Notes under the pieces: model-generated
What the model was told of the DNA's origin: nothing
Database searches by the model: none
The model's input: the letters and a program-made list of their open reading frames with translations, nothing else
Assembly (NCBI RefSeq): GCF_024643285.1
Contig: NZ_JAMSLW010000001.1
Location: 248,001 to 312,000, forward strand
Length of the DNA: 64,000 nt
Direction of reading: 5' to 3'
Origin: Parapedobacter lycopersici
GTDB lineage: Bacteria > Bacteroidota > Bacteroidia > Sphingobacteriales > Sphingobacteriaceae
Program-made: the position numbers and the translations under genes
Part shown: positions 1-64,000 of the stretch, in pieces
How the letters are laid out: each line of letters starts with the position of its first letter
How positions within the stretch are numbered: position 1 is the stretch's first letter

Positions 1-1308
1 CACCAACGGTGTCCGGAACGGACGGACGGCGAGCGGATTGGTCTTACGTAATACAATAACGCCAATACATACCAGACAGAAAGCGAATAGCGTTCCGATA
101 CTTACCATGTGGCCCAGATCTGCCACCGGTACCAGTCCGGCAAACAGACTCACAAATACCATGAAAATCAGGTTGGTCTTCCAGGGGGTTTGCCGTTTGG
201 AAAGATCGGAGAAAAATTTGGGCAGCAGCCCGTCTTTACTCATCGTATAGAAGACGCGGCTTTGCCCCAGCAGCATGACCAGCATCACGGAAGTATAACC
301 GGTGAGAATGGCAACAATCAGTGCCGTATTCAGAAAGGTGTATCCGGTTTGGGAAAATGCCGTGGCAACAGGTTTTGCATCGCCGGCGAATGTTGTATAG
401 TTGGCCAGCCCGGTAAGTACAAACGAGAAGAGCATATACAATATGGTACAGACGACCAGTGATCCGATAATGCCGATTGGCATTCCCTTTTGCGGGTTTT
501 TAGCTTCCTGTGCGGCGGTACTCACGGCATCAAAACCGATGAAGGCGAAAAAGACCACGCCTGCCCCGCGCATAATACCACTGATGCCGTATGCACCAAA
601 ATAGTCGCTGGTAAAGAAGTCAAAAAAGCCCAGTTTGCCGGCTTTGACCAATTCTTCCCCTTCATTGGTAGGAATAAAGGGTTCATGGTTAGCCGGGTTG
701 ATAAAACTCCATCCCAGTGCAACAAATATCAGTACCACCGCCACTTTGACCACTACGAGGATGTTATTGACCAATGACGACTCCTGCGTGCCGCGGATAA
801 GCAGCAGCGATAACAGGCATACAATGAAAATTGCCGGTAAGTTAACGATGCCTCCTTCCCACGGGCCATGCAGGAATTCCGGGGGGATGTTTATGTTAAA
901 TTCCTGTAGAAATTCGTTAAAATACTGCGACCAGCTGGAAGCCACGGTAGCGGCGCCCAGCGCGTATTCCAGCACAAGGTCCCATCCGATAATCCAGGCA
1001 ACGGCTTCACCCATGGTTGCGTATGAATAAGTATACGCACTTCCGGCCACCGGAATCATGGCTGCAAATTCGGCGTAGCACAACCCGGCGAGTGCACATC
1101 CGATGGCTGCGATGACAAAAGAAAGCGTTACCGCGGGACCGGCATTTTCCGCCGCGGCTATTCCGGTCAGGGAAAAAAGACCGGCGCCCACAATCGCGCC
1201 TACACCCAATGCCACCAACCCACCGCTTGACAATGTCCGTTTAAGGGTTCCTTCACCGCTCTCTTGCGCCTCGTTCACCAATGTGGCAATCGATTTTTTA
1301 AATAACAT
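1..1308 (-). CDS. APC-superfamily amino acid permease (CAT-like), C-terminus cut by the window
   Basis: Inner-membrane amino acid transporter of the APC superfamily. The reverse strand is open from an ATG at 1308 to the window edge, giving 436 codons, so the stop codon lies outside. The N-terminus has a short cytoplasmic leader (MLFKKSIATLVNEAQESGEG) and then the family signature GVGAIVGAGLFSLTG in the first membrane helix. Many hydrophobic helices follow, with an internal FFAFIGFDAVSTAAQEAKNP segment typical of the cationic-amino-acid-transporter (CAT/YfgE-like) branch. The substrate cannot be read from sequence. It lies downstream of hppA on the same strand but is separated from it by a strong hairpin, so it probably has its own promoter. 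Confidence 0.9.
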   Translation of the reverse strand, partial: MLFKKSIATLVNEAQESGEGTLKRTLSSGGLVALGVGAIVGAGLFSLTGIAAAENAGPAVTLSFVIAAIGCALAGLCYAEFAAMIPVAGSAYTYSYATMGEAVAWIIGWDLVLEYALGAATVASSWSQYFNEFLQEFNINIPPEFLHGPWEGGIVNLPAIFIVCLLSLLLIRGTQESSLVNNILVVVKVAVVLIFVALGWSFINPANHEPFIPTNEGEELVKAGKLGFFDFFTSDYFGAYGISGIMRGAGVVFFAFIGFDAVSTAAQEAKNPQKGMPIGIIGSLVVCTILYMLFSFVLTGLANYTTFAGDAKPVATAFSQTGYTFLNTALIVAILTGYTSVMLVMLLGQSRVFYTMSKDGLLPKFFSDLSKRQTPWKTNLIFMVFVSLFAGLVPVADLGHMVSIGTLFAFCLVCIGVIVLRKTNPLAVRPFRTPLV

Positions 1309-1414
1309 GTTGATTTTCTTTAATGATAATTTAGGATTATCTGCATTAGTTACGTTTCAAACCTACAAATATTTATTTTATTAGTGCAGAAAAAAAATGA
1401 CATTATTCGCTGTT

Positions 1415-1469
1415 AAACCATAAAAACAAAGGAGGCAAGTTGTGCTTACCTCCTTTGTTTTTATGGTTT
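1415..1469 (-). terminator. Long hairpin terminator after hppA
   Basis: A perfect 21-bp inverted repeat (1415-1435 with 1449-1469), extended inward by AAG/CTT around a 5-nt loop, starts 12 nt after the hppA stop codon. Read on the minus strand, the descending arm contains TTTGTTTTTATGG, which supplies a T-rich tail. It separates hppA from the downstream permease. Confidence 0.75.
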
Positions 1470-1480
1470 TATGGAAAGGG

Positions 1481-3736
1481 TCAGAACCGGGTTGCCGGCA
1501 GTACCACGGTATTGTCGGTGGTCGCTTTTTCTGTTTCCACGTGCGAAATAACCTTTTCGGACGACGTGTTTACACGAACATCCGCCGAGTGCCCGCCGTT
1601 GACGCTGATATGCGGCGCAATGATGAGCGATACGATGGACATCAATTTAATCAGGATATTCATGGAAGGGCCGGAAGTATCCTTAAACGGGTCACCTACA
1701 GTGTCACCGGTCACTGATGCTTTATGCGCATCGGAACCTTTGAATTCCATCGTGCCATTGATTTCAACGCCGGCTTCAAAAGATTTCTTGGCATTGTCCC
1801 AGGCACCTCCGGCATTATTCTGGAACATGCCGAGCAATACGCCCGATACCGTGACGCCGGCCAGCAGCCCCCCTAAAATTTCAGGAGAAGAGGTGTCTTC
1901 AAATACGTTCTGGAAACCAAACCCTACAAGGATTGGCACAACCAGGGCGATTGCACCCGGTAAGATCATTTCACGGATTGACGCCTTGGTGGAAATGGCA
2001 ACACACTTGTCATACTCCGGCTTTGCTTTGTATTCCATAATACCCGGGATTTCACGGAATTGCCTACGCACCTCCTCAACCATGGCCATCGCTGCGCGGC
2101 CCACGGCAGCAATCGCCAGAGACGAAAAGATGAACGGGATCATGGCACCAACGAATAGCGCACCTAATACCGGTGCCTTATAGATGTTAATTGCGTCAAT
2201 ACCGGATATACCTACAAATGCGGCAAAAAGTGCCAGTGCTGTCAATGCGGCTGAAGCAATGGCGAACCCTTTTCCGGTAGCCGCTGTGGTGTTACCTACT
2301 GCATCCAATTTATCGGTGCGCTCACGTACTTCCTTCGGCAGGCCGCTCATCTCCGCAATACCGCCGGCGTTATCGGCGATCGGGCCAAAGGCATCGATCG
2401 CGAGCTGCATCGCTGTGGTGGCCATCATGCCCGCTGCGGCAATCGCCACACCGTACAATCCCGCAAAAGCGTAAGAAGAAATGATGCCTGCGGCCAGGAT
2501 GATGGTTGGTATCATGGTCGATTCCATGCCGATGGATAAGCCGCCGATAATATTCGTGGCATGCCCGGTTGAGGACTGCCTGACAATCGAACTTACCGGC
2601 CGTTTTCCCATTGCTGTATAATGTTCTGTAACGATACTCATCAATGCGCCGACCACCAGGCCAACGATGATTGCAAAAAACACATCCAACGAGGTGAAAG
2701 AAACGCCCCGCAATTCAAGTTGGTCGGGCAGCAGCCAGCCTACAACGAAATAGGATGCAATTGCCGTAAAAATAATGGACGACCAGTTGCCCAGGTTCAA
2801 TGCCTGCTGCACATCGCCCTGATCATTGTTCACCCGTACCAGGGCGGCACCCAGGATAGAGAAAATAAGTCCCAGTCCAGCAATTAAAATGGGCAGTAGG
2901 ATAGGGGCAATACCCCCAAACTGATCGGCTGAGATGATTTCACGCCCCAATACCATTGTTGCCAATATTGTGGCCACATATGAACCAAATAAGTCCGCAC
3001 CCATGCCTGCAACGTCTCCCACATTATCTCCCACGTTGTCTGCAATCGTGGCGGGGTTGCGCACGTCGTCTTCCGGAATCCCGGCTTCGACCTTGCCAAC
3101 CAAATCCGCACCCACGTCTGCAGCTTTCGTATAAATACCACCACCTACACGGGCAAAAAGCGCAATGGATTCCGCACCAAGGGAGAAACCGGCCAGTACT
3201 TCCAGGGCTTTCTCCATTTCCAGTCCATTTACATTGCCCCCGGTGCTAACTACAAAAGCCTGGTAAAATATGATGAATAGCGTACCCATACCCAATACGG
3301 CAAGCCCTGCTACACCAAGCCCCATCACCGTACCGCCGGTAAAGGACACCTTAAGTGCTTTGGTCAGGCTGGTGCGGGCGGCCTGTGTGGTCCGTACATT
3401 AGCCTTCGTGGCGATATTCATGCCGATGTATCCGGCAAACGCTGAGGTAACGGCTCCAATTACAAAGGAGACCGCAATAACCCAACTGGATGTTTCTACC
3501 AGCGTGCCCGACCAGGCCAGTAAAAGGGCGGCAATAATGACAAAGTAGGAAAGTACTTTCCATTCGGCCCTCAGGAACGCCATCGCCCCTTCGGCAATGT
3601 GCCCCGCCAATGAACGCATATTCTCGTCACCGGCGTCCTGCCTGGTTACCCATGCCGACTTGACAATCATAACTACGATGCCCACTACGCCGAGTGCGGG
3701 AATTAAATAAATAAGATTTTGCTGTAGAAATTCCAT
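1481..3736 (-). CDS. hppA: Membrane-bound ion-translocating pyrophosphatase
   Basis: Integral membrane pyrophosphatase that couples hydrolysis of PPi to H+ (or Na+) export across the inner membrane. The 751-residue protein has the expected length and about 16 hydrophobic helices. The catalytic signature is visible near residue 235: DVGADLVGKVEAG followed by DNVGDNVGD, whose aspartates bind Mg-PPi. The later GNTTAATGKG segment carries alanine where K+-independent enzymes carry lysine, so a K+-dependent type is likely by family rules. The pumped ion cannot be settled by eye. The C-terminus has an extra hydrophilic tail of about 35 residues after the last helix. It is transcribed alone, from a promoter at about 3793-3822. 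Confidence 0.96.
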   Translation of the reverse strand: MEFLQQNLIYLIPALGVVGIVVMIVKSAWVTRQDAGDENMRSLAGHIAEGAMAFLRAEWKVLSYFVIIAALLLAWSGTLVETSSWVIAVSFVIGAVTSAFAGYIGMNIATKANVRTTQAARTSLTKALKVSFTGGTVMGLGVAGLAVLGMGTLFIIFYQAFVVSTGGNVNGLEMEKALEVLAGFSLGAESIALFARVGGGIYTKAADVGADLVGKVEAGIPEDDVRNPATIADNVGDNVGDVAGMGADLFGSYVATILATMVLGREIISADQFGGIAPILLPILIAGLGLIFSILGAALVRVNNDQGDVQQALNLGNWSSIIFTAIASYFVVGWLLPDQLELRGVSFTSLDVFFAIIVGLVVGALMSIVTEHYTAMGKRPVSSIVRQSSTGHATNIIGGLSIGMESTMIPTIILAAGIISSYAFAGLYGVAIAAAGMMATTAMQLAIDAFGPIADNAGGIAEMSGLPKEVRERTDKLDAVGNTTAATGKGFAIASAALTALALFAAFVGISGIDAINIYKAPVLGALFVGAMIPFIFSSLAIAAVGRAAMAMVEEVRRQFREIPGIMEYKAKPEYDKCVAISTKASIREMILPGAIALVVPILVGFGFQNVFEDTSSPEILGGLLAGVTVSGVLLGMFQNNAGGAWDNAKKSFEAGVEINGTMEFKGSDAHKASVTGDTVGDPFKDTSGPSMNILIKLMSIVSLIIAPHISVNGGHSADVRVNTSSEKVISHVETEKATTDNTVVLPATRF

Positions 3737-3792
3737 TATATTTGATCCAATTAACTAATAAAATTTAAGATAGGCCTAAAATCATGCGATGC

Positions 3793-3822
3793 CAAAAATA
3801 AGATGCTTATTGAAATAAACAA
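3793..3822 (-). promoter_or_regulatory. Bacteroidota-type promoter for hppA
   Basis: On the minus strand TTG (3822-3820) is followed after 19 nt by TATTTTTG (3800-3793). This matches the TTG-N(17-20)-TAnnTTTG consensus of the primary sigma factor in Bacteroidota. It would give a leader of about 50 nt before the ATG at 3736. Confidence 0.6.
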
Positions 3823-4002
3823 ATTTATTTGCGCTTTTTTTGCAAGGTATGGCAGGTTCCCCCGACAGGCTGTACATCAATTGTTATCATCCGGATTTGC
3901 AGCCATTTCTGTAAGGAGAGCCGAGGTGCCGATCGTTGTCAGAATTACCAAAAGGGACAGCGAGACCAAGGGTGATCACCTAATTATAAATAAACCTAAA
4001 AT

Positions 4003-5436
4003 ATGATAAACACAACCATTAATGAAGAGGCGCAGGACATGAAGCGCGAACTTAAATTACTTGATGCTACCATGCTGGTGGCCGGTTCCATGATCGGCTC
4101 AGGTATTTTTATTGTCAGTTCGGATATTGCCCGTCATGTAGGCAGCGCGGGTTGGCTAATCGCGGTGTGGCTACTTGCGGGTATCATTACCGTCATCGCT
4201 GCCCTGAGCTACGGCGAGCTCTCCAGCATGTTCCCCAAAGCTGGGGGACAATACGTGTACCTGCGGGAAGCCTATAATAAACTAGTTGCTTTTCTATACG
4301 GCTGGTCGCTGTTTATGGTGATCCAGGCGGGTACCATTGCCGCTGTGGGTGTGGCATTTGCCAAGTTCGCCGCTTACCTCTATGAGCCGCTTGGCGACGG
4401 GAATATCTTATGGGATTTCGGAATATTTCAGCTGAATGCTGCCCAGCTGGTAGCAATCGGAACCATCATTTTCCTCACCTGGCTGAATACCCGCGGAGTA
4501 AAAAACGGTAAGATCATCCAGACGGTGTTCACGCTGGTTAAAATCCTGTCACTGGGTGGCCTGATTGTGGCAGGGCTCTTCGGTGCGTTCAATACAGACA
4601 TATGGAATGCCAATTGGGCCGCGCCCTGGGAGACCATTCGCTGGGATGCAGTTGGCGGGCACGCGGTTTCGGTAAGCGGTACGGCAGTTTTTGCCGGCAT
4701 CGTATCGGCCATGGTGGGTTCGTTATTCGCAAGTGATGCCTGGAATAACGTTACATTCATTGCCGGAGAGATACGCAATCCCAAGCGGAATATAGGCCTT
4801 AGCCTGTTTTTAGGTACGCTTATCGTGACGGTCATCTACGTGTTGACCAATCTCATGTACCTGGCGACATTACATATGCCTGAAATTGCATTCGCGCCGG
4901 CCGACCGTGTTGCGGTGGCGTCTGCACAGGCGATCTTCGGGTCCGTGGGTACCATGGTCATTGCCGTCATGATTATGGTGGCTACTTTCGGTTGCAATAA
5001 CGGGTTGATCCTGGCAGGTGCCCGGGTATATTATACCATGGCCCAGGACGGACTTTTTTTCAAAAAGGCGGGGGTCTTAAACCGGTTTGAAGTGCCGGGC
5101 TGGGGGCTTTGGGCGCAATGCGTCTGGACATCGGTACTGTGTCTGACAGGCCGGTACGGCGACCTGCTGAACTATGTTATCTTCGTGGTGCTGATTTTTT
5201 ATTCACTGACCATTATCGGTGTATTCATATTACGGCGCAAATACCCCGATATGCCCCGGCCTTACCGGGCTTTTGGATACCCGGTATTACCTGCTTTTTA
5301 TGTGGTAGCCGCGCTGACGATCTGTATCGGACTCCTGATCTATCAGCCAACGTTTACGTGGCCTGGACTGATTATCGTGCTTTTGGGTATTCCTGTGTAT
5401 TACCTTTGGAATAAGAAAACGCCAGCGGCACAATAA
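4003..5436 (+). CDS. APC-superfamily amino acid transporter
   Basis: Second APC-family amino acid permease of the window, 477 residues with about 12 membrane helices. The first helix carries MLVAGSMIGSGIFIVSSDIA, the unwound-helix substrate-binding motif of the family, and GELSSMFPKAGGQYVYLREA follows. It resembles the LAT/SteT-like branch of exchangers more than the CAT branch. The ATG at 4003 gives MINTTINEEAQDM; a second ATG 14 codons later (MKRELKLLD) is equally plausible. It stands alone, divergent from hppA and followed by a clear terminator. Confidence 0.92.
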   Translation: MINTTINEEAQDMKRELKLLDATMLVAGSMIGSGIFIVSSDIARHVGSAGWLIAVWLLAGIITVIAALSYGELSSMFPKAGGQYVYLREAYNKLVAFLYGWSLFMVIQAGTIAAVGVAFAKFAAYLYEPLGDGNILWDFGIFQLNAAQLVAIGTIIFLTWLNTRGVKNGKIIQTVFTLVKILSLGGLIVAGLFGAFNTDIWNANWAAPWETIRWDAVGGHAVSVSGTAVFAGIVSAMVGSLFASDAWNNVTFIAGEIRNPKRNIGLSLFLGTLIVTVIYVLTNLMYLATLHMPEIAFAPADRVAVASAQAIFGSVGTMVIAVMIMVATFGCNNGLILAGARVYYTMAQDGLFFKKAGVLNRFEVPGWGLWAQCVWTSVLCLTGRYGDLLNYVIFVVLIFYSLTIIGVFILRRKYPDMPRPYRAFGYPVLPAFYVVAALTICIGLLIYQPTFTWPGLIIVLLGIPVYYLWNKKTPAAQ

Positions 5437-5442
5437 ATAATA

Positions 5443-5473
5443 AGGGGGGCGTTTCGTGCCCCCCTAAGTTTTT
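5443..5473 (+). terminator. Rho-independent terminator after the permease
   Basis: An 8-bp G/C stem (AGGGGGGC at 5443-5450 with GCCCCCCT at 5458-5465, 7-nt loop) is followed by AAGTTTTT. It starts 7 nt after the stop codon of the plus-strand permease and lies between that gene and the convergent methyltransferase gene. Confidence 0.8.
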
Positions 5474-5504
5474 GCCGGCCTGTTAGCGTCGCCGGCACCG
5501 GATA

Positions 5505-6044
5505 TTATTTTGCGGGTACCGTCCACAGATAAACGGTGTCATTTCCCACTTCAACGGTCTTTTCCGCTTCCCAGTCGCCCATATCAAAATCATGCGAAAC
5601 AATGCGGCTGCCCGGTTTCAGCTCGCTGAGCAGCTTGGGCCGTAACTTCAGGTTCACGGAAGGAAGCAGGTACATGGTCACGACATCCGCCTCGCTGAAA
5701 TCGAACTCAAACAGATCACCTTCCACGAATTTAACCTTGTCGGTCACGCCTGCGGCTGCTGCGTTGGCGTTGGCCTCCTTAATGCGCTGCGGGTTTAAGT
5801 CGACACCAACACCCGTAGCGCCGAATTTCTGGGCGGCAGTAATCACGATCCGCCCGTCTCCGCATCCAAGGTCATAGACTACGTCGCCCGGTTTTACATT
5901 TGCCTGTTTCAGCATCTCTTCGACAACTTCCTGCTTCGTGGGGACATACGGAACGTCCAGATTCGGTTGCTGCGCGTACGCACCGGCGCACGCCGTGAGG
6001 AAGAAAACAACCAACCAGTTTTTCAATGTGCTCATTGTGTTCAT
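5505..6044 (-). CDS. Class I SAM-dependent methyltransferase with an export signal
   Basis: Small protein (179 residues) with a Rossmann methyltransferase core. Motif I reads VVYDLGCGDGRIVI at about residues 56-69 and an acidic motif II follows (GVGVDLNP). Methyltransferases need cytoplasmic SAM, yet the N-terminus is a convincing signal peptide: MNTMSTLKNW, a hydrophobic VVFFLTACAG stretch, then AYAQQ, a signal-peptidase I site. A lipobox is not obvious. A second in-frame ATG at 6035 is equally usable. The substrate is unknown. It lies between two permeases but is not in an obvious operon with them. Confidence 0.82.
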   Translation of the reverse strand: MNTMSTLKNWLVVFFLTACAGAYAQQPNLDVPYVPTKQEVVEEMLKQANVKPGDVVYDLGCGDGRIVITAAQKFGATGVGVDLNPQRIKEANANAAAAGVTDKVKFVEGDLFEFDFSEADVVTMYLLPSVNLKLRPKLLSELKPGSRIVSHDFDMGDWEAEKTVEVGNDTVYLWTVPAK

Positions 6045-6147
6045 TTTTAAGGTTATCTATTTAGTGAATATCCAAATTAGTTAATTGGTAAACACGGCTT
6101 GCAGTCCGATTGTTTGGGATACTGCTCCGCAGTATGCAGACCGTGAA

Positions 6148-7551
6148 TCAACGTATTGCAAAGAAAAACAGCATGCCCAAAAGCAGGATCGCTACCCCTG
6201 CCATTGCGCCGAGTCCGGTATATGCCAGGCTGGAATAAAGGAGATAGGCGCATGACCCGCAGAAGATAAGGGGGGTAACCGGATATAGCGGAACCTTGAA
6301 TGGCCGTGCTGCCCCGGGTTCCCTGGCCCGGAGCACAAACAACGCGACGCCGATGGCAAGGAAAAAAAACCAGAATACAGGTGCAGTGAAGTCGACCATC
6401 GACTGGAAGCCGTCGCGTGTGAAAGCCCCAAGGCCAATCAACGCCAGTGCAACGATACCCTGAACCATCAGGGCATTGACCGGAGCGGAAGTCCGGGCAT
6501 TCCATTTACCCAGTGGAGCGAACAGTTTGAAATCACGCCCCAGGGCATAATTGGTCCGGGCACCTGTAAAAATGGTGGCATTGATCGAGGTCAGCGTAGC
6601 CATGATCACGATAATGCCGATTAAGAAAACCCCGGGCTCCCCAAGGGTTACCCGCATTAAATCAATTCCCACGGCAGCCGATGCCGCCATGCGTTCGACG
6701 CCAAGCGCCCGGAGAAATGCCCAGTTAACCAATAGGTAAAGCACGGTGATCATCACGATGCTGATCACCAGTACAGGCACCATTTTGCGGCTTCCGGCAC
6801 GTAATTCAGCGGATATATAACCGGCCTCGTTCCATCCACCAAAGGTGAGCAGCACGAAGACCATGGCAAGCCCCATAGCTGTTGTCATCCCAGAAGCGGG
6901 GGCAGCCGGCAATGCGGCCAGCGCTCCGGCAGCGGGCTGGATAAACAAGCCGACGATGATGACGCACAGGGTACCGCCGAATTCCAGTATAAACAGTAGT
7001 TTTTGCGTACCCGTGCCGAAACGGACACCAATCATGTTAATAGCCGTAAGGGTCACCACAACCAGTGCGGCAAAGATGGCCGAGGAATAGGGACCCACGG
7101 AGTATAACTGGGAAAGGTAATCTCCAATAATGTAAGCCAGCAGAGCAATGGAACCTGTTTGTATGATGCTGATCCGGGCCCAGGCAAAAAGAAATGAAAA
7201 CCGCTTCCCGAACGCACGCCTTAGAAAATGGTAGTCGCCCCCGGTATTGGGAAACGCGGTGCTCAATTCCGCATAACATAAGGCACCGATTAATGAAACG
7301 ATCCCCCCGAGCAGCCAGGCCAACAGGAACAGCTCCGTGCTTCCGGTATTGGCTGCAACCAGCGACGGTGTTCGGAAAATGCCGGCACCCACCACAATGC
7401 CCACAATGATGGCGATGGCATCGACCATCCGTAACGTAGGCGTGGGATCGGATTTGCCCGGAGTGGGAATTGAGCGAAGGGGGGAAGGAGGGCTAACGTC
7501 GTTTCCGTACCCGGTTAACGGGGAATGGATAGACTTGTTGTCTTGTTTCAT
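6148..7551 (-). CDS. APC-superfamily amino acid transporter
   Basis: Third APC permease in the first 8 kb; 467 residues. A hydrophilic N-terminal stretch of about 40 residues precedes the first helix, which contains IIVGIVVGAGIFRTPSLVAA. AELSTAFPNTGGDYHFLRRA follows, and later FGGWNEAGYISAELR, as in the LAT-like and YhdG-like amino acid permeases. The protein ends soon after its last predicted helix (LLLGMLFFFAIR). Substrate unknown. It has its own stop and start regions and no tight coupling to neighbours. Confidence 0.9.
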   Translation of the reverse strand: MKQDNKSIHSPLTGYGNDVSPPSPLRSIPTPGKSDPTPTLRMVDAIAIIVGIVVGAGIFRTPSLVAANTGSTELFLLAWLLGGIVSLIGALCYAELSTAFPNTGGDYHFLRRAFGKRFSFLFAWARISIIQTGSIALLAYIIGDYLSQLYSVGPYSSAIFAALVVVTLTAINMIGVRFGTGTQKLLFILEFGGTLCVIIVGLFIQPAAGALAALPAAPASGMTTAMGLAMVFVLLTFGGWNEAGYISAELRAGSRKMVPVLVISIVMITVLYLLVNWAFLRALGVERMAASAAVGIDLMRVTLGEPGVFLIGIIVIMATLTSINATIFTGARTNYALGRDFKLFAPLGKWNARTSAPVNALMVQGIVALALIGLGAFTRDGFQSMVDFTAPVFWFFFLAIGVALFVLRAREPGAARPFKVPLYPVTPLIFCGSCAYLLYSSLAYTGLGAMAGVAILLLGMLFFFAIR

Positions 7552-7834
7552 AATTTAAGGCAATCAATGCATGTATAAAAGGCAATGATGGAGAAACAAC
7601 TATGCAGGTACTTTGTTTACAGTATGTTAGCTTTTGTTCTGTAATAATTTTGTGGCGTTGGCCAGCAACTGTCAGGCCCGGTGGCTCATTTTCGTCCGGG
7701 TTTCGGAAGCCACACCTGCCAAGGGCGACTTTCACACAGGCTGTATTTTCTTCTTTCGAAAATCATCCAAGTAACGCGTAAATCAGAAGGGGAGGAGATG
7801 GAAGCCGGTTTAGTGTCAACCCTTACCGGTACGT

Positions 7835-9283
7835 TTATGGCTGGCGGCCGGTGGTTTCATTCAGAAAGAATTGATCGCTGAAATTGACCAGGAAGAGTTC
7901 ATGGGTTGCCCGTGTGCACGCGGTATATAACCATCGCAGAAATTCCGTATCCAGCATTTCGTCGGTTAAATATCCCTGATCCACAAACACGCACGGCCAT
8001 TGACCACCCTGGGCTTTATGGCAGGTAACAGCCATCGCAAATTTTAACTGCAACGCGTTGTAGTAGGGGTCTGAACGCAGTGCCTCCAGTCGGGCTTTCT
8101 TGTCGCCTATGTCGCTGTAGTCGGCCATAATGGCATCATATAGGCGTTGCTGATCTGCCTGTGTAAGGTTTGGAGTATCCATATGCAGGGTGTTAAGCAG
8201 TACCCGGCAGTCGAAGGGCCCTTCGGTGTCGGTGTCGATCAACTCCAGGCTGACATCCGCAAACCGGAACCCGTGCTGCTCGTGCACGTTGCGCACCCGA
8301 CGGACGTGCGCCATATCGCCGTTGGCAATAAAGCCGGAGCCTTCGTTCGCGTCGGCGAGCCAATGGTAGTTGTTCCGGACAACCATGATGTAATCGCCAC
8401 CGGTGAGTTCCTCCTCGCGAAACAGAATGCGGTTTCGGATATGCTGGTTGTACAGGTTTGCATTTTTATTGGAGCGGCAGATCACCATGGTGTTCTCCAT
8501 ACCGTATTTACCATAAGCATAATGCAGCCCCTCCAATAGCCGTTCGCCTGTCATCCGAAAAATATCAGGAAAACCCCTGACCCGGAACTGCGGGAAAGCC
8601 GGTACTGCCATATCCGTTTCCACCTGCACCTGCTCACGGATCCGGGTGGCGTTATAAAGAATGCCTGAATCCTGCTGCTGCCGTACTACCTCGGTAAGTT
8701 CGTATGTGAAAACACGGAAACCAAAGGCGCTTTCCAGCGACTGGATGTCCAGGGCAGGACTTTTTAACATGCCCACCGGGGGGAGCTGCGCCCGGTCGCC
8801 CACGAGCATCAGTCGGCAGTTCCTGCCTTTGCGGATATAGGCGATGAGGTCTTCCAGCAGGCTTTTTTGATGGAATGTAACCCGTTCATTGGAAATCATG
8901 GACGCCTCATCCACGATGAACAGCGTGTCTGTATGCGGATTTTCGGCCAGCTGAAAAGCAAGGTCGGGCGATAGCGCCGTTTTTTTCCGGTATATTTTTT
9001 TATGTATGGTGAAGGCTTTCCGATGTGCGTACAGGCTCATCACCTTCGCTGCCCGTCCGGTGGGAGCAAGCAATACGGAACGCATGGACAACGCGGGGAG
9101 CGTTTTTACCAAGGTACTGATGAGGGTAGTCTTTCCCGTTCCGGCATATCCTTTCAATACAAAACAGCCATCCGGCCCGCTGTAGCTTAAAAAATCAGCC
9201 AGCACCCGGAAGGTATCGCGTTGCTGGTCGGTTGGCGGCAGCGGAAAACGATTGGATAGCAATTGGGCGATATGCACGTCCAA
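7835..9283 (-). CDS. RecD-like ATP-dependent DNA helicase (AAA/UvrD C-terminal)
   Basis: Superfamily 1 helicase of the RecD/Dda kind, 482 residues. Motifs are visible in order: Walker A GYAGTGKTT, Walker B LFIVDEASMI, motif III LMLVGDRAQLPPVG, and near the C-terminus VTCHKAQGGQWP and YTACTRATHELFLV. There are no recB or recC genes nearby, so it is the stand-alone type common in Bacteroidota. The reading frame starts at TTG 9283, but that TTG is the last part of a TACCTTTG -7 box (9288-9281). GTG at 9277 is the next usable start, so the first two residues are doubtful. Confidence 0.88.
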   Translation of the reverse strand: MDVHIAQLLSNRFPLPPTDQQRDTFRVLADFLSYSGPDGCFVLKGYAGTGKTTLISTLVKTLPALSMRSVLLAPTGRAAKVMSLYAHRKAFTIHKKIYRKKTALSPDLAFQLAENPHTDTLFIVDEASMISNERVTFHQKSLLEDLIAYIRKGRNCRLMLVGDRAQLPPVGMLKSPALDIQSLESAFGFRVFTYELTEVVRQQQDSGILYNATRIREQVQVETDMAVPAFPQFRVRGFPDIFRMTGERLLEGLHYAYGKYGMENTMVICRSNKNANLYNQHIRNRILFREEELTGGDYIMVVRNNYHWLADANEGSGFIANGDMAHVRRVRNVHEQHGFRFADVSLELIDTDTEGPFDCRVLLNTLHMDTPNLTQADQQRLYDAIMADYSDIGDKKARLEALRSDPYYNALQLKFAMAVTCHKAQGGQWPCVFVDQGYLTDEMLDTEFLRWLYTACTRATHELFLVNFSDQFFLNETTGRQP

Positions 9284-9324
9284 AGGTATTTAAAAGTTGT
9301 CCAATTCAGCGGTCGCCGCAAAAA

Positions 9325-9355
9325 TTGTTTTTCAGGATTTATCTAAGTATGTTTG
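9325..9355 (+). promoter_or_regulatory. Promoter for the DUF3822-rsmD transcript
   Basis: TTG (9325-9327), a 20-nt spacer and TATGTTTG (9348-9355) form a full Bacteroidota promoter. The ATG follows 10 nt later, so the predicted 5' leader is only about 5 nt. Confidence 0.65.
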
Positions 9356-9365
9356 TCGATAATAC

Positions 9366-10166
9366 ATGAATCATATTTATACTTCAACGGATTTCGACAG
9401 CCGTCGGGCAGCAGATTATACGTTACTGGTGCGGGTGGGACAGTCGGCGGATACGCTGGCGGTTGTTGACAGTCAGTCGCAGCTCAAATTCTTTGCGGTT
9501 GCTGGCCCGCAGCAACAGATAGAAGCGCTGGAGGGACTTTCATTCGGACAGGTAAGGATTGCAGCTACAGACCATAGCTATTCATTTGTTCCGGAGGCGG
9601 TGTACGACGACGCGTTACTGCCCGTATACGGGCGGTTCCTGGCAAATGACGGATTGACTGTCCCGGAAGTATCCCCTGTTGCGCCTTACGATATCAGGCT
9701 TATTTATCAGCTGAACAGGCTCGGACTGGAGCGGTATACCGCGGAATTCCAGGAAGTTACCGTTTATTCAAAAACACACGCTTACCTGTGCAGTATCAGC
9801 GGCCGCACCCAGGGAGAAGAACGGTTGCTTACCGTAGACATGACCGGCGATGCCAATGCGTGCATCGGCTTCTTTGCAGATGGAAAACTTCGTTATTGCA
9901 ATGACTTTGAAATCCATGAGCCTGCCGACCTGCATTATTACATGCTTGCCGTGCTGGAGCATCTGGAATTATCGGACGGGAAACTGCCGATGCTGCTGTC
10001 GGGTGATATCGTGGCCGGCGATCCTTATTATTCGTGCCTCGCCACCTATAGCGAAAGCATTATGTGGGCTGATCTGGAGGAACTGACCGGTATCGCAGTG
10101 TTACCGGATCTGCAGCAGGACCAACACCGGTTTCTTTCGCTTTTTGGATTGCTGCGATGCGTATAA
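9366..10166 (+). CDS. DUF3822 family protein
   Basis: Protein of 266 residues that fits the Bacteroidota-specific DUF3822 family; no biochemical role is established. It has no signal peptide or membrane helix. I recognise it mainly by context: in this phylum a DUF3822 gene usually sits directly before rsmD, and here the two overlap by 10 bp (10157-10166), which implies translational coupling. A link to ribosome maturation is inference only. Confidence 0.75.
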   Translation: MNHIYTSTDFDSRRAADYTLLVRVGQSADTLAVVDSQSQLKFFAVAGPQQQIEALEGLSFGQVRIAATDHSYSFVPEAVYDDALLPVYGRFLANDGLTVPEVSPVAPYDIRLIYQLNRLGLERYTAEFQEVTVYSKTHAYLCSISGRTQGEERLLTVDMTGDANACIGFFADGKLRYCNDFEIHEPADLHYYMLAVLEHLELSDGKLPMLLSGDIVAGDPYYSCLATYSESIMWADLEELTGIAVLPDLQQDQHRFLSLFGLLRCV

Positions 10167-10690
10167 TCGGCGGTACCCATGGCGGACTCCGGCTGCATCC
10201 ACCCACCAGCCTGCCTGTGCGGCCAACAACGGACCTGGCCAAGGAGGCGCTATTTAATATCTTACAGCATCAATTGGATTTTACGGACCTGCATGCATTG
10301 GATTTATTTGCCGGCACAGGTAACATTACTTTTGAGCTAGCCTCCCGCGGTGCCATGGATGTGACGGCTGTGGATATTCATTTCAAATGTGTCCAGTACA
10401 TTGCCGCAACGGCAAAGAAGATTCAACTTCCGGGAATAAGGGCAATAAAGGCCGATGTGTTGCGGTTTCTTGTAAAATGCGAAGATACGTTCGACTTTAT
10501 TTTTATTGACCCGCCCTATGACCTGCCACAGCTTCCGCAGCTTCCGCAGCTCGTCCTTGAACGGAACCTCTTGCGTGAACAAGGACTTTTAATATTGGAA
10601 CATCCTTCCACCCGCCAGATTCCGGCGCATCCGGCATTATCCGATACCCGTAAATACGGCTATTCATCGTTTTCGTTCTATAAAAAGTAA
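10157..10690 (+). CDS. rsmD: 16S rRNA (guanine(966)-N(2))-methyltransferase RsmD
   Basis: Methylates N2 of G966 in 16S rRNA during 30S assembly. The 177-residue protein begins with the family-typical MRIIGGTHGG and carries RPTTDLAKEALFNIL, then the SAM motif LDLFAGTGNITFE at about residues 48-60 and the catalytic DPPY at 118-121. Directly after DPPY there is an in-frame 9-bp triplication (10526-10552) encoding PQL three times, which is unusual in a conserved loop. It overlaps the preceding gene, and the usual next gene (coaD) is displaced by about 4.8 kb. Confidence 0.93.
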   Translation: MRIIGGTHGGLRLHPPTSLPVRPTTDLAKEALFNILQHQLDFTDLHALDLFAGTGNITFELASRGAMDVTAVDIHFKCVQYIAATAKKIQLPGIRAIKADVLRFLVKCEDTFDFIFIDPPYDLPQLPQLPQLVLERNLLREQGLLILEHPSTRQIPAHPALSDTRKYGYSSFSFYKK

Positions 10691-10762
10691 GGACAACGCT
10701 TACCCTTATTTTCTTTTTTTGGGAAGCACTCCTTTATCAGCGAAATAAACAAAATCAAGATA

Positions 10763-11887
10763 ATGGAAATTGCAATTATAGGGGGAGGAATCGGTGGGTT
10801 GACAACAGCTTTGGGATTAAAACAATGCGGAAAAGCGGTGACAGTTTATGAGGGTGCCCCCGAAATTAAACCTGTTGGTGCAGGCATTATCATGGCAAAT
10901 AATGCGATGCAAGTATTTGAAAAGCTTGGTATTCGTAATAGGGTTGAAAATGCCGGATGTAAGATTTCCCGCATTAAAATCACCGACGTCCGGCTCAATA
11001 CACTTTCCGAAACAGAACTTACCCCGTTTGAAAACAAATACGGTGTTTACAATGTTGCCATTCACCGCGCGGATCTGCAAAAAATATTGGCAAGCGAAAT
11101 CGGTTTTGAGCATATAAAACTATCAAAAAGACTGGTCAGGATTGAGCAGGAAAATGATTTCAAACTAATTTTTGAGGATGGAACAAGCGCAAATACTGAC
11201 GTTATCATAGGTGCTGATGGCATAAAATCAGTGGTAAGAAATGAATTGTTTAAAACAGGGAAAATAAGGGATACCAAACAAAGATGCTGGCGTGGAGTAA
11301 GCGAATTAGACCCCACTTCAAGATTCGACCACGAAGCTTTCGAATCCTGGGGCAAAGGCAAGCGTTTTGGGTTTACAAAGATTGCTGAAAATAGCATCTA
11401 TTGGTATGCTGTGATTAACGAATCCCTAATGAATGAGCACGCAGACATCATCGGACTGTTCAGTGAATTTCATCCCGAAATAATCAACATGATTGCGGGA
11501 ACACCTAAAAACAACGTGATATTCAGCGACATCATTGACTTAGCACCCATCCATCAATGGCAGCATGGAAAAGTTTGCTTAGTGGGCGATGCTGCGCATG
11601 CCACAACACCCAATATGGGACAGGGTGCCTGTCAGGCCATAGAGGATGCGTATATCATTGGGAAACTATTTGGACAGGAAAAATCCCCTCAGGAAGTATT
11701 TACGCAATATGAAGCATTAAGAAAGAAAAAAGCACACTTTATCGTAAACACAAGTTGGAGGCTTGGAAAAGTCGCACATTACCAAAATAGCGTTGCTGTT
11801 TGGTTTAGAAATACATTGATGAGAGCCATTCCGCAATCAGTTAGCAAAAAACAGCTGAATAAAGTTTTTGATATTGATTACACATAG
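10763..11887 (+). CDS. FAD-dependent monooxygenase (group A, PHBH fold)
   Basis: Flavoprotein monooxygenase of 374 residues. The FAD-binding GGGIGGLTTALGL is at residues 7-19, the DG motif is GADGIKSVVR, and the GD motif near residue 275 reads GDAAHATTPNMGQGACQA. These three are the diagnostic elements of single-component flavin hydroxylases that use NAD(P)H and O2. The substrate is unknown; similarity to TetX is only at fold level. The gene is clearly more AT-rich than rsmD and coaD and is the first gene of an accessory insert. It may be controlled by the Crp-like gene that follows. Confidence 0.88.
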   Translation: MEIAIIGGGIGGLTTALGLKQCGKAVTVYEGAPEIKPVGAGIIMANNAMQVFEKLGIRNRVENAGCKISRIKITDVRLNTLSETELTPFENKYGVYNVAIHRADLQKILASEIGFEHIKLSKRLVRIEQENDFKLIFEDGTSANTDVIIGADGIKSVVRNELFKTGKIRDTKQRCWRGVSELDPTSRFDHEAFESWGKGKRFGFTKIAENSIYWYAVINESLMNEHADIIGLFSEFHPEIINMIAGTPKNNVIFSDIIDLAPIHQWQHGKVCLVGDAAHATTPNMGQGACQAIEDAYIIGKLFGQEKSPQEVFTQYEALRKKKAHFIVNTSWRLGKVAHYQNSVAVWFRNTLMRAIPQSVSKKQLNKVFDIDYT

Positions 11888-11960
11888 ACTAAGCGCTCGC
11901 AAGCACCGGCAATAAATAGCGTTCCTATTTTATGAAATTTGAAAATATACTTCAATATAA

Positions 11961-12560
11961 GTGGAAGAAAGCAAAAAATATTTAGCCGAGTTTAAGGAAA
12001 CGGTGATGAAATATTATCCCCTAAGCGAAGCGGCATTTTCGATGTTTACGCATATCGTCCAGTTTAAAACATTAAAAAAAGATGAGATACTGCTTCAGAT
12101 TGGGGAAGTGTCCAGGCGCCTGTACTTTGTTAGCAAAGGTGCAATAATAGCCTTTTACGTAGATGATGAAGGGAATACATACAATAAAAATATCTTCTTG
12201 GAACGGCAGTTCGCCGGCTCAACTGTTTCCGCACTTTTAAATATACCCTCCGAGTTCACACTGCAGGCAATCGAAGAAACTGTGCTCATCAGTATTGATT
12301 ATCGCCTTTACAGGGAACTTATTGATAGCAATAATGAGTTTAAGCATTTTTACATCGCCTATCTTGAAAAGAATTGGATAATAGATAAAGAACAACGGGA
12401 AATATCGCTGGTCATGGAAAATGCAACGACAAGATACCTAAAACTTTTATCTGCCTATCCTCATATTGACAAAAGAATCCCACTCCAGCATATAGCGTCT
12501 CATTTAGGTATTTCTCCTACGCAGCTGAGCAGAATCCGAAAAGAGTTAAAGGAAAAATAA
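11961..12560 (+). CDS. Crp/Fnr family transcriptional regulator
   Basis: Regulator of 199 residues with an N-terminal cyclic-nucleotide-binding-like beta barrel (about residues 25-125, including LRLYFVSKGA-like strands) and a C-terminal winged helix, seen as HIASHLGISPTQLSRIRKEL at the very end. Bacteroidota carry many such small Crp-like proteins, and the ligand is usually unknown. The frame starts at a GTG; the first ATG in frame is 17 codons later (MKYYPLSEAAF), so the start is uncertain. AT-rich like its neighbours. Confidence 0.85.
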   Translation: MEESKKYLAEFKETVMKYYPLSEAAFSMFTHIVQFKTLKKDEILLQIGEVSRRLYFVSKGAIIAFYVDDEGNTYNKNIFLERQFAGSTVSALLNIPSEFTLQAIEETVLISIDYRLYRELIDSNNEFKHFYIAYLEKNWIIDKEQREISLVMENATTRYLKLLSAYPHIDKRIPLQHIASHLGISPTQLSRIRKELKEK

Positions 12561-12602
12561 CGGCACTCAACATATGTAAAGTGGGTAACCAATTCCTTAA
12601 AA

Positions 12603-12610
12603 TAACTTTG
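12603..12610 (+). promoter_or_regulatory. -7 box 4 nt before the YdcZ-like start codon
   Basis: TAACTTTG matches TAnnTTTG exactly and is followed by only CCTT before the ATG at 12615. Transcription would begin at or next to the start codon, giving a leaderless message. No convincing TTG is seen at -33. Confidence 0.45.
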
Positions 12611-12614
12611 CCTT

Positions 12615-13067
12615 ATGAAACTACAAATATTACAGGCAATCGCATTTTTAGGAGGGGTTTGCTTAGCAATACAGGCTGGCTTCAATGCCCAATTAGGTAC
12701 TATTCTTAAAAAATCAATCCTTGCTTCCATTTCAACAGCTATTGCAAGTGCACTTTTCGGCCTACTGTTTTTATTGTTGTTTTTTGCAAAGGATATACCC
12801 GGTAGTCAGGTAATCAGGCAGGTGCCTTGGTACTTGTGGCTTGTCGGCGGATTGTTTAGCGTGGTTGGGATTACGGCTTATTATTTTACGATCCCCAGAC
12901 TGGGAATTGCTAAAATGATTTCATTGGGATTATGCGGACAGCTTATATTCTCCATGATAGCGGGGCATTTTGGCTGGTTAAACTTACCAGCTAATCCAAT
13001 AACACTAAAAAAAATCATTGGTGTGGTAACGATGGCTGCTGGAATAATCCTCATTAACTCAAAATAG
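12615..13067 (+). CDS. DMT-superfamily YdcZ (DUF606) membrane protein
   Basis: Protein of 150 residues with five hydrophobic helices and almost no soluble part. The first helix contains GGVCLAIQAGFNAQLG and the third GGLFSVVGITAYYFTIPRLG, the pattern of the DUF606/YdcZ half-size drug/metabolite transporters. Such proteins may form dimers; their substrates are unknown. The next gene (acetyltransferase) begins 7 bp after its stop, so the two are probably co-transcribed. Confidence 0.85.
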   Translation: MKLQILQAIAFLGGVCLAIQAGFNAQLGTILKKSILASISTAIASALFGLLFLLLFFAKDIPGSQVIRQVPWYLWLVGGLFSVVGITAYYFTIPRLGIAKMISLGLCGQLIFSMIAGHFGWLNLPANPITLKKIIGVVTMAAGIILINSK

Positions 13068-13074
13068 AAAAGCA

Positions 13075-13830
13075 ATGGAAGATACGCAACAGAAAAATAT
13101 CGACAACTTAGTTTCAATCTGGCAACTTGTTGCTGAAAGTTTCAACCAGTCAAGCCACACTGACAACGCCGTTAATCATTGTGAAATCAAATCATCTGAC
13201 TGGCCAAATCGCATCTGGTTCTCGACACGTATAACAGGTAAAATGGTCAAAGCAGCCGCTGAAATCGTTCAACATGCTTCCATTCCCCTTACCGTGAGCC
13301 ATTGGAGTCCATTTGAAGACAGCGCAAAGCCGCTGTTTGAACAAGCTGGTTTCACGGAAAAATCCAGCCAGATTGGAATGTTCCTTACGAATCCACAAAA
13401 GGTAAACCACTCCAATCGCATAACATTGGAGAAAATAACAACCGAAGCACAGGCAAACCGTTGGGAAGAAGTATATCCCGCTGGTTTCGGATATAAAATA
13501 GCTGCCGAGATCCTGAATAGAACCAACCGGCTGATCTCCTATTATTTAGTTTACCATAATGAAAACGTCATTGGTACGGTTTTCACCCATCGGACCGGAA
13601 ATACACTCGGAATACACGGATTAGGTATCTCGCCGGCGTATAGAAACCAGGGTTTTGCTGAGGAAGTGATGGCCAGGCTCATCAACCGCGCAGTTGACGA
13701 AGGGATCGATTTAATAGTGCTGCAATCATCCGCTATGGGCCGAAACATTTACCTGAAAATGGGCTTTTCGGAAGATTTCCTAATGACAAATTACCGTTTA
13801 GTAAAACGCGGAAAGGCACTGGACGCTTAA
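13075..13830 (+). CDS. GNAT family N-acetyltransferase
   Basis: Protein of 251 residues. The C-terminal half is a GNAT domain: the acetyl-CoA pyrophosphate loop is seen in ISPAYRNQGFAEEVM (R-x-Q-G-x-A) and the closing strand in NIYLKMGFSEDF. The N-terminal 110 residues are less conserved and may be a degenerate second GNAT-like domain. The acceptor is unknown. It lies 7 bp behind the YdcZ-like gene in the accessory insert. Confidence 0.85.
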   Translation: MEDTQQKNIDNLVSIWQLVAESFNQSSHTDNAVNHCEIKSSDWPNRIWFSTRITGKMVKAAAEIVQHASIPLTVSHWSPFEDSAKPLFEQAGFTEKSSQIGMFLTNPQKVNHSNRITLEKITTEAQANRWEEVYPAGFGYKIAAEILNRTNRLISYYLVYHNENVIGTVFTHRTGNTLGIHGLGISPAYRNQGFAEEVMARLINRAVDEGIDLIVLQSSAMGRNIYLKMGFSEDFLMTNYRLVKRGKALDA

Positions 13831-13932
13831 AAATGCCAAATGGAGTCACCTTGCTATTTCACCATTGATAGCAGACGCTCCATGTTTCGGCCATTTTAGT
13901 TTTCGTGTAGGGGGTGGAAAGTTTGAAATTAC

Positions 13933-14370
13933 TTAATCCAATGGGGTTCTACTGGTTATTGTAATCCTGTTCCAGCCGTTAATCGCTACGATAGCCATCA
14001 TGACGGAAGCAATTTCTTTCGATGTGAAATGTGCACTGGCAGCGTCGTACACTTCATCCGAAACCGGACCGTTCGCAATCAGGGTCATGGCTTCTGTCAG
14101 CGCCAGCACTGCTTTCTCTTTTTCGGTAAACAGGTCTGTTTCCCGCCAGGCATTCAACAGAAAAATGCGTTGTGCTGTTTCTCCAGCCTTTATCGCGTCC
14201 CGAGCATGCATATTGATACAGTAAGCACATCCATTAATCTGGGAAGCCCGGATTTTAATGAGTTCAAACAGTTTTTTATCCAGCCCGCTTTCGGCAAGGT
14301 ATTTTTCAATGCCCAGCATTGCCTGGAATGCTGCTGGATCTATTTCTGGTAAATTTAGACGTTGGGCCAT
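13933..14370 (-). CDS. Carboxymuconolactone decarboxylase / AhpD-like protein
   Basis: All-helical protein of 145 residues of the AhpD-like superfamily. The redox centre is plain: GCAYCINMHARDA gives the C-x-x-C pair followed by the conserved histidine three residues on. This is the peroxidatic thiol pattern of alkylhydroperoxidase-like members rather than true gamma-carboxymuconolactone decarboxylases. Single-gene unit convergent with the acetyltransferase gene. It probably acts in peroxide or thiol redox defence in the cytoplasm. Confidence 0.88.
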   Translation of the reverse strand: MAQRLNLPEIDPAAFQAMLGIEKYLAESGLDKKLFELIKIRASQINGCAYCINMHARDAIKAGETAQRIFLLNAWRETDLFTEKEKAVLALTEAMTLIANGPVSDEVYDAASAHFTSKEIASVMMAIVAINGWNRITITSRTPLD

Positions 14371-14400
14371 TATTTTAATTGATTTTATTGATGAAATTTA

Positions 14401-14565
14401 ATGGTATCTAGTCTGGCAAAAGTACAGAATAAACTGATTTCGGGAAAGCAAAGCGTTCAGGCCAAGATCACCAAAATTTACAAGCAGCTCCGAAAAGATG
14501 CCATCCAAAATGAGTTCAGAGGCTGCCACTTTCATAACTTAATGTCCAAAGTCTCCAGTCCGTAG
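14401..14565 (+). pseudogene. Possible remnant of a regulator gene (TetR-like C-terminal piece)
   Basis: A 54-codon frame starts at ATG 14401 and ends in TAG one base into the following hydrolase frame. Its residues NEFRGCHFHNLMSKV resemble the FRGC(x)F(x)N segment seen in the ligand-binding half of many TetR regulators, but there is no DNA-binding domain. The match is short and made by eye, so this is a weak call. It is relevant because it directly abuts a truncated hydrolase. Confidence 0.3.
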
Positions 14566-15194
14566 TGATGGAAAAGTTTGTTGATGCATTAGGTATTAAA
14601 AAAGCAAGCTTCCTGATGCACGACTATGGCGGTCCCGTTGGCTTTAGAATGATTAGCAGACGACCGGAGTTACTGGATGCCATGATGATAATGAATGCCA
14701 ATGCGTATCAGGAAGGACTCACTGCAAGCTCGCAGCCACTTTTTGATTATTGGAAAAATCCCTCCGGGCAGAATGAAGCGATTTTAGCCCAGCTATTAAC
14801 GGTTGAAGGCACCAAGTTTCAGTATTACGATGGCGTGTCGGATCAAGCAGTTATTAATCCTGCTGCCGTTTATACTGACCAGTTTTTTTTGGACAGGAAA
14901 GGCAATAAGGAAATCCAGTTAACGCTTTTATACGATTACCAGAATAATGTATCGTTATATCCGGAGTGGCAGGAATTATTCAGCAAATTGCAACCTGCTA
15001 CGCTGGTTGTTTGGGGAGAAAACGATAAATTCTTTTCTAAAGCGGGTGCCCTGAAATATGGTGTGGACTTAACTCATATTGAATACGCTTTTTACCCGAC
15101 CGGACATTTCCCGTTAGCGGAATTTCATCAGCAGATTGCAGAAAAGGTTGATGTGTTTTTGCGCCATAATCTGCGCTGGTACAACGGGCAGTAG
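14541..15194 (+). pseudogene. Alpha/beta hydrolase, N-terminal part missing
   Basis: About 210 codons of an alpha/beta hydrolase of the haloalkane dehalogenase/epoxide hydrolase group. The frame contains the nucleophile elbow HDYGGPVGF, the late acid region VVWGENDKFF, and a C-terminal catalytic histidine in YPTGHFPLAEF. A complete protein would carry about 85 more residues with the oxyanion HG motif. That part is absent, and homologous-looking sequence (LNVQSLQSVVMEKFVDALGI) begins abruptly near 14541, upstream of the formal GTG/ATG starts at 14565/14568. The gene is probably inactive. Confidence 0.6.
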
Positions 15195-15307
15195 ATTTAA
15201 ATTCAGGCGCAGCATCGTAACGGATATAGGCGGAATGGCCAATTCCCAATGTGGCCATTTTCTTTCCGGGATTTTTTACGGAGGGCGGATAAAAAAGGGA
15301 AGTACAG

Positions 15308-15336
15308 TTGTGCTTTATCCTTATTTTCTATATTTG
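15308..15336 (+). promoter_or_regulatory. Candidate promoter upstream of coaD
   Basis: TTG (15308-15310), 18 nt, then TATATTTG (15329-15336) matches the Bacteroidota promoter fully. It would leave a leader of about 140 nt before coaD. The rest of the 288-bp gap after the hydrolase remnant shows no gene. Confidence 0.5.
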
Positions 15337-15482
15337 CATGAATGAGTTACAAGGTAACCAAATGAAAGCGAGTGCAGTTGGCGCCATTAATAAATCGTTG
15401 TCGATAACGTGCTAAACGCCTGTAAGCTGCCTTGTATAAACAATTTTTGGCCGTTGATCTTTTTATACAAAAAAGGGGTGTT

Positions 15483-15953
15483 ATGAAAATCGCAGTATTC
15501 CCCGGATCGTTTGATCCGATTACCAATGCACACGTGGATATTGTCGAACGGGGCCAGCGACTCTTCGATAAAATATATGTGGCGGTCGGTGTCAACCAGA
15601 CAAAAAAAGGACACTTTTCGACTGCGGAACGGCTGGCGATCATTGAAGAAGTGTTTCACGGCAACAACCGGGTGGAGACCATGCAGTTCAATGGACTCAC
15701 CGTTGATTTATGCCGCCAGGTAAATGCCGGATACATCCTGCGCGGCATGCGGAATACACTTGACTTTGAATATGAGCAGGCCATTGCCGGTAATAATGGC
15801 ATGCTGGCACCTGATATCGAAACGGTATTTCTGATCAGCCGCAGCGGATTGTCCCATATCTCGTCGACCATTATCCGTGAAATCATGGCCAACAACGGGG
15901 ATATCAGCCAGCTGGTTCCGCTGGCCGTGCAGCAGGCCTATCAGCGCCGGTAA
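15483..15953 (+). CDS. coaD: Pantetheine-phosphate adenylyltransferase
   Basis: Fourth step of coenzyme A synthesis: ATP + 4'-phosphopantetheine gives dephospho-CoA + PPi. The ATG at 15483 gives MKIAVFPGSFDPITNAHVDI, with the nucleotidyltransferase TxGH-type motif in its TNAHxD form. Further on come RGMRNTLDFEYE and the ISSTIIRE motif near the C-terminus. The 156-residue length is normal. The open frame extends 17 codons upstream, but the family never starts there. Confidence 0.95.
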   Translation: MKIAVFPGSFDPITNAHVDIVERGQRLFDKIYVAVGVNQTKKGHFSTAERLAIIEEVFHGNNRVETMQFNGLTVDLCRQVNAGYILRGMRNTLDFEYEQAIAGNNGMLAPDIETVFLISRSGLSHISSTIIREIMANNGDISQLVPLAVQQAYQRR

Positions 15954-16000
15954 CCCGCTGCTGTGTCGTTTGTACGGCTACTGAACTTAACGTACGATAC

Positions 16001-16606
16001 TTATAGCCTGTCCAGTATATCCGCAATCAGCGGATATGTGTTTTTCCGTATTTTGTTGAATTTATCCTTGGCAAGCCAGATGGCTTCGGTAATGTCTTCT
16101 TCAAGCTGCGGTTTTAGCCTGGGCACTTTGTTGACGCCCATTTCATACCAGTTTGTCTTCTTGAGTACCGGTACTCCTTTTATCGGATATACGTGATATG
16201 TGGTGGTAACTTTCGGACCCAGGTAATCCACTTTGATGCCGCATTCTTCCTGTACCTCCCGGATAGCGGCTTCCTTCATCTGTTCGCCTTCATCCACCTT
16301 GCCCTTCGGCAGGTCCCACTTTCCCAGACGATGGATAAAGAGATAGTCGCCGTCGCCATTTTTTACTACGCCACCGGCAGCCCTGATTTCCTTTATTTTT
16401 TTTAACATACTGCTGAAAATGGCCTTTGGATCGTTTACCGGCACGAAATATGTTATTGGTAGGGCAGCGTCCTTAGATTGCCTGACGAGTTTTTTCAGAT
16501 CAATATCTTGATGGTCAATTGATTGAATATCGGGTAGATTTTCAGGCATAAAATCTGCAATAATAAGAGCAGATTGGTTCATATAAATTTTATAGATTTG
16601 CGCCAT
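16001..16606 (-). CDS. Nudix hydrolase
   Basis: Protein of 201 residues. The Nudix box GKVDEGEQMKEAAIREVQEECGI (shown in part) has the canonical G-x5-E-x7-RE-x2-EE-x-G pattern, which hydrolyses nucleoside diphosphates linked to another group. The exact substrate is unknown. I chose the ATG at 16606 (MAQIYKIYMNQ) because relatives in this phylum begin with a similar YKI(F/Y)xN strand. That ATG interlocks with the pyrE ATG on the other strand (shared CATG at 16604-16607). An ATG at 16615 is also open. Confidence 0.9.
   Translation of the reverse strand: MAQIYKIYMNQSALIIADFMPENLPDIQSIDHQDIDLKKLVRQSKDAALPITYFVPVNDPKAIFSSMLKKIKEIRAAGGVVKNGDGDYLFIHRLGKWDLPKGKVDEGEQMKEAAIREVQEECGIKVDYLGPKVTTTYHVYPIKGVPVLKKTNWYEMGVNKVPRLKPQLEEDITEAIWLAKDKFNKIRKNTYPLIADILDRL
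16574..16600 (+). promoter_or_regulatory. Promoter of pyrE, 4 nt before the start codon
   Basis: TTG (16574-16576), a 16-nt spacer and TAGATTTG (16593-16600) lie inside the first codons of the divergent Nudix gene. Only CGCC separates the -7 box from the pyrE ATG at 16605, so the transcript should be leaderless or start translation at ATG 16614. Confidence 0.55.
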
Positions 16607-17258
16607 GAATAACATGAATGAGGTTGAACAAAAAGTTGCTGAATCATTATTGCAAATAAAAGCAATTAAATTACAACCTAAAAGCCCTTTTACCTGGGCT
16701 TCGGGTTGGAAGTCGCCTATTTACTGTGACAACCGGGTGGCGCTGTCCCATCCCCCCATCCGTACGTACATCCGTCAGAAGCTGTCTGAGCTTATCCAGG
16801 AGGAGTTTGGTTCTGTGGACATGGTTTCCGGCGTAGCCACTGCCGGTATCCCGCAGGGAGTGCTGGTAGCCCAGGATCTGGGACTGCCGTTTACGTACGT
16901 GCGAAGCAGTGCAAAAGATCATGGCCGCGAAAACCTCATTGAGGGCGAAGTAATTGAAGGCCAGCGGGTCGTGGTTATTGAAGACCTGGTTTCTACCGGT
17001 AAGAGCAGCCTGAAGGCCGTACAGGCGCTGCGCGATGCCGGTTGCAACGTGGTGGGTCTGGTATCGATATTTACGTATGGTTTCCCCGAGGCCGAAGCCA
17101 ACTTTACGGCTGCCAAGTGCCGGAACATCAGCCTATGCAACTACAATGCCCTGATTGATGTCGCCGCGGAACGCAACTACATTCTTTCAGAAGATATTGA
17201 GGTGCTGAAACGGTGGCGGGAGAATCCTTCGAATTGGTCGCCCGACCAATCAGCATAA
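16605..17258 (+). CDS. pyrE: Orotate phosphoribosyltransferase
   Basis: Converts orotate and PRPP to orotidine 5'-phosphate in pyrimidine synthesis. The 217-residue protein holds WASGWKSPIYCDNR near residues 31-44, the flexible loop RSSAKDHGREN at 100-110 and the PRPP-binding VVVIEDLVSTGKS at 122-134. Codon 4 is a second ATG (16614). It keeps its usual place after coaD and the Nudix gene. A rho-independent terminator follows 3 bp after the stop. Confidence 0.96.
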   Translation: MNNMNEVEQKVAESLLQIKAIKLQPKSPFTWASGWKSPIYCDNRVALSHPPIRTYIRQKLSELIQEEFGSVDMVSGVATAGIPQGVLVAQDLGLPFTYVRSSAKDHGRENLIEGEVIEGQRVVVIEDLVSTGKSSLKAVQALRDAGCNVVGLVSIFTYGFPEAEANFTAAKCRNISLCNYNALIDVAAERNYILSEDIEVLKRWRENPSNWSPDQSA

Positions 17259-17260
17259 AC

Positions 17261-17297
17261 AAAAAGCCGCAACTGTATAAAGCTGCGGCTTTTTTTA
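17261..17297 (+). terminator. Rho-independent terminator after pyrE
   Basis: The stem AAAAAGCCGCA (17261-17271) pairs with TGCGGCTTTTT (17284-17294) and runs into further T residues to 17297. Confidence 0.85.
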
Positions 17298-17339
17298 TGA
17301 AGTTGATAGCGCCATGTCTTAAGTTATGCCTGCTGCAGG

Positions 17340-18089
17340 TTACACCTGCTGCGCGACAAAATCCCAGTTAACCACATTCCACCAGTTGCTGATGTAGTCG
17401 GGCCGTCTGTTCTGGTAATGCAGGTAATATGCATGTTCCCAGACGTCAAGACCCAGTAACGGTTTACCGGATAATTCCACATCATCCATCAGCGGATTGT
17501 CCTGATTGGGTGTAGATCCTATTTTAAGTGTACCGTTATCACTCACCAGCCAGGCCCAGCCCGATCCGAACTGTCCCGCTCCGGCGGCGGCAAACTGCTG
17601 CTTAAATTCATCTAATGATCCAAAAGTGCCGTTAATGGCGTCGAGTAATGCGCCGGTCGGTGCGTTACCTTCTACAGGTGCGCGCAGCGACTTCCAGAAA
17701 AAAGAATGGTTCCAGGCACCACCGCCATTATTGCGCACGGTATCCGATAGTTTCGATATGCTGGCAAATAATTCCTCTGGCGTAGCATAAGTCAGTCCTT
17801 CGTCCTTGATAGCGGCGTTTACTTTGTCGATATACCCGGTGTGGTGTTTGGTGTAGTGGATTTCCATCGTACGTGCATCGATGTGCGGTTCCAGGGCCCC
17901 GTATTCAAAACCCAGCGGATCCTGGGAAAAAGTCAGTGCATCGCCTGTTCCCGATTGGTTGGATGACGTTGGTGCGCCGCATCCGGCCAGCAGATTTACG
18001 GGGTTTACTCCCAATACGGTGGATGCTGCGGTAGCGGCGGAAAAACCAAGGGTTGTACGTAGAAAATTCCTTCTGTTTGTGGATGCCAT
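17340..18089 (-). CDS. Exported Fe/Mn superoxide dismutase with Tat signal and lipobox
   Basis: Dismutates superoxide to O2 and H2O2. Starting at ATG 18089, the protein (249 residues) opens with [16 protein letters not shown], a twin-arginine motif, followed by a hydrophobic segment and LLAGC, a lipobox. It is therefore probably folded in the cytoplasm, exported by Tat and lipid-anchored in the periplasm or envelope. The catalytic part has the four metal ligands: His in LEPHID, His in KHHTGY, and [11 protein letters not shown] giving Asp and His. Relatives without a signal are about 200 residues. An upstream in-frame ATG at 18125 would spoil the signal peptide and is unlikely. Confidence 0.92.
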
Positions 18090-18198
18090 AATGGTTAACG
18101 ATTTGTATTTACCTGATATATACAACCAAATGTAGGAATTTGTTTTTAAACAGGGCCGATTTCAGCCATTTATTTAAGGAATGTGACAAAGCCGGTTG

Positions 18199-18909
18199 CT
18201 ACGCACACGTGCCGTCGGGACTGCAGGAAGGGCCTTCGCTCACCTCCAGCGTTACCTTCGGGTGGTCCGAACGCCACTCCGCAAATGATTTTTCCAGTGT
18301 TTGCAGAAAAACAGCGGTTGGCTGTGCACCGGATACCGCGTATTTTCGGTTAAATATAAAGAAAGGTACACCCTGAATTCCAATTTGCCGTGCTTCCCGG
18401 ATATCGGCGGCCACCTCGTCGGCATATTGATTGCTTTGCAGTACCTGCTGCGCATCCCCGCCATCCAGGCCTATTTCCGCGGCGAGGGTAACCAAGGTTG
18501 CCGTATCGCCAACATTTTTTCCGGCCGTGAAATGCGCATGGAATAGCTTCTCCTTCAATTCGTTGCCGAGCTGCCGCGCCTTTGCGAAATGGAGCAGCCG
18601 GTGGGCGTCAAAGGTATTGGTGACAATGGCCCGGTCGAAATGGAACTGTAACCCCGCAGCCGCGCCGGCCCGGGCTACATTGGCGGTCATTTCCTCGGCC
18701 TGCGCCAAACTGATGCCTTTCCGGTCCGACAGGTACTGGTAAGTGTCTCCGTAGGATGTATTTTTAGCCAGCGTGGGGTCAAGCTGAAAGCTCTTCCACT
18801 CCAATTCCACAGCAGCGGCATCGGCAAACTGTTGCAACGCATGTTCATAGTTGTGTTTGCCAATATAACAGAATGGACACATGATGTCCGACCAAACTTC
18901 TACTTTCAT
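18199..18909 (-). CDS. FrnE-like DsbA family oxidoreductase
   Basis: Thioredoxin-fold protein of 236 residues without a signal peptide, hence cytoplasmic. The active site is MCPFCYIGK at residues 10-18 (C-P-F-C), and the fold-typical cis-proline region is GVPFFIFNRKY. This is the FrnE/2-hydroxychromene-2-carboxylate-isomerase-like branch, often linked to oxidative stress. The C-terminus PSCSPDGTCA adds two cysteines that could form a second redox pair or bind metal. It lies next to a superoxide dismutase and oxidoreductases on the same strand. Confidence 0.88.
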   Translation of the reverse strand: MKVEVWSDIMCPFCYIGKHNYEHALQQFADAAAVELEWKSFQLDPTLAKNTSYGDTYQYLSDRKGISLAQAEEMTANVARAGAAAGLQFHFDRAIVTNTFDAHRLLHFAKARQLGNELKEKLFHAHFTAGKNVGDTATLVTLAAEIGLDGGDAQQVLQSNQYADEVAADIREARQIGIQGVPFFIFNRKYAVSGAQPTAVFLQTLEKSFAEWRSDHPKVTLEVSEGPSCSPDGTCA

Positions 18910-18939
18910 ATCAATTGTCTTAAGCTGATTTTACTTTGA

Positions 18940-19908
18940 TTATTTATTTCCGGAAACCGCACTTGCCTCGTCCAGCTGCGCCATTTGGCCGGGAGTAAGC
19001 CGCAATGAAACGGCTCCTGTGATATCGGCCAGCTGTGCCTCGGTGGTGGCGCTTACGATTGGTGCAGTAATAAAGGGTTTGTGTAGCTGCCATGAAATAG
19101 CTACCTGAGCAATAGGAACATCAAGGTCAGCCGATACTTGGTCTAACGCATGTAATATTGCCATCCCGCGTGCGTTCAGGTACTGGTCAACAATGCCCGC
19201 TCCACGTGGACTTTTACCGGCGTCGCCGGCATTCCGGTACTTGCCGCTGAGGAATCCACTGGCCAGTGCGTAGTAGCTGATGACGGCCAAGCCTTCCGCA
19301 TTCACCAAGGGCAGGTATTCCTTTTCAAACTGCTCGCGGTCGTACAGGTTGTACAGTGGCTGTACACTGATGTAGGAAGCCAGCCCGTTTGCCGCAGCAT
19401 ACTGGTTCGCAGCCGATATGCGCTCGGCGGACAGGTTGGACGCGCCGATGTAGCGCACCTTGCCCGCCCGGACCAGGGCGTTGAAGGCGTCCATGGTTTC
19501 TTCCTGCGGCGTGTCAGGGTCATCGTAATGCGACTGATAAAGATCGATGTAATCAGTTTTCAGCCTTTTCAGGGATGCATCCACGGCCTGTTGGATGTAG
19601 GCCGCACGCAATCCCTTTTTTCCATCTCCCATGTCGCCGCCGAGTTTTGTGGCAATAACCAGCTGGTCCCGTTTTCCGGTTTTCCTGAGCCAGTTGCCGA
19701 TGATCGTCTCGGATTCGCCGCCACGGTTGCCCGGAACCCAGGTCGAATAGGTATCAGCCGTGTCGATAAAATTGAAGCCGGCATCCACAAATGCGTCGAG
19801 GATCCGGAAAGACTGCTTTTCATCCAATGTCCAGCCGAATACATTTCCGCCGAAGGCGATGGGGGAAACTTTTAAGTCGGATTGCCCGAGTGTTCTTTTA
19901 TCGGTCAT
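18940..19908 (-). CDS. Aldo/keto reductase
   Basis: NADPH-dependent carbonyl reductase with a (beta/alpha)8 barrel, 322 residues. The catalytic tetrad is visible: Asp and Tyr in FIDTADTYSTW, Lys in VIATKLGG, and His in YQSHYDDP. The TYSTWVPGNRGGESE segment and C-terminal ISWQLHKPFITAPIV place it in the YajO/Tas-like group. The gene ends 30 bp before the frnE-like gene start, so the two could share a transcript. The natural substrate is unknown. Confidence 0.92.
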   Translation of the reverse strand: MTDKRTLGQSDLKVSPIAFGGNVFGWTLDEKQSFRILDAFVDAGFNFIDTADTYSTWVPGNRGGESETIIGNWLRKTGKRDQLVIATKLGGDMGDGKKGLRAAYIQQAVDASLKRLKTDYIDLYQSHYDDPDTPQEETMDAFNALVRAGKVRYIGASNLSAERISAANQYAAANGLASYISVQPLYNLYDREQFEKEYLPLVNAEGLAVISYYALASGFLSGKYRNAGDAGKSPRGAGIVDQYLNARGMAILHALDQVSADLDVPIAQVAISWQLHKPFITAPIVSATTEAQLADITGAVSLRLTPGQMAQLDEASAVSGNK

Positions 19909-20022
19909 TTTAGTTGTATTTATTGATATTACAATCTGGTCACGGTTTCGTTTTCCATTAAAGGCGGCCCCGGGGCTGTGACATTTCCCAGGACCACCTA
20001 ACCTGTGTAGTGATCGCCGTTA

Positions 20023-20655
20023 TTAAGCGATTTTTAAAAACAGTTCATCGCTGGGGATGCGTACCTTTTTCTGGTTTACCAGCCAGTCGTTTTCGCTGTC
20101 ACGGTAGCCCAGTGGGAGCAAGGTTACACTTTTTAATCCCTGCTGGGGCAGTTGCAGCAATTCGTCCAGTGCCGCATTATCGAATCCTTCCATCGGGGTG
20201 GCGTCCACTTTCAATTCAGCCGCCGCGGCAATGGCCACGCCAAACGCGATGTATGCCTGGCGCGCAGCGTGTTCAAAATTTACACTGGCGGGCCGAGTTA
20301 AATACAGACTTTTTAACCGGTTTTTGTAATCGTCAAACGTGTTTTCGGGCAGTCCCCGTTCGGCTACCGTATGGTTGAAGATTTCGTTTATCCGCTCATC
20401 TGAGTAGTTATCCCACGCCGCGAACACAAGTAAATGTGAGCTCTCCGAGATCTGGGTCTGTCCATAGGCAATCGGCTGGATCTTCGCCTTCAGTTCCGGG
20501 TTGGTAATGACGATTACTTTAAACGGCTGCAGGCCGGATGAAGTGGGAGCGAGGCGGGCGGCAGTTAAAATCTTGTCGACCTGCTCCTGAGGTACCGGCT
20601 GACCGTTCATTTTTTTTGTGGCATAACGCCAGTTTAATGCTTCAATGAGTTGCAT
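20023..20655 (-). CDS. NAD(P)H-dependent nitroreductase family oxidoreductase
   Basis: FMN enzyme of 210 residues similar to NfsB-type nitroreductases. The FMN-binding start is RYATKKMNGQPVP, then LAPTSSGLQPFKVIVI, and near the end LQLPQQGLKSVTLLPLGYRD. It reduces quinones, nitroaromatics or flavins with NAD(P)H. It lies directly downstream of the TetR gene on the same strand (46 bp gap), so it is a probable target of that regulator. Confidence 0.92.
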   Translation of the reverse strand: MQLIEALNWRYATKKMNGQPVPQEQVDKILTAARLAPTSSGLQPFKVIVITNPELKAKIQPIAYGQTQISESSHLLVFAAWDNYSDERINEIFNHTVAERGLPENTFDDYKNRLKSLYLTRPASVNFEHAARQAYIAFGVAIAAAAELKVDATPMEGFDNAALDELLQLPQQGLKSVTLLPLGYRDSENDWLVNQKKVRIPSDELFLKIA

Positions 20656-20701
20656 GTGTGCTTCAGTTAAATAGTGTTTAATATTTAATAATCAAATTGT
20701 T

Positions 20702-21301
20702 TTAGTTCATCAGAGCCTTCACAAATCCGTTGATGGCATCCTCCAGTGTGAGCCTTGCTTTTTCAGGGCATCCGGGGACGGCGATCAGGCTCATGGCCAC
20801 GAGGCCGTGCAGGATGGACCAGAATGTGGTGGTCTTCAGGTGGGTGTCCGTTTCCGGGTTTTTCCCGGCGCGTATCGCTTCTTCAATTGCGGTATGCAAC
20901 ACATCGCTTACCTCTTTGATTTCCCTGATCTCCCGGACCATTTCACAGGTGGGGATACCTAAACCATACATGAGCTGGTAGTGCCTGGGATGCTGGGTAG
21001 CAAATTCCCAGTAGGCCCGGGCAAGGGCCATCAGTCGGGCTTCGGGGGCGTCACCCGCCTGCTGGGCGTCCGATAGCTGGCTGGCCAGCAACACATAGCC
21101 TTCCCGTGAGAAAGCTTCCAGAATAGCGTCTTTACTTTCGAAATGCTTGTATACGACCGGGGTACTGTATTCAATACCATCGGCAATCCTGCGGATCGAC
21201 AACGCCTCCCAGCCCAATTCTTCAACAATTTGCCAGGATTGCGCAAGTATTGCGGCGCGGACCTCATCCTGTTGTCTTTGTTTACGTTCAGCGATTCCCA
21301 T
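20702..21301 (-). CDS. TetR/AcrR family transcriptional regulator
   Basis: Repressor-type regulator, 199 residues from ATG 21301 (the frame also permits GTG 21310). The helix-turn-helix lies at the N-terminus: ILAQSWQIVEELGWEALSIR, then YSTPVVYKHFESKDAILEAF. The C-terminal part is a WHG/TetR_C-like ligand domain. A large interrupted palindrome overlaps its start codon and promoter (21302-21338), consistent with autoregulation. Its likely targets are the nitroreductase and aldo/keto reductase downstream. Confidence 0.9.
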   Translation of the reverse strand: MGIAERKQRQQDEVRAAILAQSWQIVEELGWEALSIRRIADGIEYSTPVVYKHFESKDAILEAFSREGYVLLASQLSDAQQAGDAPEARLMALARAYWEFATQHPRHYQLMYGLGIPTCEMVREIREIKEVSDVLHTAIEEAIRAGKNPETDTHLKTTTFWSILHGLVAMSLIAVPGCPEKARLTLEDAINGFVKALMN

Positions 21302-21338
21302 TTGTGACACCGTGTATAAAAGTTAACACTGTCAGCAA
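21302..21338 (-). promoter_or_regulatory. Candidate TetR operator
   Basis: Interrupted inverted repeat TTG-TGACA-CC-GTGT, 10 nt, ACAC-TGTCA-G-CAA, immediately upstream of the TetR ATG. It overlaps a minus-strand -7 box TACTTTTG (21343-21336). Size and position fit an autoregulatory TetR site. Confidence 0.45.
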
Positions 21339-21421
21339 AAGTAACAATAGAAACATTATGCCGGAAATGGATTGGCTGAAAACGACAATTAGATGACGAA
21401 AAGCCGCCTGTAGTGCCCGGT

Positions 21422-22618
21422 TTAGGCGTTGGGGCGGCGGAATATCAGGTGACCCAGCAGCATCAATACCGTACAGCCGATTCCCACAACCGTCACACCG
21501 GTCCACGCCATGTATTCCCAGGCCAGCGCAGCAATGAGGGTACCCAGCGATCCGCCGATAAAATAGCTCGTCATGTAAATGGTATTTACCCGGTTTGTCG
21601 CTTCGGGGTGCCGGGCAAAAATGATGGCCTGGTTGGTCAGGTGGATGGCCTGCAGCGCCATGTCGATGAACAGCACGCCCACAATCAGCGCCAGGTAGCT
21701 CGTCGCTCCCGGACCGCCCAGCAGGAACCAGGAAAGCAGGGTAACGGCAGTCATAATGATAATAAGCCGGTTTTTGTTGAGCCGGTCAATCCGTTTGCCC
21801 AGGATGGCCGGTGCGATCGCGCCGGCTACCCCCAGAATTCCGAATGCGCCGGCTACTCCGCTCCCGGCATGGAACGGCGGTCCTTCCAGGTGAAAGACCA
21901 ACGTAGTCCAGAATGCGGTAAATGTGGCAAAACTGCATGCTCCACGCCAGGAAGCCAGCCGCAGTTCCGGGTCCGACCGGAAGTAGTGCGCGAGCGACCG
22001 CATCAGGGCGGCATAGCCGCCGGTGAAACCGGGTGCCACCTCAGGCAACTGTCGAATCAGGATAATCCAGTAGATGAACATGGCTACCGCACCGCCGAAA
22101 TACATATAACGCCAGCCCAGGTATTCGCCCACTACACCGCTGATGATGCGAGAGGCGAGCACACCGATCAGCAGACCGCTCATGACCAGACCAATGGCGT
22201 GGTTTTTCCGGTCGGGGGTAGCCAGCGTGGCGGCCATCGGCACGAACAGTTGCGGTATCACGCAACTCAATCCGATCAGGAAGCTTGCCGTTGCCAGCCC
22301 CGTCAGTGAGCCGCTGAAAGTCGCCAGCAGAAGTGAAAGCGGAATAAACGGAAAAATAGCCAGCACCAGCCGCCTACGGTAATACATATCGGCCAATGGT
22401 ACCACAAAGAACAGCCCGGCCGCATACCCGATCTGCGTTAGCATGGCCACAATACCCACTTCACTTTCCGAAACGTTAAAATCCCGGGCAATCTGGCCCA
22501 ATAGAGGCTGGTTGTAATAATTATTGGCCACAACAAGTCCGGCACCGACGGTCATCAGCCACAAGGTCCGTTTATCCAGGCCACTGTCGGGCGGGGAGGG
22601 CTGCCTATCGTAAAACAT
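21422..22618 (-). CDS. MFS transporter
   Basis: Major facilitator superfamily protein of 398 residues and about 12 helices, similar to YnfM/YgaY-type drug exporters. The frame is open for 67 more codons upstream, but ATG 22618 (MFYDRQPSPPDSG) is preceded by a clear ribosome-binding site (GGTAAAGGAGG), and the first helix (TLWLMTVGAGLVVANNYYN) begins soon after. The loop after helix 2 reads PLADMYYRRRLVL, the usual MFS charged loop. Substrate unknown. Transcribed toward the TetR gene on the same strand but with its own promoter region. Confidence 0.9.
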   Translation of the reverse strand: MFYDRQPSPPDSGLDKRTLWLMTVGAGLVVANNYYNQPLLGQIARDFNVSESEVGIVAMLTQIGYAAGLFFVVPLADMYYRRRLVLAIFPFIPLSLLLATFSGSLTGLATASFLIGLSCVIPQLFVPMAATLATPDRKNHAIGLVMSGLLIGVLASRIISGVVGEYLGWRYMYFGGAVAMFIYWIILIRQLPEVAPGFTGGYAALMRSLAHYFRSDPELRLASWRGACSFATFTAFWTTLVFHLEGPPFHAGSGVAGAFGILGVAGAIAPAILGKRIDRLNKNRLIIIMTAVTLLSWFLLGGPGATSYLALIVGVLFIDMALQAIHLTNQAIIFARHPEATNRVNTIYMTSYFIGGSLGTLIAALAWEYMAWTGVTVVGIGCTVLMLLGHLIFRRPNA

Positions 22619-22862
22619 CAGGCGAAGTCCTCCTTTACCTCCCTGTGATAGCCATACGGACCCAGGGAAGCGAAACGATGACCAGGTGCCCGGCGCCGGT
22701 ACGGCAATGACAGGAGAGAACCGGGGATAAATACAATCATTTGCTGCTTTTTCATCAGGTAGTTTTTGAAACCGGGCAAAAATACCTAATTTTTTTTCGC
22801 CCTGCCATAACGTTGTCATCCGCGGCCGCTACTTTCGCTTATATAACAAATAATTGCAGAAC

Positions 22863-23360
22863 ATGGATATCATTAAAGAACTCTTAACTGAAATGGAAAA
22901 TGAAGCGGTAACCACCCGCAAAATGCTGGCCCTCGTACCGGACGACCGGCTTGACTGGTCGCCGCATCCAAAAAGCATGACGCTGAAACAATTGGCCACA
23001 CACGTCGCTGAGATCCCTTCGTGGGTGGTAATCGCCGTTGATCACGATGAACTGGATTTCAATGCAGGCAGCTATCAGCCGGCACCGGTTAGCAGCAACG
23101 CGGATTTATTGGCGCTGTTTGATCAATCATACCAGGCCGGGCATGCCGCATTGAGCCGGTTGCCGGAATCCAATCTGGACACGCCCTGGATTATGCGTGG
23201 TGGCGAAATCGTTTACCTGGACACCACAAAATACGGCATGGTCCGCCATGCTTTTGCCCAAACGATACACCACCGGGCACAGTTGGGCGTATTCCTGCGA
23301 TTGCTGGACATCGCCATTCCCGGAAGTTACGGTCCGAGTGCCGATGAAATGGGGGGATAG
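22863..23360 (+). CDS. DinB family protein
   Basis: Four-helix-bundle protein of 165 residues from ATG 22863 (an upstream TTG is also in frame). Family-typical features are the N-terminal DRLDWSPHPKSMTLKQLATHV, with its metal-site histidine, and the C-terminal HHRAQLGVFLRLL, with the two further histidines. DinB/YfiT proteins bind divalent metal and many are thiol transferases. The specific role here is unknown. A hairpin overlaps the stop codon. Confidence 0.9.
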   Translation: MDIIKELLTEMENEAVTTRKMLALVPDDRLDWSPHPKSMTLKQLATHVAEIPSWVVIAVDHDELDFNAGSYQPAPVSSNADLLALFDQSYQAGHAALSRLPESNLDTPWIMRGGEIVYLDTTKYGMVRHAFAQTIHHRAQLGVFLRLLDIAIPGSYGPSADEMGG

Positions 23361-23371
23361 CCCCCATTTTC
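23349..23371 (+). terminator. Hairpin overlapping the DinB stop codon
   Basis: ATGGGGG (23349-23355) pairs with CCCCCAT (23361-23367) around a GATAG loop, followed by TTTT. The stop codon sits in the loop, so termination and translation end at the same place. Confidence 0.55.
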
Positions 23372-23416
23372 CGGTGTGTGCCGCTTTCACTGCCCGGTTT
23401 TTCGGAAAAAGAATGT

Positions 23417-23424
23417 TAAATTTG
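23417..23424 (+). promoter_or_regulatory. -7 box 4 nt before the rocD start codon
   Basis: TAAATTTG matches TAnnTTTG; only GCAC lies between it and the ATG at 23429. A leaderless transcript is expected. The -33 region is T-rich but lacks a clear TTG. Confidence 0.5.
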
Positions 23425-23428
23425 GCAC

Positions 23429-24664
23429 ATGTCACGCACAACCGGTCAGCATACCAAAACCCAGGAATTCATTGCGAAGGAATTAACCTACAGCGCCCAT
23501 AACTACCACCCCCTGCCGGTAGTGCTGGAACGGGGTGAGGGGGTATACCTCTGGGATGTGGAAGGAAATCGGTATTACGATTTCCTTTCCGGTTATTCTG
23601 CCGTGAATCAGGGACATTGCCACCCGAAGATCATTGCGGCGCTGGTAGACCAGGCCCAAAAGCTCACGTTAACGTCCCGGGCGTTTCACAGCGACCTGCT
23701 GGGGGAGTATGCACAATACATCACGGGATATTTTGGATATGAAAAGGTACTGCCGATGAACAGCGGGGTGGAAGCGGTGGAGACGGCACTGAAAATAGCC
23801 CGCCGCTGGGGCTATGATAAAAAAGGCATACCCGCCAACATGGCCAAAATCATTACGGTGGAAGGTAATTTCCATGGCCGTACGCTTAACGTTGTTTCGT
23901 TCAGCACGGACCCGTCATCGCGCGATGGTTTCGGACCTTTCATGCCCGGTTACGAAATTATTCCATACAACGACCTTGATGCATTGGCTGCTGCATTAAA
24001 CGACCCGAATGTCGCCGGTTTCCTCGTAGAACCCATTCAGGGCGAAGCAGGGGTTTATGTGCCCGATGACGGTTACCTGGCGGCGGCCTATGCGCTGTGC
24101 CGGAAGGCCGATGTGTTGTTTATCGGCGATGAAATCCAGACCGGACTGGCCCGCACAGGCAGGATGCTGGCATGCGACCACGAAGGGGTGCGGCCGGACA
24201 TCCTGATCCTTGGTAAAGCACTAAGCGGCGGAACGATGCCAATATCAGCGGTACTGGCGGATGATGCCGTGATGCTTTGTATCAGGCCGGGCGAGCATGG
24301 TTCTACTTTCGGAGGGAATCCTTTGGCCTGTAAGGTTGCCATTGCTGCCCTGGAAGTACTGAAAGAGGAAAACCTGGCCGCGCATGCGGACGAGCTGGGT
24401 GCGTATTTCCGGGAGCGGCTGCTGGCGCTCCGCCACCCCAACATCAAGCAGGTGAGGGGTAAGGGCCTGCTTAATGCCATTGTGATTGACCACCCCAACC
24501 CGGATGCAGCCTGGGAACTTTGCCTGGCCCTGAAAACCAATGGGCTGCTTGCCAAGCCGACACACGGCGATAAAATCCGTTTTGCCCCCCCGCTGGTGAT
24601 TACGCGGGAGCAGCTGGACGAATGCATTGAGCTTATTAAAATAAGCCTGGCAGCCATAGCGTAG
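23429..24664 (+). CDS. rocD: Ornithine--oxo-acid transaminase
   Basis: PLP enzyme that moves the delta-amino group of ornithine to 2-oxoglutarate, giving glutamate semialdehyde. The 411-residue protein shows [20 protein letters not shown] at the N-terminus, the PLP-phosphate region [26 protein letters not shown], the cofactor aspartate in [14 protein letters not shown] and the Schiff-base lysine in ILGKALSGG. These are specific to ornithine aminotransferase rather than acetylornithine aminotransferase. It appears to be a single-gene unit. There is no other in-frame ATG near the N-terminus, which fixes the start. Confidence 0.94.
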
Positions 24665-25104
24665 TCATTTTCTCCGCACACGTTTACCTATTCCGGTCTT
24701 CTTAGCCGCAACCCGATGGCGCGGCTTGAAAATCCATTCGATTGTTTCTGGGGATTTGTCCGCCCCTCCGTCGTAACACTTTCGCTTTGCGGACAGGGTG
24801 CGACCGCACTCCCGCCACGGTGGCAGCACGTGCCACCACGTAAAACGTGGACTCACCGTGGACTTACCGTGCATTCAGGGTGCACGCATGTCGACGCAGT
24901 GCCGGGGCATGGCCGGAGCGATACCGAACCAATTGCGGGGGGTGTACTAATTTCCATTTTCATAATAGCGTTCCGAAAGGCCATTATCAATTTTAAAAGG
25001 CATGCCGAAGCCTGGCTTTAAAATCCATAAAAATGAATAAATAATTGATATACAGTATTTTGTTTACTTAACTTAGCCTGATATTACACTAAAAAAAAGA
25101 AACT
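24665..25104 (+). other. 440-bp gap with clustered inverted repeats
   Basis: No gene is supported here. The frames at 24665-24874 (minus) and 24716-25021 (plus) have unlikely composition and no recognisable domain. The notable content is a run of inverted repeats: TGTCCGC/GCGGACA (24757-24763 and 24789-24795), CCACGGTG/CACCGTGG (24815-24822 and 24854-24861), GGTGGCA/TGCCACC (24819-24825 and 24831-24837), CCACGT/ACGTGG (24836-24841 and 24845-24850) and GTGCA/TGCAC (24869-24873 and 24881-24885). An AT-rich promoter-like region precedes the next gene. Confidence 0.6.
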
Positions 25105-25842
25105 ATGGGAAAGGTAGAAAATGGTTATGTCCGCGGGTTGGTGGGCTCCGTAATCAGTCGCCGGGTAGGCGACCTGAATGTGCTGCAGGGACGTCCCCGG
25201 TTACGGAAGCAGCAGACCGCGGGCACAAAAGCCGCGGGAGTGGACTTTGGCACGGCCAGCCGTAGCGCAGGAATGATCAGGCGGGCGTTCTGGACCCTGA
25301 TCCTGGATTATCAGGACAGCGGCATGATCAATCGGCTGAATGCACAAGTACTGCGGGCCATGCGGGCGAACCGCAGCCAGCAGGCAGGAACCATGCAGCT
25401 TGCCGCCGGAAAGTTACACCGCCTGGCGGATTTCCAGTTCAATGCCAAATGCCATATGCAGGATTACCTGTTTGCGGATGTTGATATCACCTGCACAGCA
25501 TCGGGCGGACTGGATATCATTATCCCGGCCTTTGATTCGGAGCGGGACCTGCTGTGGTCGGGTAACGTGACGCACTGCCGTATCCGGCTCCAGGCATTTG
25601 CTTTTGATTTCAGCACCGGGGTCCGGCGTAAGGTCGGCAGCGATGAATACCTCATCCCGCTGCGCACGCGGGAAAAAGCAGTGCCACGGCAATCCTGGCA
25701 TTTCGATGTGTCCGATCCGGCCGGGACGGTAATTATAGTGGGCATGTCCCTTGAATTTTTGCGTCATATGCCGCAGGGTTTTCATTTACTGAACGATATG
25801 GCACTGCATCCTGCGGCCATATTGGGTGCTTTTGTGGTATAA
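25105..25842 (+). CDS. Unrecognised protein, N-terminus reminiscent of DUF6266
   Basis: Protein of 245 residues with no signal peptide or membrane helix. The N-terminal 60 residues have the pattern G-x-V-G-S-V-I-(x)n-R-P-(x)n-K-Q and many R, Q and G residues. This reminds me of DUF6266 proteins of Bacteroidota (basic start, then a beta-rich part), but I cannot assign it firmly. The rest, from about residue 110, looks beta-rich (LFADVDITCTASGGLDIIIP). Function unknown. It is preceded by the structured gap above, and the rlmB frame overlaps its 3' end, although the likely rlmB ATG is 31 bp after its stop. Confidence 0.6.
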   Translation: MGKVENGYVRGLVGSVISRRVGDLNVLQGRPRLRKQQTAGTKAAGVDFGTASRSAGMIRRAFWTLILDYQDSGMINRLNAQVLRAMRANRSQQAGTMQLAAGKLHRLADFQFNAKCHMQDYLFADVDITCTASGGLDIIIPAFDSERDLLWSGNVTHCRIRLQAFAFDFSTGVRRKVGSDEYLIPLRTREKAVPRQSWHFDVSDPAGTVIIVGMSLEFLRHMPQGFHLLNDMALHPAAILGAFVV

Positions 25843-25873
25843 TATCCGTAACTTCGCCGGCAAATACGAATAT

Positions 25874-26650
25874 ATGCAACAACAGCATTGGCGGGGTGGT
25901 CAGGAAAAGCGGGAAACAAACCAACAGGTTTATGGCATTCGTGCAGTCATTGAAGCCATTGACAGCGGGAAGGAAATCGAGTCTATTTTCGTTCAGCGAG
26001 GGCTTAGCGGCCAGCTGCTTGCGGAGCTGAAGCAGGTGCTTAAGCAATACGGCATCACGTATCAGCAGGTGCCTGTTGAAAAACTGAACCGCATGACACG
26101 CAAAAACCACCAGGGGGTTATCGCGGTTATCTCACCGATCACCTACCAGCGTACGGAAGACCTGGTGCCGGCCATATACGAAAGGGGAGAAGTGCCCCTG
26201 TTGCTTATACTGGACGGTGTTACCGATGTACGCAACCTGGGTGCTATCGCCCGTACTGCCGAATGTGCGGGTGTGCATGCGCTCATCGTACCGAAAAGAG
26301 GTTCTGCCGAAATTAATCCTGACGCGATCAAGACGTCGGCGGGCGCACTGTTTAAGATAAACGTATGCCGGGAAGATAGTCTGGCCAAAACCGCGCGATT
26401 CCTGCAGGATTCCGGTATTCAATTGGTGGCCTGTACGGAGAAGACAACCGACAACCTGTATCAGCTGGATTATACCACGCCAACGGCGCTCGTGCTGGGG
26501 TCGGAAGAGCACGGCATTTCAGACGAACTCATCCGCATAGCGGATCACCTGGCGAAGATACCCATGGCCGGATCAATCGCGTCACTCAACGTTTCGGTAT
26601 CGGCCGGCGTGGCACTGTACGAGGCCCTTCGGCAACGGATGGCAACCTAA
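25874..26650 (+). CDS. rlmB: 23S rRNA (guanosine(2251)-2'-O)-methyltransferase RlmB
   Basis: SpoU/TrmH-type knotted methyltransferase acting on the 23S rRNA peptidyl-transferase loop. From ATG 25874 it has 258 residues: an N-terminal L30e-like substrate-binding domain (VYGIRAVIEAIDSGKEIESI) and a C-terminal SPOUT domain. The latter has LDGVTDVRNLGAIARTAEC, LVLGSEEHGIS and the trefoil-knot motif IPMAGSIASLNVSVSAGVAL. The open frame extends 16 codons upstream into the preceding gene, but the MQQQHWRGG start is more natural. It converges with the THX gene 4 bp away. Confidence 0.92.
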   Translation: MQQQHWRGGQEKRETNQQVYGIRAVIEAIDSGKEIESIFVQRGLSGQLLAELKQVLKQYGITYQQVPVEKLNRMTRKNHQGVIAVISPITYQRTEDLVPAIYERGEVPLLLILDGVTDVRNLGAIARTAECAGVHALIVPKRGSAEINPDAIKTSAGALFKINVCREDSLAKTARFLQDSGIQLVACTEKTTDNLYQLDYTTPTALVLGSEEHGISDELIRIADHLAKIPMAGSIASLNVSVSAGVALYEALRQRMAT

Positions 26651-26654
26651 AACG

Positions 26655-26780
26655 TTACGCTTTTGCTGCGGTACCCGACGGTACCCGTTGCTGCTTCTTC
26701 TGCTTTTTACGCGGCCTTTTCTTGCCGTAGGACCCAGCTACAATTTTTCCGCGTTTTGTTTTTTTATCTCCTTTTCCCAT
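26655..26780 (-). CDS. 30S ribosomal protein THX (bTHX)
   Basis: A very short gene, 41 residues, that length-filtered gene finding would miss. The product begins MGKGDKKTKRGKIVAGSYG and continues KKRPRKKQKK, a strongly basic protein. Its MGKGD-x-KT-x-RGKI-x-x-G-x-YG pattern is the one I know for the THX protein of Bacteroidota and Thermus, which fits into the head of the 30S subunit. The C-terminal tail (QQRVPSGTAAKA) is longer than in minimal versions. Its stop codon is 4 bp from the rlmB stop on the opposite strand. Confidence 0.88.
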   Translation of the reverse strand: MGKGDKKTKRGKIVAGSYGKKRPRKKQKKQQRVPSGTAAKA

Positions 26781-26917
26781 GAGTTGCGCATGTATAGGGG
26801 TTAAAATAAATGTTCAACAGGTATAAGGCTGATTAAACGAAATTGTTTTATAAAAAATCATTTCGGGAGGTATTACCGGATACATCCGGCAGCGGTCCGG
26901 CCGGATGCCAATGAAAA

Positions 26918-26945
26918 ATGCCACCGGCAAAGGGCACGGTGGCAT
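26918..26945 (-). terminator. Terminator after the YceI gene
   Basis: ATGCCACCG (26918-26926) pairs with CGGTGGCAT (26937-26945). Read on the minus strand the stem runs into TTTTTCAT, and it starts 29 nt after the yceI stop codon. Confidence 0.7.
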
Positions 26946-26974
26946 AAGTAACGGTATGTGTTTTTCCGGGGCAG

Positions 26975-27571
26975 TTATTGCCTGATGAACTCGCCATCGG
27001 CCTGGATGCGCACCTCATCACTCAGCATGGGCGCAGGGAACTTCGGACCGATACCGAAATCGGAACGTTTGATGACACCGGTAAGTTGAAAGCCGGCCGT
27101 CTGGCTGTTATTGTTTGGATTTTCATTTGTACCCCGGTACCAGAGGTCCATCGTTACGGGTTTGGTAACGCCATGGATGGTCAGGTTTCCACTGAGTTTA
27201 TAGCGGTTTTCACCAGCGGCTTCAATGCCCGTGCTGCTGAAAGTGAGTTCCGGGAATTTCTCCACATCAAAAAAGTCGGCGCTCCGCAGGTGGTCGTCCC
27301 GTTTTTTTACTTCCGTATTGATGGAAGCCGCGTTTATCGTAAGTGTAAAAGCAGCATCGCTGAAATTGGGCTGTGCTGCGCTGATGGTGGCATCAAACTG
27401 CTGGAAGAGTCCCAGAATGTCGGAGATGCCCGAATGCGTAATCATAAACGTGATTTTCGAGTGGTTAGGGTCTGCCTTCCACGTTTGTTGCGCGGTAGCG
27501 ACCGTGCTGGCAAGGCAAACGAGCAGAACCATTGCGAATGCCCGCTTGATTAATTGTTCATACTTTTTCAT
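26975..27571 (-). CDS. YceI family periplasmic protein
   Basis: Lipocalin-like beta-barrel protein of 198 residues that in relatives binds isoprenoid or lipid-like molecules in the periplasm. A signal peptide is clear: MKKYEQLIKRAFAMVLLVCL followed by ASTVATAQQ with cleavage after ATA. The mature part starts WKADPNHSKITFMITH and includes KRDDHLRSADFFDVEKFPEL and LTIHGVTKPVTM, both strong YceI signatures. Single gene with its own terminator. Its partner or ligand cannot be read from context. Confidence 0.93.
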   Translation of the reverse strand: MKKYEQLIKRAFAMVLLVCLASTVATAQQTWKADPNHSKITFMITHSGISDILGLFQQFDATISAAQPNFSDAAFTLTINAASINTEVKKRDDHLRSADFFDVEKFPELTFSSTGIEAAGENRYKLSGNLTIHGVTKPVTMDLWYRGTNENPNNNSQTAGFQLTGVIKRSDFGIGPKFPAPMLSDEVRIQADGEFIRQ

Positions 27572-27737
27572 CGTTATTTGTTTTAAGGGTGAATATCAGT
27601 TCCGAATCCGGTACAGTCTGACGGCCGTGCAATGCCGTGACAGCCGGATAACGCATAGGGCTAATATAGCAAATGTGTTTCAAAGATCAGATCAACAATT
27701 TGTTAATGTATTTTTTGGCCGGCAATCCGGCCACTGT

Positions 27738-30700
27738 TTAGGCAACCTCGCGCATATCGACGGCAACAACCCGTGAAATGCCCTGTTCTACCATGGTAAC
27801 CCCATAGATGATATCGGTACTGGCAATCGTCCGTTTGTTGTGTGATACAATGATAAACTGCGACTGTCCCGAAAATTCGCGGATGATGTTGTTGAATTTA
27901 TCGATGTTCGTATCATCCAGCGGTGCATCCACCTCGTCAAAGATACAGAACGGCGCCGGTTTAAGTAAGTACAGGGAAAACAGCAGGGCAGTGGATGTCA
28001 AGGTCTTTTCGCCGCCCGAAAGCTGGTTAATGGATAGCGGGCGTTTGCCTTTTGGGCGTGCCATGATCTCAATATCCGATTCCAGGGGATTATCCGGTTC
28101 ACTGAGGACCAGATCGCAGCTGTCTTCCTCATTGAATAATGAGCGGAATACAGTAATGAAATTTTCACGGACCCGGGTAAAGGCATCCATAAATTTCTCC
28201 CGGGCAATGTCGTCTATTTCCCGGATGGTTTCCAGCAGTGAATTCTTCGCATCCAGCAGATCCTGCTTTTCCTTGATAATAAATGTATGTCGCTCATTCA
28301 TCTCCTGGTAGGCTTCCATCGCCATGGGGTTGATGCTGCCAAACTCATCCAGTTGCTTGCGGAGCTTCTCGGTTTTTTGTTTCAGTGTCTCTTCACCCTC
28401 CTCCATATCGGCGGGCGGTGCCTCCAGCAGATCCGCAATATCAATGGAAAACTCGATGGACAGCCGTTCTTTCAAGGCATTCAGTTCGAGTTTCAGGTTC
28501 GTTTTCTGGTCCCTCAGTTCATTGAACAAAAGATCAGTATTGTCTTTCTGCCGCCGCAGCTGGCTGATCAGGTCCTCCAGCTCGTTGATGCTGCCCCGTG
28601 ACGCGTAATAATCCTCTTCCAGCTGCTGAAGCCCCTTTTCATAAGCATCTTTCTGGGCATACATGGCCAGCAGGTCATCATCTGAATCATCGACATGTTG
28701 CAGGGTGTCTTTGATCTGCAGCTGCACCTGTTCGTATTCCGCGCTGTTTTTGGTAATCCGGTCTTCGTATGTATCGTGCAGGGACTGGCGGTATTCGAGG
28801 TCTTTTAAGGTGCTGTTCACCTTATTCTGCTGCTGGTGGAAGCGGATATTTTCCTGGTTATAGGCAGTTGATTTTTCCGTTAGCCATTCCGATACTTCCT
28901 GGAATGCCTCCTGCAGGGCCTGCAATTCCGTGCGTTGGCCTTCCTGCTCGGATTTCTGCGTCTCCAGGCGGGGTTCGGCCCCGTGGAGCTCTTCGGCTAT
29001 CGTTGCCAGTTTCTGTTCGATGTCCTGCTTCCGGTTCCGGCTGTTGGCAATAAATGCCTGGTACTGTTCTTGTTTTGTTTTTACCGAAACCAATTCATGG
29101 TCGAGCCTGTTGAGCTGCTGGCCCAACTCTTCGGCAAGCGCCTTTTTAGAGGAACCTTTCAGGTCTTCCATTTTTTTCGACGCTTCTTCAAGGGCTGCCT
29201 GGAGCGCGTCGATGTCACTGCCCAGGGATTTGATTTCCTTCGCCAGCGTTTCGAGATTTTTTGCCCGGCCGATGCGTTTTCCCTCAAAGAGGCCTACGGA
29301 GCCGCCGGACAGCCCCAGCTGGTTTTTGTTGAATTTGCCGCTTTTGTGCAACAGTACCCAATGGGCATCCGGCAGGGCGGTTTCCAGCGCCTGCTCGTCG
29401 CCGGCCTCGAGCATAAATACATTATGCAGCAATAAGCGGCATAACGGCAGGTATTGCGGTGCTACACTGATGATGTCGAGTGCGGGTACCAGTCCGGCCT
29501 GCGGAGCCGGGGAAGTAGCCGGTGCTGCGAGCTGGTCGATCGCGTCAAGGACAAAAAAATTGGCGCGTCCGCGTGTGGCGTCGCTGAGCAACCGGATAGC
29601 CTGTACAGCCTCGTCCTGCCGTTGTACCACGTAATGGTTCATGAAAGGCTCCAGGTAATTTTCAATGGCGATGCGGTATTCGGGTTTGCAGGAGAGTACA
29701 TCCGAAAAGAGCGGGTAATTCTTTTTCCAGCCCGCGTTTTTCCGAAGGAAACGGATCGACTCCGGAAATCCCTCGAGATTATCCACCAGCGACTTGGTCA
29801 GGTTATATTCGTTTTGTTTGGCATCCAGCTGGCGATTGTTGCTGCTGAGCGTTTCTTTAATCGACTGGATCTGTGCCGCTGTACCATCCAGTTGTTGCTG
29901 GAGCTCCTCTTCAAACCGAATGGCAAGGTCATACGCTTGCTGCTGGCCTTCGATCCGTCCCTCAAGATCAGCCACCAGCGTGTTGAACTGGTTGAGCTCC
30001 GTCGCTTTTGATTCGGTATCGGCCACGTTGCGCAGGCTCTCCTGGGTCAGCGCGTCGCGCTGGATATGGAGCACGGCAATTTCCTTTTCCAGTTTGTAGA
30101 TTTCATTCTGCGCTTCGGTATTTCTGCGGCTCTGTGCATCGAGTTTGTTTTTGGCCGTTTGCTGCTGGCCGCGCAGTTCCTCCACTTCGGCGCGCTGCTT
30201 TTCAAGTCCAGCCACAATACCGTCCAGCTTGTTCTGCTCTACGGCATGCTCTTCGTTGAGCCGCTTGATGTTATACAGGGCATGGTTAAGCTGCTGGCGA
30301 TCCTGCGCCAGTTCATTGCTCAGCCGTGCTTCTTTATCCTGTAAGTTCCGGAGCTGCTCGTTTTTTACCTTTTTATCACTCTCATACGCCCGTATTTTAG
30401 CGACGTACTCGTTCGTGACTTTCTGCTGGATGGCCAGGTTCTTTTCCTTTGCCAGGCTTTCCTGCTTCTGTTGCTGGAGCAATGCCTCCTGCCGGCCGAT
30501 TTCCGTGGTGATCCGCGTCTGGTCTGTCCGCTGCGTCAATTCCTGTGCCTCGAGCGTGGCGAGTGATTCGCTGAACCGGGCAATCCGGTGGGTGGCCAGT
30601 GCTACGCTCAATGCTTTGTACTGCTCCTTGATGCGGTAATACCGTTCTGTTTTTTTTGCCTGATTTTCGAGTGTTTTGAGGTTTTTCTCAATTTCGAAAA

Positions 30701-31283
30701 GGAGATCTTCCACCCGTTCGAGATCGTTTTCCGTATCGCGCAGCTTATTCAGCGTCTGCTTTTTCCGGACCTTGTATTTGGAAATGCCCGAAGCTTCCTC
30801 AAAAAGGTTACGTCTTGAGTTTTCCTTGTTATTGATGATTTCATCGATCATCTTCAGTTCGATGATCGAGTAGGTGTCGGCCCCGATGCCCGTATCCAGA
30901 AACAGGTCAGTGATGTCTTTCAACCGGCATTTGACATCGTTCAGCCGGTACTCGCTTTCCCCGGTTCGGTATAACTTGCGGGTAATTGTCACCTGGGAGA
31001 ATTCAGTGGGGAGCACGTTGCGGGTATTATCGAACGACAGTGAAACCTCGGCCAGGTTGGCGGCCTTGCGGTTCTTGGTGCCATTGAAGATAATGTTCTC
31101 CATCTTTTCGGAGCGCAGCATGCGTGTGCTTTGCTCACCCAGTACCCACCGGATGGCATCCACCACATTGGACTTGCCACACCCGTTAGGCCCTACAATG
31201 GCGGTAACCCCAGCATTGAAGTGGATGGTGATTTTATCGCCGAAACTTTTAAAGCCTTTTATTTCGAGTTTGGTAAGCTGCAT
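27738..31283 (-). CDS. smc: Chromosome segregation ATPase SMC
   Basis: Structural maintenance of chromosomes protein, 1181 residues, which forms the long-armed dimer that organises and segregates the nucleoid. The N-terminal ATPase half has the P-loop GPNGCGKSN at residues 31-39. Two long coiled coils flank a hinge near residues 510-680 (GWKKNYPLFSDVLSCKPEY and following). The C-terminal half has LSGGEKTLTSTALLF (signature) and FCIFDEVDAPLDD (Walker B and D loop). Length and order are normal. Neighbouring genes do not include scpA or scpB. Confidence 0.97.
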   Translation of the reverse strand: MQLTKLEIKGFKSFGDKITIHFNAGVTAIVGPNGCGKSNVVDAIRWVLGEQSTRMLRSEKMENIIFNGTKNRKAANLAEVSLSFDNTRNVLPTEFSQVTITRKLYRTGESEYRLNDVKCRLKDITDLFLDTGIGADTYSIIELKMIDEIINNKENSRRNLFEEASGISKYKVRKKQTLNKLRDTENDLERVEDLLFEIEKNLKTLENQAKKTERYYRIKEQYKALSVALATHRIARFSESLATLEAQELTQRTDQTRITTEIGRQEALLQQQKQESLAKEKNLAIQQKVTNEYVAKIRAYESDKKVKNEQLRNLQDKEARLSNELAQDRQQLNHALYNIKRLNEEHAVEQNKLDGIVAGLEKQRAEVEELRGQQQTAKNKLDAQSRRNTEAQNEIYKLEKEIAVLHIQRDALTQESLRNVADTESKATELNQFNTLVADLEGRIEGQQQAYDLAIRFEEELQQQLDGTAAQIQSIKETLSSNNRQLDAKQNEYNLTKSLVDNLEGFPESIRFLRKNAGWKKNYPLFSDVLSCKPEYRIAIENYLEPFMNHYVVQRQDEAVQAIRLLSDATRGRANFFVLDAIDQLAAPATSPAPQAGLVPALDIISVAPQYLPLCRLLLHNVFMLEAGDEQALETALPDAHWVLLHKSGKFNKNQLGLSGGSVGLFEGKRIGRAKNLETLAKEIKSLGSDIDALQAALEEASKKMEDLKGSSKKALAEELGQQLNRLDHELVSVKTKQEQYQAFIANSRNRKQDIEQKLATIAEELHGAEPRLETQKSEQEGQRTELQALQEAFQEVSEWLTEKSTAYNQENIRFHQQQNKVNSTLKDLEYRQSLHDTYEDRITKNSAEYEQVQLQIKDTLQHVDDSDDDLLAMYAQKDAYEKGLQQLEEDYYASRGSINELEDLISQLRRQKDNTDLLFNELRDQKTNLKLELNALKERLSIEFSIDIADLLEAPPADMEEGEETLKQKTEKLRKQLDEFGSINPMAMEAYQEMNERHTFIIKEKQDLLDAKNSLLETIREIDDIAREKFMDAFTRVRENFITVFRSLFNEEDSCDLVLSEPDNPLESDIEIMARPKGKRPLSINQLSGGEKTLTSTALLFSLYLLKPAPFCIFDEVDAPLDDTNIDKFNNIIREFSGQSQFIIVSHNKRTIASTDIIYGVTMVEQGISRVVAVDMREVA

Positions 31284-31355
31284 GCAACGTAATTATACTC
31301 CTCGCGAATTTAAGAATTTTGCTGAAGTTGCGGCGTTTTGTTCGGTGATGAAATG

Positions 31356-31949
31356 CTATAGTTGTGCCAACGCCGCTTCGACATGCTGTTTTCCTTGGAC
31401 TGAATAGTCGAGCGCGAGGGCGTGGCGATGACCATCGGCGTCCATTTTTTTGAGTGATTTGCGGAGGATATCCACTATTTTGTCCGTGTGCCGGGGCCAG
31501 AAATCCTCGTATTGGAACTGCAGGAAGACCAGACACAGTGCGTTTTCCATGAGCTGTACCTCGTGGTCTGCTTTCAGTTTTATTTTACGGACGATTTGCT
31601 TTACCCGCTCAATGGTTTCGGTGGAATAGCCAATCGGCGCCAGCAGCTCCTCCGCTTTTTCGGCATGGTACAGGCTCAGTGCTTTTCGCCAGGTCAGGTA
31701 TCCTTCCCGGTCCTGTGGGTAATCACCCCGGGGTATTTCCCACCGGCCGATGTGCTGGCACCGGGATGCAAGCAGCAACGCTTCGCTGGCATCGGGGTTT
31801 AATTTCAATATCCAGCCGTGGAGTTTAAGGGCAAGAAAATATTCCTGGGGATAGGTATTCCCTTCCCATGAAAAGGGATTGGGATCCTGTTTATTATACT
31901 GGTCAAATACCTGGAATGCGCGTTCCAGTTTTTCTGTTGATGATGTCAT
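31356..31949 (-). CDS. DUF4202 domain-containing protein
   Basis: Mostly helical protein of 197 residues that I recognise as the DUF4202 family. Characteristic stretches are LERAFQVFDQYNKQDPNP, LLLASRCQHIGRWEIPRGDYP, and Q(L)MENALCLVFLQFQYEDF. The first histidine (SRCQHIGRW) and the pattern around it recall HD-type metal sites, but no enzyme activity is known to me. It is 72 bp upstream of smc on the same strand and could be co-transcribed. Confidence 0.85.
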   Translation of the reverse strand: MTSSTEKLERAFQVFDQYNKQDPNPFSWEGNTYPQEYFLALKLHGWILKLNPDASEALLLASRCQHIGRWEIPRGDYPQDREGYLTWRKALSLYHAEKAEELLAPIGYSTETIERVKQIVRKIKLKADHEVQLMENALCLVFLQFQYEDFWPRHTDKIVDILRKSLKKMDADGHRHALALDYSVQGKQHVEAALAQL

Positions 31950-32050
31950 TTTTCACGTGTTGTCTAATGTCGGGGGATTAGCTTACCATAATAAAGCCCA
32001 TGATCAATGGATATGGCTGTGTATGCAAACATACGAAATGGCGATTTATT

Positions 32051-32944
32051 TTACGTCCGGACCGTTCCCGGCAGGGGAACGTACTCCTGTTCGTCGCCGG
32101 GAACCAAAGGGAACGCATCGTGATGCTGGTTTTCCCAGTTCACTTTGGCTTCTTCAATCAACGCTTTATCCGAGTTTACAAAATTCCAGTATATGAAACG
32201 TTCCTCGTCGAAAGGTTCCCCGCCAAAAAGATAGACCGTTGTGTTCTCATTCATTTCGAAGGTGCAAAGGTTGGCCTCCTTGGCTATTAACAGCTGTTTT
32301 GAGCCATAGGGATTGCCTTCGATGTTTACCGTGCCCTCCAATACATACAATGCAGCCTCGCCATATAAATCCTTTCCGATCGTTAGTTTCCGCGCTGTTT
32401 TGGTCTTGATTTCAATAAAAAACAACCTGCTGTGAACGGGAACGGGGGATTTTCTTCCAAACGCTTCGCCGGCGATTAGTTTGTACTGTGTATCCTCTTC
32501 CTGCCAGACCGGGATGGCATCTGCCTCAATATGAAAGAAAGTGGGATCTTGTTGTTCGACCTGTTTTGGAAGGCCTACCCAGATCTGGAAACCATGGAGG
32601 TTCTTCTCCGTTTCCCTTAAATACTCCGGTGTTCTTTCCGAGTGTACGATGCCTTTTCCGGCGGTCATCCAGTTGACAGCTCCCGGGGCGATTTCCACCG
32701 CATTTCCGATACTGTCGCGGTGGAAAATAGCACCTTCAAGCAGGTACGTCAATGTAGAAAGTCCGATATGGGGATGAGGCGGGACGTCCAGGTTCTGGTA
32801 ATCTTTCAATGCTGCAGGCCCCATGTGATCAATAAAAACAAAAGGTCCGACAGCTCTTTTCTGACGAAAGGGAAGCAGCCTGCCGACTAAAAAGTTTCCG
32901 ATATCCGCCGCTTTTTCCTCAATGATCAATCCAATATTTGACAT
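32051..32944 (-). CDS. Pirin family protein
   Basis: Bicupin protein; 297 residues from the ATG at 32944 (MSNIGLIIEEKAAD), while the frame opens at 32977. The N-terminal cupin carries the pirin metal motif PHPHIGLSTLTYLLEG with further ligands in AGKGIVHSE. Some pirins have quercetin-dioxygenase activity, others act as redox-sensing regulators; which applies here is open. A second pirin lies at 39168. The gap upstream (to 33245) is very AT-rich and probably holds divergent promoters. Confidence 0.92.
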   Translation of the reverse strand: MSNIGLIIEEKAADIGNFLVGRLLPFRQKRAVGPFVFIDHMGPAALKDYQNLDVPPHPHIGLSTLTYLLEGAIFHRDSIGNAVEIAPGAVNWMTAGKGIVHSERTPEYLRETEKNLHGFQIWVGLPKQVEQQDPTFFHIEADAIPVWQEEDTQYKLIAGEAFGRKSPVPVHSRLFFIEIKTKTARKLTIGKDLYGEAALYVLEGTVNIEGNPYGSKQLLIAKEANLCTFEMNENTTVYLFGGEPFDEERFIYWNFVNSDKALIEEAKVNWENQHHDAFPLVPGDEQEYVPLPGTVRT

Positions 32945-33245
32945 CATAACGTTATGCCCATTAACACTTTTTTTCAAAATAAACGTGTAGTAAATATATC
33001 GGATTCTATGGCAATATACAAGTGGATTCCTTCCGGTAGCATTATTTGTTATCTGATAATTTATGAAGATTAATATAATATATTTTAAATCAGTATATTA
33101 TAATTTTAATAAAATCGTGAATATCCGATTGTACGCAATTGAATTTTGGATCAGCGGCATCCAGGCCACGTGATAGAAAACCGCAAATTTCGGATTTTAT
33201 GCCGCCGGTAAGGGCGCTAATTTTACCCCTGATAAGCACATAATT

Positions 33246-33959
33246 ATGGAGAACATAGCAATGCGGTTAGCCGCGAGGGACTGGCAGGCCATCACAACGG
33301 AACTGCATGATAAGGGTTTTGTTATCGTTCGGGATGTCCTGCACCGGGAGGAATGCGATGCGCTGATTGCGGCATACGGCGCTGACGGCATTTACCGCAA
33401 AACAATCAGCATGCAACGCTACCGGTTTGGCCGGGGGGAATACAAATATTTCCGGTATCCATTGCCCGGATTGATTACGGCATTACGGGAAAAGGTATAT
33501 GCTGAAATTGCACCCGTTGCCAATCAATGGATGCAGGAGCTGCATATCGACAACATGTTCCCAGCTACACATCAGGAGATGAAAAAACGCTGCGAGGAAT
33601 ATGGGCAGCGGGAACCAACGGTTCTTATCCTAAAATACGGCGAAGGGGACTTCAATACATTGCATCGGGACCTTTACGGCGAGGTTTATTTTCCATTGCA
33701 GGCGGTCTTTATGCTTAACCAGGTGGGGAAAGACTATACCGGTGGTGAATTTGTGATAACCGAGCAAATACCCCGGGCACAGTCCAAGGCAAATGTATTG
33801 ACACCTGACCGGGGTGATATGGTCATTTTTACCACTAATTTCCGCCCGGAGAATGGAAGTCGCGGTCACTATCGTGTACAGATGAAGCATGGTGTCAGTC
33901 CACTCCACAGCGGCAACCGGCACAGCCTTGGTATCCTATTCCATGACGGGCTTAGCTAA
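33246..33959 (+). CDS. 2OG-Fe(II) oxygenase (Oxygenase-NA/PF09859-like)
   Basis: Protein of 237 residues of the 2-oxoglutarate/Fe(II) dioxygenase superfamily. The iron-binding H-x-D is His140/Asp142 (TLHRDLYGE), the distal histidine is His215 (MKHGVSP), and Arg225 follows (GNRHSLGI) to bind 2-oxoglutarate. The sequence around GEYKYFRYPLP and NTLHRDLYGEVYFPLQ matches the family predicted to repair alkylated nucleic acids, rather than prolyl hydroxylases. It stands alone between two divergent/convergent genes, in a neighbourhood of stress-type genes. Confidence 0.85.
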   Translation: MENIAMRLAARDWQAITTELHDKGFVIVRDVLHREECDALIAAYGADGIYRKTISMQRYRFGRGEYKYFRYPLPGLITALREKVYAEIAPVANQWMQELHIDNMFPATHQEMKKRCEEYGQREPTVLILKYGEGDFNTLHRDLYGEVYFPLQAVFMLNQVGKDYTGGEFVITEQIPRAQSKANVLTPDRGDMVIFTTNFRPENGSRGHYRVQMKHGVSPLHSGNRHSLGILFHDGLS

Positions 33960-33976
33960 CCAATGCCGTCCGTTGG

Positions 33977-34831
33977 TTACTTCCGGGGCAGCATGGGAAA
34001 CAGTATGTGCATTTCGCTTTCCGTGAGCTGACGGCCGAATTCGGCTATTTCAAAGGCTTCGGCGTATTTGATGCCGGAAACGTCTGCTCCGTACCATTTC
34101 GTCAGCGCGGGCATATTGACGGCAGTCACACTGCTGAACGGGTAGGTGTTTTCGTAAATCAGCTTTTTCTGTTTTTCCGGATCTGCCCTTACCTCGTCTA
34201 ATATCCCCATACCGTGGGGGATGGCATCATTGACCTGTGACCGCTGGGCAGCACAGGCTGCCAGCTTGGTTGGCCATACCGAGTCAATTCCAACAGCGAA
34301 ATCAGGTATATAGGAAAAATTGATGGTATGGAAATCACGGATATAAACAAAAACAGGTGTTTTTTCCATTTGGAGGCGGGGTGCAGCATCCCGGACGATG
34401 TAGCCGGCGGTCATGTTATCGGTGTGGCCGCCTGCTGCCGGAAAATAGGTGAACACCACATCTGCATTCCAATCCTGGATGCTCTTGATTACTTTGTCCT
34501 GTACTTCTCTGGTGTTTTTCAGGTATTGGTCGTGGTAGTCGAGCACTTCATAGTCGCCAAGGGAGAGGATTTGCTTGGATTCCATGGCTTCCCCGTAACG
34601 CATTTTAGCCAGCGCGGCGGGTTCCATAGAATAGTGTCCCGCATCGCCGTTGGTTAAAGACATGAACTTGACCTGGTGTCCCATTTTGGTGTAAAGCGCG
34701 GTGATGCCGCCGGTATATATTTCCCCTTCGTCCGGGTGCGCGAAGATGACCATTACCTTCAGTTTTTGCTGGGCAAAGGCAAATGAGGTACATAGGATGG
34801 AAATTGTGATCAACTGAAGTAATCTGGTCAT
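33977..34831 (-). CDS. Exported PIG-L family deacetylase
   Basis: Zn-dependent deacetylase fold (GlcNAc-PI/mycothiol/bacillithiol deacetylase superfamily), 284 residues. A signal peptide is present (MTRLLQLITISILCTSFAFA, cut before QQ). The metal site is AHPDE at residues 31-35 (His32, Asp34) and the third ligand is in GGHTDNMTAG. The presence of a signal peptide argues against thiol-cofactor synthesis and for action on an envelope glycan or an imported glycoside. Substrate unknown. Confidence 0.9.
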   Translation of the reverse strand: MTRLLQLITISILCTSFAFAQQKLKVMVIFAHPDEGEIYTGGITALYTKMGHQVKFMSLTNGDAGHYSMEPAALAKMRYGEAMESKQILSLGDYEVLDYHDQYLKNTREVQDKVIKSIQDWNADVVFTYFPAAGGHTDNMTAGYIVRDAAPRLQMEKTPVFVYIRDFHTINFSYIPDFAVGIDSVWPTKLAACAAQRSQVNDAIPHGMGILDEVRADPEKQKKLIYENTYPFSSVTAVNMPALTKWYGADVSGIKYAEAFEIAEFGRQLTESEMHILFPMLPRK

Positions 34832-34933
34832 AATCGTTTATTTAAAGGTTTATCCTCAAAAATAACGATCTTTTCGGAAGATACATACAGCGCAAAATGC
34901 TTTTTCGCTGCGGCACTAACCGGTGGAACGGGT

Positions 34934-35374
34934 TTAAAATCCGGACGGAGTCAACGCGGCTGATGCGCTATCCCCGTTTTTTCCGAAACTTTTATCCAGT
35001 TCAATTGCCTCTTTTATCACGTCAGTTAAGGCGGGAATATCAATTTCTTCGACCGATTGAAAAACCTTGTAGAAAATCTGTTTGTTAGTGCCGTGCGTCA
35101 GGTAGTTATTTTTATCCTTCAGCTGGTTGCCATACCAAAAGCCGAACAACACCCCGCTTTTTATGCCGCTCCGGGGAACGGATGCGGGAAATATCAGGCA
35201 GATCGATCTGTTGCCGTAGAAGAACGGAACGTTGTAGGATAACTTCTCCTTTCCGTATCCGTTTAAGGTTTCTATGGTTATCTGACGTAAAATGTCTGTC
35301 AGCAAGGCTTCATCCTCGGGAAGAAACTCAAATAGTTCTACGGGTGAATGGAATTTTAACTGTGTTTTTGCCAT
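34934..35374 (-). CDS. DUF1801 domain-containing protein
   Basis: Protein of 146 residues with the YdhG/DUF1801 fold. It has the typical LRQITIETLNGYGKEKLSYNVPFFYGNR region, which includes the hydrophobic surface of this family. Function is unknown. It heads a string of small minus-strand genes at 34934-38133, all single-domain proteins with tight to moderate spacing, but it is followed by a short gap (31 bp) after the SRPBCC genes rather than an overlap. Confidence 0.85.
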   Translation of the reverse strand: MAKTQLKFHSPVELFEFLPEDEALLTDILRQITIETLNGYGKEKLSYNVPFFYGNRSICLIFPASVPRSGIKSGVLFGFWYGNQLKDKNNYLTHGTNKQIFYKVFQSVEEIDIPALTDVIKEAIELDKSFGKNGDSASAALTPSGF

Positions 35375-35405
35375 TTGCTTTCAGATAGCCGTAAGACCGG
35401 TTTTT

Positions 35406-35909
35406 TTACTTTTTGAGGGTCGATAACAATTCATCCAACTGCTGGAAGTCTATCATCATGCCTTCTTTAAAACCCATCTCCATCTCCTTTTCAAGGTCGG
35501 TAAGCGTATCGTATGTCAGCAGCATATCCACGCGGACGTTATGATCTCCCGGGGTAAACCTATTTTCCCATAAATTCTGGGGAAATGCCGGATTGATCTT
35601 GCCGTTTTCATCACTGAAACCTCCTTTTGAGGAGAAGGATTTTTCCTTTGCAATAGAAATGAAATTGGTTTTGCTCCAATGTTTTTCGCCTTCCGGACTT
35701 ACCATTGCGTAGAGCCAGGAGCCGCCTTCACGGAAATCCATGGTCTTCGTTTCGGCCTTCCAGGGTTTGGGGCCCCACCATTGGTCGAGCAATTCCGGGG
35801 TCGTCCACGCCCGCCATACCAATGCAAGGCCGGCATCAAATTCACGCGCGATGTGAAGCGTCTTGTTTTCTTTGTTGACGATGAAGTCAACTAATAGCTT
35901 GCTGCTCAT
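35406..35909 (-). CDS. SRPBCC domain protein (AHSA1-like)
   Basis: START/SRPBCC helix-grip protein of 167 residues related to activator of Hsp90 ATPase homologs. It has LHIAREFDAGLALVWRAWT near the N-terminus, WWGPKPWKAETKTMDFREGG, and the C-terminal helix that closes the hydrophobic cavity. Ligand unknown. It is 30-40% identical by eye to the next gene upstream and lies 1 bp from it, so the two are a tandem duplication read as one transcript. Confidence 0.88.
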   Translation of the reverse strand: MSSKLLVDFIVNKENKTLHIAREFDAGLALVWRAWTTPELLDQWWGPKPWKAETKTMDFREGGSWLYAMVSPEGEKHWSKTNFISIAKEKSFSSKGGFSDENGKINPAFPQNLWENRFTPGDHNVRVDMLLTYDTLTDLEKEMEMGFKEGMMIDFQQLDELLSTLKK

Positions 35910-35910
35910 T

Positions 35911-36417
35911 TTAGTTGTTTTTTAGTGTGGATAATAGCCTATCAAGATTTTTAAGGTGTGACGAAAATCCTTTTTTGTGGCTGTCTGTTGCCATCCGTTC
36001 AAACATTTCGGGACTCCGGTATTTTTCGGTCATCGTTACCCGTGTTTTGCCATTTGTTTCGCTGAACGTAATGGTGCATTCGGTAGGTAGGAAAGCTGGA
36101 CTTATCCTTCCGTTTTCGTCACTGAATGCCCGCAATTCCGTAATGCTTTTTTGAAGTTCAATTTTTTTGTAGTCATACCTGCTCCAGTGTTTATTCCCTT
36201 CGGGACTTACCAATGCATAATGCCAGAAACCGCCTTCGCGGAAATCCAATGCCTTTGTTTCTGTTCTGAAAGGGTTTGGAGCGCACCACTGGTCGAGTAT
36301 TTCAGCTGTTGTCCATGCCTGCCATACCAATTCGGCGTCAGCATCAAATTCACGTGCGATGCGAATGATCTTGTTTTCCCTGTCTACGGAAAAATCAAAT
36401 AAGGTATTGCTATCCAT
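35911..36417 (-). CDS. SRPBCC domain protein (AHSA1-like), paralog
   Basis: Second SRPBCC protein, 168 residues. It shares the order IIRIAREFDADAELVWQAWT, WCAPNPFRTETKALDFREGG and the closing LDRLLSTLKNN with its downstream neighbour. The usual WWGP is changed to WCAP, replacing the second tryptophan of the entrance loop. It ends with a clear paralogous C-terminus (LSTLKN against LSTLKK). Confidence 0.88.
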   Translation of the reverse strand: MDSNTLFDFSVDRENKIIRIAREFDADAELVWQAWTTAEILDQWCAPNPFRTETKALDFREGGFWHYALVSPEGNKHWSRYDYKKIELQKSITELRAFSDENGRISPAFLPTECTITFSETNGKTRVTMTEKYRSPEMFERMATDSHKKGFSSHLKNLDRLLSTLKNN

Positions 36418-36474
36418 GCCTTCTGTTTTTTAATTCTTGCCAATAATTGCCTGACTGATAAACGGGATCAGCAG

Positions 36475-36951
36475 CTATTGTCCGTGGTTGTTTATTTCTT
36501 TTGGAAACTTGTCACCAATTAAATTCAGTTTTAGGTTATGTTCCAGGTAGGCTTTCATTCCGTCCAAAACTGTTGTAAAGCCGCCAGTGTTGTCTTTTAT
36601 GGCTTGTATTAAATCGTCACCTGTTTCTTTGAAGCCGTAATTTTTGATAACAACATAAGTCGTATCGTCCGTCAGCGGTGTAAACTCAAAATCGACGGTT
36701 ACGTCCGGCGTATTGTCCCATTCAATGGATATCTTCCTGTTCGGAATGATATCCTTTACGAATACGTTCGTTGAAACGTTGTACATTTCCCATTCCCAGG
36801 TGATTGTTTTGCCTACCTCCAGTTGTCCGCTTGATTTTGTAAACCAGAAATTAGTCGTGATTGCAGGGTCAATAAATGCCTGGAAAACTGTTGTAACAGG
36901 TTTTCTGATCAGCATCTGCGCCTCTACCGTTGGGATTTTTGTTGCTGCCAT
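36475..36951 (-). CDS. SRPBCC domain protein
   Basis: Third SRPBCC protein of the run, 158 residues, less similar to the other two. It begins KIPTVEAQMLIRKPVTTVFQAF and has TNFWFTKSSGQLEVGKTITWEWE, typical of the YndB/AHSA1-like group. No signal peptide. Function unknown; ligand binding in a helix-grip cavity is expected by family. The gap to the paralog pair is 57 bp. Confidence 0.86.
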   Translation of the reverse strand: MAATKIPTVEAQMLIRKPVTTVFQAFIDPAITTNFWFTKSSGQLEVGKTITWEWEMYNVSTNVFVKDIIPNRKISIEWDNTPDVTVDFEFTPLTDDTTYVVIKNYGFKETGDDLIQAIKDNTGGFTTVLDGMKAYLEHNLKLNLIGDKFPKEINNHGQ

Positions 36952-37037
36952 TTTTGCTTTGTTTTAATTGAATTTTATCGCCGTTCCGCCAATCCGGTCT
37001 CCATGGAAAATCAATCACGCTGGTTCACGACAAGACG

Positions 37038-37415
37038 CTATGGTAACTGCATAAAACTTGCGCCGATTACTTTCAGTGTGCCATCAATGCGTTTCCAAAC
37101 CCTGAAATAACGGAATTGCCCTTCCAATGGTGCTCCCGACACTTTTCCCTTCGCCGTCATCGTGACAATGGAAAGTGCGGTTTCGCCTGTTATTTTAATA
37201 GCGTCGATTGCGGTTGAAGCTTCTTCAATGACCATTGTTTTTGTGCGATGTGAGTCGAGGTCCATTTCCTTGGTTACGATCTGTCCTGTCGGTGCGACCG
37301 CAATTAAATCATCGTACAATAACTGGTCAAGCATGTCGACATTGCTGATTCGTTGAGCCGAAAAAAGCTTGTTTTCCGCTTCAGTGACTTCTTCTTTGGT
37401 GATTGGTTTTTCCAT
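37038..37415 (-). CDS. Nuclear transport factor 2-like (DUF4440) protein
   Basis: Protein of 125 residues from ATG 37415 (MEKPITKEEV). The cone-shaped NTF2 fold is recognised from TEAENKLFSAQRISNVDMLDQLLYDDLIAVAPTG and the later FRYFRVWKRIDGTLKVIGASF. These folds serve as enzymes, immunity proteins or binding proteins, so no specific activity is implied. The frame is open 17 codons further (37466) but that start lacks support. Confidence 0.84.
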   Translation of the reverse strand: MEKPITKEEVTEAENKLFSAQRISNVDMLDQLLYDDLIAVAPTGQIVTKEMDLDSHRTKTMVIEEASTAIDAIKITGETALSIVTMTAKGKVSGAPLEGQFRYFRVWKRIDGTLKVIGASFMQLP

Positions 37416-37557
37416 ATGTTGTTTCTTCAATACATTCCGCTCCTGTTTAAATACAAATTTCAGCAATAAAGGTTGGACGGTTACGGCGTAAATGCGACAA
37501 TCTTACGGGCCGATTATGACAAACATGGACAGTGGAAGGCGAGGCGGACGGCTCCTT

Positions 37558-38133
37558 TCAGCTGCCGGGCTCATAGGTATGCAGCATGGTACCTTCGGAA
37601 AACGTTTTGCTCCCGGTAAGTTTTAAGGGAAACAGCTTATTACGTTCAGGAAATAGCCGGTATCCCTTCCCGATAGCCACCGGGGCGACGACCAGTTGTA
37701 TTTCATCAAACAGGTTGGCTTGCAGTAATGACTGAGCGAGATGCAGGCTCCCCCACATGATCATGTTTTTACCGCTGCCTTTCTTCAGGGACCGGATATA
37801 GGTAATGGCATCATCCGCTACCAGGGAAATATTTCCGTGGCTTCCCCAGGCTACTTCCTTCAGCGAGCTGGAAAATACGATCTTGGGGATGCTGTTCATG
37901 GCGGTGGTTATTTTCGGATCTTCACCGGTGGCCGTTGGCCAGAATCCGGCAAATAGCTGATAGGTATTAGTGCCCATCAGGATCAGGTCTATGCTGTCGA
38001 TCAGCGACCCCTGATTAGCGTCCACATCCTTTTCCAGGATATTATAGGTGCCGTCAAAGAATCCTGTTGTCTTATCACGGTCAGCGCAGAATCCGTCAAC
38101 GGACATAAACGCCTGTAAAATAAGTTTTCTCAT
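37558..38133 (-). CDS. Dihydrofolate-reductase-fold protein (RibD C-terminal domain)
   Basis: Protein of 191 residues with the DHFR/RibD_C fold. The start RKLILQAFMSVDGFCADRD is the NADPH-binding strand-loop typical of YyaP/YwjB-type stand-alone reductases. IDLILMGTNTYQLFAGFWP and MIMWGSLHLAQSLLQANL follow. Such proteins are not the real folA product; the substrate is unknown. It is the furthest upstream gene of the minus-strand run starting at 34934. Confidence 0.88.
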   Translation of the reverse strand: MRKLILQAFMSVDGFCADRDKTTGFFDGTYNILEKDVDANQGSLIDSIDLILMGTNTYQLFAGFWPTATGEDPKITTAMNSIPKIVFSSSLKEVAWGSHGNISLVADDAITYIRSLKKGSGKNMIMWGSLHLAQSLLQANLFDEIQLVVAPVAIGKGYRLFPERNKLFPLKLTGSKTFSEGTMLHTYEPGS

Positions 38134-38342
38134 AACGTATGCTTGTTGTACTTATTAAGTGTTCCTACACAAAATTAGCCATAAGCGGAAGGATGTGCGT
38201 AGTGCAAAAATGACAACCTGAGGGGGGACCTAGGACAATCGGGAAGACAATGGATTGCCGATGGGGGTGTTGCCGGCTTTTCAACACCGGCAAGCAGATG
38301 CTTCACCTGCTGTTTTGGATAAACCGGAATATTGTCAACGGA

Positions 38343-38687
38343 TCAGCTACCCGAAACAATCCGTCGCCGGTGTTCATAACCCCATTTTTCCATTGCGGAC
38401 AGCACTTCGCCCAGGGTGTCACTGTATTCGGTCAGTCCATATTGGACTGTTACCGGTTTGGTATTGCATACTTCGCGGCTGACCAGGCCGTTCAGCTCCA
38501 GCTCCTGCAGTTCTTTCGAAAGGATACGGGGTGAAATGCCCGCTTCCCTGGATAATTCGTTGAATCCTTTTTTTCCGCTTCGCAGAACGGAGATCAGTAC
38601 CAGCTTCCATTTTCCGCCTACAACATCCAGTGTATCCCGGATGGCGAGTTTGGCTTTGGCGCAGCTTTCTACCGTGTGGGTTTGCAT
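38343..38687 (-). CDS. HxlR family transcriptional regulator
   Basis: Winged-helix regulator of 114 residues. The diagnostic segment is IRDTLDVVGGKWKLVLISVL, then the recognition helix region EAGISPRILSKELQELELNGL. A single cysteine near the N-terminus (ESCAKAK) is where many HxlR proteins sense oxidants, quinones or aldehydes. It is divergent from the DoxX-pirin pair, and repeated TACTAT half-sites lie in between, so it probably controls both directions. Confidence 0.9.
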   Translation of the reverse strand: MQTHTVESCAKAKLAIRDTLDVVGGKWKLVLISVLRSGKKGFNELSREAGISPRILSKELQELELNGLVSREVCNTKPVTVQYGLTEYSDTLGEVLSAMEKWGYEHRRRIVSGS

Positions 38688-38688
38688 A

Positions 38689-38743
38689 TACTATTCTTTT
38701 TGTTATTACTATCCTTTATGTAACAGATAACAAATGTATAGTA
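38689..38743. promoter_or_regulatory. Candidate HxlR operator half-sites
   Basis: The divergent gap holds TACTAT at 38689-38694 and 38707-38712 and the inverted ATAGTA at 38738-38743. A repeated TACTAT/ATAGTA half-site pattern is known for HxlR-type regulators. The first copy lies 2 nt before the hxlR-like ATG. Confidence 0.35.
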
Positions 38744-38781
38744 TTTATCCGGAAATTTGCTCCGTAAATAAAAATTAAATT

Positions 38782-39171
38782 ATGTCACAGAAAGCAATCA
38801 AAATCACCGGATGGGCACTGACCATCATATTGGGGCTGTTCCTGGCGATGAGCGCCCTAATGAAAATTATGCAGAACGACACCGCTGTGGCCCAGGCTTC
38901 GTCATTTGGAATTGATGCAGCGGTTTATCGGTTTATTGGGATCCTCGAAATCACCTCGTTGATTTTGTTCCTTATCCCGAGGACGGGTGTTCTGGGGACC
39001 CTGTTACTGGCTGCTTACCTGGGCGGGGCCATTGTAACGCACCTGCAACACCACGAACCGGTCATCATGGCGGTCATTTTTCAGGCCGTATTGTGGATTA
39101 CAGCCGTGATCCGTTTCCCCGAATTGAAACAAAGACTTTTATTGGTAAACAGTAAGACAATAAAACAATGA
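38782..39171 (+). CDS. DoxX family membrane protein
   Basis: Four-helix membrane protein of 129 residues. The DoxX/DUF4267-like features are MSALMKIMQND in helix 1, the RFIGILEITSLILFLIPRTGVLG turn between helices 2 and 3, and a helix-4 end HLQHHEPVIMAVIF. Members are linked to thiol redox balance or quinone reduction. The next gene (pirin) overlaps it by 4 bp (ATGA), so the two are translationally coupled. Confidence 0.88.
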   Translation: MSQKAIKITGWALTIILGLFLAMSALMKIMQNDTAVAQASSFGIDAAVYRFIGILEITSLILFLIPRTGVLGTLLLAAYLGGAIVTHLQHHEPVIMAVIFQAVLWITAVIRFPELKQRLLLVNSKTIKQ

Positions 39172-40052
39172 CACGACGAAGCATAGCAAAGATTACCCGG
39201 AACCATTGGCACAACGGCTTCCTGGGTGCCGGCCACAAAGCAATGGCCGTACTGGACGGAACCAGCTTTAAGGAATCCGACCCTTTCATCTTATTCATGG
39301 ACGACAGCCTGAATCTTCCGGGAGGTAAACCCGTGGGCGGCCCCCATCCCCATGCAGGATTTGAGACCCTGACTCTGGTGCTGGAAGGCAATGGAAAAGA
39401 CTGGGAAACCGGCAGTTTTGAACTGATGACCGCAGGGAAAGGCATCATACATACGGAGGAGATCACATCGAAGCAGCAATTGCGCATCCTGCAGGTATGG
39501 CTGGTGCTGCCACCGGAAGAACGGTGGGCACCGCCGCGGTTGCAGCGGATACTGCTTGAGGATGTCCCGAAAATCAGGACAGCTGATTATGAAGTCCGGG
39601 TTTATAGCGGAACCAGCAACGGACTGGCCTCGCCGCTCAAAAACCACACGCCCTTTACCCTGGTGGATTTCAGGCTGAACAGGAATGCTGAAATACACCA
39701 GGAAATACCGGCGCATTACAACGGGCTGGTATACGTGCTGAAGGGGAGTATCGTGGTAGGCGACAAAATGATTAAAGCCGAAGAGGCAGGCTGGCTGTCC
39801 CCATCCGGAGAAACCGGCGAAATGCTGTTCCGCGCTTTGGAAGACGATACACGGTTTGTGTTGTATGCCGGTCAGCCGCACAACGTTCCCGTCATTCATC
39901 ACGGCCCGTTCGTTGCCGATTCAACGGAAGATATTGCCGGGCTGTACCGGGAATTCCGCGGCGGTGCGTTTCCCCACCTGAATGAGCTGCCCACGGAATG
40001 GAAAGTAAACTACCGGATTGTAGATGGTCTGCATATTGGATTCAATTTCTGA
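39168..40052 (+). CDS. Pirin family protein
   Basis: Second pirin, 294 residues. The first cupin carries GGPHPHAGFETLTLVLEG with its two metal-binding histidines, and AGKGIIHTEE supplies the remaining ligands. The C-terminal cupin ends in a pirin_C-like YAGQPHNVPVIHHGPFV. It is coupled to the DoxX gene and controlled with it from the HxlR divergent region. The pair suggests a response to quinones or other electrophiles (inference). Confidence 0.92.
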   Translation: MTRRSIAKITRNHWHNGFLGAGHKAMAVLDGTSFKESDPFILFMDDSLNLPGGKPVGGPHPHAGFETLTLVLEGNGKDWETGSFELMTAGKGIIHTEEITSKQQLRILQVWLVLPPEERWAPPRLQRILLEDVPKIRTADYEVRVYSGTSNGLASPLKNHTPFTLVDFRLNRNAEIHQEIPAHYNGLVYVLKGSIVVGDKMIKAEEAGWLSPSGETGEMLFRALEDDTRFVLYAGQPHNVPVIHHGPFVADSTEDIAGLYREFRGGAFPHLNELPTEWKVNYRIVDGLHIGFNF

Positions 40053-40149
40053 TGAACCAGCCAATAATGTATATTTGAATGCTGCTGATGTTTCAGGAGG
40101 AATCCCTGGGATGACGTCACTAGTGATCAACAGGGATAATAAACGGATT

Positions 40150-40668
40150 ATGACCATTGAACAGATTTTCCAGGACAAATCAGTAAAGGCAAAAGCAAAG
40201 GTGGCAATTATCGGCGAATGGCTGCTAAACCGAGAGTTGCCTTTAGACGAGTTATTGGCATATGCCGGACAGCAAAAAGCTACGGATAAGGCTACCTGCA
40301 TAGAAGCCGTGGAGTATGCCACCAAAAAGACGCCGGCTATTGCAGATGAAAACCTGCTCGCCTATGTGACGGAAGCATTGAAAGATGATGAGCCAAGGGT
40401 AAAATGGGAACGTGCAAAGGTAATCGGCAATATTGCCGGGCTATTCCGGGACGGACTGGGTGAATCTATCGCCGGCCTCTTATCAAATGCTGTGCATAAG
40501 GGAACGGTTGTCCGTTGGGCAACGGCTTATGCGCTGGCTGAAATACTGAAATTGAAGACAGTGAATAACGATAACTTACTACCTAAGGTTGAAGCACTTT
40601 GTGAAAAGGAAGAAGACAACGGTGTCAAGAAAAAATACCTTGACGCATTGAAAAAGGTGAAGAAATGA
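40150..40668 (+). CDS. HEAT-repeat-like protein
   Basis: All-helical protein of 172 residues from ATG 40150 (MTIEQIFQDKSVKAKAKV). Successive helix pairs with patterns such as DDEPRVKWERAKVIGNIA and GTVVRWATAYALAEILKL resemble HEAT/PBS-lyase-like repeats. No partner is evident. The frame extends 42 codons upstream across the pirin stop, but that part is non-conserved looking. A plain adaptor or scaffold role is the only inference. Confidence 0.75.
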   Translation: MTIEQIFQDKSVKAKAKVAIIGEWLLNRELPLDELLAYAGQQKATDKATCIEAVEYATKKTPAIADENLLAYVTEALKDDEPRVKWERAKVIGNIAGLFRDGLGESIAGLLSNAVHKGTVVRWATAYALAEILKLKTVNNDNLLPKVEALCEKEEDNGVKKKYLDALKKVKK

Positions 40669-40702
40669 AATGTTTGCAGGATGAGAAAGTTCAAATAGCA
40701 AA

Positions 40703-41251
40703 TTGAATACGCGCGGTAAAAATACCATCTATACCATAGGCCATTCCACACATAGTTTAGGTGATTTTTTGGCTATGCTTCAATCTTTCGATATTAAGAC
40801 GCTGGCTGATGTTAGAAGGTTTCCGGGCTCCCTGAAGTTTCCGCAGTTTGATCAGGAGAATTTAGCAGTATCATTGCGGGAAAACAACATCAGGTACATG
40901 CCCATGAAAAATTTGGGCGGCAGAAGGAAAGTACACAAAGATTCTAAAAATACCCGCTGGCGAAATGCTTCTTTTCGTGGTTATGCAGATTATATGGAAA
41001 CCGGGGAATTCGTACAGGGTGTTGAAGCGTTAGCAGCCATCGCATTGGAATGGCCAGCTGCGTACATGTGTGCCGAGGCGGTGTGGTGGCGTTGCCATCG
41101 TGCGCTGATATCTGATTACCTGAAAGCAAAAGGGTGGACGGTACTTCATATTATGGACGTGGGTAAAGCGGAAGAACATTCCTATACGTCGCCTGCAACC
41201 GTGATTGGCGACCGGGTGTCCTATGCGGATGAAGATTTGTTTAACCAATAA
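40703..41251 (+). CDS. DUF488 family protein
   Basis: Protein of 182 residues with the hallmark start IYTIGHSTHSLGDFLAML and LADVRRFPGSLKFPQFD, then MCAEAVWWRCHRALISDYL. The conserved R, C and H residues suggest a catalytic or metal site, but the family function is not established. The start is TTG at 40703; there is no ATG in a reasonable place. The DUF2945 gene follows 4 bp after the stop, so they form a pair. Confidence 0.85.
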   Translation: MNTRGKNTIYTIGHSTHSLGDFLAMLQSFDIKTLADVRRFPGSLKFPQFDQENLAVSLRENNIRYMPMKNLGGRRKVHKDSKNTRWRNASFRGYADYMETGEFVQGVEALAAIALEWPAAYMCAEAVWWRCHRALISDYLKAKGWTVLHIMDVGKAEEHSYTSPATVIGDRVSYADEDLFNQ

Positions 41252-41255
41252 AATA

Positions 41256-41468
41256 ATGATGGCAGCGAAATTTAAAATAGGTGACAAAGTAAGCTGGAAT
41301 TCTGAAGCAGGAAAAGTCTCGGGTACAATAATTAAAGTGCATACAAAAGACTTCGATTATAAAGGGTATACACACCACGCCACAGCAGCCGACCCGCAAT
41401 ATGAAATAAAAAGCAATAAAACAGACCATATCGCTGCACATAAAGGTGCCGCACTGACTAAAATTTGA
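41256..41468 (+). CDS. DUF2945 (HVA1/Tudor-like) small protein
   Basis: Basic protein of 70 residues beginning MMAAKFKIGDKVSWNSEAGKV (21 residues shown in part). It then has the conserved GTIIKVHTKDFDYKGYTHHA and DPQYEIKSNKTDHIAAHKGAAL pattern of the DUF2945/hypervirulence-associated TUDOR family. ATGs at 41256 and 41259 are both possible. Function unknown; small SH3/Tudor-like beta barrels bind nucleic acid or peptides. Confidence 0.85.
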   Translation: MMAAKFKIGDKVSWNSEAGKVSGTIIKVHTKDFDYKGYTHHATAADPQYEIKSNKTDHIAAHKGAALTKI

Positions 41469-41610
41469 TTAGAAATAATTCCAATGCTGTTCGATCCGTA
41501 AATGTAACCCATAGGTGCTGATAACGAGAAGGACATCTGTTTTTTTGTTATGCAGGTACGTTGGAAAAAATGCTGAACCGGCTATAGTTGCCACTTCGCT
41601 GAAAACGACA

Positions 41611-41632
41611 AAGCCCCGCTATTGCGGGGCTT
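41611..41632 (-). terminator. Rho-independent terminator after tRNA-Ser(GGA)
   Basis: Stem AAGCCCCGC (41611-41619) with GCGGGGCTT (41624-41632), loop TATT. Read from the minus strand it runs into TTTGTCG. It lies just downstream of the tRNA gene. Confidence 0.75.
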
Positions 41633-41641
41633 AACTGCAGT

Positions 41642-41732
41642 TGGCGGAGAGGGAGGGATTCGAACCCTCGATACGCTCAACACGTATACACACTTTCCAG
41701 GCGTGCTCATTCGACCACTCTGACACCTCTCC
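41642..41732 (-). tRNA. tRNA-Ser (anticodon GGA)
   Basis: The minus strand folds into a class II tRNA. Acceptor GGAGAGG pairs with CCTCTCC; D stem TCA/TGA; anticodon stem CACGC/GTGTG with loop CTGGAAA, giving anticodon GGA; long variable arm ATACG/CGTAT; T arm GAGGG-TTCGAAT-CCCTC. The discriminator is G. The 3' CCA is encoded (41644-41642), and the mature part without it ends at 41645. Confidence 0.95.
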
Positions 41733-41833
41733 AGACGGGCTGCAAAAATAAGCGATTATTTCAGGAATTCAAATGAAATATTGGCCCATTTGCGAAAAGC
41801 GCTAAAAGTGATGGCACGATATGCAGGTTGCAT

Positions 41834-41864
41834 TTGTAAAATAGGTGATTTATTCCTATTTCTG
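41834..41864 (+). promoter_or_regulatory. Promoter of ispE, 4 nt before the start codon
   Basis: TTG (41834-41836), 20 nt, then TATTTCTG (41857-41864, one mismatch to TAnnTTTG). TAGC separates it from the ATG at 41869, so a leaderless message is expected. Confidence 0.45.
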
Positions 41865-41868
41865 TAGC

Positions 41869-42672
41869 ATGATTGCGTTTGCGAATGCGAAGATAAATAT
41901 CGGGCTGCAGGTGGTTAGCCGGAGAGAAGACGGTTACCATAATCTGGAAACAATCTTTTATCCCCTGAATTTATACGATGTCGTCGAGGTGGTAGAAGCA
42001 TCCGAGGTACAGTTTTCGCTCTCGGGAATACCGATTCCGGCGAGCGTGGGAGAGAATCTTTGTTTACAGGCTTACCGCTTGTTGGCCAGTGATTTTAAAT
42101 TGCCTCCGGTGCACATCTACCTGCATAAGGTAATTCCGATCGGTGCGGGACTGGGAGGGGGGTCGGCCGATGCGGCTTTCTTGTTGAAACTGCTGAACGA
42201 CCAATTCCAATTGCAGCTCGATGAGCCCCGGTTGATGGGGTATGCACGAAGGCTCGGAGCCGACTGTCCTTTTTTCATCCGTAATAGGCCTTCCTTCGCA
42301 ACAGGGATTGGTGATGTGCTTGATGACATTGCTGTCGATCTTTCCGCGTATCATATCGTCGTGGTAAAGCCCCATATTCATATTGCCACAGAAACCGCTT
42401 ATCGCATGGTTACTCCCGATCCGGCCGGCCGGCAGCTAAGGTCGGCGATAGCACATCCTGTTGCGTCCTGGAAGGATATGATTTTTAACGATTTTGAAGC
42501 GGGTATTTTTTCAAAACACCCCGAAATCGCTGCCATAAAGGAAATGCTTTACGGGTACGGTGCGCTATTTGCTTCCATGAGCGGAAGTGGTTCCGCTGTT
42601 TACGGGATATTCTCCGAAAAGGTATCGATACCGGCGTCAGCTAAACAATATGACGTTTTTCAGCTTGATTGA
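41869..42672 (+). CDS. ispE: 4-diphosphocytidyl-2-C-methyl-D-erythritol kinase
   Basis: GHMP kinase of the non-mevalonate isoprenoid route; it phosphorylates CDP-ME at the 2-position. From ATG 41869 it has 267 residues. The start MIAFANAKINIGLQVVSRRE and DGYHNLETIFYPL is specific to IspE, the ATP loop PIGAGLGGGSADAA lies at 90-103, and MSGSGSAVYGIF forms the third motif near the C-terminus. The frame is open 8 codons upstream but the conserved start is clear. The next gene starts 16 bp later. Confidence 0.95.
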   Translation: MIAFANAKINIGLQVVSRREDGYHNLETIFYPLNLYDVVEVVEASEVQFSLSGIPIPASVGENLCLQAYRLLASDFKLPPVHIYLHKVIPIGAGLGGGSADAAFLLKLLNDQFQLQLDEPRLMGYARRLGADCPFFIRNRPSFATGIGDVLDDIAVDLSAYHIVVVKPHIHIATETAYRMVTPDPAGRQLRSAIAHPVASWKDMIFNDFEAGIFSKHPEIAAIKEMLYGYGALFASMSGSGSAVYGIFSEKVSIPASAKQYDVFQLD

Positions 42673-42688
42673 ATAATATCGAACGGAT

Positions 42689-43210
42689 ATGGTTGATTTC
42701 AGTGCAATAATATTACGGTTTGAACAGAAGGGCGAAAAATCGGGATGGTCATATATTGAGCTGCCGGCTGCATTAGTGCAACGGATAAAACCCCATGAAA
42801 AACGAAGTTTCCGTGTCCGGGGTACCATAGATGACCAACTGTTTGCCGGTATGGCGCTGGTCCCGATGGGAGAAGGCGATTTTATTTTGCCTATCAATGG
42901 CAAGATGCGCCGGCAATTGAAGAAACAGCATGGGGATGTACTGCAGCTGTCGCTGGAGGAAGATGTCGATTTTAAGATCGAAATGCCGGAGGACCTGGAA
43001 GTCTGCCTGCTGCAGGAAGATGACGCGCTGATGAACCGTTTTATGTCGCTGGCCAAATCGCGCCGGAATTACTTTATCAATTACATCAATGAGGCCAAGA
43101 CGCTGCCGACACGGACAAAACGCCTGGCAATGACCGTGGAGGCCATGGCTATGGGACTTGATTTCGGTGCAATGATCCGCCTTGAAAAGTCGAGAAGGAA
43201 CGGGGAATAA
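42689..43210 (+). CDS. YdeI/OmpD-associated family protein (DUF1905)
   Basis: Protein of 173 residues in two parts. The N-terminal 90 residues form the DUF1905 beta-barrel domain (GWSYIELPAALVQRIKPHEKRSFRVRGTIDD, shown in part, to MALVPMGEGDFILPINGKMR). The C-terminal 70 residues are the YdeI/OmdA helical domain (MSLAKSRRNYFINYINEAKTLPTRTKRLAMTVE, partly shown). Function unknown. It follows ispE by 16 bp and may be on the same transcript. Confidence 0.88.
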   Translation: MVDFSAIILRFEQKGEKSGWSYIELPAALVQRIKPHEKRSFRVRGTIDDQLFAGMALVPMGEGDFILPINGKMRRQLKKQHGDVLQLSLEEDVDFKIEMPEDLEVCLLQEDDALMNRFMSLAKSRRNYFINYINEAKTLPTRTKRLAMTVEAMAMGLDFGAMIRLEKSRRNGE

Positions 43211-43234
43211 TAGTTTGGCGGACTTTAAATAAAA

Positions 43235-43277
43235 AGCTGACCCCGGGACCGGATGAAACATCCGTTCGGGGTCAGCT
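43235..43277 (-). terminator. Hairpin between convergent genes, active for the minus strand
   Basis: AGCTGACCCCG (43235-43245) pairs with CGGGGTCAGCT (43267-43277), with an inner GGATG/CATCC stem. On the minus strand it continues into TTTTTATTT, so it most likely ends the lipoprotein-receptor transcript. The plus-strand tail is poor in T. Confidence 0.7.
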
Positions 43278-43314
43278 ATGTATAAATGCGATACCCGGCG
43301 ATTAGCTGAAGATC

Positions 43315-43923
43315 TTAGTGATCATCGCCATGACCGGCGACTACGGGGTGCAGTTCAAACTTCAGGTCGAGGTCATTCGCGCCACCGAACCGGTTGTAGC
43401 CGGTGTTATTCCAGTCTGCCGCGGTGATACCAGCCTTGACACCTTCATTAAGGTGGCGTACAATGAAATTAAAGGTAAATCCATCGGACGCCTTTAGTAC
43501 ATGGATATATCCAGTTACCCCGACACGCGCATTATCCGGATCGGCGTAAACGTAATCGAGTACGCCGTCAGGGGCTCCCAATATGAACACCTGGTGCCGG
43601 TCGGCATCATTTAGAAACTCCTGTTGCATTTCCCGGTTCGCAAAATCATAAGCGGTCAGTGTCAGCCGGTATGTTTTGCCCTCCTCAACGTGCGCATGTG
43701 CACCTACCGGTGGCAGTCCCTTGTCGTCAAAAGTAATTTCGATGGGTTCGACACCCGTGACGACTTCGCCGTTTTCACCCGTTACTTCCACAAAGGTAAG
43801 TTTAGCTCCGTTCACCTCTTCCTGCGGAATTTCCGGTTGCGGGTCGTCCTTGCTGCACGCATTAATGCCCAACGTTCCGAGGGCCAAAAGGGCAATAATG
43901 ATCGTTTTTCTGTTGTTTTTCAT
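43315..43923 (-). CDS. Lipoprotein of the TonB-receptor-associated kind
   Basis: Protein of 202 residues with a lipoprotein signal (MKNNRKTIIIALLALGTLGI then NACSKDD, a Bacteroidota lipobox with an acidic follow-on). The body looks like a single beta-sandwich domain: HQVFI, ADPDNARVGVTGYIHV, FNFIVRHLNEGVKAG and a C-terminal FGGANDLDLKFEL. It resembles lipoproteins that often sit next to TonB receptors in this phylum. Histidines are conspicuous (GAHAHVEEG, LHPVVAGHGDDH), hinting at metal binding. The gap to the receptor gene is 40 bp. Confidence 0.75.
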   Translation of the reverse strand: MKNNRKTIIIALLALGTLGINACSKDDPQPEIPQEEVNGAKLTFVEVTGENGEVVTGVEPIEITFDDKGLPPVGAHAHVEEGKTYRLTLTAYDFANREMQQEFLNDADRHQVFILGAPDGVLDYVYADPDNARVGVTGYIHVLKASDGFTFNFIVRHLNEGVKAGITAADWNNTGYNRFGGANDLDLKFELHPVVAGHGDDH

Positions 43924-43963
43924 AGGTAAGCAGTTAAAAAGTATAGCTAATATGATTTATTCT

Positions 43964-46291
43964 TTAAAAAAAGTAGGCCAGCTTCAGGCTCGTATTGCGT
44001 CCCATGTCATGACTGAAATACCGGAATCGGTTCATGTATTCTTTATAGGAACTGTTCAGTAAGTTGGTTACGGATAGCGTAAGGTCCAATGCATGTTTTC
44101 CCACATTTATGCGGGTCCCTCCATAAGCCGACAGCAACTGATAAGCGGGAGGGGGAGGTGCATAATCTGTGCCCGGTTCATAACGGGTTTGACGCCGCAC
44201 TACGCGGTGTCCCAACTTGATGTAACTATTGGTAAATTGGCCATGGACCGGTATTTCCCACCGGATATAATGATCGAGCCGGTCCGACGGAATATAAGGT
44301 AAGTACGTGTCCTGTTCCACATCCCGTGCCCGGATAATGGAGGCATCCAGTTGATAAGAAAGTCCCAAAGGAAAGCGATACTGGGCGGAGAGATCGGCTC
44401 CGAGAAATGTAGCATTCGTCTGTCCATACCGGAACACCGGAAACGTGCCCCGGATGCTCTGGATATATTCTCCTGCGGAGGGCTGGGCGTAGATATAATG
44501 GTTAATGTATTGGGCATATAGATCGAGGCTAAACGAAAAATGTTCCCCGGCATAAGATGGAGTGGTAATCCATTTGAAGCTACGTTCGCTGAGCAAATTC
44601 GGATCGCCGATCTCGTACAGTGCCGCACCATGGTGCAAACCATTGCTGTATAATTCATTGGCATTTGGTGATCGCCATGCCAATCCGACATTGCTGTGCA
44701 ATTGCCAGCCGTTACCCATCTTCAAAACGCCACCTAATGTTCCGCTGACATTATGAAATTGCCGATAACCGCCATAGAATTCAAGGTCGCTGTCGTAGCC
44801 CGCCGCATCAAATGTTTTAAAGTCGTACCGCACTCCGGCCTCCAGTTCATACCGTTCGCGGATGAACCGCTGGATTGCAAACAGCCCGGTAGAAAAACTG
44901 TCGTAATTCGGGATTAATGGTGTATTCAATGTTCCGGGAACATTATTATTCACCTGGAGGGAAAGATTGGTGCCAAATTGGCTTTGCCATCCTTTTCTTT
45001 GTGCCATCCGGTAGCTGGCATCCAGGGTTTGCGTGGTCAGTACCATATCCAGCATGGGTAGCGCGTCGCGGTCGCCGCGCCTGAGGTCGTATTCCTGCCG
45101 GTGATTCCGCTGGATGCCGTACTGAATGTCCAACGAGCCACCATTGACGTGATCGCGGTGCCATTTGAGCTTTCCGAGATCATGAACAACCGCCTGCCGC
45201 GGTGCAGCGATCGCATAGCTGAACGGATAATCCTCAAATGGGCGTCCGGCTTCCAGCCGCGCTTCAATATCCTCCATGCTTCCGATATGCGCACTAGTCA
45301 ATATTCCCAATGAGGTTTGAAAACGGCTGTAATAAGCCTCCAGTGAGGTTCTTCCTCTTGAGTATTGTAATGCCGCCGATACATTGGCTTCGCCCACACC
45401 GGTATTGCCCAGGTAATAGTCGGCCGTCTGAATGTTACCACCCCGCTTGACAGTGCCCTGAAGGCGCCAGCTTAATCCCTTTATTTGTTTAATTGCCGAT
45501 TGAAGCATGCCGGATACAACGCCCATCCGGCCATTGGTCTGATAAAGTGTGTGGATTTCACCTGATAAGTGCGGATCTACGGGAAGGGGGGGAGGTGAGG
45601 CAATAATGACCCCGCCAATGGCATCGGCTCCGTAACGAACGCCTTCCGCGCCCTTGATCACCTCAAAATCCTTTGCGATAAATGGGTCGATTTCGGGGGC
45701 ATGCTCGCTACCCCATTGCTGGCCTTCCTGGCGGATGCCGTTATTGAGTACCAGGATCCGGTTGCTATGCATGCCATTGATAACTGGTTTTGAAATTGTA
45801 CTGCCGGTTTGCAGCATGCTTACACCGGGGAGCACCCCAAGGTATTCCGCGAGGTTACCACCGCGGGCTTCGGCAATGGACTCACGTGAAAGGGCCTTTA
45901 CCGGATTGGCGGTGATGACACTTCTTCCATGTCCAACAACCTCCACATCATGTAGTTTAATGGTGCCGTGCTGGAGCGCAATGTTCAACCGGGTATCGCT
46001 TTGGGGTGTCAGTTGCATCGCTGCGCTTTCGAATCCGACACTGCTCGCGGTAACCTGATAGCTGGTGCCGCTGCACAGGTGTGAAAAATGAAAATAGCCA
46101 TGGGCATCGGAAATGGCCTGCAGCTCGCCCGGATCAACCTGTACGGTCACTTCCGATAGGGGCAATCCCGTGTCACTGTCGGTGACGCGGCCATTGACAG
46201 TTAACGTGCAGCCCTTGTGCTGGGCATAAACCAAGGAGCAAATGGCTGAAAACAATAGCGCAGTAATCCCTTTCCGTATGTATAGCGGCAT
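43964..46291 (-). CDS. TonB-dependent receptor with carboxypeptidase-like domain
   Basis: Outer-membrane active transporter of 775 residues. After a signal peptide (to YAQHKG) there is a carboxypeptidase-like regulatory domain at about residues 28-105 (VNGRVTDSDTGLPLSEVTVQV). The plug follows (VLNNGIRQEGQQWGSEHAPEIDPF and VIKGAEGVRYGADAIGGVI, each seen in part), then a 22-strand barrel ending in the aromatic SLKLAYFF. The plug sequence and the partner lipoprotein fit the ZnuD-like/metal or cobalamin receptors better than SusC. A strong inverted repeat overlaps its promoter region. Confidence 0.9.
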   Translation of the reverse strand: MPLYIRKGITALLFSAICSLVYAQHKGCTLTVNGRVTDSDTGLPLSEVTVQVDPGELQAISDAHGYFHFSHLCSGTSYQVTASSVGFESAAMQLTPQSDTRLNIALQHGTIKLHDVEVVGHGRSVITANPVKALSRESIAEARGGNLAEYLGVLPGVSMLQTGSTISKPVINGMHSNRILVLNNGIRQEGQQWGSEHAPEIDPFIAKDFEVIKGAEGVRYGADAIGGVIIASPPPLPVDPHLSGEIHTLYQTNGRMGVVSGMLQSAIKQIKGLSWRLQGTVKRGGNIQTADYYLGNTGVGEANVSAALQYSRGRTSLEAYYSRFQTSLGILTSAHIGSMEDIEARLEAGRPFEDYPFSYAIAAPRQAVVHDLGKLKWHRDHVNGGSLDIQYGIQRNHRQEYDLRRGDRDALPMLDMVLTTQTLDASYRMAQRKGWQSQFGTNLSLQVNNNVPGTLNTPLIPNYDSFSTGLFAIQRFIRERYELEAGVRYDFKTFDAAGYDSDLEFYGGYRQFHNVSGTLGGVLKMGNGWQLHSNVGLAWRSPNANELYSNGLHHGAALYEIGDPNLLSERSFKWITTPSYAGEHFSFSLDLYAQYINHYIYAQPSAGEYIQSIRGTFPVFRYGQTNATFLGADLSAQYRFPLGLSYQLDASIIRARDVEQDTYLPYIPSDRLDHYIRWEIPVHGQFTNSYIKLGHRVVRRQTRYEPGTDYAPPPPAYQLLSAYGGTRINVGKHALDLTLSVTNLLNSSYKEYMNRFRYFSHDMGRNTSLKLAYFF

Positions 46292-46351
46292 ATTTTTTTA
46301 TGTATGAGGTATGGAAAGTACATGCCTTTCCCTAACAGGTGGTAAAAATAC

Positions 46352-46392
46352 AATTTTGTTGCATTAATAAACAAATTAAATGCAACAAAATT
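46352..46392 (-). promoter_or_regulatory. 14-bp inverted repeat upstream of the TonB receptor
   Basis: AATTTTGTTGCATT (46352-46365) is the exact reverse complement of AATGCAACAAAATT (46379-46392), with a 13-nt AT-rich spacer. It lies in the 104-bp gap between xerD and the receptor gene and overlaps a weak minus-strand promoter (TTG, then TATTTTTA). The TTGTTGCA/TGCAACAA half-sites are suggestive of a Fur- or Zur-type metal regulator, but a terminator role for xerD is not excluded. Confidence 0.5.
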
Positions 46393-46395
46393 TCA

Positions 46396-47289
46396 TTATG
46401 ATCGTGGATGGTATTGGGTGATAACCGATTGCAGGTACTCTCGGTCGACATGTGTGTAAATCTCGGTGGTTGTGATGCTTTCGTGCCCGAGCATGTCCTG
46501 CACCGCACGAAGGTCGGCGCCGCCTTCAACCAGGTGACTGGCAAACGAGTGCCGGAAAGTGTGCGGACTGATCTGCTTTGTCAGACCTGTTTTTTTTGCC
46601 AGTTCCTTGATGATTAAAAAAATCATTACGCGGGTCAGGGGAGCTCCGCGTCGATTGAGGAAGACAAAATCCGTATTTTCCGGTTTAATGGACTGGTGTA
46701 CCCGCACTTCTTCCAAGTACATCCGGAGGTGTTTGACAGCCTGGGAGCCAATCGGAATCAAGCGTTCCTTGCTGCCTTTGCCCATTACTTTGATGAATTC
46801 CACATCGAGGAATAGATTGGAAACTTTAAGTCCGGTTAATTCACTGACCCGCAAACCGCAGCCGTACAATAATTCGAGCATGGCCCGGTTACGCATGCCC
46901 GCTGGTGTGGATCGGTCGATGGCGGATAGCAAGGCGTCAATCTCCGTAATATTCAGTACATCCGGTATTTTTCGCCCCAGCCGTGGTGCCTGGATAAGTG
47001 CTGTGGGATTTTGGATCAGCCCCAGCTCAATACTGAGAAAAAGGTAAAAGGTTTTAATGCCGGAAAGGATCCGGGCCTGGGTATAGGCCGATATCCCAAA
47101 CCCATTAATCCATTCAAGAAACGCCTGGATGTCTTTTGCGGTGATATCGGCAGGTAAAATCGCAGGGGTTTCGGCATATTGTCTTAATTTATGCACATCG
47201 CTCAGATAGGCCTCTATCGTATTTTGCGATAAGGCACGCTCCAATTGCAGGTATTCCTTAAATGCGTGTATTGAGGTTTCCCAGTCCAT
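46396..47289 (-). CDS. xerD: Tyrosine recombinase XerD
   Basis: Site-specific recombinase that resolves chromosome dimers at dif, together with XerC. The 297-residue protein has the SAM-like N-terminal domain (LSQNTIEAYLSDVHKLRQY) and all catalytic residues: Arg147 (CGLRVSEL), Lys171 (MGKGSKERLIP), His243 and Arg246 (SPHTFRHSFA), His269 (MLGHESI) and Tyr278 (EIYTHVD). No inverted-repeat-flanked element or phage genes are nearby, which supports a housekeeping role rather than an integrase. Confidence 0.92.
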   Translation of the reverse strand: MDWETSIHAFKEYLQLERALSQNTIEAYLSDVHKLRQYAETPAILPADITAKDIQAFLEWINGFGISAYTQARILSGIKTFYLFLSIELGLIQNPTALIQAPRLGRKIPDVLNITEIDALLSAIDRSTPAGMRNRAMLELLYGCGLRVSELTGLKVSNLFLDVEFIKVMGKGSKERLIPIGSQAVKHLRMYLEEVRVHQSIKPENTDFVFLNRRGAPLTRVMIFLIIKELAKKTGLTKQISPHTFRHSFASHLVEGGADLRAVQDMLGHESITTTEIYTHVDREYLQSVITQYHPRS

Positions 47290-47333
47290 GGTGAGTCAAT
47301 GTGCTGATGGCGATATGATTGGCTATGGGTAGC

Positions 47334-47924
47334 TTAGCTCCGTAGTGCCAGGATACGTGCCACATATTTGCCGATGATATCGAATTCAATATTTACGGCA
47401 TCACCGGTTTTAATTTGCTGCATGTTGGTATGTTCATAGGTATAGGGAATGATTGCGACTGAAAAGCGATCGGCCAGCGAGTCAACCACGGTCAGACTGA
47501 TGCCATTAACGGTTACCGAACCTTTTTCCACGGTCAGGTTATTCGTCTCCGGTTTATACCGAAACGTATATACCCAGCTTCCGTTTTGCGGTTCAACGGA
47601 AAGACATTGTGCAACCTGATCCACATGGCCCTGCACAATGTGCCCGTCCAGACGTCCGTTTACGGGTGTACAGCGTTCGAGGTTGACGCGATCGCCGATA
47701 GCGAGGTCAGCGAGATTGGTCCGCTTCAGGGTTTCCTCGATCGCCGTAACGGTATGCACGCCCGGCGACAGGCTGACAACAGTCAGGCATGCGCCATTGT
47801 GTGATATACTTTGGTCGATCTTCAGTTCGTCGGATATGGACGACGCAATGTGTATATGTAGGTTTCCGCGATCTTTTCGCAAATCCGTGACCGTTCCCAG
47901 TGTTTCAATGATTCCAGTAAACAT
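47334..47924 (-). CDS. ribE: Riboflavin synthase (alpha subunit)
   Basis: Last step of riboflavin synthesis: dismutation of two 6,7-dimethyl-8-ribityllumazine molecules. The 196-residue protein has the two lumazine-binding repeats. The first begins MFTGIIETLGTV and contains ISHNGACLTVV, the second contains GHIVQGHVDQVA and VNGISLTVVDS. The conserved MFTGI start and length are normal. No FMN riboswitch is visible upstream in the 108-bp gap. Confidence 0.95.
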   Translation of the reverse strand: MFTGIIETLGTVTDLRKDRGNLHIHIASSISDELKIDQSISHNGACLTVVSLSPGVHTVTAIEETLKRTNLADLAIGDRVNLERCTPVNGRLDGHIVQGHVDQVAQCLSVEPQNGSWVYTFRYKPETNNLTVEKGSVTVNGISLTVVDSLADRFSVAIIPYTYEHTNMQQIKTGDAVNIEFDIIGKYVARILALRS

Positions 47925-47978
47925 AAATGTGTCCTAATTGATAAGCAAAGGTACGCTACCCGACGCTATATAACAACA

Positions 47979-48001
47979 GCAGCCGGGGATTGCCCGGCTG
48001 C
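47979..48001 (-). terminator. Candidate terminator between the dehydrogenase gene and ribE
   Basis: GCAGCCGGG (47979-47987) pairs perfectly with CCCGGCTGC (47993-48001), loop GATTG. The minus-strand tail (TGTTGTTATATAG) is only moderately T-rich, so this is a weaker terminator. Confidence 0.5.
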
Positions 48002-48032
48002 CATTACACATTTGAATCAGGTGTGGGGATAG

Positions 48033-49901
48033 TTATTTCCCACCCTGTTTTCGCACAGCGGCAACTTCTTCCGCTGTAATCGGACCGGAGTCATTGCCGA
48101 AATTCCCGCGGATGTACGTTAATACCTCCGCTACCTGATCGTCGTTCAGGAAACTGCCGTGGGCAGGCATTGCCTCATTATACGACACACCTTTAACGGT
48201 GATCGGACCGGTAAGCCCGTTCAGAATAACACTGATCAGCCGCGTCTTGTCGCCGCTGACCCATTCAGATTCTGCGATGGGGGGGAAGCGGCTTCCGTCG
48301 CCCATTCCGTTGGACTGGTGGCATGCTCTGCAGTATGTTGTATACACAACAGACGCCGTTGCTGCAACATTGCGTTCAAGGTCGTCGGCAACCGGATCGG
48401 GAGTCTTAATGTTGGACGCCGTAAGTTTCCGTTCTGCCATTCCCGCCAGCTGTGCTTCTCCAAAGGCTTTTTTGTCGCCCTTGAACATAATCCGCCAGAT
48501 TTTACCTTTCTGACTGTCGCTTACATACAGCGATCCGTCGGAACCTTCTGAAAGGCCCATGGGACGGTGATCGGCGTCGGGAGCGGTGGGGATTGTGTCA
48601 AGTCCGCTGAAACCGTCTGCGAATACTTCCCAGGGACCGGTTACCTTGCCGTCTTTCATGGGTACGAAAGCAACAATATAGCCTGCCTGTGGGTAAGGCG
48701 GACGATTAGTTGAACCATGGAAAGCAATGAAAGCGCCGTCTTTGTAACGGGCAGGAAACTGATCGCCTTTATAAAACAACAGGTCCTGGGGAGCAAAGTG
48801 ACCCGGAAAGCCGACAAGCGGTGCGTCCAGTTTTGCACCATTGCCTTCCTTTACACCGTCGCCGCCGTATTCTGGGTTCAGTTTTCTTTTGTTTTCGATC
48901 TGGTCGTAATAGTAATAGGGCCAGCCACCGTCAAATCCCTGCGGTACCTTGAAAAATTCTTCCGCCGGGAGCATCGCACTCTGCCAGTAGTTGTAATATT
49001 GGGGCCAGGTAACCACCAGGTCGTCACGACCATGCACCGCAGAATAAAGGGAATTTGACGTTTCATCCCATTCCAGTGCAACGATGCTTCGCATCCCTGT
49101 AGCGTACCTTACACCATCAGACTGGTGCTGGTTCAGTTTGTTTTCGTCAAACATCCAAACGCCGCCATGGTCAACTAAAAGCGGACAGCCATTGTCGGGA
49201 TTGTCTACTTCTCCCATGCCCATGGATCCAGCTACGCGGTTATACTCCTGGCAGGTGTTGGATCCGGCGCCCCAGCCAACGTACATATTGCCTTTGCCGT
49301 CGAATGTTACCGGCTTGGTAATGTGTTCGTGGGGTGGGCCGTCATCAATCACGACGGTGTCGACCTTGCCATCGGGGAGCAGGGTTCCCGGAATCAGCTT
49401 GCTACGCAACACCAGCAGCTCGGAGCTGTAGTATAGGTATCCGTTGTGAATACGCATGGCTGTTCCGTATTGGCGGCTTTCGTATTTTGCCCAATAAGCC
49501 ACGCTGTCTACGCGGCCGTCTCCGTCGGTGTCGCGAAGGGCGGCATTGGCCTCGCCATCGGGAGTGCTGACCCGGAGTTTAACATAAATGTCGCCATTAT
49601 CATTGACCGCGATATGCCGTGATCCATAATAATTGCTTCTTGGCTTTTGGCGCGTAGGCTTTCCCTGATTACTCCTGACAGGCATGGGCCGGTTGGGATC
49701 ACGTGGGGGGCGTCTTCCGGACCAGCCCTGGTTATTATTTTCAGGCATCGGGCCACCGCCGATGCTGTCGATAACGACCATGGCCTCAAAGCCACCGGGT
49801 AAAAATAAACCGCCGTTGTCCTTATCGGACGCAGGCAGGTTCGAGCTGTTTTGACACCCTGCGAGGAAGCAAACGCCCAGAATTGCGAGATAAAATCTCA
49901 T
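48033..49901 (-). CDS. Lipoprotein sorbosone/glucose dehydrogenase-like beta-propeller with C-terminal cytochrome c
   Basis: Protein of 622 residues from ATG 49901 (MRFYLAILGVCFLAGCQNS, with lipobox LAGC). Residues about 30-480 form a six-bladed propeller of the glucose/sorbosone dehydrogenase superfamily (many DGKVDTV, FDGKGNMYVGWG and GSDGSLYVSDS turns), which may use PQQ. The last 120 residues are a mono-haem cytochrome c: CRACHQSNGMGDG for haem attachment and AMPAHGSFL with the axial methionine. It is probably an envelope-anchored sugar or alcohol dehydrogenase that passes electrons to the respiratory chain. Its substrate is unknown. Confidence 0.86.
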   Translation of the reverse strand: MRFYLAILGVCFLAGCQNSSNLPASDKDNGGLFLPGGFEAMVVIDSIGGGPMPENNNQGWSGRRPPRDPNRPMPVRSNQGKPTRQKPRSNYYGSRHIAVNDNGDIYVKLRVSTPDGEANAALRDTDGDGRVDSVAYWAKYESRQYGTAMRIHNGYLYYSSELLVLRSKLIPGTLLPDGKVDTVVIDDGPPHEHITKPVTFDGKGNMYVGWGAGSNTCQEYNRVAGSMGMGEVDNPDNGCPLLVDHGGVWMFDENKLNQHQSDGVRYATGMRSIVALEWDETSNSLYSAVHGRDDLVVTWPQYYNYWQSAMLPAEEFFKVPQGFDGGWPYYYYDQIENKRKLNPEYGGDGVKEGNGAKLDAPLVGFPGHFAPQDLLFYKGDQFPARYKDGAFIAFHGSTNRPPYPQAGYIVAFVPMKDGKVTGPWEVFADGFSGLDTIPTAPDADHRPMGLSEGSDGSLYVSDSQKGKIWRIMFKGDKKAFGEAQLAGMAERKLTASNIKTPDPVADDLERNVAATASVVYTTYCRACHQSNGMGDGSRFPPIAESEWVSGDKTRLISVILNGLTGPITVKGVSYNEAMPAHGSFLNDDQVAEVLTYIRGNFGNDSGPITAEEVAAVRKQGGK

Positions 49902-50038
49902 TATGGCATTGTTCTGCATTGTAATTTAGTGTGTAGTTATAATAATAGTTGAAAATTTGGCCCGATTCTATTAAAAACAAACTGAATTCCGAAACTGTAT
50001 CTTAAATTTTACTTACCCGTTACGGCCGGATGCTCCCA

Positions 50039-51505
50039 TTAAAAAAGCCGTTCTGGTTTTGTTAATCGTGTTTCCAGTGCGTCAACAGCCTGTGCCAATG
50101 CGGTTTCATCCATAGATGCGAAACCAAACCTGAAGGCATTCCGGTCGGCATCCCATCGGATAATTTTAAAGGGGGCATTTGTGATAAATTGGGTAATGGG
50201 AAAATCAGGGTTTAGTTTTATCCAGATTGCCATGCCACCAGTAGGCAGCGTGTAGGAAACGTATTTGCTTAACTTTTCTTTCAACAGTGTATCCAGAAAA
50301 TCACGCCGTTGATGATAACGTTTCTTTGCTTTTTTCAGGTGTCTTTTCAGCTCGCCCTCTTTTATTAACAGGGCCAGCGCATTTTGCATATACCCATCGC
50401 CGCCGACATCGATGATTTTCCGCAGGGCGGTGCATTGCGTAATAAAATTCGCTGGGGCAACCATGAAACCAATCCGTAGTGAAGGATCCAATATCTTGGA
50501 AAAGGAACCGATATAAATTACGTTTCCGCTGTGGCTGCCACTCGCCAGCGGCAGATAGGGTGAAGAAGAGTAGTGGTAATCGTAATCGTAATCATCCTCA
50601 ATAATGGCGAATGCATATTGTTTGGAGAGTTCCAGCAATTTCACCCGCCTTTCTACGCTTAGTGTTACGGTTGTTGGGTAGTGGTGATGTGGAATCACGT
50701 ATACGGCATCAATTTTTTTTCGTTTGCATATTGTTTCAATGGCATCCGTGTCAATGCCCTTGTCATCCACATTTACCTCAATGATGGATGCGCCGGTTTC
50801 TTCAAATGTTTTATCGGCAACGGGGTAATTGGGCCTACCCACAATGATGGCAGATGAATCGCCTAAAAGCAACCGGGCAGCTAGGTAAATACTCATCTGT
50901 GCACCGTGTGTAATCAAAAGGTTGTCAACGGAAAGGTTTATTCCCCGTGTTACCGACAGGTAGCTGACCAGCTCTTCTCTTAATTTCAGTGTCCCCTGTG
51001 TCGTTCCGATGCTTGCATTTTTTATGGTATGCTTTCTGGAAGTAAACGAACGGTAAGTTTTCAATAAATCAGCTATTGGGGAAAGACGCACATCCGGGTA
51101 TCCATCATCGATAATGAGGTCGGCATACGAAATGGCATTTTCATCAACCGGATGTGTTTCTACGACCCTAAATGGCACATTCAAATTGTGCAAATAGGGT
51201 GTCTGTATGCCGGTGTCGGGGTCACTCCATTTTTGCGGTTTTAGCAACGGGATATGTTCCGATACGGCAATGTGTTTTCTTGGTACGACCGTAATCCAGT
51301 CCTGCGCTTCCAGTTCCTCATAACCCGCAATCACGGTCTTGCGGTGTACACCTAGGGTCTTTGCCAGTTCACGGCTGCTTGGTAAATGCATTCCGGCTTG
51401 CAAAGTGCCGTCCCTGATCGCATTGATTATTGAAATAGCAATCTGCCTGTAAACAGGAATCTTGCTTTCTTTCGTGATAACGATGATGTGTTCGTATGGT
51501 AACAA
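50039..51505 (-). CDS. MocR/PdxR-type regulator (GntR helix-turn-helix plus aminotransferase domain)
   Basis: Protein of 488 residues. Residues about 10-80 are a GntR winged helix (PVYRQIAISIINAIRDGTLQ, then SRELAKTLGVHRKTVIAGYE). The rest is a fold-type I aminotransferase domain in which PLP acts as sensor, with the Schiff-base lysine in YIGSFSKILDPSLRIGF. Starts at TTG 51505; no closer ATG exists. It is divergent from an acetyltransferase, and three repeats of GGACTAC/GTAGTCC in the gap are the likely operator. Confidence 0.9.
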   Translation of the reverse strand: MLPYEHIIVITKESKIPVYRQIAISIINAIRDGTLQAGMHLPSSRELAKTLGVHRKTVIAGYEELEAQDWITVVPRKHIAVSEHIPLLKPQKWSDPDTGIQTPYLHNLNVPFRVVETHPVDENAISYADLIIDDGYPDVRLSPIADLLKTYRSFTSRKHTIKNASIGTTQGTLKLREELVSYLSVTRGINLSVDNLLITHGAQMSIYLAARLLLGDSSAIIVGRPNYPVADKTFEETGASIIEVNVDDKGIDTDAIETICKRKKIDAVYVIPHHHYPTTVTLSVERRVKLLELSKQYAFAIIEDDYDYDYHYSSSPYLPLASGSHSGNVIYIGSFSKILDPSLRIGFMVAPANFITQCTALRKIIDVGGDGYMQNALALLIKEGELKRHLKKAKKRYHQRRDFLDTLLKEKLSKYVSYTLPTGGMAIWIKLNPDFPITQFITNAPFKIIRWDADRNAFRFGFASMDETALAQAVDALETRLTKPERLF

Positions 51506-51508
51506 GCT

Positions 51509-51549
51509 GGACTACCTTTTATATTAGATTTGGACTACAAAGGTAGTCC
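51509..51549. promoter_or_regulatory. MocR operator and divergent promoters
   Basis: GGACTACC at 51509, GGACTAC at 51532 and GTAGTCC at 51543 give a direct repeat plus an inverted repeat, the typical MocR arrangement. AGGTAGTCC (51541-51549) is the exact complement of GGACTACCT (51509-51517). Minus-strand TACCTTTG (51545-51538) and plus-strand TAGATTTG (51525-51532) are -7 boxes placed inside the repeats. Confidence 0.6.
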
Positions 51550-51594
51550 TATTAAGCCATAATTTTACCGGCATAACCAAAACATTTTAACGCC

Positions 51595-52041
51595 ATGGAT
51601 TACAAAATCAAGAAAGCGGGACTGGAAGACTTAGACACCGTAGCCGGATTATTCAATCGTTACCGGATTTTTTACCGGCAGCCGGATGACTACAAAAAAT
51701 GCAGCGCATTTATACAGGAACGCTTAGCCAACAAACAGTCGCATATCTTCCTTGCTTATGTGCAGGATGAGGCGGTCGGATTTGTACAGCTGTACGAACT
51801 CTATCATTATATCAAACTAAAAAAGCAATGGCTGTTGAGCGATTTGTTTGTTCATCCCGACCATCGGGGTAAGGGGCTTTCCGTGGCATTGATAGACCGC
51901 AGCAAGCAATGGTGTGAAGAGACGGGGGCCTGCGGACTGATGCTTGAAACCGAAAAGACAAACGACATCGGCAACAAGCTGTATCCGCGTTGCGGGTTTG
52001 TGTATGACGGGTTACACAATTATTACTATTGGTGGAAATAA
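51595..52041 (+). CDS. GNAT family N-acetyltransferase
   Basis: Acetyltransferase of 148 residues with a complete GNAT fold. It has the start DYKIKKAGLEDLDTVAGLF, the acetyl-CoA loop LFVHPDHRGKGLSVAL (R-x-x-G-x-G-like) and the end GNKLYPRCGFVYDG. The acceptor is unknown. It is divergent from a MocR regulator and probably the regulated gene. Its stop is followed at once by a bidirectional terminator. Confidence 0.9.
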   Translation: MDYKIKKAGLEDLDTVAGLFNRYRIFYRQPDDYKKCSAFIQERLANKQSHIFLAYVQDEAVGFVQLYELYHYIKLKKQWLLSDLFVHPDHRGKGLSVALIDRSKQWCEETGACGLMLETEKTNDIGNKLYPRCGFVYDGLHNYYYWWK

Positions 52042-52046
52042 GGAGG

Positions 52047-52083
52047 AAACAAAAATACCCCGACTTGCGGGGTATTTTTGTTT
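52047..52083. terminator. Bidirectional rho-independent terminator
   Basis: AAACAAAAATACCCCG (52047-52062) pairs over 16 bp with CGGGGTATTTTTGTTT (52068-52083), loop ACTTG. It serves the acetyltransferase gene on the plus strand and the tRNA gene on the minus strand. Confidence 0.85.
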
Positions 52084-52085
52084 AG

Positions 52086-52172
52086 CGGTGAGGGAGGGAT
52101 TCGAACCCTCGGTACCGTTTCCAGTACGACAGTTTAGCAAACTGTTCCTTTCGGCCTCTCAGGCACCTCACC
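52086..52172 (-). tRNA. tRNA-Ser (anticodon GCT)
   Basis: Class II tRNA on the minus strand. Acceptor GGTGAGG pairs with CCTCACC; anticodon stem ACAGT/ACTGT with loop TTGCTAA gives anticodon GCT; long variable arm (CGTACTGGAAACGGTACC region); T arm GAGGG-TTCGAAT-CCCTC. The 3' CCA is not encoded (CTA follows the discriminator), unlike the tRNA-Ser at 41642. Confidence 0.95.
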
Positions 52173-52292
52173 GGCTTTTTTAGAGACTGCAAACCTAATA
52201 TAAAAAAACGAATTAAGAAAATTGAATACGAAAAAATGGATTTCCCTTTTTATCACCCGTCTTTTGTGATTTTATTATTGATTTACAGCGTA

Positions 52293-54422
52293 TTAAGCAA
52301 TTCCGTCCTGTGGTTTCAGACTGACGGTTTCCTTTTTGTTACCTTCGTAATCGATGCGTACGTGATAAATACTTTTAAGCATCTCCTTGAATATTTCGCT
52401 GATTTCCGTGATATCCTTTAACGTAATATTGCTGTTGATCAATTGCTTCTGAGCCAATTTGGATTCAATAATTTTATCTACCAGATCATTGATGTTCTGT
52501 GCGTTAGGTTCCTTAAGGCTTCGGGACGCGGCTTCCACGGAATCGGCCATCATGAGCACGGCTGTTTCGCGGGAAAAAGGGATGGGACCCGGATAATGGA
52601 AGATGTCCTCATCAACAAACTTTTCCGGAAATGATTTAATGTAAGACTGATAGAAATAATCGACCCGGGTGGTGCCGTGATGTGTACGGATAAAATCGAT
52701 AATCACCTCCGGCAGCTGATTTTTTCTAGCCATTTCCACACCTTTGCTTACGTGTGAAATAATAATCTGTGCACTCTGTTCGAACGAAAGTCCATCATGG
52801 GGATTGTAACCCTTGGTCTGGTTTTCAATGAAATATTGCGGGTTGGCCATCTTGCCGATATCATGATAAAGTGCACCTGCCCTTACCAACAGCGTATTGC
52901 CGCCAATCTTATAGATAGCGGCTTCCGCCAGGTTGGCTACCTGCAGCGAGTGCTGAAAGGTACCCGGCGCTTTATACGACAATTCACGGAGCAGTTTCGA
53001 ATTGCTGTTGGTGAGCTCCATGAGCGTTACATCCGAAATAATACCAAATACCCGTTCAAAAGCATAAATAAGCGGATAGGCCAGCAGGGTAAGCAATACA
53101 CTGAATACAAACGGAGCGATATTCGACCAGTAAATATTATTGAATGACCCGTCGCGCATCAGTGCCATGCCGAGATAAGCGGTCAGGTAGGTCCCGAGAA
53201 TGATTGCCGAAGAGATGAGAAACTGTTCTCTTTTCACCAGCGTCTTGATGCTGTAAATGGCTACCATGCCTGTAGACAGCTGAAGGAATACAAATTCAAA
53301 GCTGTTGGGGACAAAAAAAGCGGCAAGCAGCACCATCAGCAGGTGAATGTTCAGGGCCAGCCGGGTATCGAAGAGTATGCGGATGATGATGGGAACAATA
53401 CAATACGGGATATAATAGAGGCTGGGCAATTTGATTTTAATGGCCCAGGACAGCGCCAGCAACATGCCTGTTATAGCAATCAGGATTAGGAAAATTAGCC
53501 GGTTATTGTGGTAAATATCCTTCCTGAACAAATAGATAAATACGAAGAGCAAAGAAACCACCAGGCCAACGAGGAAAAACTGACCCAGCACCACCAGTGT
53601 CCAGTTCCCGCCGATACGTGCTTCCTCTTCATAGGCTTTTCGCAGGGACTCGATTTTCTGATAGACTTCGTTATTAATGGTTGTACCATTGGCCACGATC
53701 AACTCGCCGCGTTGTACCATGCCCCGTGTGGTTGAGATATTTGCCAAGGCATCTTCCTCCAGCCGTGCCGTAAGCGGTTCGTTAAACAGGTAATTCAGGG
53801 TAATGTAGTTGCTGACGGCATCAACCAGCCAGTCCTTATGCCCGATAGCCGACCGGTTGCCGATCGTTTTGCGGGCGTATTCCATCGCCGTTTCCACGGT
53901 AAACACTTCGGCGGTATTGCGCTGGGTGGCTACGTTATCCGTAAGTAGCGTAAAATTATAATTGGGACGGTCGCTCTGAAATTTGTTGTTCAGCGCAATG
54001 ACCCCGCGTTTATAAATGTCCGAAAGCAACTGCCTGCCCACCTGTTCGTAAGTCGCCATGTTTTCATCCAGGGTATCGAGTCCGGCTGTCTGCCATCGTT
54101 CCGGAAGCGCCGTTTCGAACTGGGCAAGCTGCTGCTCGGCCACCTGGGTGTTTTGATTATAGATTGGATAAATGGACTTCAGGATGTTTTCGCGGTCTTT
54201 ATCCAGTTCCGACTGTGTTTTGAGAATAGAGAAATTGTAAGGCGAAACCAGGTCTTCGTGCATCCACACCTTACCCTTCTCAAATTCATAGCGGAAACGT
54301 GGCTGTTTGGGCAGAAACATCGTGATCAGCACCACGCTGGCCAGCATCATTCCATACCGGAACACCGGCGCATATTTTCCACCTTTATAACCCGACTTAT
54401 ACTTTATTTTTAATCGTGCCAC
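52293..54422 (-). CDS. 7TM HD family phosphohydrolase (PgpH-type c-di-AMP phosphodiesterase)
   Basis: Membrane protein of 709 residues. After one N-terminal helix there is a large extracytoplasmic domain (7TMR-HDED, about residues 55-280), then six or seven transmembrane helices (about 285-470) and a C-terminal cytoplasmic HD domain. Metal ligands are seen in HSLQVANLAEAA, ALYHDIGKM, ISHVSKGVEMA and RTHHGTTRVDYF. The family includes Listeria PgpH, which degrades c-di-AMP. No diadenylate cyclase gene lies in the window, so the nucleotide is inferred. Single-gene unit. Confidence 0.92.
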   Translation of the reverse strand: MARLKIKYKSGYKGGKYAPVFRYGMMLASVVLITMFLPKQPRFRYEFEKGKVWMHEDLVSPYNFSILKTQSELDKDRENILKSIYPIYNQNTQVAEQQLAQFETALPERWQTAGLDTLDENMATYEQVGRQLLSDIYKRGVIALNNKFQSDRPNYNFTLLTDNVATQRNTAEVFTVETAMEYARKTIGNRSAIGHKDWLVDAVSNYITLNYLFNEPLTARLEEDALANISTTRGMVQRGELIVANGTTINNEVYQKIESLRKAYEEEARIGGNWTLVVLGQFFLVGLVVSLLFVFIYLFRKDIYHNNRLIFLILIAITGMLLALSWAIKIKLPSLYYIPYCIVPIIIRILFDTRLALNIHLLMVLLAAFFVPNSFEFVFLQLSTGMVAIYSIKTLVKREQFLISSAIILGTYLTAYLGMALMRDGSFNNIYWSNIAPFVFSVLLTLLAYPLIYAFERVFGIISDVTLMELTNSNSKLLRELSYKAPGTFQHSLQVANLAEAAIYKIGGNTLLVRAGALYHDIGKMANPQYFIENQTKGYNPHDGLSFEQSAQIIISHVSKGVEMARKNQLPEVIIDFIRTHHGTTRVDYFYQSYIKSFPEKFVDEDIFHYPGPIPFSRETAVLMMADSVEAASRSLKEPNAQNINDLVDKIIESKLAQKQLINSNITLKDITEISEIFKEMLKSIYHVRIDYEGNKKETVSLKPQDGIA

Positions 54423-54619
54423 TGCGTTATATTTAACTCAAACCTAAGTAAAAAATCCCAATTCCCCTGTCTCATCCGGGCGCTTGGCATACAAATGTAC
54501 AAAAACGGTGCATATCAGGCCGATCGTTTTCCGGCCGGATTTCACGATATCATCAATGAAACTTAACAATAAGTTATTATGACGCCCGTATCTTAGTGAC
54601 AATGTATAAATTAAGTGTC

Positions 54620-54826
54620 ATGGCAAAATCAACCATTGAAATCACGGAAAAGGAATACCTGATCAAATTGAATAAATCAGAGTTTGAGTATCCGCTTGTT
54701 AGAAGGCTGTTAAACAAATTGTTAAACGGAAGCCTTCAACGGGAATTAGGTTATTCTGAAGATGAAATTACCGCCCGGTATGCGCCCGAACTGTGTGAAC
54801 GGTTCGACCTGCTTCACGATAAATAA
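54620..54826 (+). CDS. Hypothetical small protein
   Basis: Acidic-basic mixed protein of 68 residues from ATG 54620 (MAKSTIEITEKEYLIKLNKS). Starts at ATG 54602 or GTG 54596 are also in frame, but the region before 54602 looks like a promoter (TATCTTAG at 54589-54596). Mainly helical (SEFEYPLVRRLLNKLLNGS). No family recognised, no signal peptide or helix-turn-helix. The ORF is short but flanked by normal intergenic spacing upstream of rpe. Confidence 0.6.
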   Translation: MAKSTIEITEKEYLIKLNKSEFEYPLVRRLLNKLLNGSLQRELGYSEDEITARYAPELCERFDLLHDK

Positions 54827-54932
54827 CGGCGTTTATTTCCATTTTACATGGTCAGCGCCGGGTATCCGGCACATGTGGTGCAATTACAGGGATTGTTGCG
54901 ATGTCTTTGAAATGAAATCCTTTCGGAATCGC

Positions 54933-54940
54933 TATATTTG
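54933..54940 (+). promoter_or_regulatory. -7 box of the rpe promoter
   Basis: TATATTTG matches TAnnTTTG and lies 15 nt before the rpe ATG. TTG at 54907-54909 is 23 nt upstream, slightly longer than the usual spacing. Confidence 0.5.
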
Positions 54941-54955
54941 TAAAAAAAATACCAC

Positions 54956-55636
54956 ATGTCCAAACACAAACACCTTGTAGCCCCTTCCATACTTTCCGCA
55001 GATTTCGCCCATTTATACGATGATATTGCCATGGTTAACCAAAGCGAGGCAGACTGGTTCCATATCGATATCATGGATGGTGTTTTCGTTCCGAATATTT
55101 CGTTCGGATTTCCGGTGCTTGCCTCCATCGAGCACTATGCGAAAAAGCCGCTGGATGTTCACCTGATGATCGTGGAGCCGGACCGTTACATCAATCAGTT
55201 TAAGGAAGCCGGGGCGGACCATATCACGGTACACGCGGAAGCGTGCACGCACCTTCACCGTACGGTTCACGCCATCAGGGATCTGGGGTGTCTGGCAGGT
55301 GTGGCGATCAATCCCCATACGCCTGTTTCCCAGCTTTATGAAATTATTGAAGATATTGACCTGGTTTGCGTGATGGCAGTTAATCCGGGGTTCGGCGGAC
55401 AGAAATTCATTGAAGGTACTTATCGGAAAATCCGGGAACTGCGTGCACTGGCCGCCGACCGGAATGAACGCCTGCTAATTGAAGTGGATGGCGGGGTTAA
55501 CGATCACAATGCGCTGGCGCTGCTAAAAGCCGGAGCAGATGTGCTGGTAGCGGGGAATTATGTGTTTGCCGCTAAAAATCCGGCGCATGCGATTGCAGAA
55601 CTGAAAAAAATCACACCAAAGCTGATATCCGTTTAG
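54956..55636 (+). CDS. rpe: Ribulose-phosphate 3-epimerase
   Basis: TIM-barrel enzyme of the pentose phosphate pathway that interconverts ribulose 5-phosphate and xylulose 5-phosphate. The 226-residue protein shows VAPSILSADFAHL at the start, HIDIMDGVFVPNISFG with the metal-binding His and Asp, LDVHLMIVEPD, and MAVNPGFGGQKFI. The second catalytic Asp is in IEVDGGV. All expected residues are present. Single gene. Confidence 0.96.
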   Translation: MSKHKHLVAPSILSADFAHLYDDIAMVNQSEADWFHIDIMDGVFVPNISFGFPVLASIEHYAKKPLDVHLMIVEPDRYINQFKEAGADHITVHAEACTHLHRTVHAIRDLGCLAGVAINPHTPVSQLYEIIEDIDLVCVMAVNPGFGGQKFIEGTYRKIRELRALAADRNERLLIEVDGGVNDHNALALLKAGADVLVAGNYVFAAKNPAHAIAELKKITPKLISV

Positions 55637-55760
55637 CTTTTTATATGACAGCCCCGGGGTGGTTGCATGCCGGCGACGGAACACCGCAACTGCTTTGACA
55701 GGCCACGTTTCTGTTGGTAATTTGGAATATTTCCAAATTAAATGGCGTTAACTGGCATTA

Positions 55761-55791
55761 TTGCTAAAACATGGTTTTTTTCGTAAATTCG
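55761..55791 (+). promoter_or_regulatory. Promoter of the aconitase gene
   Basis: TTG (55761-55763), a 20-nt spacer and TAAATTCG (55784-55791, one mismatch to TAnnTTTG). It leaves an 80-nt leader before ATG 55872. The rest of the gap after rpe shows no gene. Confidence 0.5.
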
Positions 55792-55871
55792 CAACAATTT
55801 AAAAAAACGGCAGGGTGCGAGCCCGGATGCCGTCGTTTGAATAGGTATTCACTTCATAAATTTTATAATAA

Positions 55872-58142
55872 ATGGCATTTGATATCGATATGATCAAGAA
55901 GGTCTACGCCCAGTACGGGGAGCGGATTGCCGCCGCCCGTAAAGTGGTGGACAGACCCTTAACCTTAACAGAGAAAATTTTATATACACACTTATGGAAC
56001 GGCAATGCGGCACAGGGTTATGACCGGGGTGTTTCGTATGTTGATTTCGCTCCTGACCGGGTAGCCATGCAGGATGCTACGGCCCAGATGGCATTACTGC
56101 AGTTCATGCAGGCCGGCCGTCCTAAAGTGGCTGTACCGTCTACCGTGCACTGCGATCACCTGATCCGGGCCAAAGAAGGTGCTGAACAGGACCTGGCGGT
56201 AGCCACCACCGAGAGCAGGGAAGTGTTTGATTTTCTCGCGTCCGTATCCAACAAATACGGTATCGGCTTCTGGAAGCCGGGCGCGGGAATCATCCATCAG
56301 GTTGTATTGGAGAACTATGCGTTCCCGGGCGGCATGATGATCGGTACCGATTCGCATACGGTTAATGCCGGCGGACTTGGTATGCTGGCCATTGGTGTCG
56401 GGGGCGCGGATGCCTGCGACGTAATGGCGGGCCTGCCGTGGGAACTTAAGTTTCCCAAGCTGATCGGCGTGAAATTAACGGGTAAACTGAACGGCTGGAC
56501 AGCACCCAAAGACGTTATCCTCAAAGTGGCCGGTATCCTTACAGTAAAAGGCGGTACGGGCTGTATCGTGGAGTATTTCGGCGAAGGTGCCCGTTCCATG
56601 TCATGTACCGGAAAAGGAACCATCTGTAACATGGGTGCTGAAATCGGAGCTACAACCTCTACGTTTGGCTACGATGAATCCATGGAACGCTACCTGCGGG
56701 CCACTAACCGCGCCGACGTAGCTGACGCGGCAAATGCCGTTAAAGAACACCTGACGGCAGATCCGGAAGTTTACGCTGATCCGGAAAATTATTTTGATCA
56801 GGTGATTGAAATTAACCTTTCGGAACTGGAGCCACACCTGAACGGGCCGTTTACTCCGGACCTGGCAACTCCAGTATCTAAGATGAAAGAAGTGGCTGCA
56901 CAACATGGCTGGCCGCTGAAAGTAGAGTGGGGGTTAATCGGGTCCTGTACCAACTCCTCCTATGAGGATCTGTCGCGTGCTGCTTCAGTAGCCCGTCAGG
57001 CGGTCGAAAAAGGACTGGTTACCAAGGCTGAGTTTGGTATCAACCCCGGATCGGAACAAGTGCGTTATACGGCAGAACGGGATGGACTGCTTGATACGTT
57101 TACCGACCTGGACGCTACAATTTTTACCAATGCCTGTGGACCCTGTATCGGCATGTGGGCACGTGTAGGCGCTGAAAAAGCGGAAAAGAATACCATAGTA
57201 CACTCCTTCAACCGGAACTTTGCCAAACGTGCAGACGGCAATCCCAATACATATGCGTTTGTGGCTTCACCGGAACTGGTGGCTGCAATTGCTATTTCGG
57301 GTGACTTGTCATTCAACCCGCTGACCGATACCCTGGTCAACGATAAAGGCGAATCTGTAAAATTGGATCCACCTGTCGGTGATGAATTGCCGCAAAAAGG
57401 ATTTGACGTCGAGGACCCGGGATACCAGGCACCGGCAGCGGATGGCAGCAGCGTAGAAGTTGTTGTTGCTCCCACATCGGACCGTCTGCAGCTGCTTGAT
57501 CCTTTTGCGCCATGGGAAGGTACCGACTTATCCGGATTGAAACTGCTGATTAAAGCCAAAGGAAAATGTACGACAGACCATATTTCCATGGCCGGCCCGT
57601 GGCTGAAATACCGGGGTCATCTGGATAATATCTCCAATAACCTGCTGATCGGTGCGGTGAACTACTTCAACGACAAAACCGACGCTGTAAAAAATCAGTT
57701 ATCCGGTGAATACGGTGCAGTACCTGCTACACAGCGGGCGTACAAGGCTGCTGGTATCGGCTCTATTGTTGTCGGTGATGAAAACTACGGAGAAGGCTCA
57801 TCACGTGAGCACGCAGCCATGGAGCCGCGGCACCTGGGTGTGCGGGCAGTACTGGTGAAATCGTTTGCCCGTATCCACGAAACCAACCTGAAAAAACAGG
57901 GGATGCTGGCGCTGACCTTTGCCAACAAGGAGGATTATGATAAAGTACAGGAAGACGATTCCATCGATATTATTGGCCTCACCGGATTCGCACCGGATAC
58001 GCCGTTGACGGTCGTGCTGCATCATGCGGACGGTACCCGGGACGAGATTACGGTAAACCATAGCTATAACGAACAGCAAATCGGCTGGTTCAAAGCAGGC
58101 GGTGCACTGAATATCATCCGTCAGGGGCTGACAGCCAATTAA
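55872..58142 (+). CDS. Aconitate hydratase (mitochondrial type)
   Basis: TCA-cycle enzyme interconverting citrate and isocitrate with a 4Fe-4S cluster. The 756-residue protein is of the eukaryotic-mitochondrial type usual in Bacteroidota. It has [24 protein letters not shown], the first cluster cysteine in [11 protein letters not shown] near residue 358 and the other two in [10 protein letters not shown] near 420. The C-terminal swivelling domain has [15 protein letters not shown]. The length is normal and all catalytic residues visible are intact. A rho-independent terminator follows. Confidence 0.96.
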
Positions 58143-58166
58143 CCCCATTCATTAACTAAACTAAAC

Positions 58167-58203
58167 AAAGCCGCCCTACGGATAAAACCCGGGGCGGCTT
58201 TTT
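58167..58203 (+). terminator. Rho-independent terminator after aconitase
   Basis: AAAGCCGCCC (58167-58176) pairs with GGGCGGCTTT (58192-58201), followed by TT. It starts 25 nt after the aconitase stop codon. Confidence 0.8.
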
Positions 58204-58207
58204 CCGT

Positions 58208-59056
58208 TTATGCCGTTAACCAGTCTGTTAATGAAAAGGTGCTTTTGAGCCGGTATCCCTTTTCCATGGACAGGATGGAGCAGCATTCATGGACCGGGTC
58301 GTGTTCCAGAAACAGCGCGTAATCACCGTCCACGGCTTCCTGCCAGAAACGTTTTCGTTCTTCCATGGTGGTGAGGGGCCTAACATCGTAACTCATTACA
58401 TAAGGTAATGGAATATGCCCCGCGGAAGGCAGTAAATCGGCCATATAAAGCAATGTCTTTCCGTTGTAGTTAATCTGCGGGAGCATCATCGCATCCGTAT
58501 GACCATAGACGAAGCGGACCACGATATGTTCCGAAAACCGGATGCCGTCTTCCACGTCGATGAAGCTGAGTTTTCCGCTTTCGTAAATGGGCAGGATATT
58601 TTCCTGCAGGAATGATGGCTTTTCCCGGTGGTTGGGAAATAACGCCCATTCCCAGTGCTTTTTATTGCTCCAGTAAATCGCATTCTTAAAGGCCGGAACC
58701 AGCCTGTCGCCGTCGCGGATAATCGCACCCCCTACGTGGTCAAAATGAAGGTGGGTGAGGAACACATCTGTAATGTCGTCACGGTGGAAACCATGGGCAG
58801 CCAGTGAGCCGTCGAGCGTGGCATCGCCATGACGGTAATAGTGGCTGAAAAATTTTTCGTCCTGTTTATCGCCAAGCCCGGTGTCGACCAGTATCAGTCG
58901 GCCGTCGTCTTCAATGAGCAATAAACGGGCAGCCCAGGTGCACATATTCCGTTCGTCGGCCGGGTTGGTACGCTGCCATATGGATTTGGGAACCACGCCG
59001 AACATAGCGCCGCCATCGAGCTTGAACAATCCGGTATCGATAGGGTATAATTTCAT
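58208..59056 (-). CDS. MBL-fold metallo-hydrolase
   Basis: Metallo-beta-lactamase-fold protein of 282 residues with no signal peptide. The metal-binding motif is THLHFDHVGGA (H-x-H-x-D-H), then GHTDAM as the next ligand region. The layout resembles the AHL-lactonase or glyoxalase-like groups, and the true substrate is unknown. It converges on the aconitase terminator. Confidence 0.9.
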   Translation of the reverse strand: MKLYPIDTGLFKLDGGAMFGVVPKSIWQRTNPADERNMCTWAARLLLIEDDGRLILVDTGLGDKQDEKFFSHYYRHGDATLDGSLAAHGFHRDDITDVFLTHLHFDHVGGAIIRDGDRLVPAFKNAIYWSNKKHWEWALFPNHREKPSFLQENILPIYESGKLSFIDVEDGIRFSEHIVVRFVYGHTDAMMLPQINYNGKTLLYMADLLPSAGHIPLPYVMSYDVRPLTTMEERKRFWQEAVDGDYALFLEHDPVHECCSILSMEKGYRLKSTFSLTDWLTA

Positions 59057-59247
59057 ACGTGTTATAGCTGATGTAAAATGTTAAAGGTAGCGATTACCCA
59101 CCGTAATGAAAATACCCCGGTCGCAAAATATTCCCCATCCGGCTAAATCGTTAAACAGTTCTGTATGTCAGTCCGTTAACTTAGTGTAAGTTTTACAACT
59201 TATTGATTTTCAGTGTATTTTACTTTTTTATATGTGTTTTTAATCCC

Positions 59248-59255
59248 TACATTTG
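59248..59255 (+). promoter_or_regulatory. -7 box of pckA
   Basis: TACATTTG matches TAnnTTTG and lies 34 nt before the pckA ATG. The -33 region is a T tract (TACTTTTTTA) without a clean TTG. Confidence 0.45.
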
Positions 59256-59289
59256 TCGCGTTAAACCAATATAAACCAAACAGATTGTT

Positions 59290-60888
59290 ATGAATTCGCT
59301 TGAAACTGTAATGCCGGATTTAACCTATCTTTTTATTAACGAAAACGCAACCGTACACTATCAAAAAGAGGTGGCCGAACTGGTGGAAACTGCCATTTTA
59401 AATCAGGAAGGCCACCTGACCCATACCGGCGCGCTGGCGGCCGATACCGGTTATTTTACCGGCCGGGCACCAAAGGACCGGTTTATCGTTTATGACGACC
59501 TGACAAAGGATGAAATATGGTGGGGGCCCGTTAACCAGCCCATCTCCGCGGATTCAGCCGGTACCCTGCTTGAGCAGGTGGGCGCTTACCTGGGCGAAAG
59601 GGAGCTGTATGTCCGCGATGGATTGGCCGTTTCCGATCCGGACCACTGCGTCAGTATCCGTGCTATAACGGAAACGGCGTTTCAGAACATCTTTGTCAAT
59701 AACCTGTTTATCCGACCCGGAACCGCAGATGTAAACGCACGGCCCGATTGGTCCATTCTGGCAGCGCCGGGATTCCGCTGCCCGAATCCGGAACAGTATG
59801 GCCTGCGCCAATCCAATTTCGTGATTATTGATTTTACCAGGCAGGTGATCCTGATCGCCGGAACGGCTTACACCGGTGAAATCAAGAAAGGCATGTTCTC
59901 CGTGCTGAATTTTATCCTGCCACTCCGGAAACGGATCCTGCCGATGCACTGTTCGGCCAATACAGACACTTCAGGGAGTACCGCACTTTTCTTTGGCCTG
60001 TCCGGTACGGGGAAAACCACCCTGTCCGCCGATCACGACCGGTTATTGGTCGGGGATGATGAACACGGATGGGATGCCGGGGGCATTTTTAATTTCGAAG
60101 GCGGCTGTTATGCCAAATGCGTCGGACTCGACCGAACCCGGGAACCGGAAATATTCGATGCAATCCGTTTCGGCGCGCTGCTCGAAAATACGGTCTTTTA
60201 TCCCGGTTCACGTACCCCCGACTATGAAAACACCACCAAGACGGAAAATACCCGCGTGGCATATCCGATTGAACACATTGCAGGCAGCGTGCGCTCGGGA
60301 CGGGCACCGGCTCCGAAGAACATCTTTTTTCTTACGGCTGATGCATTCGGTGTTATCCCGCCGATATCCCTGCTATCCACCACGCAGGCCATGTACCATT
60401 TTATATCCGGTTATACAGCGAAGGTTGCAGGTACGGAAGTGGATGTTAAAATACCACAAGCGGTCTTCTCTGCCTGCTTTGGCGAAGCATTTCTGCCTTT
60501 GCACCCCGCACATTACGCCGAATTGCTTCGCGGACGGCTTACCGGAACGGACATCCGGGTGTGGCTGGTCAATACCGGATGGATTGCCGGGCCTTACGGC
60601 GTAGGCAGGCGTATTAAGCTGGACTACACCCGGGCCATGGTCAGGGCCGCGCTGGCAGGTTCATTACATGATGCGGCCTTCCGCACCCACCCGGTATTTA
60701 AATTGCAATACCCCACGGCATGCCCCGGTGTACCGGATGCGATCATGGACCCCGTGAGCCTGTGGGCGAATGATACGGCTTATTATGCGCAGGCAAACAG
60801 ACTGGCTGCACTGTTTGTTGAAAATTTTAAAAAATTTGAGACGGCAGTAAGCGCCGACGTACGGGCAGCCGGACCGTACATCCCATAG
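59290..60888 (+). CDS. pckA: Phosphoenolpyruvate carboxykinase (ATP)
   Basis: First committed step of gluconeogenesis: oxaloacetate + ATP gives PEP + ADP + CO2. The 532-residue protein has RAPKDRFIV, FGLSGTGKTTLS with the P-loop at 236-243, and the metal-binding DDEHGW at 256-261. NFEGGCYAKCV and FFLTADAFGVIPPISLL follow. These define the ATP-dependent type rather than the GTP type. Appears monocistronic, although the next gene is 135 bp further on the same strand. Confidence 0.96.
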   Translation: MNSLETVMPDLTYLFINENATVHYQKEVAELVETAILNQEGHLTHTGALAADTGYFTGRAPKDRFIVYDDLTKDEIWWGPVNQPISADSAGTLLEQVGAYLGERELYVRDGLAVSDPDHCVSIRAITETAFQNIFVNNLFIRPGTADVNARPDWSILAAPGFRCPNPEQYGLRQSNFVIIDFTRQVILIAGTAYTGEIKKGMFSVLNFILPLRKRILPMHCSANTDTSGSTALFFGLSGTGKTTLSADHDRLLVGDDEHGWDAGGIFNFEGGCYAKCVGLDRTREPEIFDAIRFGALLENTVFYPGSRTPDYENTTKTENTRVAYPIEHIAGSVRSGRAPAPKNIFFLTADAFGVIPPISLLSTTQAMYHFISGYTAKVAGTEVDVKIPQAVFSACFGEAFLPLHPAHYAELLRGRLTGTDIRVWLVNTGWIAGPYGVGRRIKLDYTRAMVRAALAGSLHDAAFRTHPVFKLQYPTACPGVPDAIMDPVSLWANDTAYYAQANRLAALFVENFKKFETAVSADVRAAGPYIP

Positions 60889-61023
60889 GATACACAACCG
60901 GCTTATTCGATTGAAATAACACTGAAAATAGTGCAATCGATTGCTTTGTGGAAACATAGTGGTTATTTTTCCGCTTATTTGCATATTGCATCATCAAAGG
61001 AAAAAACCGTTCAGCAGTTTTTT

Positions 61024-62142
61024 ATGAATACACCTGATGCAGCACAATTAGCCCGGCTGGCGAACCAGTTCCGTATGGAGGGAAATGTCCTGGATATCGC
61101 ACCTTTCGGCTCGGGACATATCAATGACACCTACCGGGTAAACACAGACGCAGCTGACAGTTACCTGCTTCAGCGCATAAACCATCATGTGTTCCGGAAT
61201 GTGCCGGCACTGATGGATAATATGGAGCTGGTCACAAGCCACCTGAAACAAAAGTACAGGCTGCTCAATGAAAAAGATCCCGATAGCCGGGTGCTCACGC
61301 TTATCGGGCATGAGTCAGGGAAATCGTTTCATGAGGATGCAGAAGGCAGCTTTTGGCGGATGTTTGTCCTGTTGCCCCACACCCGCAGTTACGACATTGT
61401 GGAAACGCCGCAGCAGGCGCGGGAGGGGGGACGTGCATTCGGCCAGTTCCAGCGGCTGTTGTCCGACCTGGATGCCACACGCATTCACGAGGTGCTTCCT
61501 CATTTTCACCACATCGGCAAGCGGCTGGAACGCCTTGACGAAGCTGTTGCCAAAGATGCTTTCGGCCGGGTGGCTGGCGTGGTGGACGAACTGGCATTTG
61601 TTGCTGCGCGGAAGGATCGCATGCAGACCATTCAGCACATGGCTGCCGAAGGACTGCTGCCATTGCGCATTACCCATAACGACACGAAATTCAATAATGT
61701 ACTGCTGGATGGAAATGATCAGTTCCAATGCGTGATCGACCTGGATACGGTAATGCCTGGATATGTCGCCTGTGATTTCGGGGATGCGATCCGCAGTATC
61801 ATTAACCGGGCGGCAGAGGATGAGGCCGACGTGGAGCGTGTTAAATTGAATATCCCGCTGTTTGAAGCGTATGCCGAAGGGTATTTTGAACAGGCCCATC
61901 ACTTTCTGACATCGCACGAAACGGATTCATTGTTCGCGGGTGTACTGCTCCTCCCGTATATGCAGACCGTGCGGTTTCTGACCGATTTCGTGGAAGGTGA
62001 TCATTATTACAAGATCCATCACGCGCAGCACAACCTGCAGCGCACCCGGGCGCAGCTGCGGCTGGTTGAAGAACTGGAAAAACACGAACCGGAGCTGCGT
62101 GTTATCCTCCAACGGATTGCCGATAAATACCGGAAGAATTAA
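61024..62142 (+). CDS. APH-fold kinase (N-acetylhexosamine kinase-like)
   Basis: Aminoglycoside-phosphotransferase-fold enzyme of 372 residues from ATG 61024. The N-lobe has IAPFGSGHINDTYRV, as in homoserine kinase and N-acetylhexosamine 1-kinase (NahK). The catalytic loop is LRITHNDTKFNNVLLD and the metal-binding segment CVIDLDTVMPG. NahK phosphorylates sugars such as GlcNAc or GalNAc. That role is favoured by the CBM9-like neighbour 14 bp downstream but remains inferred. The frame extends 31 codons upstream of the chosen ATG. Confidence 0.85.
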   Translation: MNTPDAAQLARLANQFRMEGNVLDIAPFGSGHINDTYRVNTDAADSYLLQRINHHVFRNVPALMDNMELVTSHLKQKYRLLNEKDPDSRVLTLIGHESGKSFHEDAEGSFWRMFVLLPHTRSYDIVETPQQAREGGRAFGQFQRLLSDLDATRIHEVLPHFHHIGKRLERLDEAVAKDAFGRVAGVVDELAFVAARKDRMQTIQHMAAEGLLPLRITHNDTKFNNVLLDGNDQFQCVIDLDTVMPGYVACDFGDAIRSIINRAAEDEADVERVKLNIPLFEAYAEGYFEQAHHFLTSHETDSLFAGVLLLPYMQTVRFLTDFVEGDHYYKIHHAQHNLQRTRAQLRLVEELEKHEPELRVILQRIADKYRKN

Positions 62143-62156
62143 ATACTGACTACCAC

Positions 62157-62801
62157 ATGAAAACACTGGTTATTCCGTTTTTGCCGAATGTTGGTTATCG
62201 GTCCGACGAAAAGTCGGTTATGGATGCGTTGGCTCCGCTTACGGCGGTCACATTGGAGGAAGCGCCATGGCCACAATATCCGGATAAACCAGTAGTGCAC
62301 ATGAAAGCAGGCCATACCGGAGACAGTCTGGTCCTGCAGTTCTCAGTCGAAGAAAAATACATCAAGGCCGAATACCGCAACACAAATGACCCGGTACACC
62401 GGGACAGCTGTGTCGAATGTTTCATCGCATTCGATAACCGGCATTATTATAACCTCGAGTTCAATTGCATCGGTACGGCGTTTGCCGGTTACGGCAGTGC
62501 GGATAAATCCACACGTAGAACGCTGCCGAAAAGCACCGTTGAACGGATCAGGACTTACGCCGTCATCAATCCGGACAAGGAAAAGCACCAGCCCGTATCA
62601 TGGCGGCTGCTACTGAATATACCACTGACTGTCTTTGAGGCCAGCGGTATCAGATCCCTTTCGGAAATATCCTGTACGGGTAATTTCTATAAATGCGGGG
62701 ATGGTCTGCCCGAGCCGCATTTCCTGGCATGGAGCCCGATCGCCTATCCTGAACCCAACTTCCACCGGCCCGAAAGTTTCGGAAAACTGTTCTTTTTATA
62801 G
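62157..62801 (+). CDS. Carbohydrate-binding family 9-like protein
   Basis: Beta-sandwich protein of 214 residues without a signal peptide, hence probably cytoplasmic. It resembles the CBM9-like proteins of Bacteroidota: VHMKAGHTGDSLVLQFSVEEKYIKAEYRNTNDPVHRDSCVECFI (partly shown), then NLEFNCIGTAFAGYG and a final FLAWSPI. Function unknown; sugar binding is expected by fold. It follows the kinase by 14 bp and they are probably a two-gene unit. Confidence 0.85.
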   Translation: MKTLVIPFLPNVGYRSDEKSVMDALAPLTAVTLEEAPWPQYPDKPVVHMKAGHTGDSLVLQFSVEEKYIKAEYRNTNDPVHRDSCVECFIAFDNRHYYNLEFNCIGTAFAGYGSADKSTRRTLPKSTVERIRTYAVINPDKEKHQPVSWRLLLNIPLTVFEASGIRSLSEISCTGNFYKCGDGLPEPHFLAWSPIAYPEPNFHRPESFGKLFFL

Positions 62802-62848
62802 GATAAGCATGCCATCCGCGATGCCTGTTCCGAAAAGCCAAAATATTA

Positions 62849-62879
62849 TTGGAATTGTCATATGGATAAATTAACTTTG
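62849..62879 (+). promoter_or_regulatory. Promoter of rpmE2
   Basis: TTG (62849-62851), 20 nt, then TAACTTTG (62872-62879), an exact Bacteroidota promoter. The roughly 80-nt leader holds the palindrome GGTCATGACC (62933-62942), but no stronger structure was seen. Confidence 0.65.
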
Positions 62880-62962
62880 CAGCCTCAATTAAGCATGTAT
62901 AGTAATGTAGGGGTTGGCCGTCGATAAGTCGCGGTCATGACCATAAAAATAATAGTTAAGAA

Positions 62963-63208
62963 ATGAAAAAAGACTTGCATCCTTCAAATTACAGATTAGT
63001 GGTATTCAAAGACATGTCTAACGAATATGCCTTCATCACGCAATCGTGTATCGATACCAAAGAATCCATTACATGGGAAGATGGCAACGAATATCCGCTG
63101 GTAAAGCTGGAAATTTCGCACACTTCACATCCCTTTTACACCGGTAAGATGAAGCTGGTGGATACCGCCGGACGTATCGATAAGTTCCGCAGCCGTTACA
63201 AGAAATAA
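62963..63208 (+). CDS. rpmE2: 50S ribosomal protein L31 type B
   Basis: Type B L31, 81 residues. The start [20 protein letters not shown] and the C-terminal [20 protein letters not shown] are diagnostic. The zinc-binding C-x2-C ribbon of type A is absent; only one cysteine (TQSCIDT) remains, so it is a zinc-independent form. It is the sole gene of its transcript, with a full promoter upstream and a terminator downstream. Confidence 0.95.
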
Positions 63209-63229
63209 GCAGAACGGTAAAAAATATTT

Positions 63230-63257
63230 AGTCCCGGTATTTTATCGGGACTTTTTT
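63230..63257 (+). terminator. Rho-independent terminator after rpmE2
   Basis: AGTCCCGGTA (63230-63239) pairs, with one G-T wobble, with TATCGGGACT (63243-63252) and is followed by a run of T. Confidence 0.8.
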
Positions 63258-63282
63258 ATTTTAGCCGTACGAATTTACGCCC

Positions 63283-64000
63283 ATGCATATCGTATTATTT
63301 GACAAGGCTGATTGGCGGCAGGCACTTTATCCGCTCACATTGACGCGCCCGGTAGCTGATTTACGTGTTGGCATACTTACCATCGCCGAAAAATGGGGAA
63401 AATGGCTAAACACTCCTTTCTCATTTCTTACGCCCACCTATTTAAGTGAAAAATACCCGTTAACCGATGATACCGGTCCATTATGGCTTATTCGGGGCAA
63501 CTGCTGTCCGGACGACCGCCTGTGCGACACCATCGCCGGACTGCGTCCCGGTGAAGGGCTGACCGATGAGGACGGGTGGATTGCAATACACACAGATACG
63601 ACTTCCCTTGCTGCTGCCGTTGCAGGCGACTATGCACCGGTACGGTATCCGCATCCGGTTACCTGTATCCGTCATCCCGAAGATATTTTTCTCCGTAACG
63701 GCGCGGCAATCCAGGCCGACTTTGACCTGCTTACCAAGGGCCGGATGTCGGCTAAGTTATCCGATAGCAACCGCTTTATTGGGGACCAGGTGTTTGCGGA
63801 ACCTGGAGCAACGGCAGAATGTGCCACCTTTAACAGTACAACTGGCCCCATTTATTTAGGTAAGAACAGTGAGGTATGGGAGGGAAGCTTGATCCGGGGT
63901 GCATTCGCACTGGGGGAGGGCGCGCAGGTGAAAATGGGAACCCGGGTCTACAGTAACGTCACCGTGGGCCCCCAATGCCGTGTGGGTGGCGAACTGAATA
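63283..64000 (+). CDS. GlmU-family sugar nucleotidyltransferase, cut by the window
   Basis: The frame from ATG 63283 stays open to the window end (239 codons). The start MHIVLFDKADWRQALYPLTL and LTRPVADLRVGILTIAEKW (partly shown) matches the GlmU-family proteins of Bacteroidota with a degenerate N-terminal nucleotidyltransferase-like domain. From about residue 180 the sequence shifts to hexapeptide-repeat rhythm (GPIYLGKNSEVWEGSLIRGA, GAQVKMGTRV), a left-handed beta helix. Role in sugar-nucleotide or peptidoglycan precursor supply is inferred. Confidence 0.85.
   Translation, partial: MHIVLFDKADWRQALYPLTLTRPVADLRVGILTIAEKWGKWLNTPFSFLTPTYLSEKYPLTDDTGPLWLIRGNCCPDDRLCDTIAGLRPGEGLTDEDGWIAIHTDTTSLAAAVAGDYAPVRYPHPVTCIRHPEDIFLRNGAAIQADFDLLTKGRMSAKLSDSNRFIGDQVFAEPGATAECATFNSTTGPIYLGKNSEVWEGSLIRGAFALGEGAQVKMGTRVYSNVTVGPQCRVGGELN

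Follow-up and report, generated by a model that had tools for sequence, protein, structure and literature searches.

The window, by which we mean the whole 64,000-nucleotide stretch of Parapedobacter lycopersici DNA analysed here, carries a gene for a TonB-dependent receptor and, behind it, one for a partner lipoprotein, with xerD as the upstream neighbour (Table 1). Both xerD and the receptor gene lie on the minus strand. The receptor ATG is at 46291 and the xerD stop codon at 46396-46398, so the element described here occupies part of the gap between the two genes. An earlier reading, made from the letters alone (the sequence-only reading), had reported a perfect 14-bp inverted repeat with a 13-nt spacer, and it is present exactly where it was placed: the arms AATTTTGTTGCATT and AATGCAACAAAATT lie at 46352-46365 and 46379-46392, and they can be extended to 19 nt at 89% complementarity. 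The pattern TTTGTTGCATT-N8..20-AATGCAACAAA matched once in the window and never in 100 shuffles, while TTGTTGCA-N5..35-TGCAACAA matched a single place, reported on both strands, in the whole 3.62-Mb genome.

Table 1. Genes and sequence elements at the receptor locus (window coordinates)
Feature	Position	Strand	Description
Partner lipoprotein	43315..43923	-	202 aa; lipobox cysteine C23 by eye; predicted beta-sandwich; behind receptor
TonB-dependent receptor, ZnuD-like	43964..46291	-	775 aa; CarboxypepD_reg, Plug and barrel domains
Candidate -7 element TATTTTTA	46343..46350	-	Window sequence and alignment; consensus TAnnTTTG
Putative operator site B (promoter-proximal)	46349..46363	-	TGCAACAAAATTGTA, 12/14 to TGCAACWNTGYTGCA
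Inverted repeat	46352..46392	.	Two 14-bp arms around a 13-nt spacer; made up of the conserved halves that sites A and B share
Candidate -33 element TTTG	46372..46375	-	Window sequence and seven-locus alignment; Bacteroidetes-type promoter
Putative operator site A (upstream)	46381..46395	-	TGAAATTTTGTTGCA, 12/14 to TGCAACWNTGYTGCA
xerD	46396..47289	-	TIGR02225; upstream neighbour, same strand; outside the operon as read here

Two adjoining sites at a candidate promoter

Related loci showed that the right arm of the repeat is one half of a 15-bp 7-1-7 palindrome, TGCAACA-n-TGTTGyA. Two such 15-bp sites, A and B, are found in the window with their centres 32 bp apart, site A starting directly after the xerD stop codon. 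In the six named Parapedobacter relatives site A scores 10-12/14 and site B 9-12/14, and the 32-bp centre spacing is kept. Nearly complete copies, TGCAACAATGTTTGA and TGCAACAATGTTGTA, adjoin each other at a further locus (L097 in genome G038, genus g16). Judged from these comparisons, the repeat is better read as two adjoining 7-1-7 dimer sites than as one palindrome with a 13-nt spacer.

A different spacing was observed elsewhere: in 16 of 64 receptor-lipoprotein loci (14 named Sphingobacterium loci together with L182 and L184) the best site is accompanied, at a distance of 22 bp, by another scoring 9/14 or more. Both spacings are close to whole numbers of helical turns, which is suggestive only, because the loci are kin and the threshold is low. 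L182 is labelled Parapedobacter sp. SGR-10; its receptor is 41% identical, its sites are 22 bp apart and it has a small His-rich ORF. The genus label may be off, since the locus behaves like those of Sphingobacterium.

On the minus strand, TTTG-21 nt-TATTTTTA resembles the Bacteroidetes promoter consensus. Site B would cover part of the spacer between the candidate -33 and -7 elements and overlap the first two bases of TATTTTTA, a placement that fits repression.

Conservation upstream of receptor and lipoprotein genes

Relatives of the lipoprotein were detected in 39 of 121 family genomes, the source genome counted, and a close receptor-lipoprotein pair in seven of the nine genomes of the genus; in the lipoprotein search of these nine, G003 gave no match and G045 only a distant paralogue. 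When the window was aligned with the six named Parapedobacter relatives, the gap proved to be mostly diverged apart from one block, TTGCATTTAATTT...TTAA.GCAACA.TGTTGTATTTTTG, and the element before the receptor is kept in all seven loci. The block persists in P. tibetensis (L161), whose locus showed no upstream xerD, and in P. defluvii (L155), at a distance of 462 bp after xerD; it thus goes with the receptor and not with xerD.

For a wider comparison 68 loci were found and 64 scored (L220 was left out, L215 is without a receptor, and L195 and L214 are cut off). A site of at least 12/14 lies within 700 bp upstream in 42 of the 64, reaching 13/14 in 20, against 1.9% of 640 shuffles and 0/64 for the reversed motif; the other 22 are without a site of 12/14 or better. 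This score is partly circular, because the consensus was partly shaped on loci of the same families. A motif-independent dyad count is not circular, and in it GCA-N7-TGC ranks first (44 loci versus 11.8 expected); the next dyads (z about 9) may, at a guess, come from conserved xerD coding sequence. Start codons of related loci were chosen by script, making distances to the ATG approximate, above all for L156 and L157, and no start was found for L078, L085, L092 and L104. Among the 11 loci from outside Sphingobacteriaceae (L206, L208-L213 and L216-L219), six have a 12-13/14 site starting 17 bp before the receptor ATG and three a site 47 or 53 bp before it, while L211 and L216 are without a site.

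A small His-rich ORF with a GPP or like ending precedes the receptor in 31 of the 64 loci, and 16 of these 31 have their best site ending 18 to 26 bp ahead of the ORF. This small protein, whose last residues are NKGPP or similar, is found ahead of the receptor in other genera but not in the window. Two further observations concern the site itself. In two genomes (L144 and L145) TGCAACTATGTTGCA, exact or nearly so, occurs more than once in an intergenic region near a lipoprotein gene. At L138, L139, L152 and L230, mechanical ORF calls start inside the site (MQLCC.. or MQQCC.., from ATGCAAC), and the site may thus lead gene callers to annotate false starts.

Other genes marked by the motif

The sole one-mismatch match to TGCAACANTGTTGCA in the source genome lies upstream of a PAP2-ZIP zinc-transporter operon, and an 11-13/14 site precedes this operon in all nine genus genomes. 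With up to two mismatches there was no enrichment in the source genome (7 places versus 6 for the control), and a half-site search of the same genome returned 41 matches versus 38. Three exact half-sites occur elsewhere in it, two inside ORFs (L006 and L007) and one 66 bp before an ORF (L008) that we take, by eye, to be HAD-like. Across the genus, up to one mismatch gave five places versus three for the control, four of the five being inside ORFs, all except the ZIP site. Genus-wide, TGCAACWNTGTTKNA matched 12 times versus 5 for the control; six matches belong to the ZIP operon, five are inside ORFs, and the remaining one (L131) adjoins a gene of no evident zinc role.

A second lipoprotein gene, at C19:186204-186899 (L099), encodes a distant, His-rich protein of 235 aa and has two 12/14 sites directly upstream, TGCATCTTTGTGGCA and TGCAACTAAGATGCA, 24 bp apart; no receptor gene was found beside it within 8.2 kb. 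In two other genus genomes (L101 and, in reverse complement, L094) the paralogue is clustered with a small His-rich protein and a receptor. The L101 cluster adds a MerC-family protein and a FolE-like gene, and the L094 cluster a MerC-family protein and a COG0523-like GTPase gene, every label apart from MerC having been given by eye.

A search of the 121 family genomes for the exact motif returned 23 strand matches, which fall at 20 places in 17 genomes; the reversed control returned 4. Ten of the 20 places are by receptor, lipoprotein, small His-rich or Fur-family genes, seven are inside ORFs and three are unclear, with gene labels assigned mostly by eye and by family scans for some. Across the phylum, ATGCAACNNNGTTGCAT was found at 19 places in 15 of 395 genomes versus 2 control places. 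Gene context was read for 15 of the 19: four are by genes for a COG0523 GTPase, two by AztD-like, one by Fur-family and one by lipoprotein genes, five by genes without an evident part in zinc handling, and the remaining two fall within ORFs. At 7 of the 15 loci read the site thus adjoins COG0523/ZigA-type, AztD-like or Fur-family genes. The four COG0523 loci form two pairs, each from one genus; three were called by Pfam scan and the fourth by near-identity to the third. One COG0523 gene scored 551 bits against the NCBIfam ZigA model (cut-off 600), and the two AztD-like genes 66 and 93 bits (cut-off 400). A COG0523 search of the source genome gave one borderline match only. The expectation of the sequence-only reading that sites elsewhere would stand near metal genes is thereby borne out for ZIP transporter, COG0523/ZigA-type, AztD-like, ZnuD-like and Fur-family genes.

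The receptor and its partner lipoprotein

The closest solved structure to the receptor is ZnuD (E 1.3e-15), with heme receptors next at 6.6e-07 and weaker. NCBIfam models order the candidates differently: the heme model TIGR01785 scored best, at 133.7 bits (cut-off 316.85), above the ZnuD model NF038289 at 84.5 (cut-off 950), and the hemoglobin/transferrin/lactoferrin and copper receptor models also match below their NCBIfam cut-offs. On these scores the protein is classed as ZnuD-like rather than ZnuD. Its residues H197 and H553 align with H100 and H499, which are named as zinc ligands of ZnuD in the accessible part of PMC4557270 (chain positions 114 and 513 of ZnuD are 399 apart, as are 100 and 499). 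Both histidines are invariant in all 58 receptors compared, of which 55 have E and 3 have D at residue 196; these 58 come from a set of 65, seven having been dropped by a length filter after starts were chosen by script. E340 of ZnuD falls outside the aligned stretches of the receptor alignment.

The partner lipoprotein has no family match in Pfam or NCBIfam, and a profile search of the PDB gave a best E of 0.25. Its predicted fold is a beta-sandwich (mean pLDDT 88.9), which a fold search matched to common beta-sandwiches at middling scores (the highest Z was 8.3, over 107 residues) and to no specific solved relative; for a predicted model, such middling matches do not show that the fold is new. 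Residues H110, H157, D128, D184, E31 and E35 are among those invariant in 54 lipoprotein sequences, and the protein may capture zinc. The two His-rich stretches had been described as its ends. HPVVAGHGDDH is indeed the C-terminus, a tail that varies among relatives, but GAHAHVEEG lies inside the protein, around residue 75 of the 202.

Candidate regulators

Three Fur-family genes were found in the genome: L001, L002 and L003. By its NCBIfam scores L001, the strongest Fur-family member, looks like Fur. L002 (C1:789570) carries the Fur-family domain PF01475 (E 2.5e-10), and its best NCBIfam match is the Zur model NF008646 at 44 bits, with Fur second at 40.2; against a Zur cut-off of 167 bits, we call it a Zur-like candidate only. 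Orthologues of L002 are present in all nine genus genomes. No good site precedes its own gene, where the best match to TGCAACANTGTTGCA is 9/14. In G031, a small His-rich gene and the gene of an L002 relative (51% identity) point away from each other on either side of a perfect consensus site; NCBIfam gives this relative a higher score with the Fur model (38.5) than with the Zur model (27.2). Fur-family genes also stand directly behind the site in G047, G059 and G431. L002 is the likely repressor of the operon, with L003 (C12:55321-55602) as an alternative candidate. L003 follows what appears, by eye, to be a heavy-metal P-type ATPase gene, and its position suggests a second metal regulon.

Discussion

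We consider it highly probable that the repeat is a Zur-type operator repressing a zinc-uptake operon; from the sequence comparisons we infer binding, repression, zinc as co-repressor and the part played by L002. When zinc is sufficient, two Fur-family repressor dimers would bind the two adjoining 7-1-7 sites, about three helical turns apart, and the proximal dimer, between -33 and -7 of the receptor gene, would block transcription. When zinc is scarce, the repressor would be released and the ZnuD-like receptor and partner lipoprotein made, which together would bring zinc through the outer membrane. The PAP2-ZIP operon and the second lipoprotein gene in the genome would come under the same regulator. 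The suggestion of a metal-controlled uptake operon under a Fur-family regulator, with zinc or iron as the metal, is thus supported by comparison across loci, and of the two metals it is zinc that the comparison favours.

An iron operator, at which canonical Fur (L001) would bind the repeat and the receptor would import an iron or heme compound, seems to us improbable. The rank of L001 among the Fur-family members is in its favour, as are the heme model's lead in the receptor's NCBIfam scores and the preference of the G031 regulator for Fur; because the latter two count against zinc, our confidence in zinc is slightly lower, and in iron slightly higher, than it would otherwise be. Iron as the main signal is nevertheless made less likely by the genes beside the motif in the loci read (ZIP, COG0523/ZigA-type and AztD-like), by the receptor's structural kinship with ZnuD ahead of the heme receptors, and by the agreement of the motif with a predicted ZUR motif, the Fur motif given in the available portion of PMC545781 being GATAATGATnATCATTATC.

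We judged it very improbable that the repeat is an intrinsic terminator or 3' hairpin of xerD, and rejected this explanation. The repeat directly follows the xerD stop codon, its RNA in the window folds to -15.6 kcal/mol (z -3.67), and two of six relatives (L153 and L156) fold better than shuffles. However, no terminator-like site was found; all 14 pairs exist in the window only, the six relatives keeping 10, 10, 11, 13, 11 and 10, and four of them (L154, L155, L157 and L161) fold no better than shuffles. The element also occurs away from an adjoining xerD, in L161 and L155 as described above and before PAP2-ZIP, where the neighbour seen is not xerD. The possibility that the repeat acts only as a terminator of xerD, raised by the sequence-only reading against itself, consequently finds no support. 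An operator for a regulator from outside the Fur family that happens to govern zinc genes has the slightest probability of all, for 7-1-7 palindromes are described for Zur in PMC6103462 and Fur-family genes adjoin the site in G031, G047, G059 and G431.

The proposed Zur-type operator resembles known systems in several respects. As given in the accessible text of PMC545781, ATGCAACNNNGTTGCAT is a predicted ZUR site before znuABC-zur in two Desulfovibrio species, sharing the palindrome, the half-site and zinc-uptake targets with the present case. The Desulfovibrio example differs in belonging to another phylum, in its ABC-transporter target and in having one listed site per promoter. Zur boxes of the 7-1-7 kind are also mentioned in PMC6103462. 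On E. coli znuABC, according to the excerpt of PMC4219657, two Zur dimers occupy one promoter, as we infer here; linked to each other by salt bridges, they sit on adjacent faces of a single operator. In the present case the centre spacing is 32 bp for the window and its near relatives and 22 bp at 16 other loci. The E. coli Zur box also differs in sequence from the present motif.

The receptor shares kinship and two zinc-ligand histidine positions with neisserial ZnuD (4rdr; PMC4557270, in the part available), but scores far below the model cut-off and has an extra CarboxypepD_reg domain and a lipoprotein partner. XusA/XusB of B. thetaiotaomicron is likewise a TonB-dependent transporter working with a lipoprotein; as described in the available sections of PMC12574912, it takes up an iron-siderophore rather than zinc, and the likeness drawn here is one of function. 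The accessible parts of PMC11960050, PMC3087516, PMC8000910 and PMC12574912 contain no Zur box of Bacteroidota, and among the papers listed by our literature searches we recognised none describing one, although databases such as RegPrecise may hold one. Control of this kind is familiar, and its DNA code seems little studied in this bacterial group. With a motif that recurs in several families of the phylum and a tidy two-site layout, this probable operator, otherwise ordinary in kind, is what we regard as a sound lead from sequence comparison.

As a more tentative proposal, about which we remain rather doubtful, Sphingobacteriaceae and Cytophagales might share a Zur-like regulon with an operator code of its own, in which dimer sites would come in pairs spaced by whole helical turns (32 bp for the window and its near Parapedobacter relatives, 22 bp at many Sphingobacterium loci) and would govern an outer-membrane zinc machine of three parts. 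Its parts would be the small His-rich protein, the ZnuD-like receptor and the beta-sandwich His/Asp lipoprotein, the last capturing surface zinc and passing it to the receptor. If this is true, the zinc machine would be a counterpart of the lipoprotein-assisted siderophore systems. 

Under the main reading, that of a Zur-type operator, the motif can serve as a DNA signature by which zinc-starvation genes of Bacteroidota may be recognised. A likely function, zinc acquisition, is thereby attached to the small His-rich protein and to a lipoprotein family that Pfam and NCBIfam do not name.
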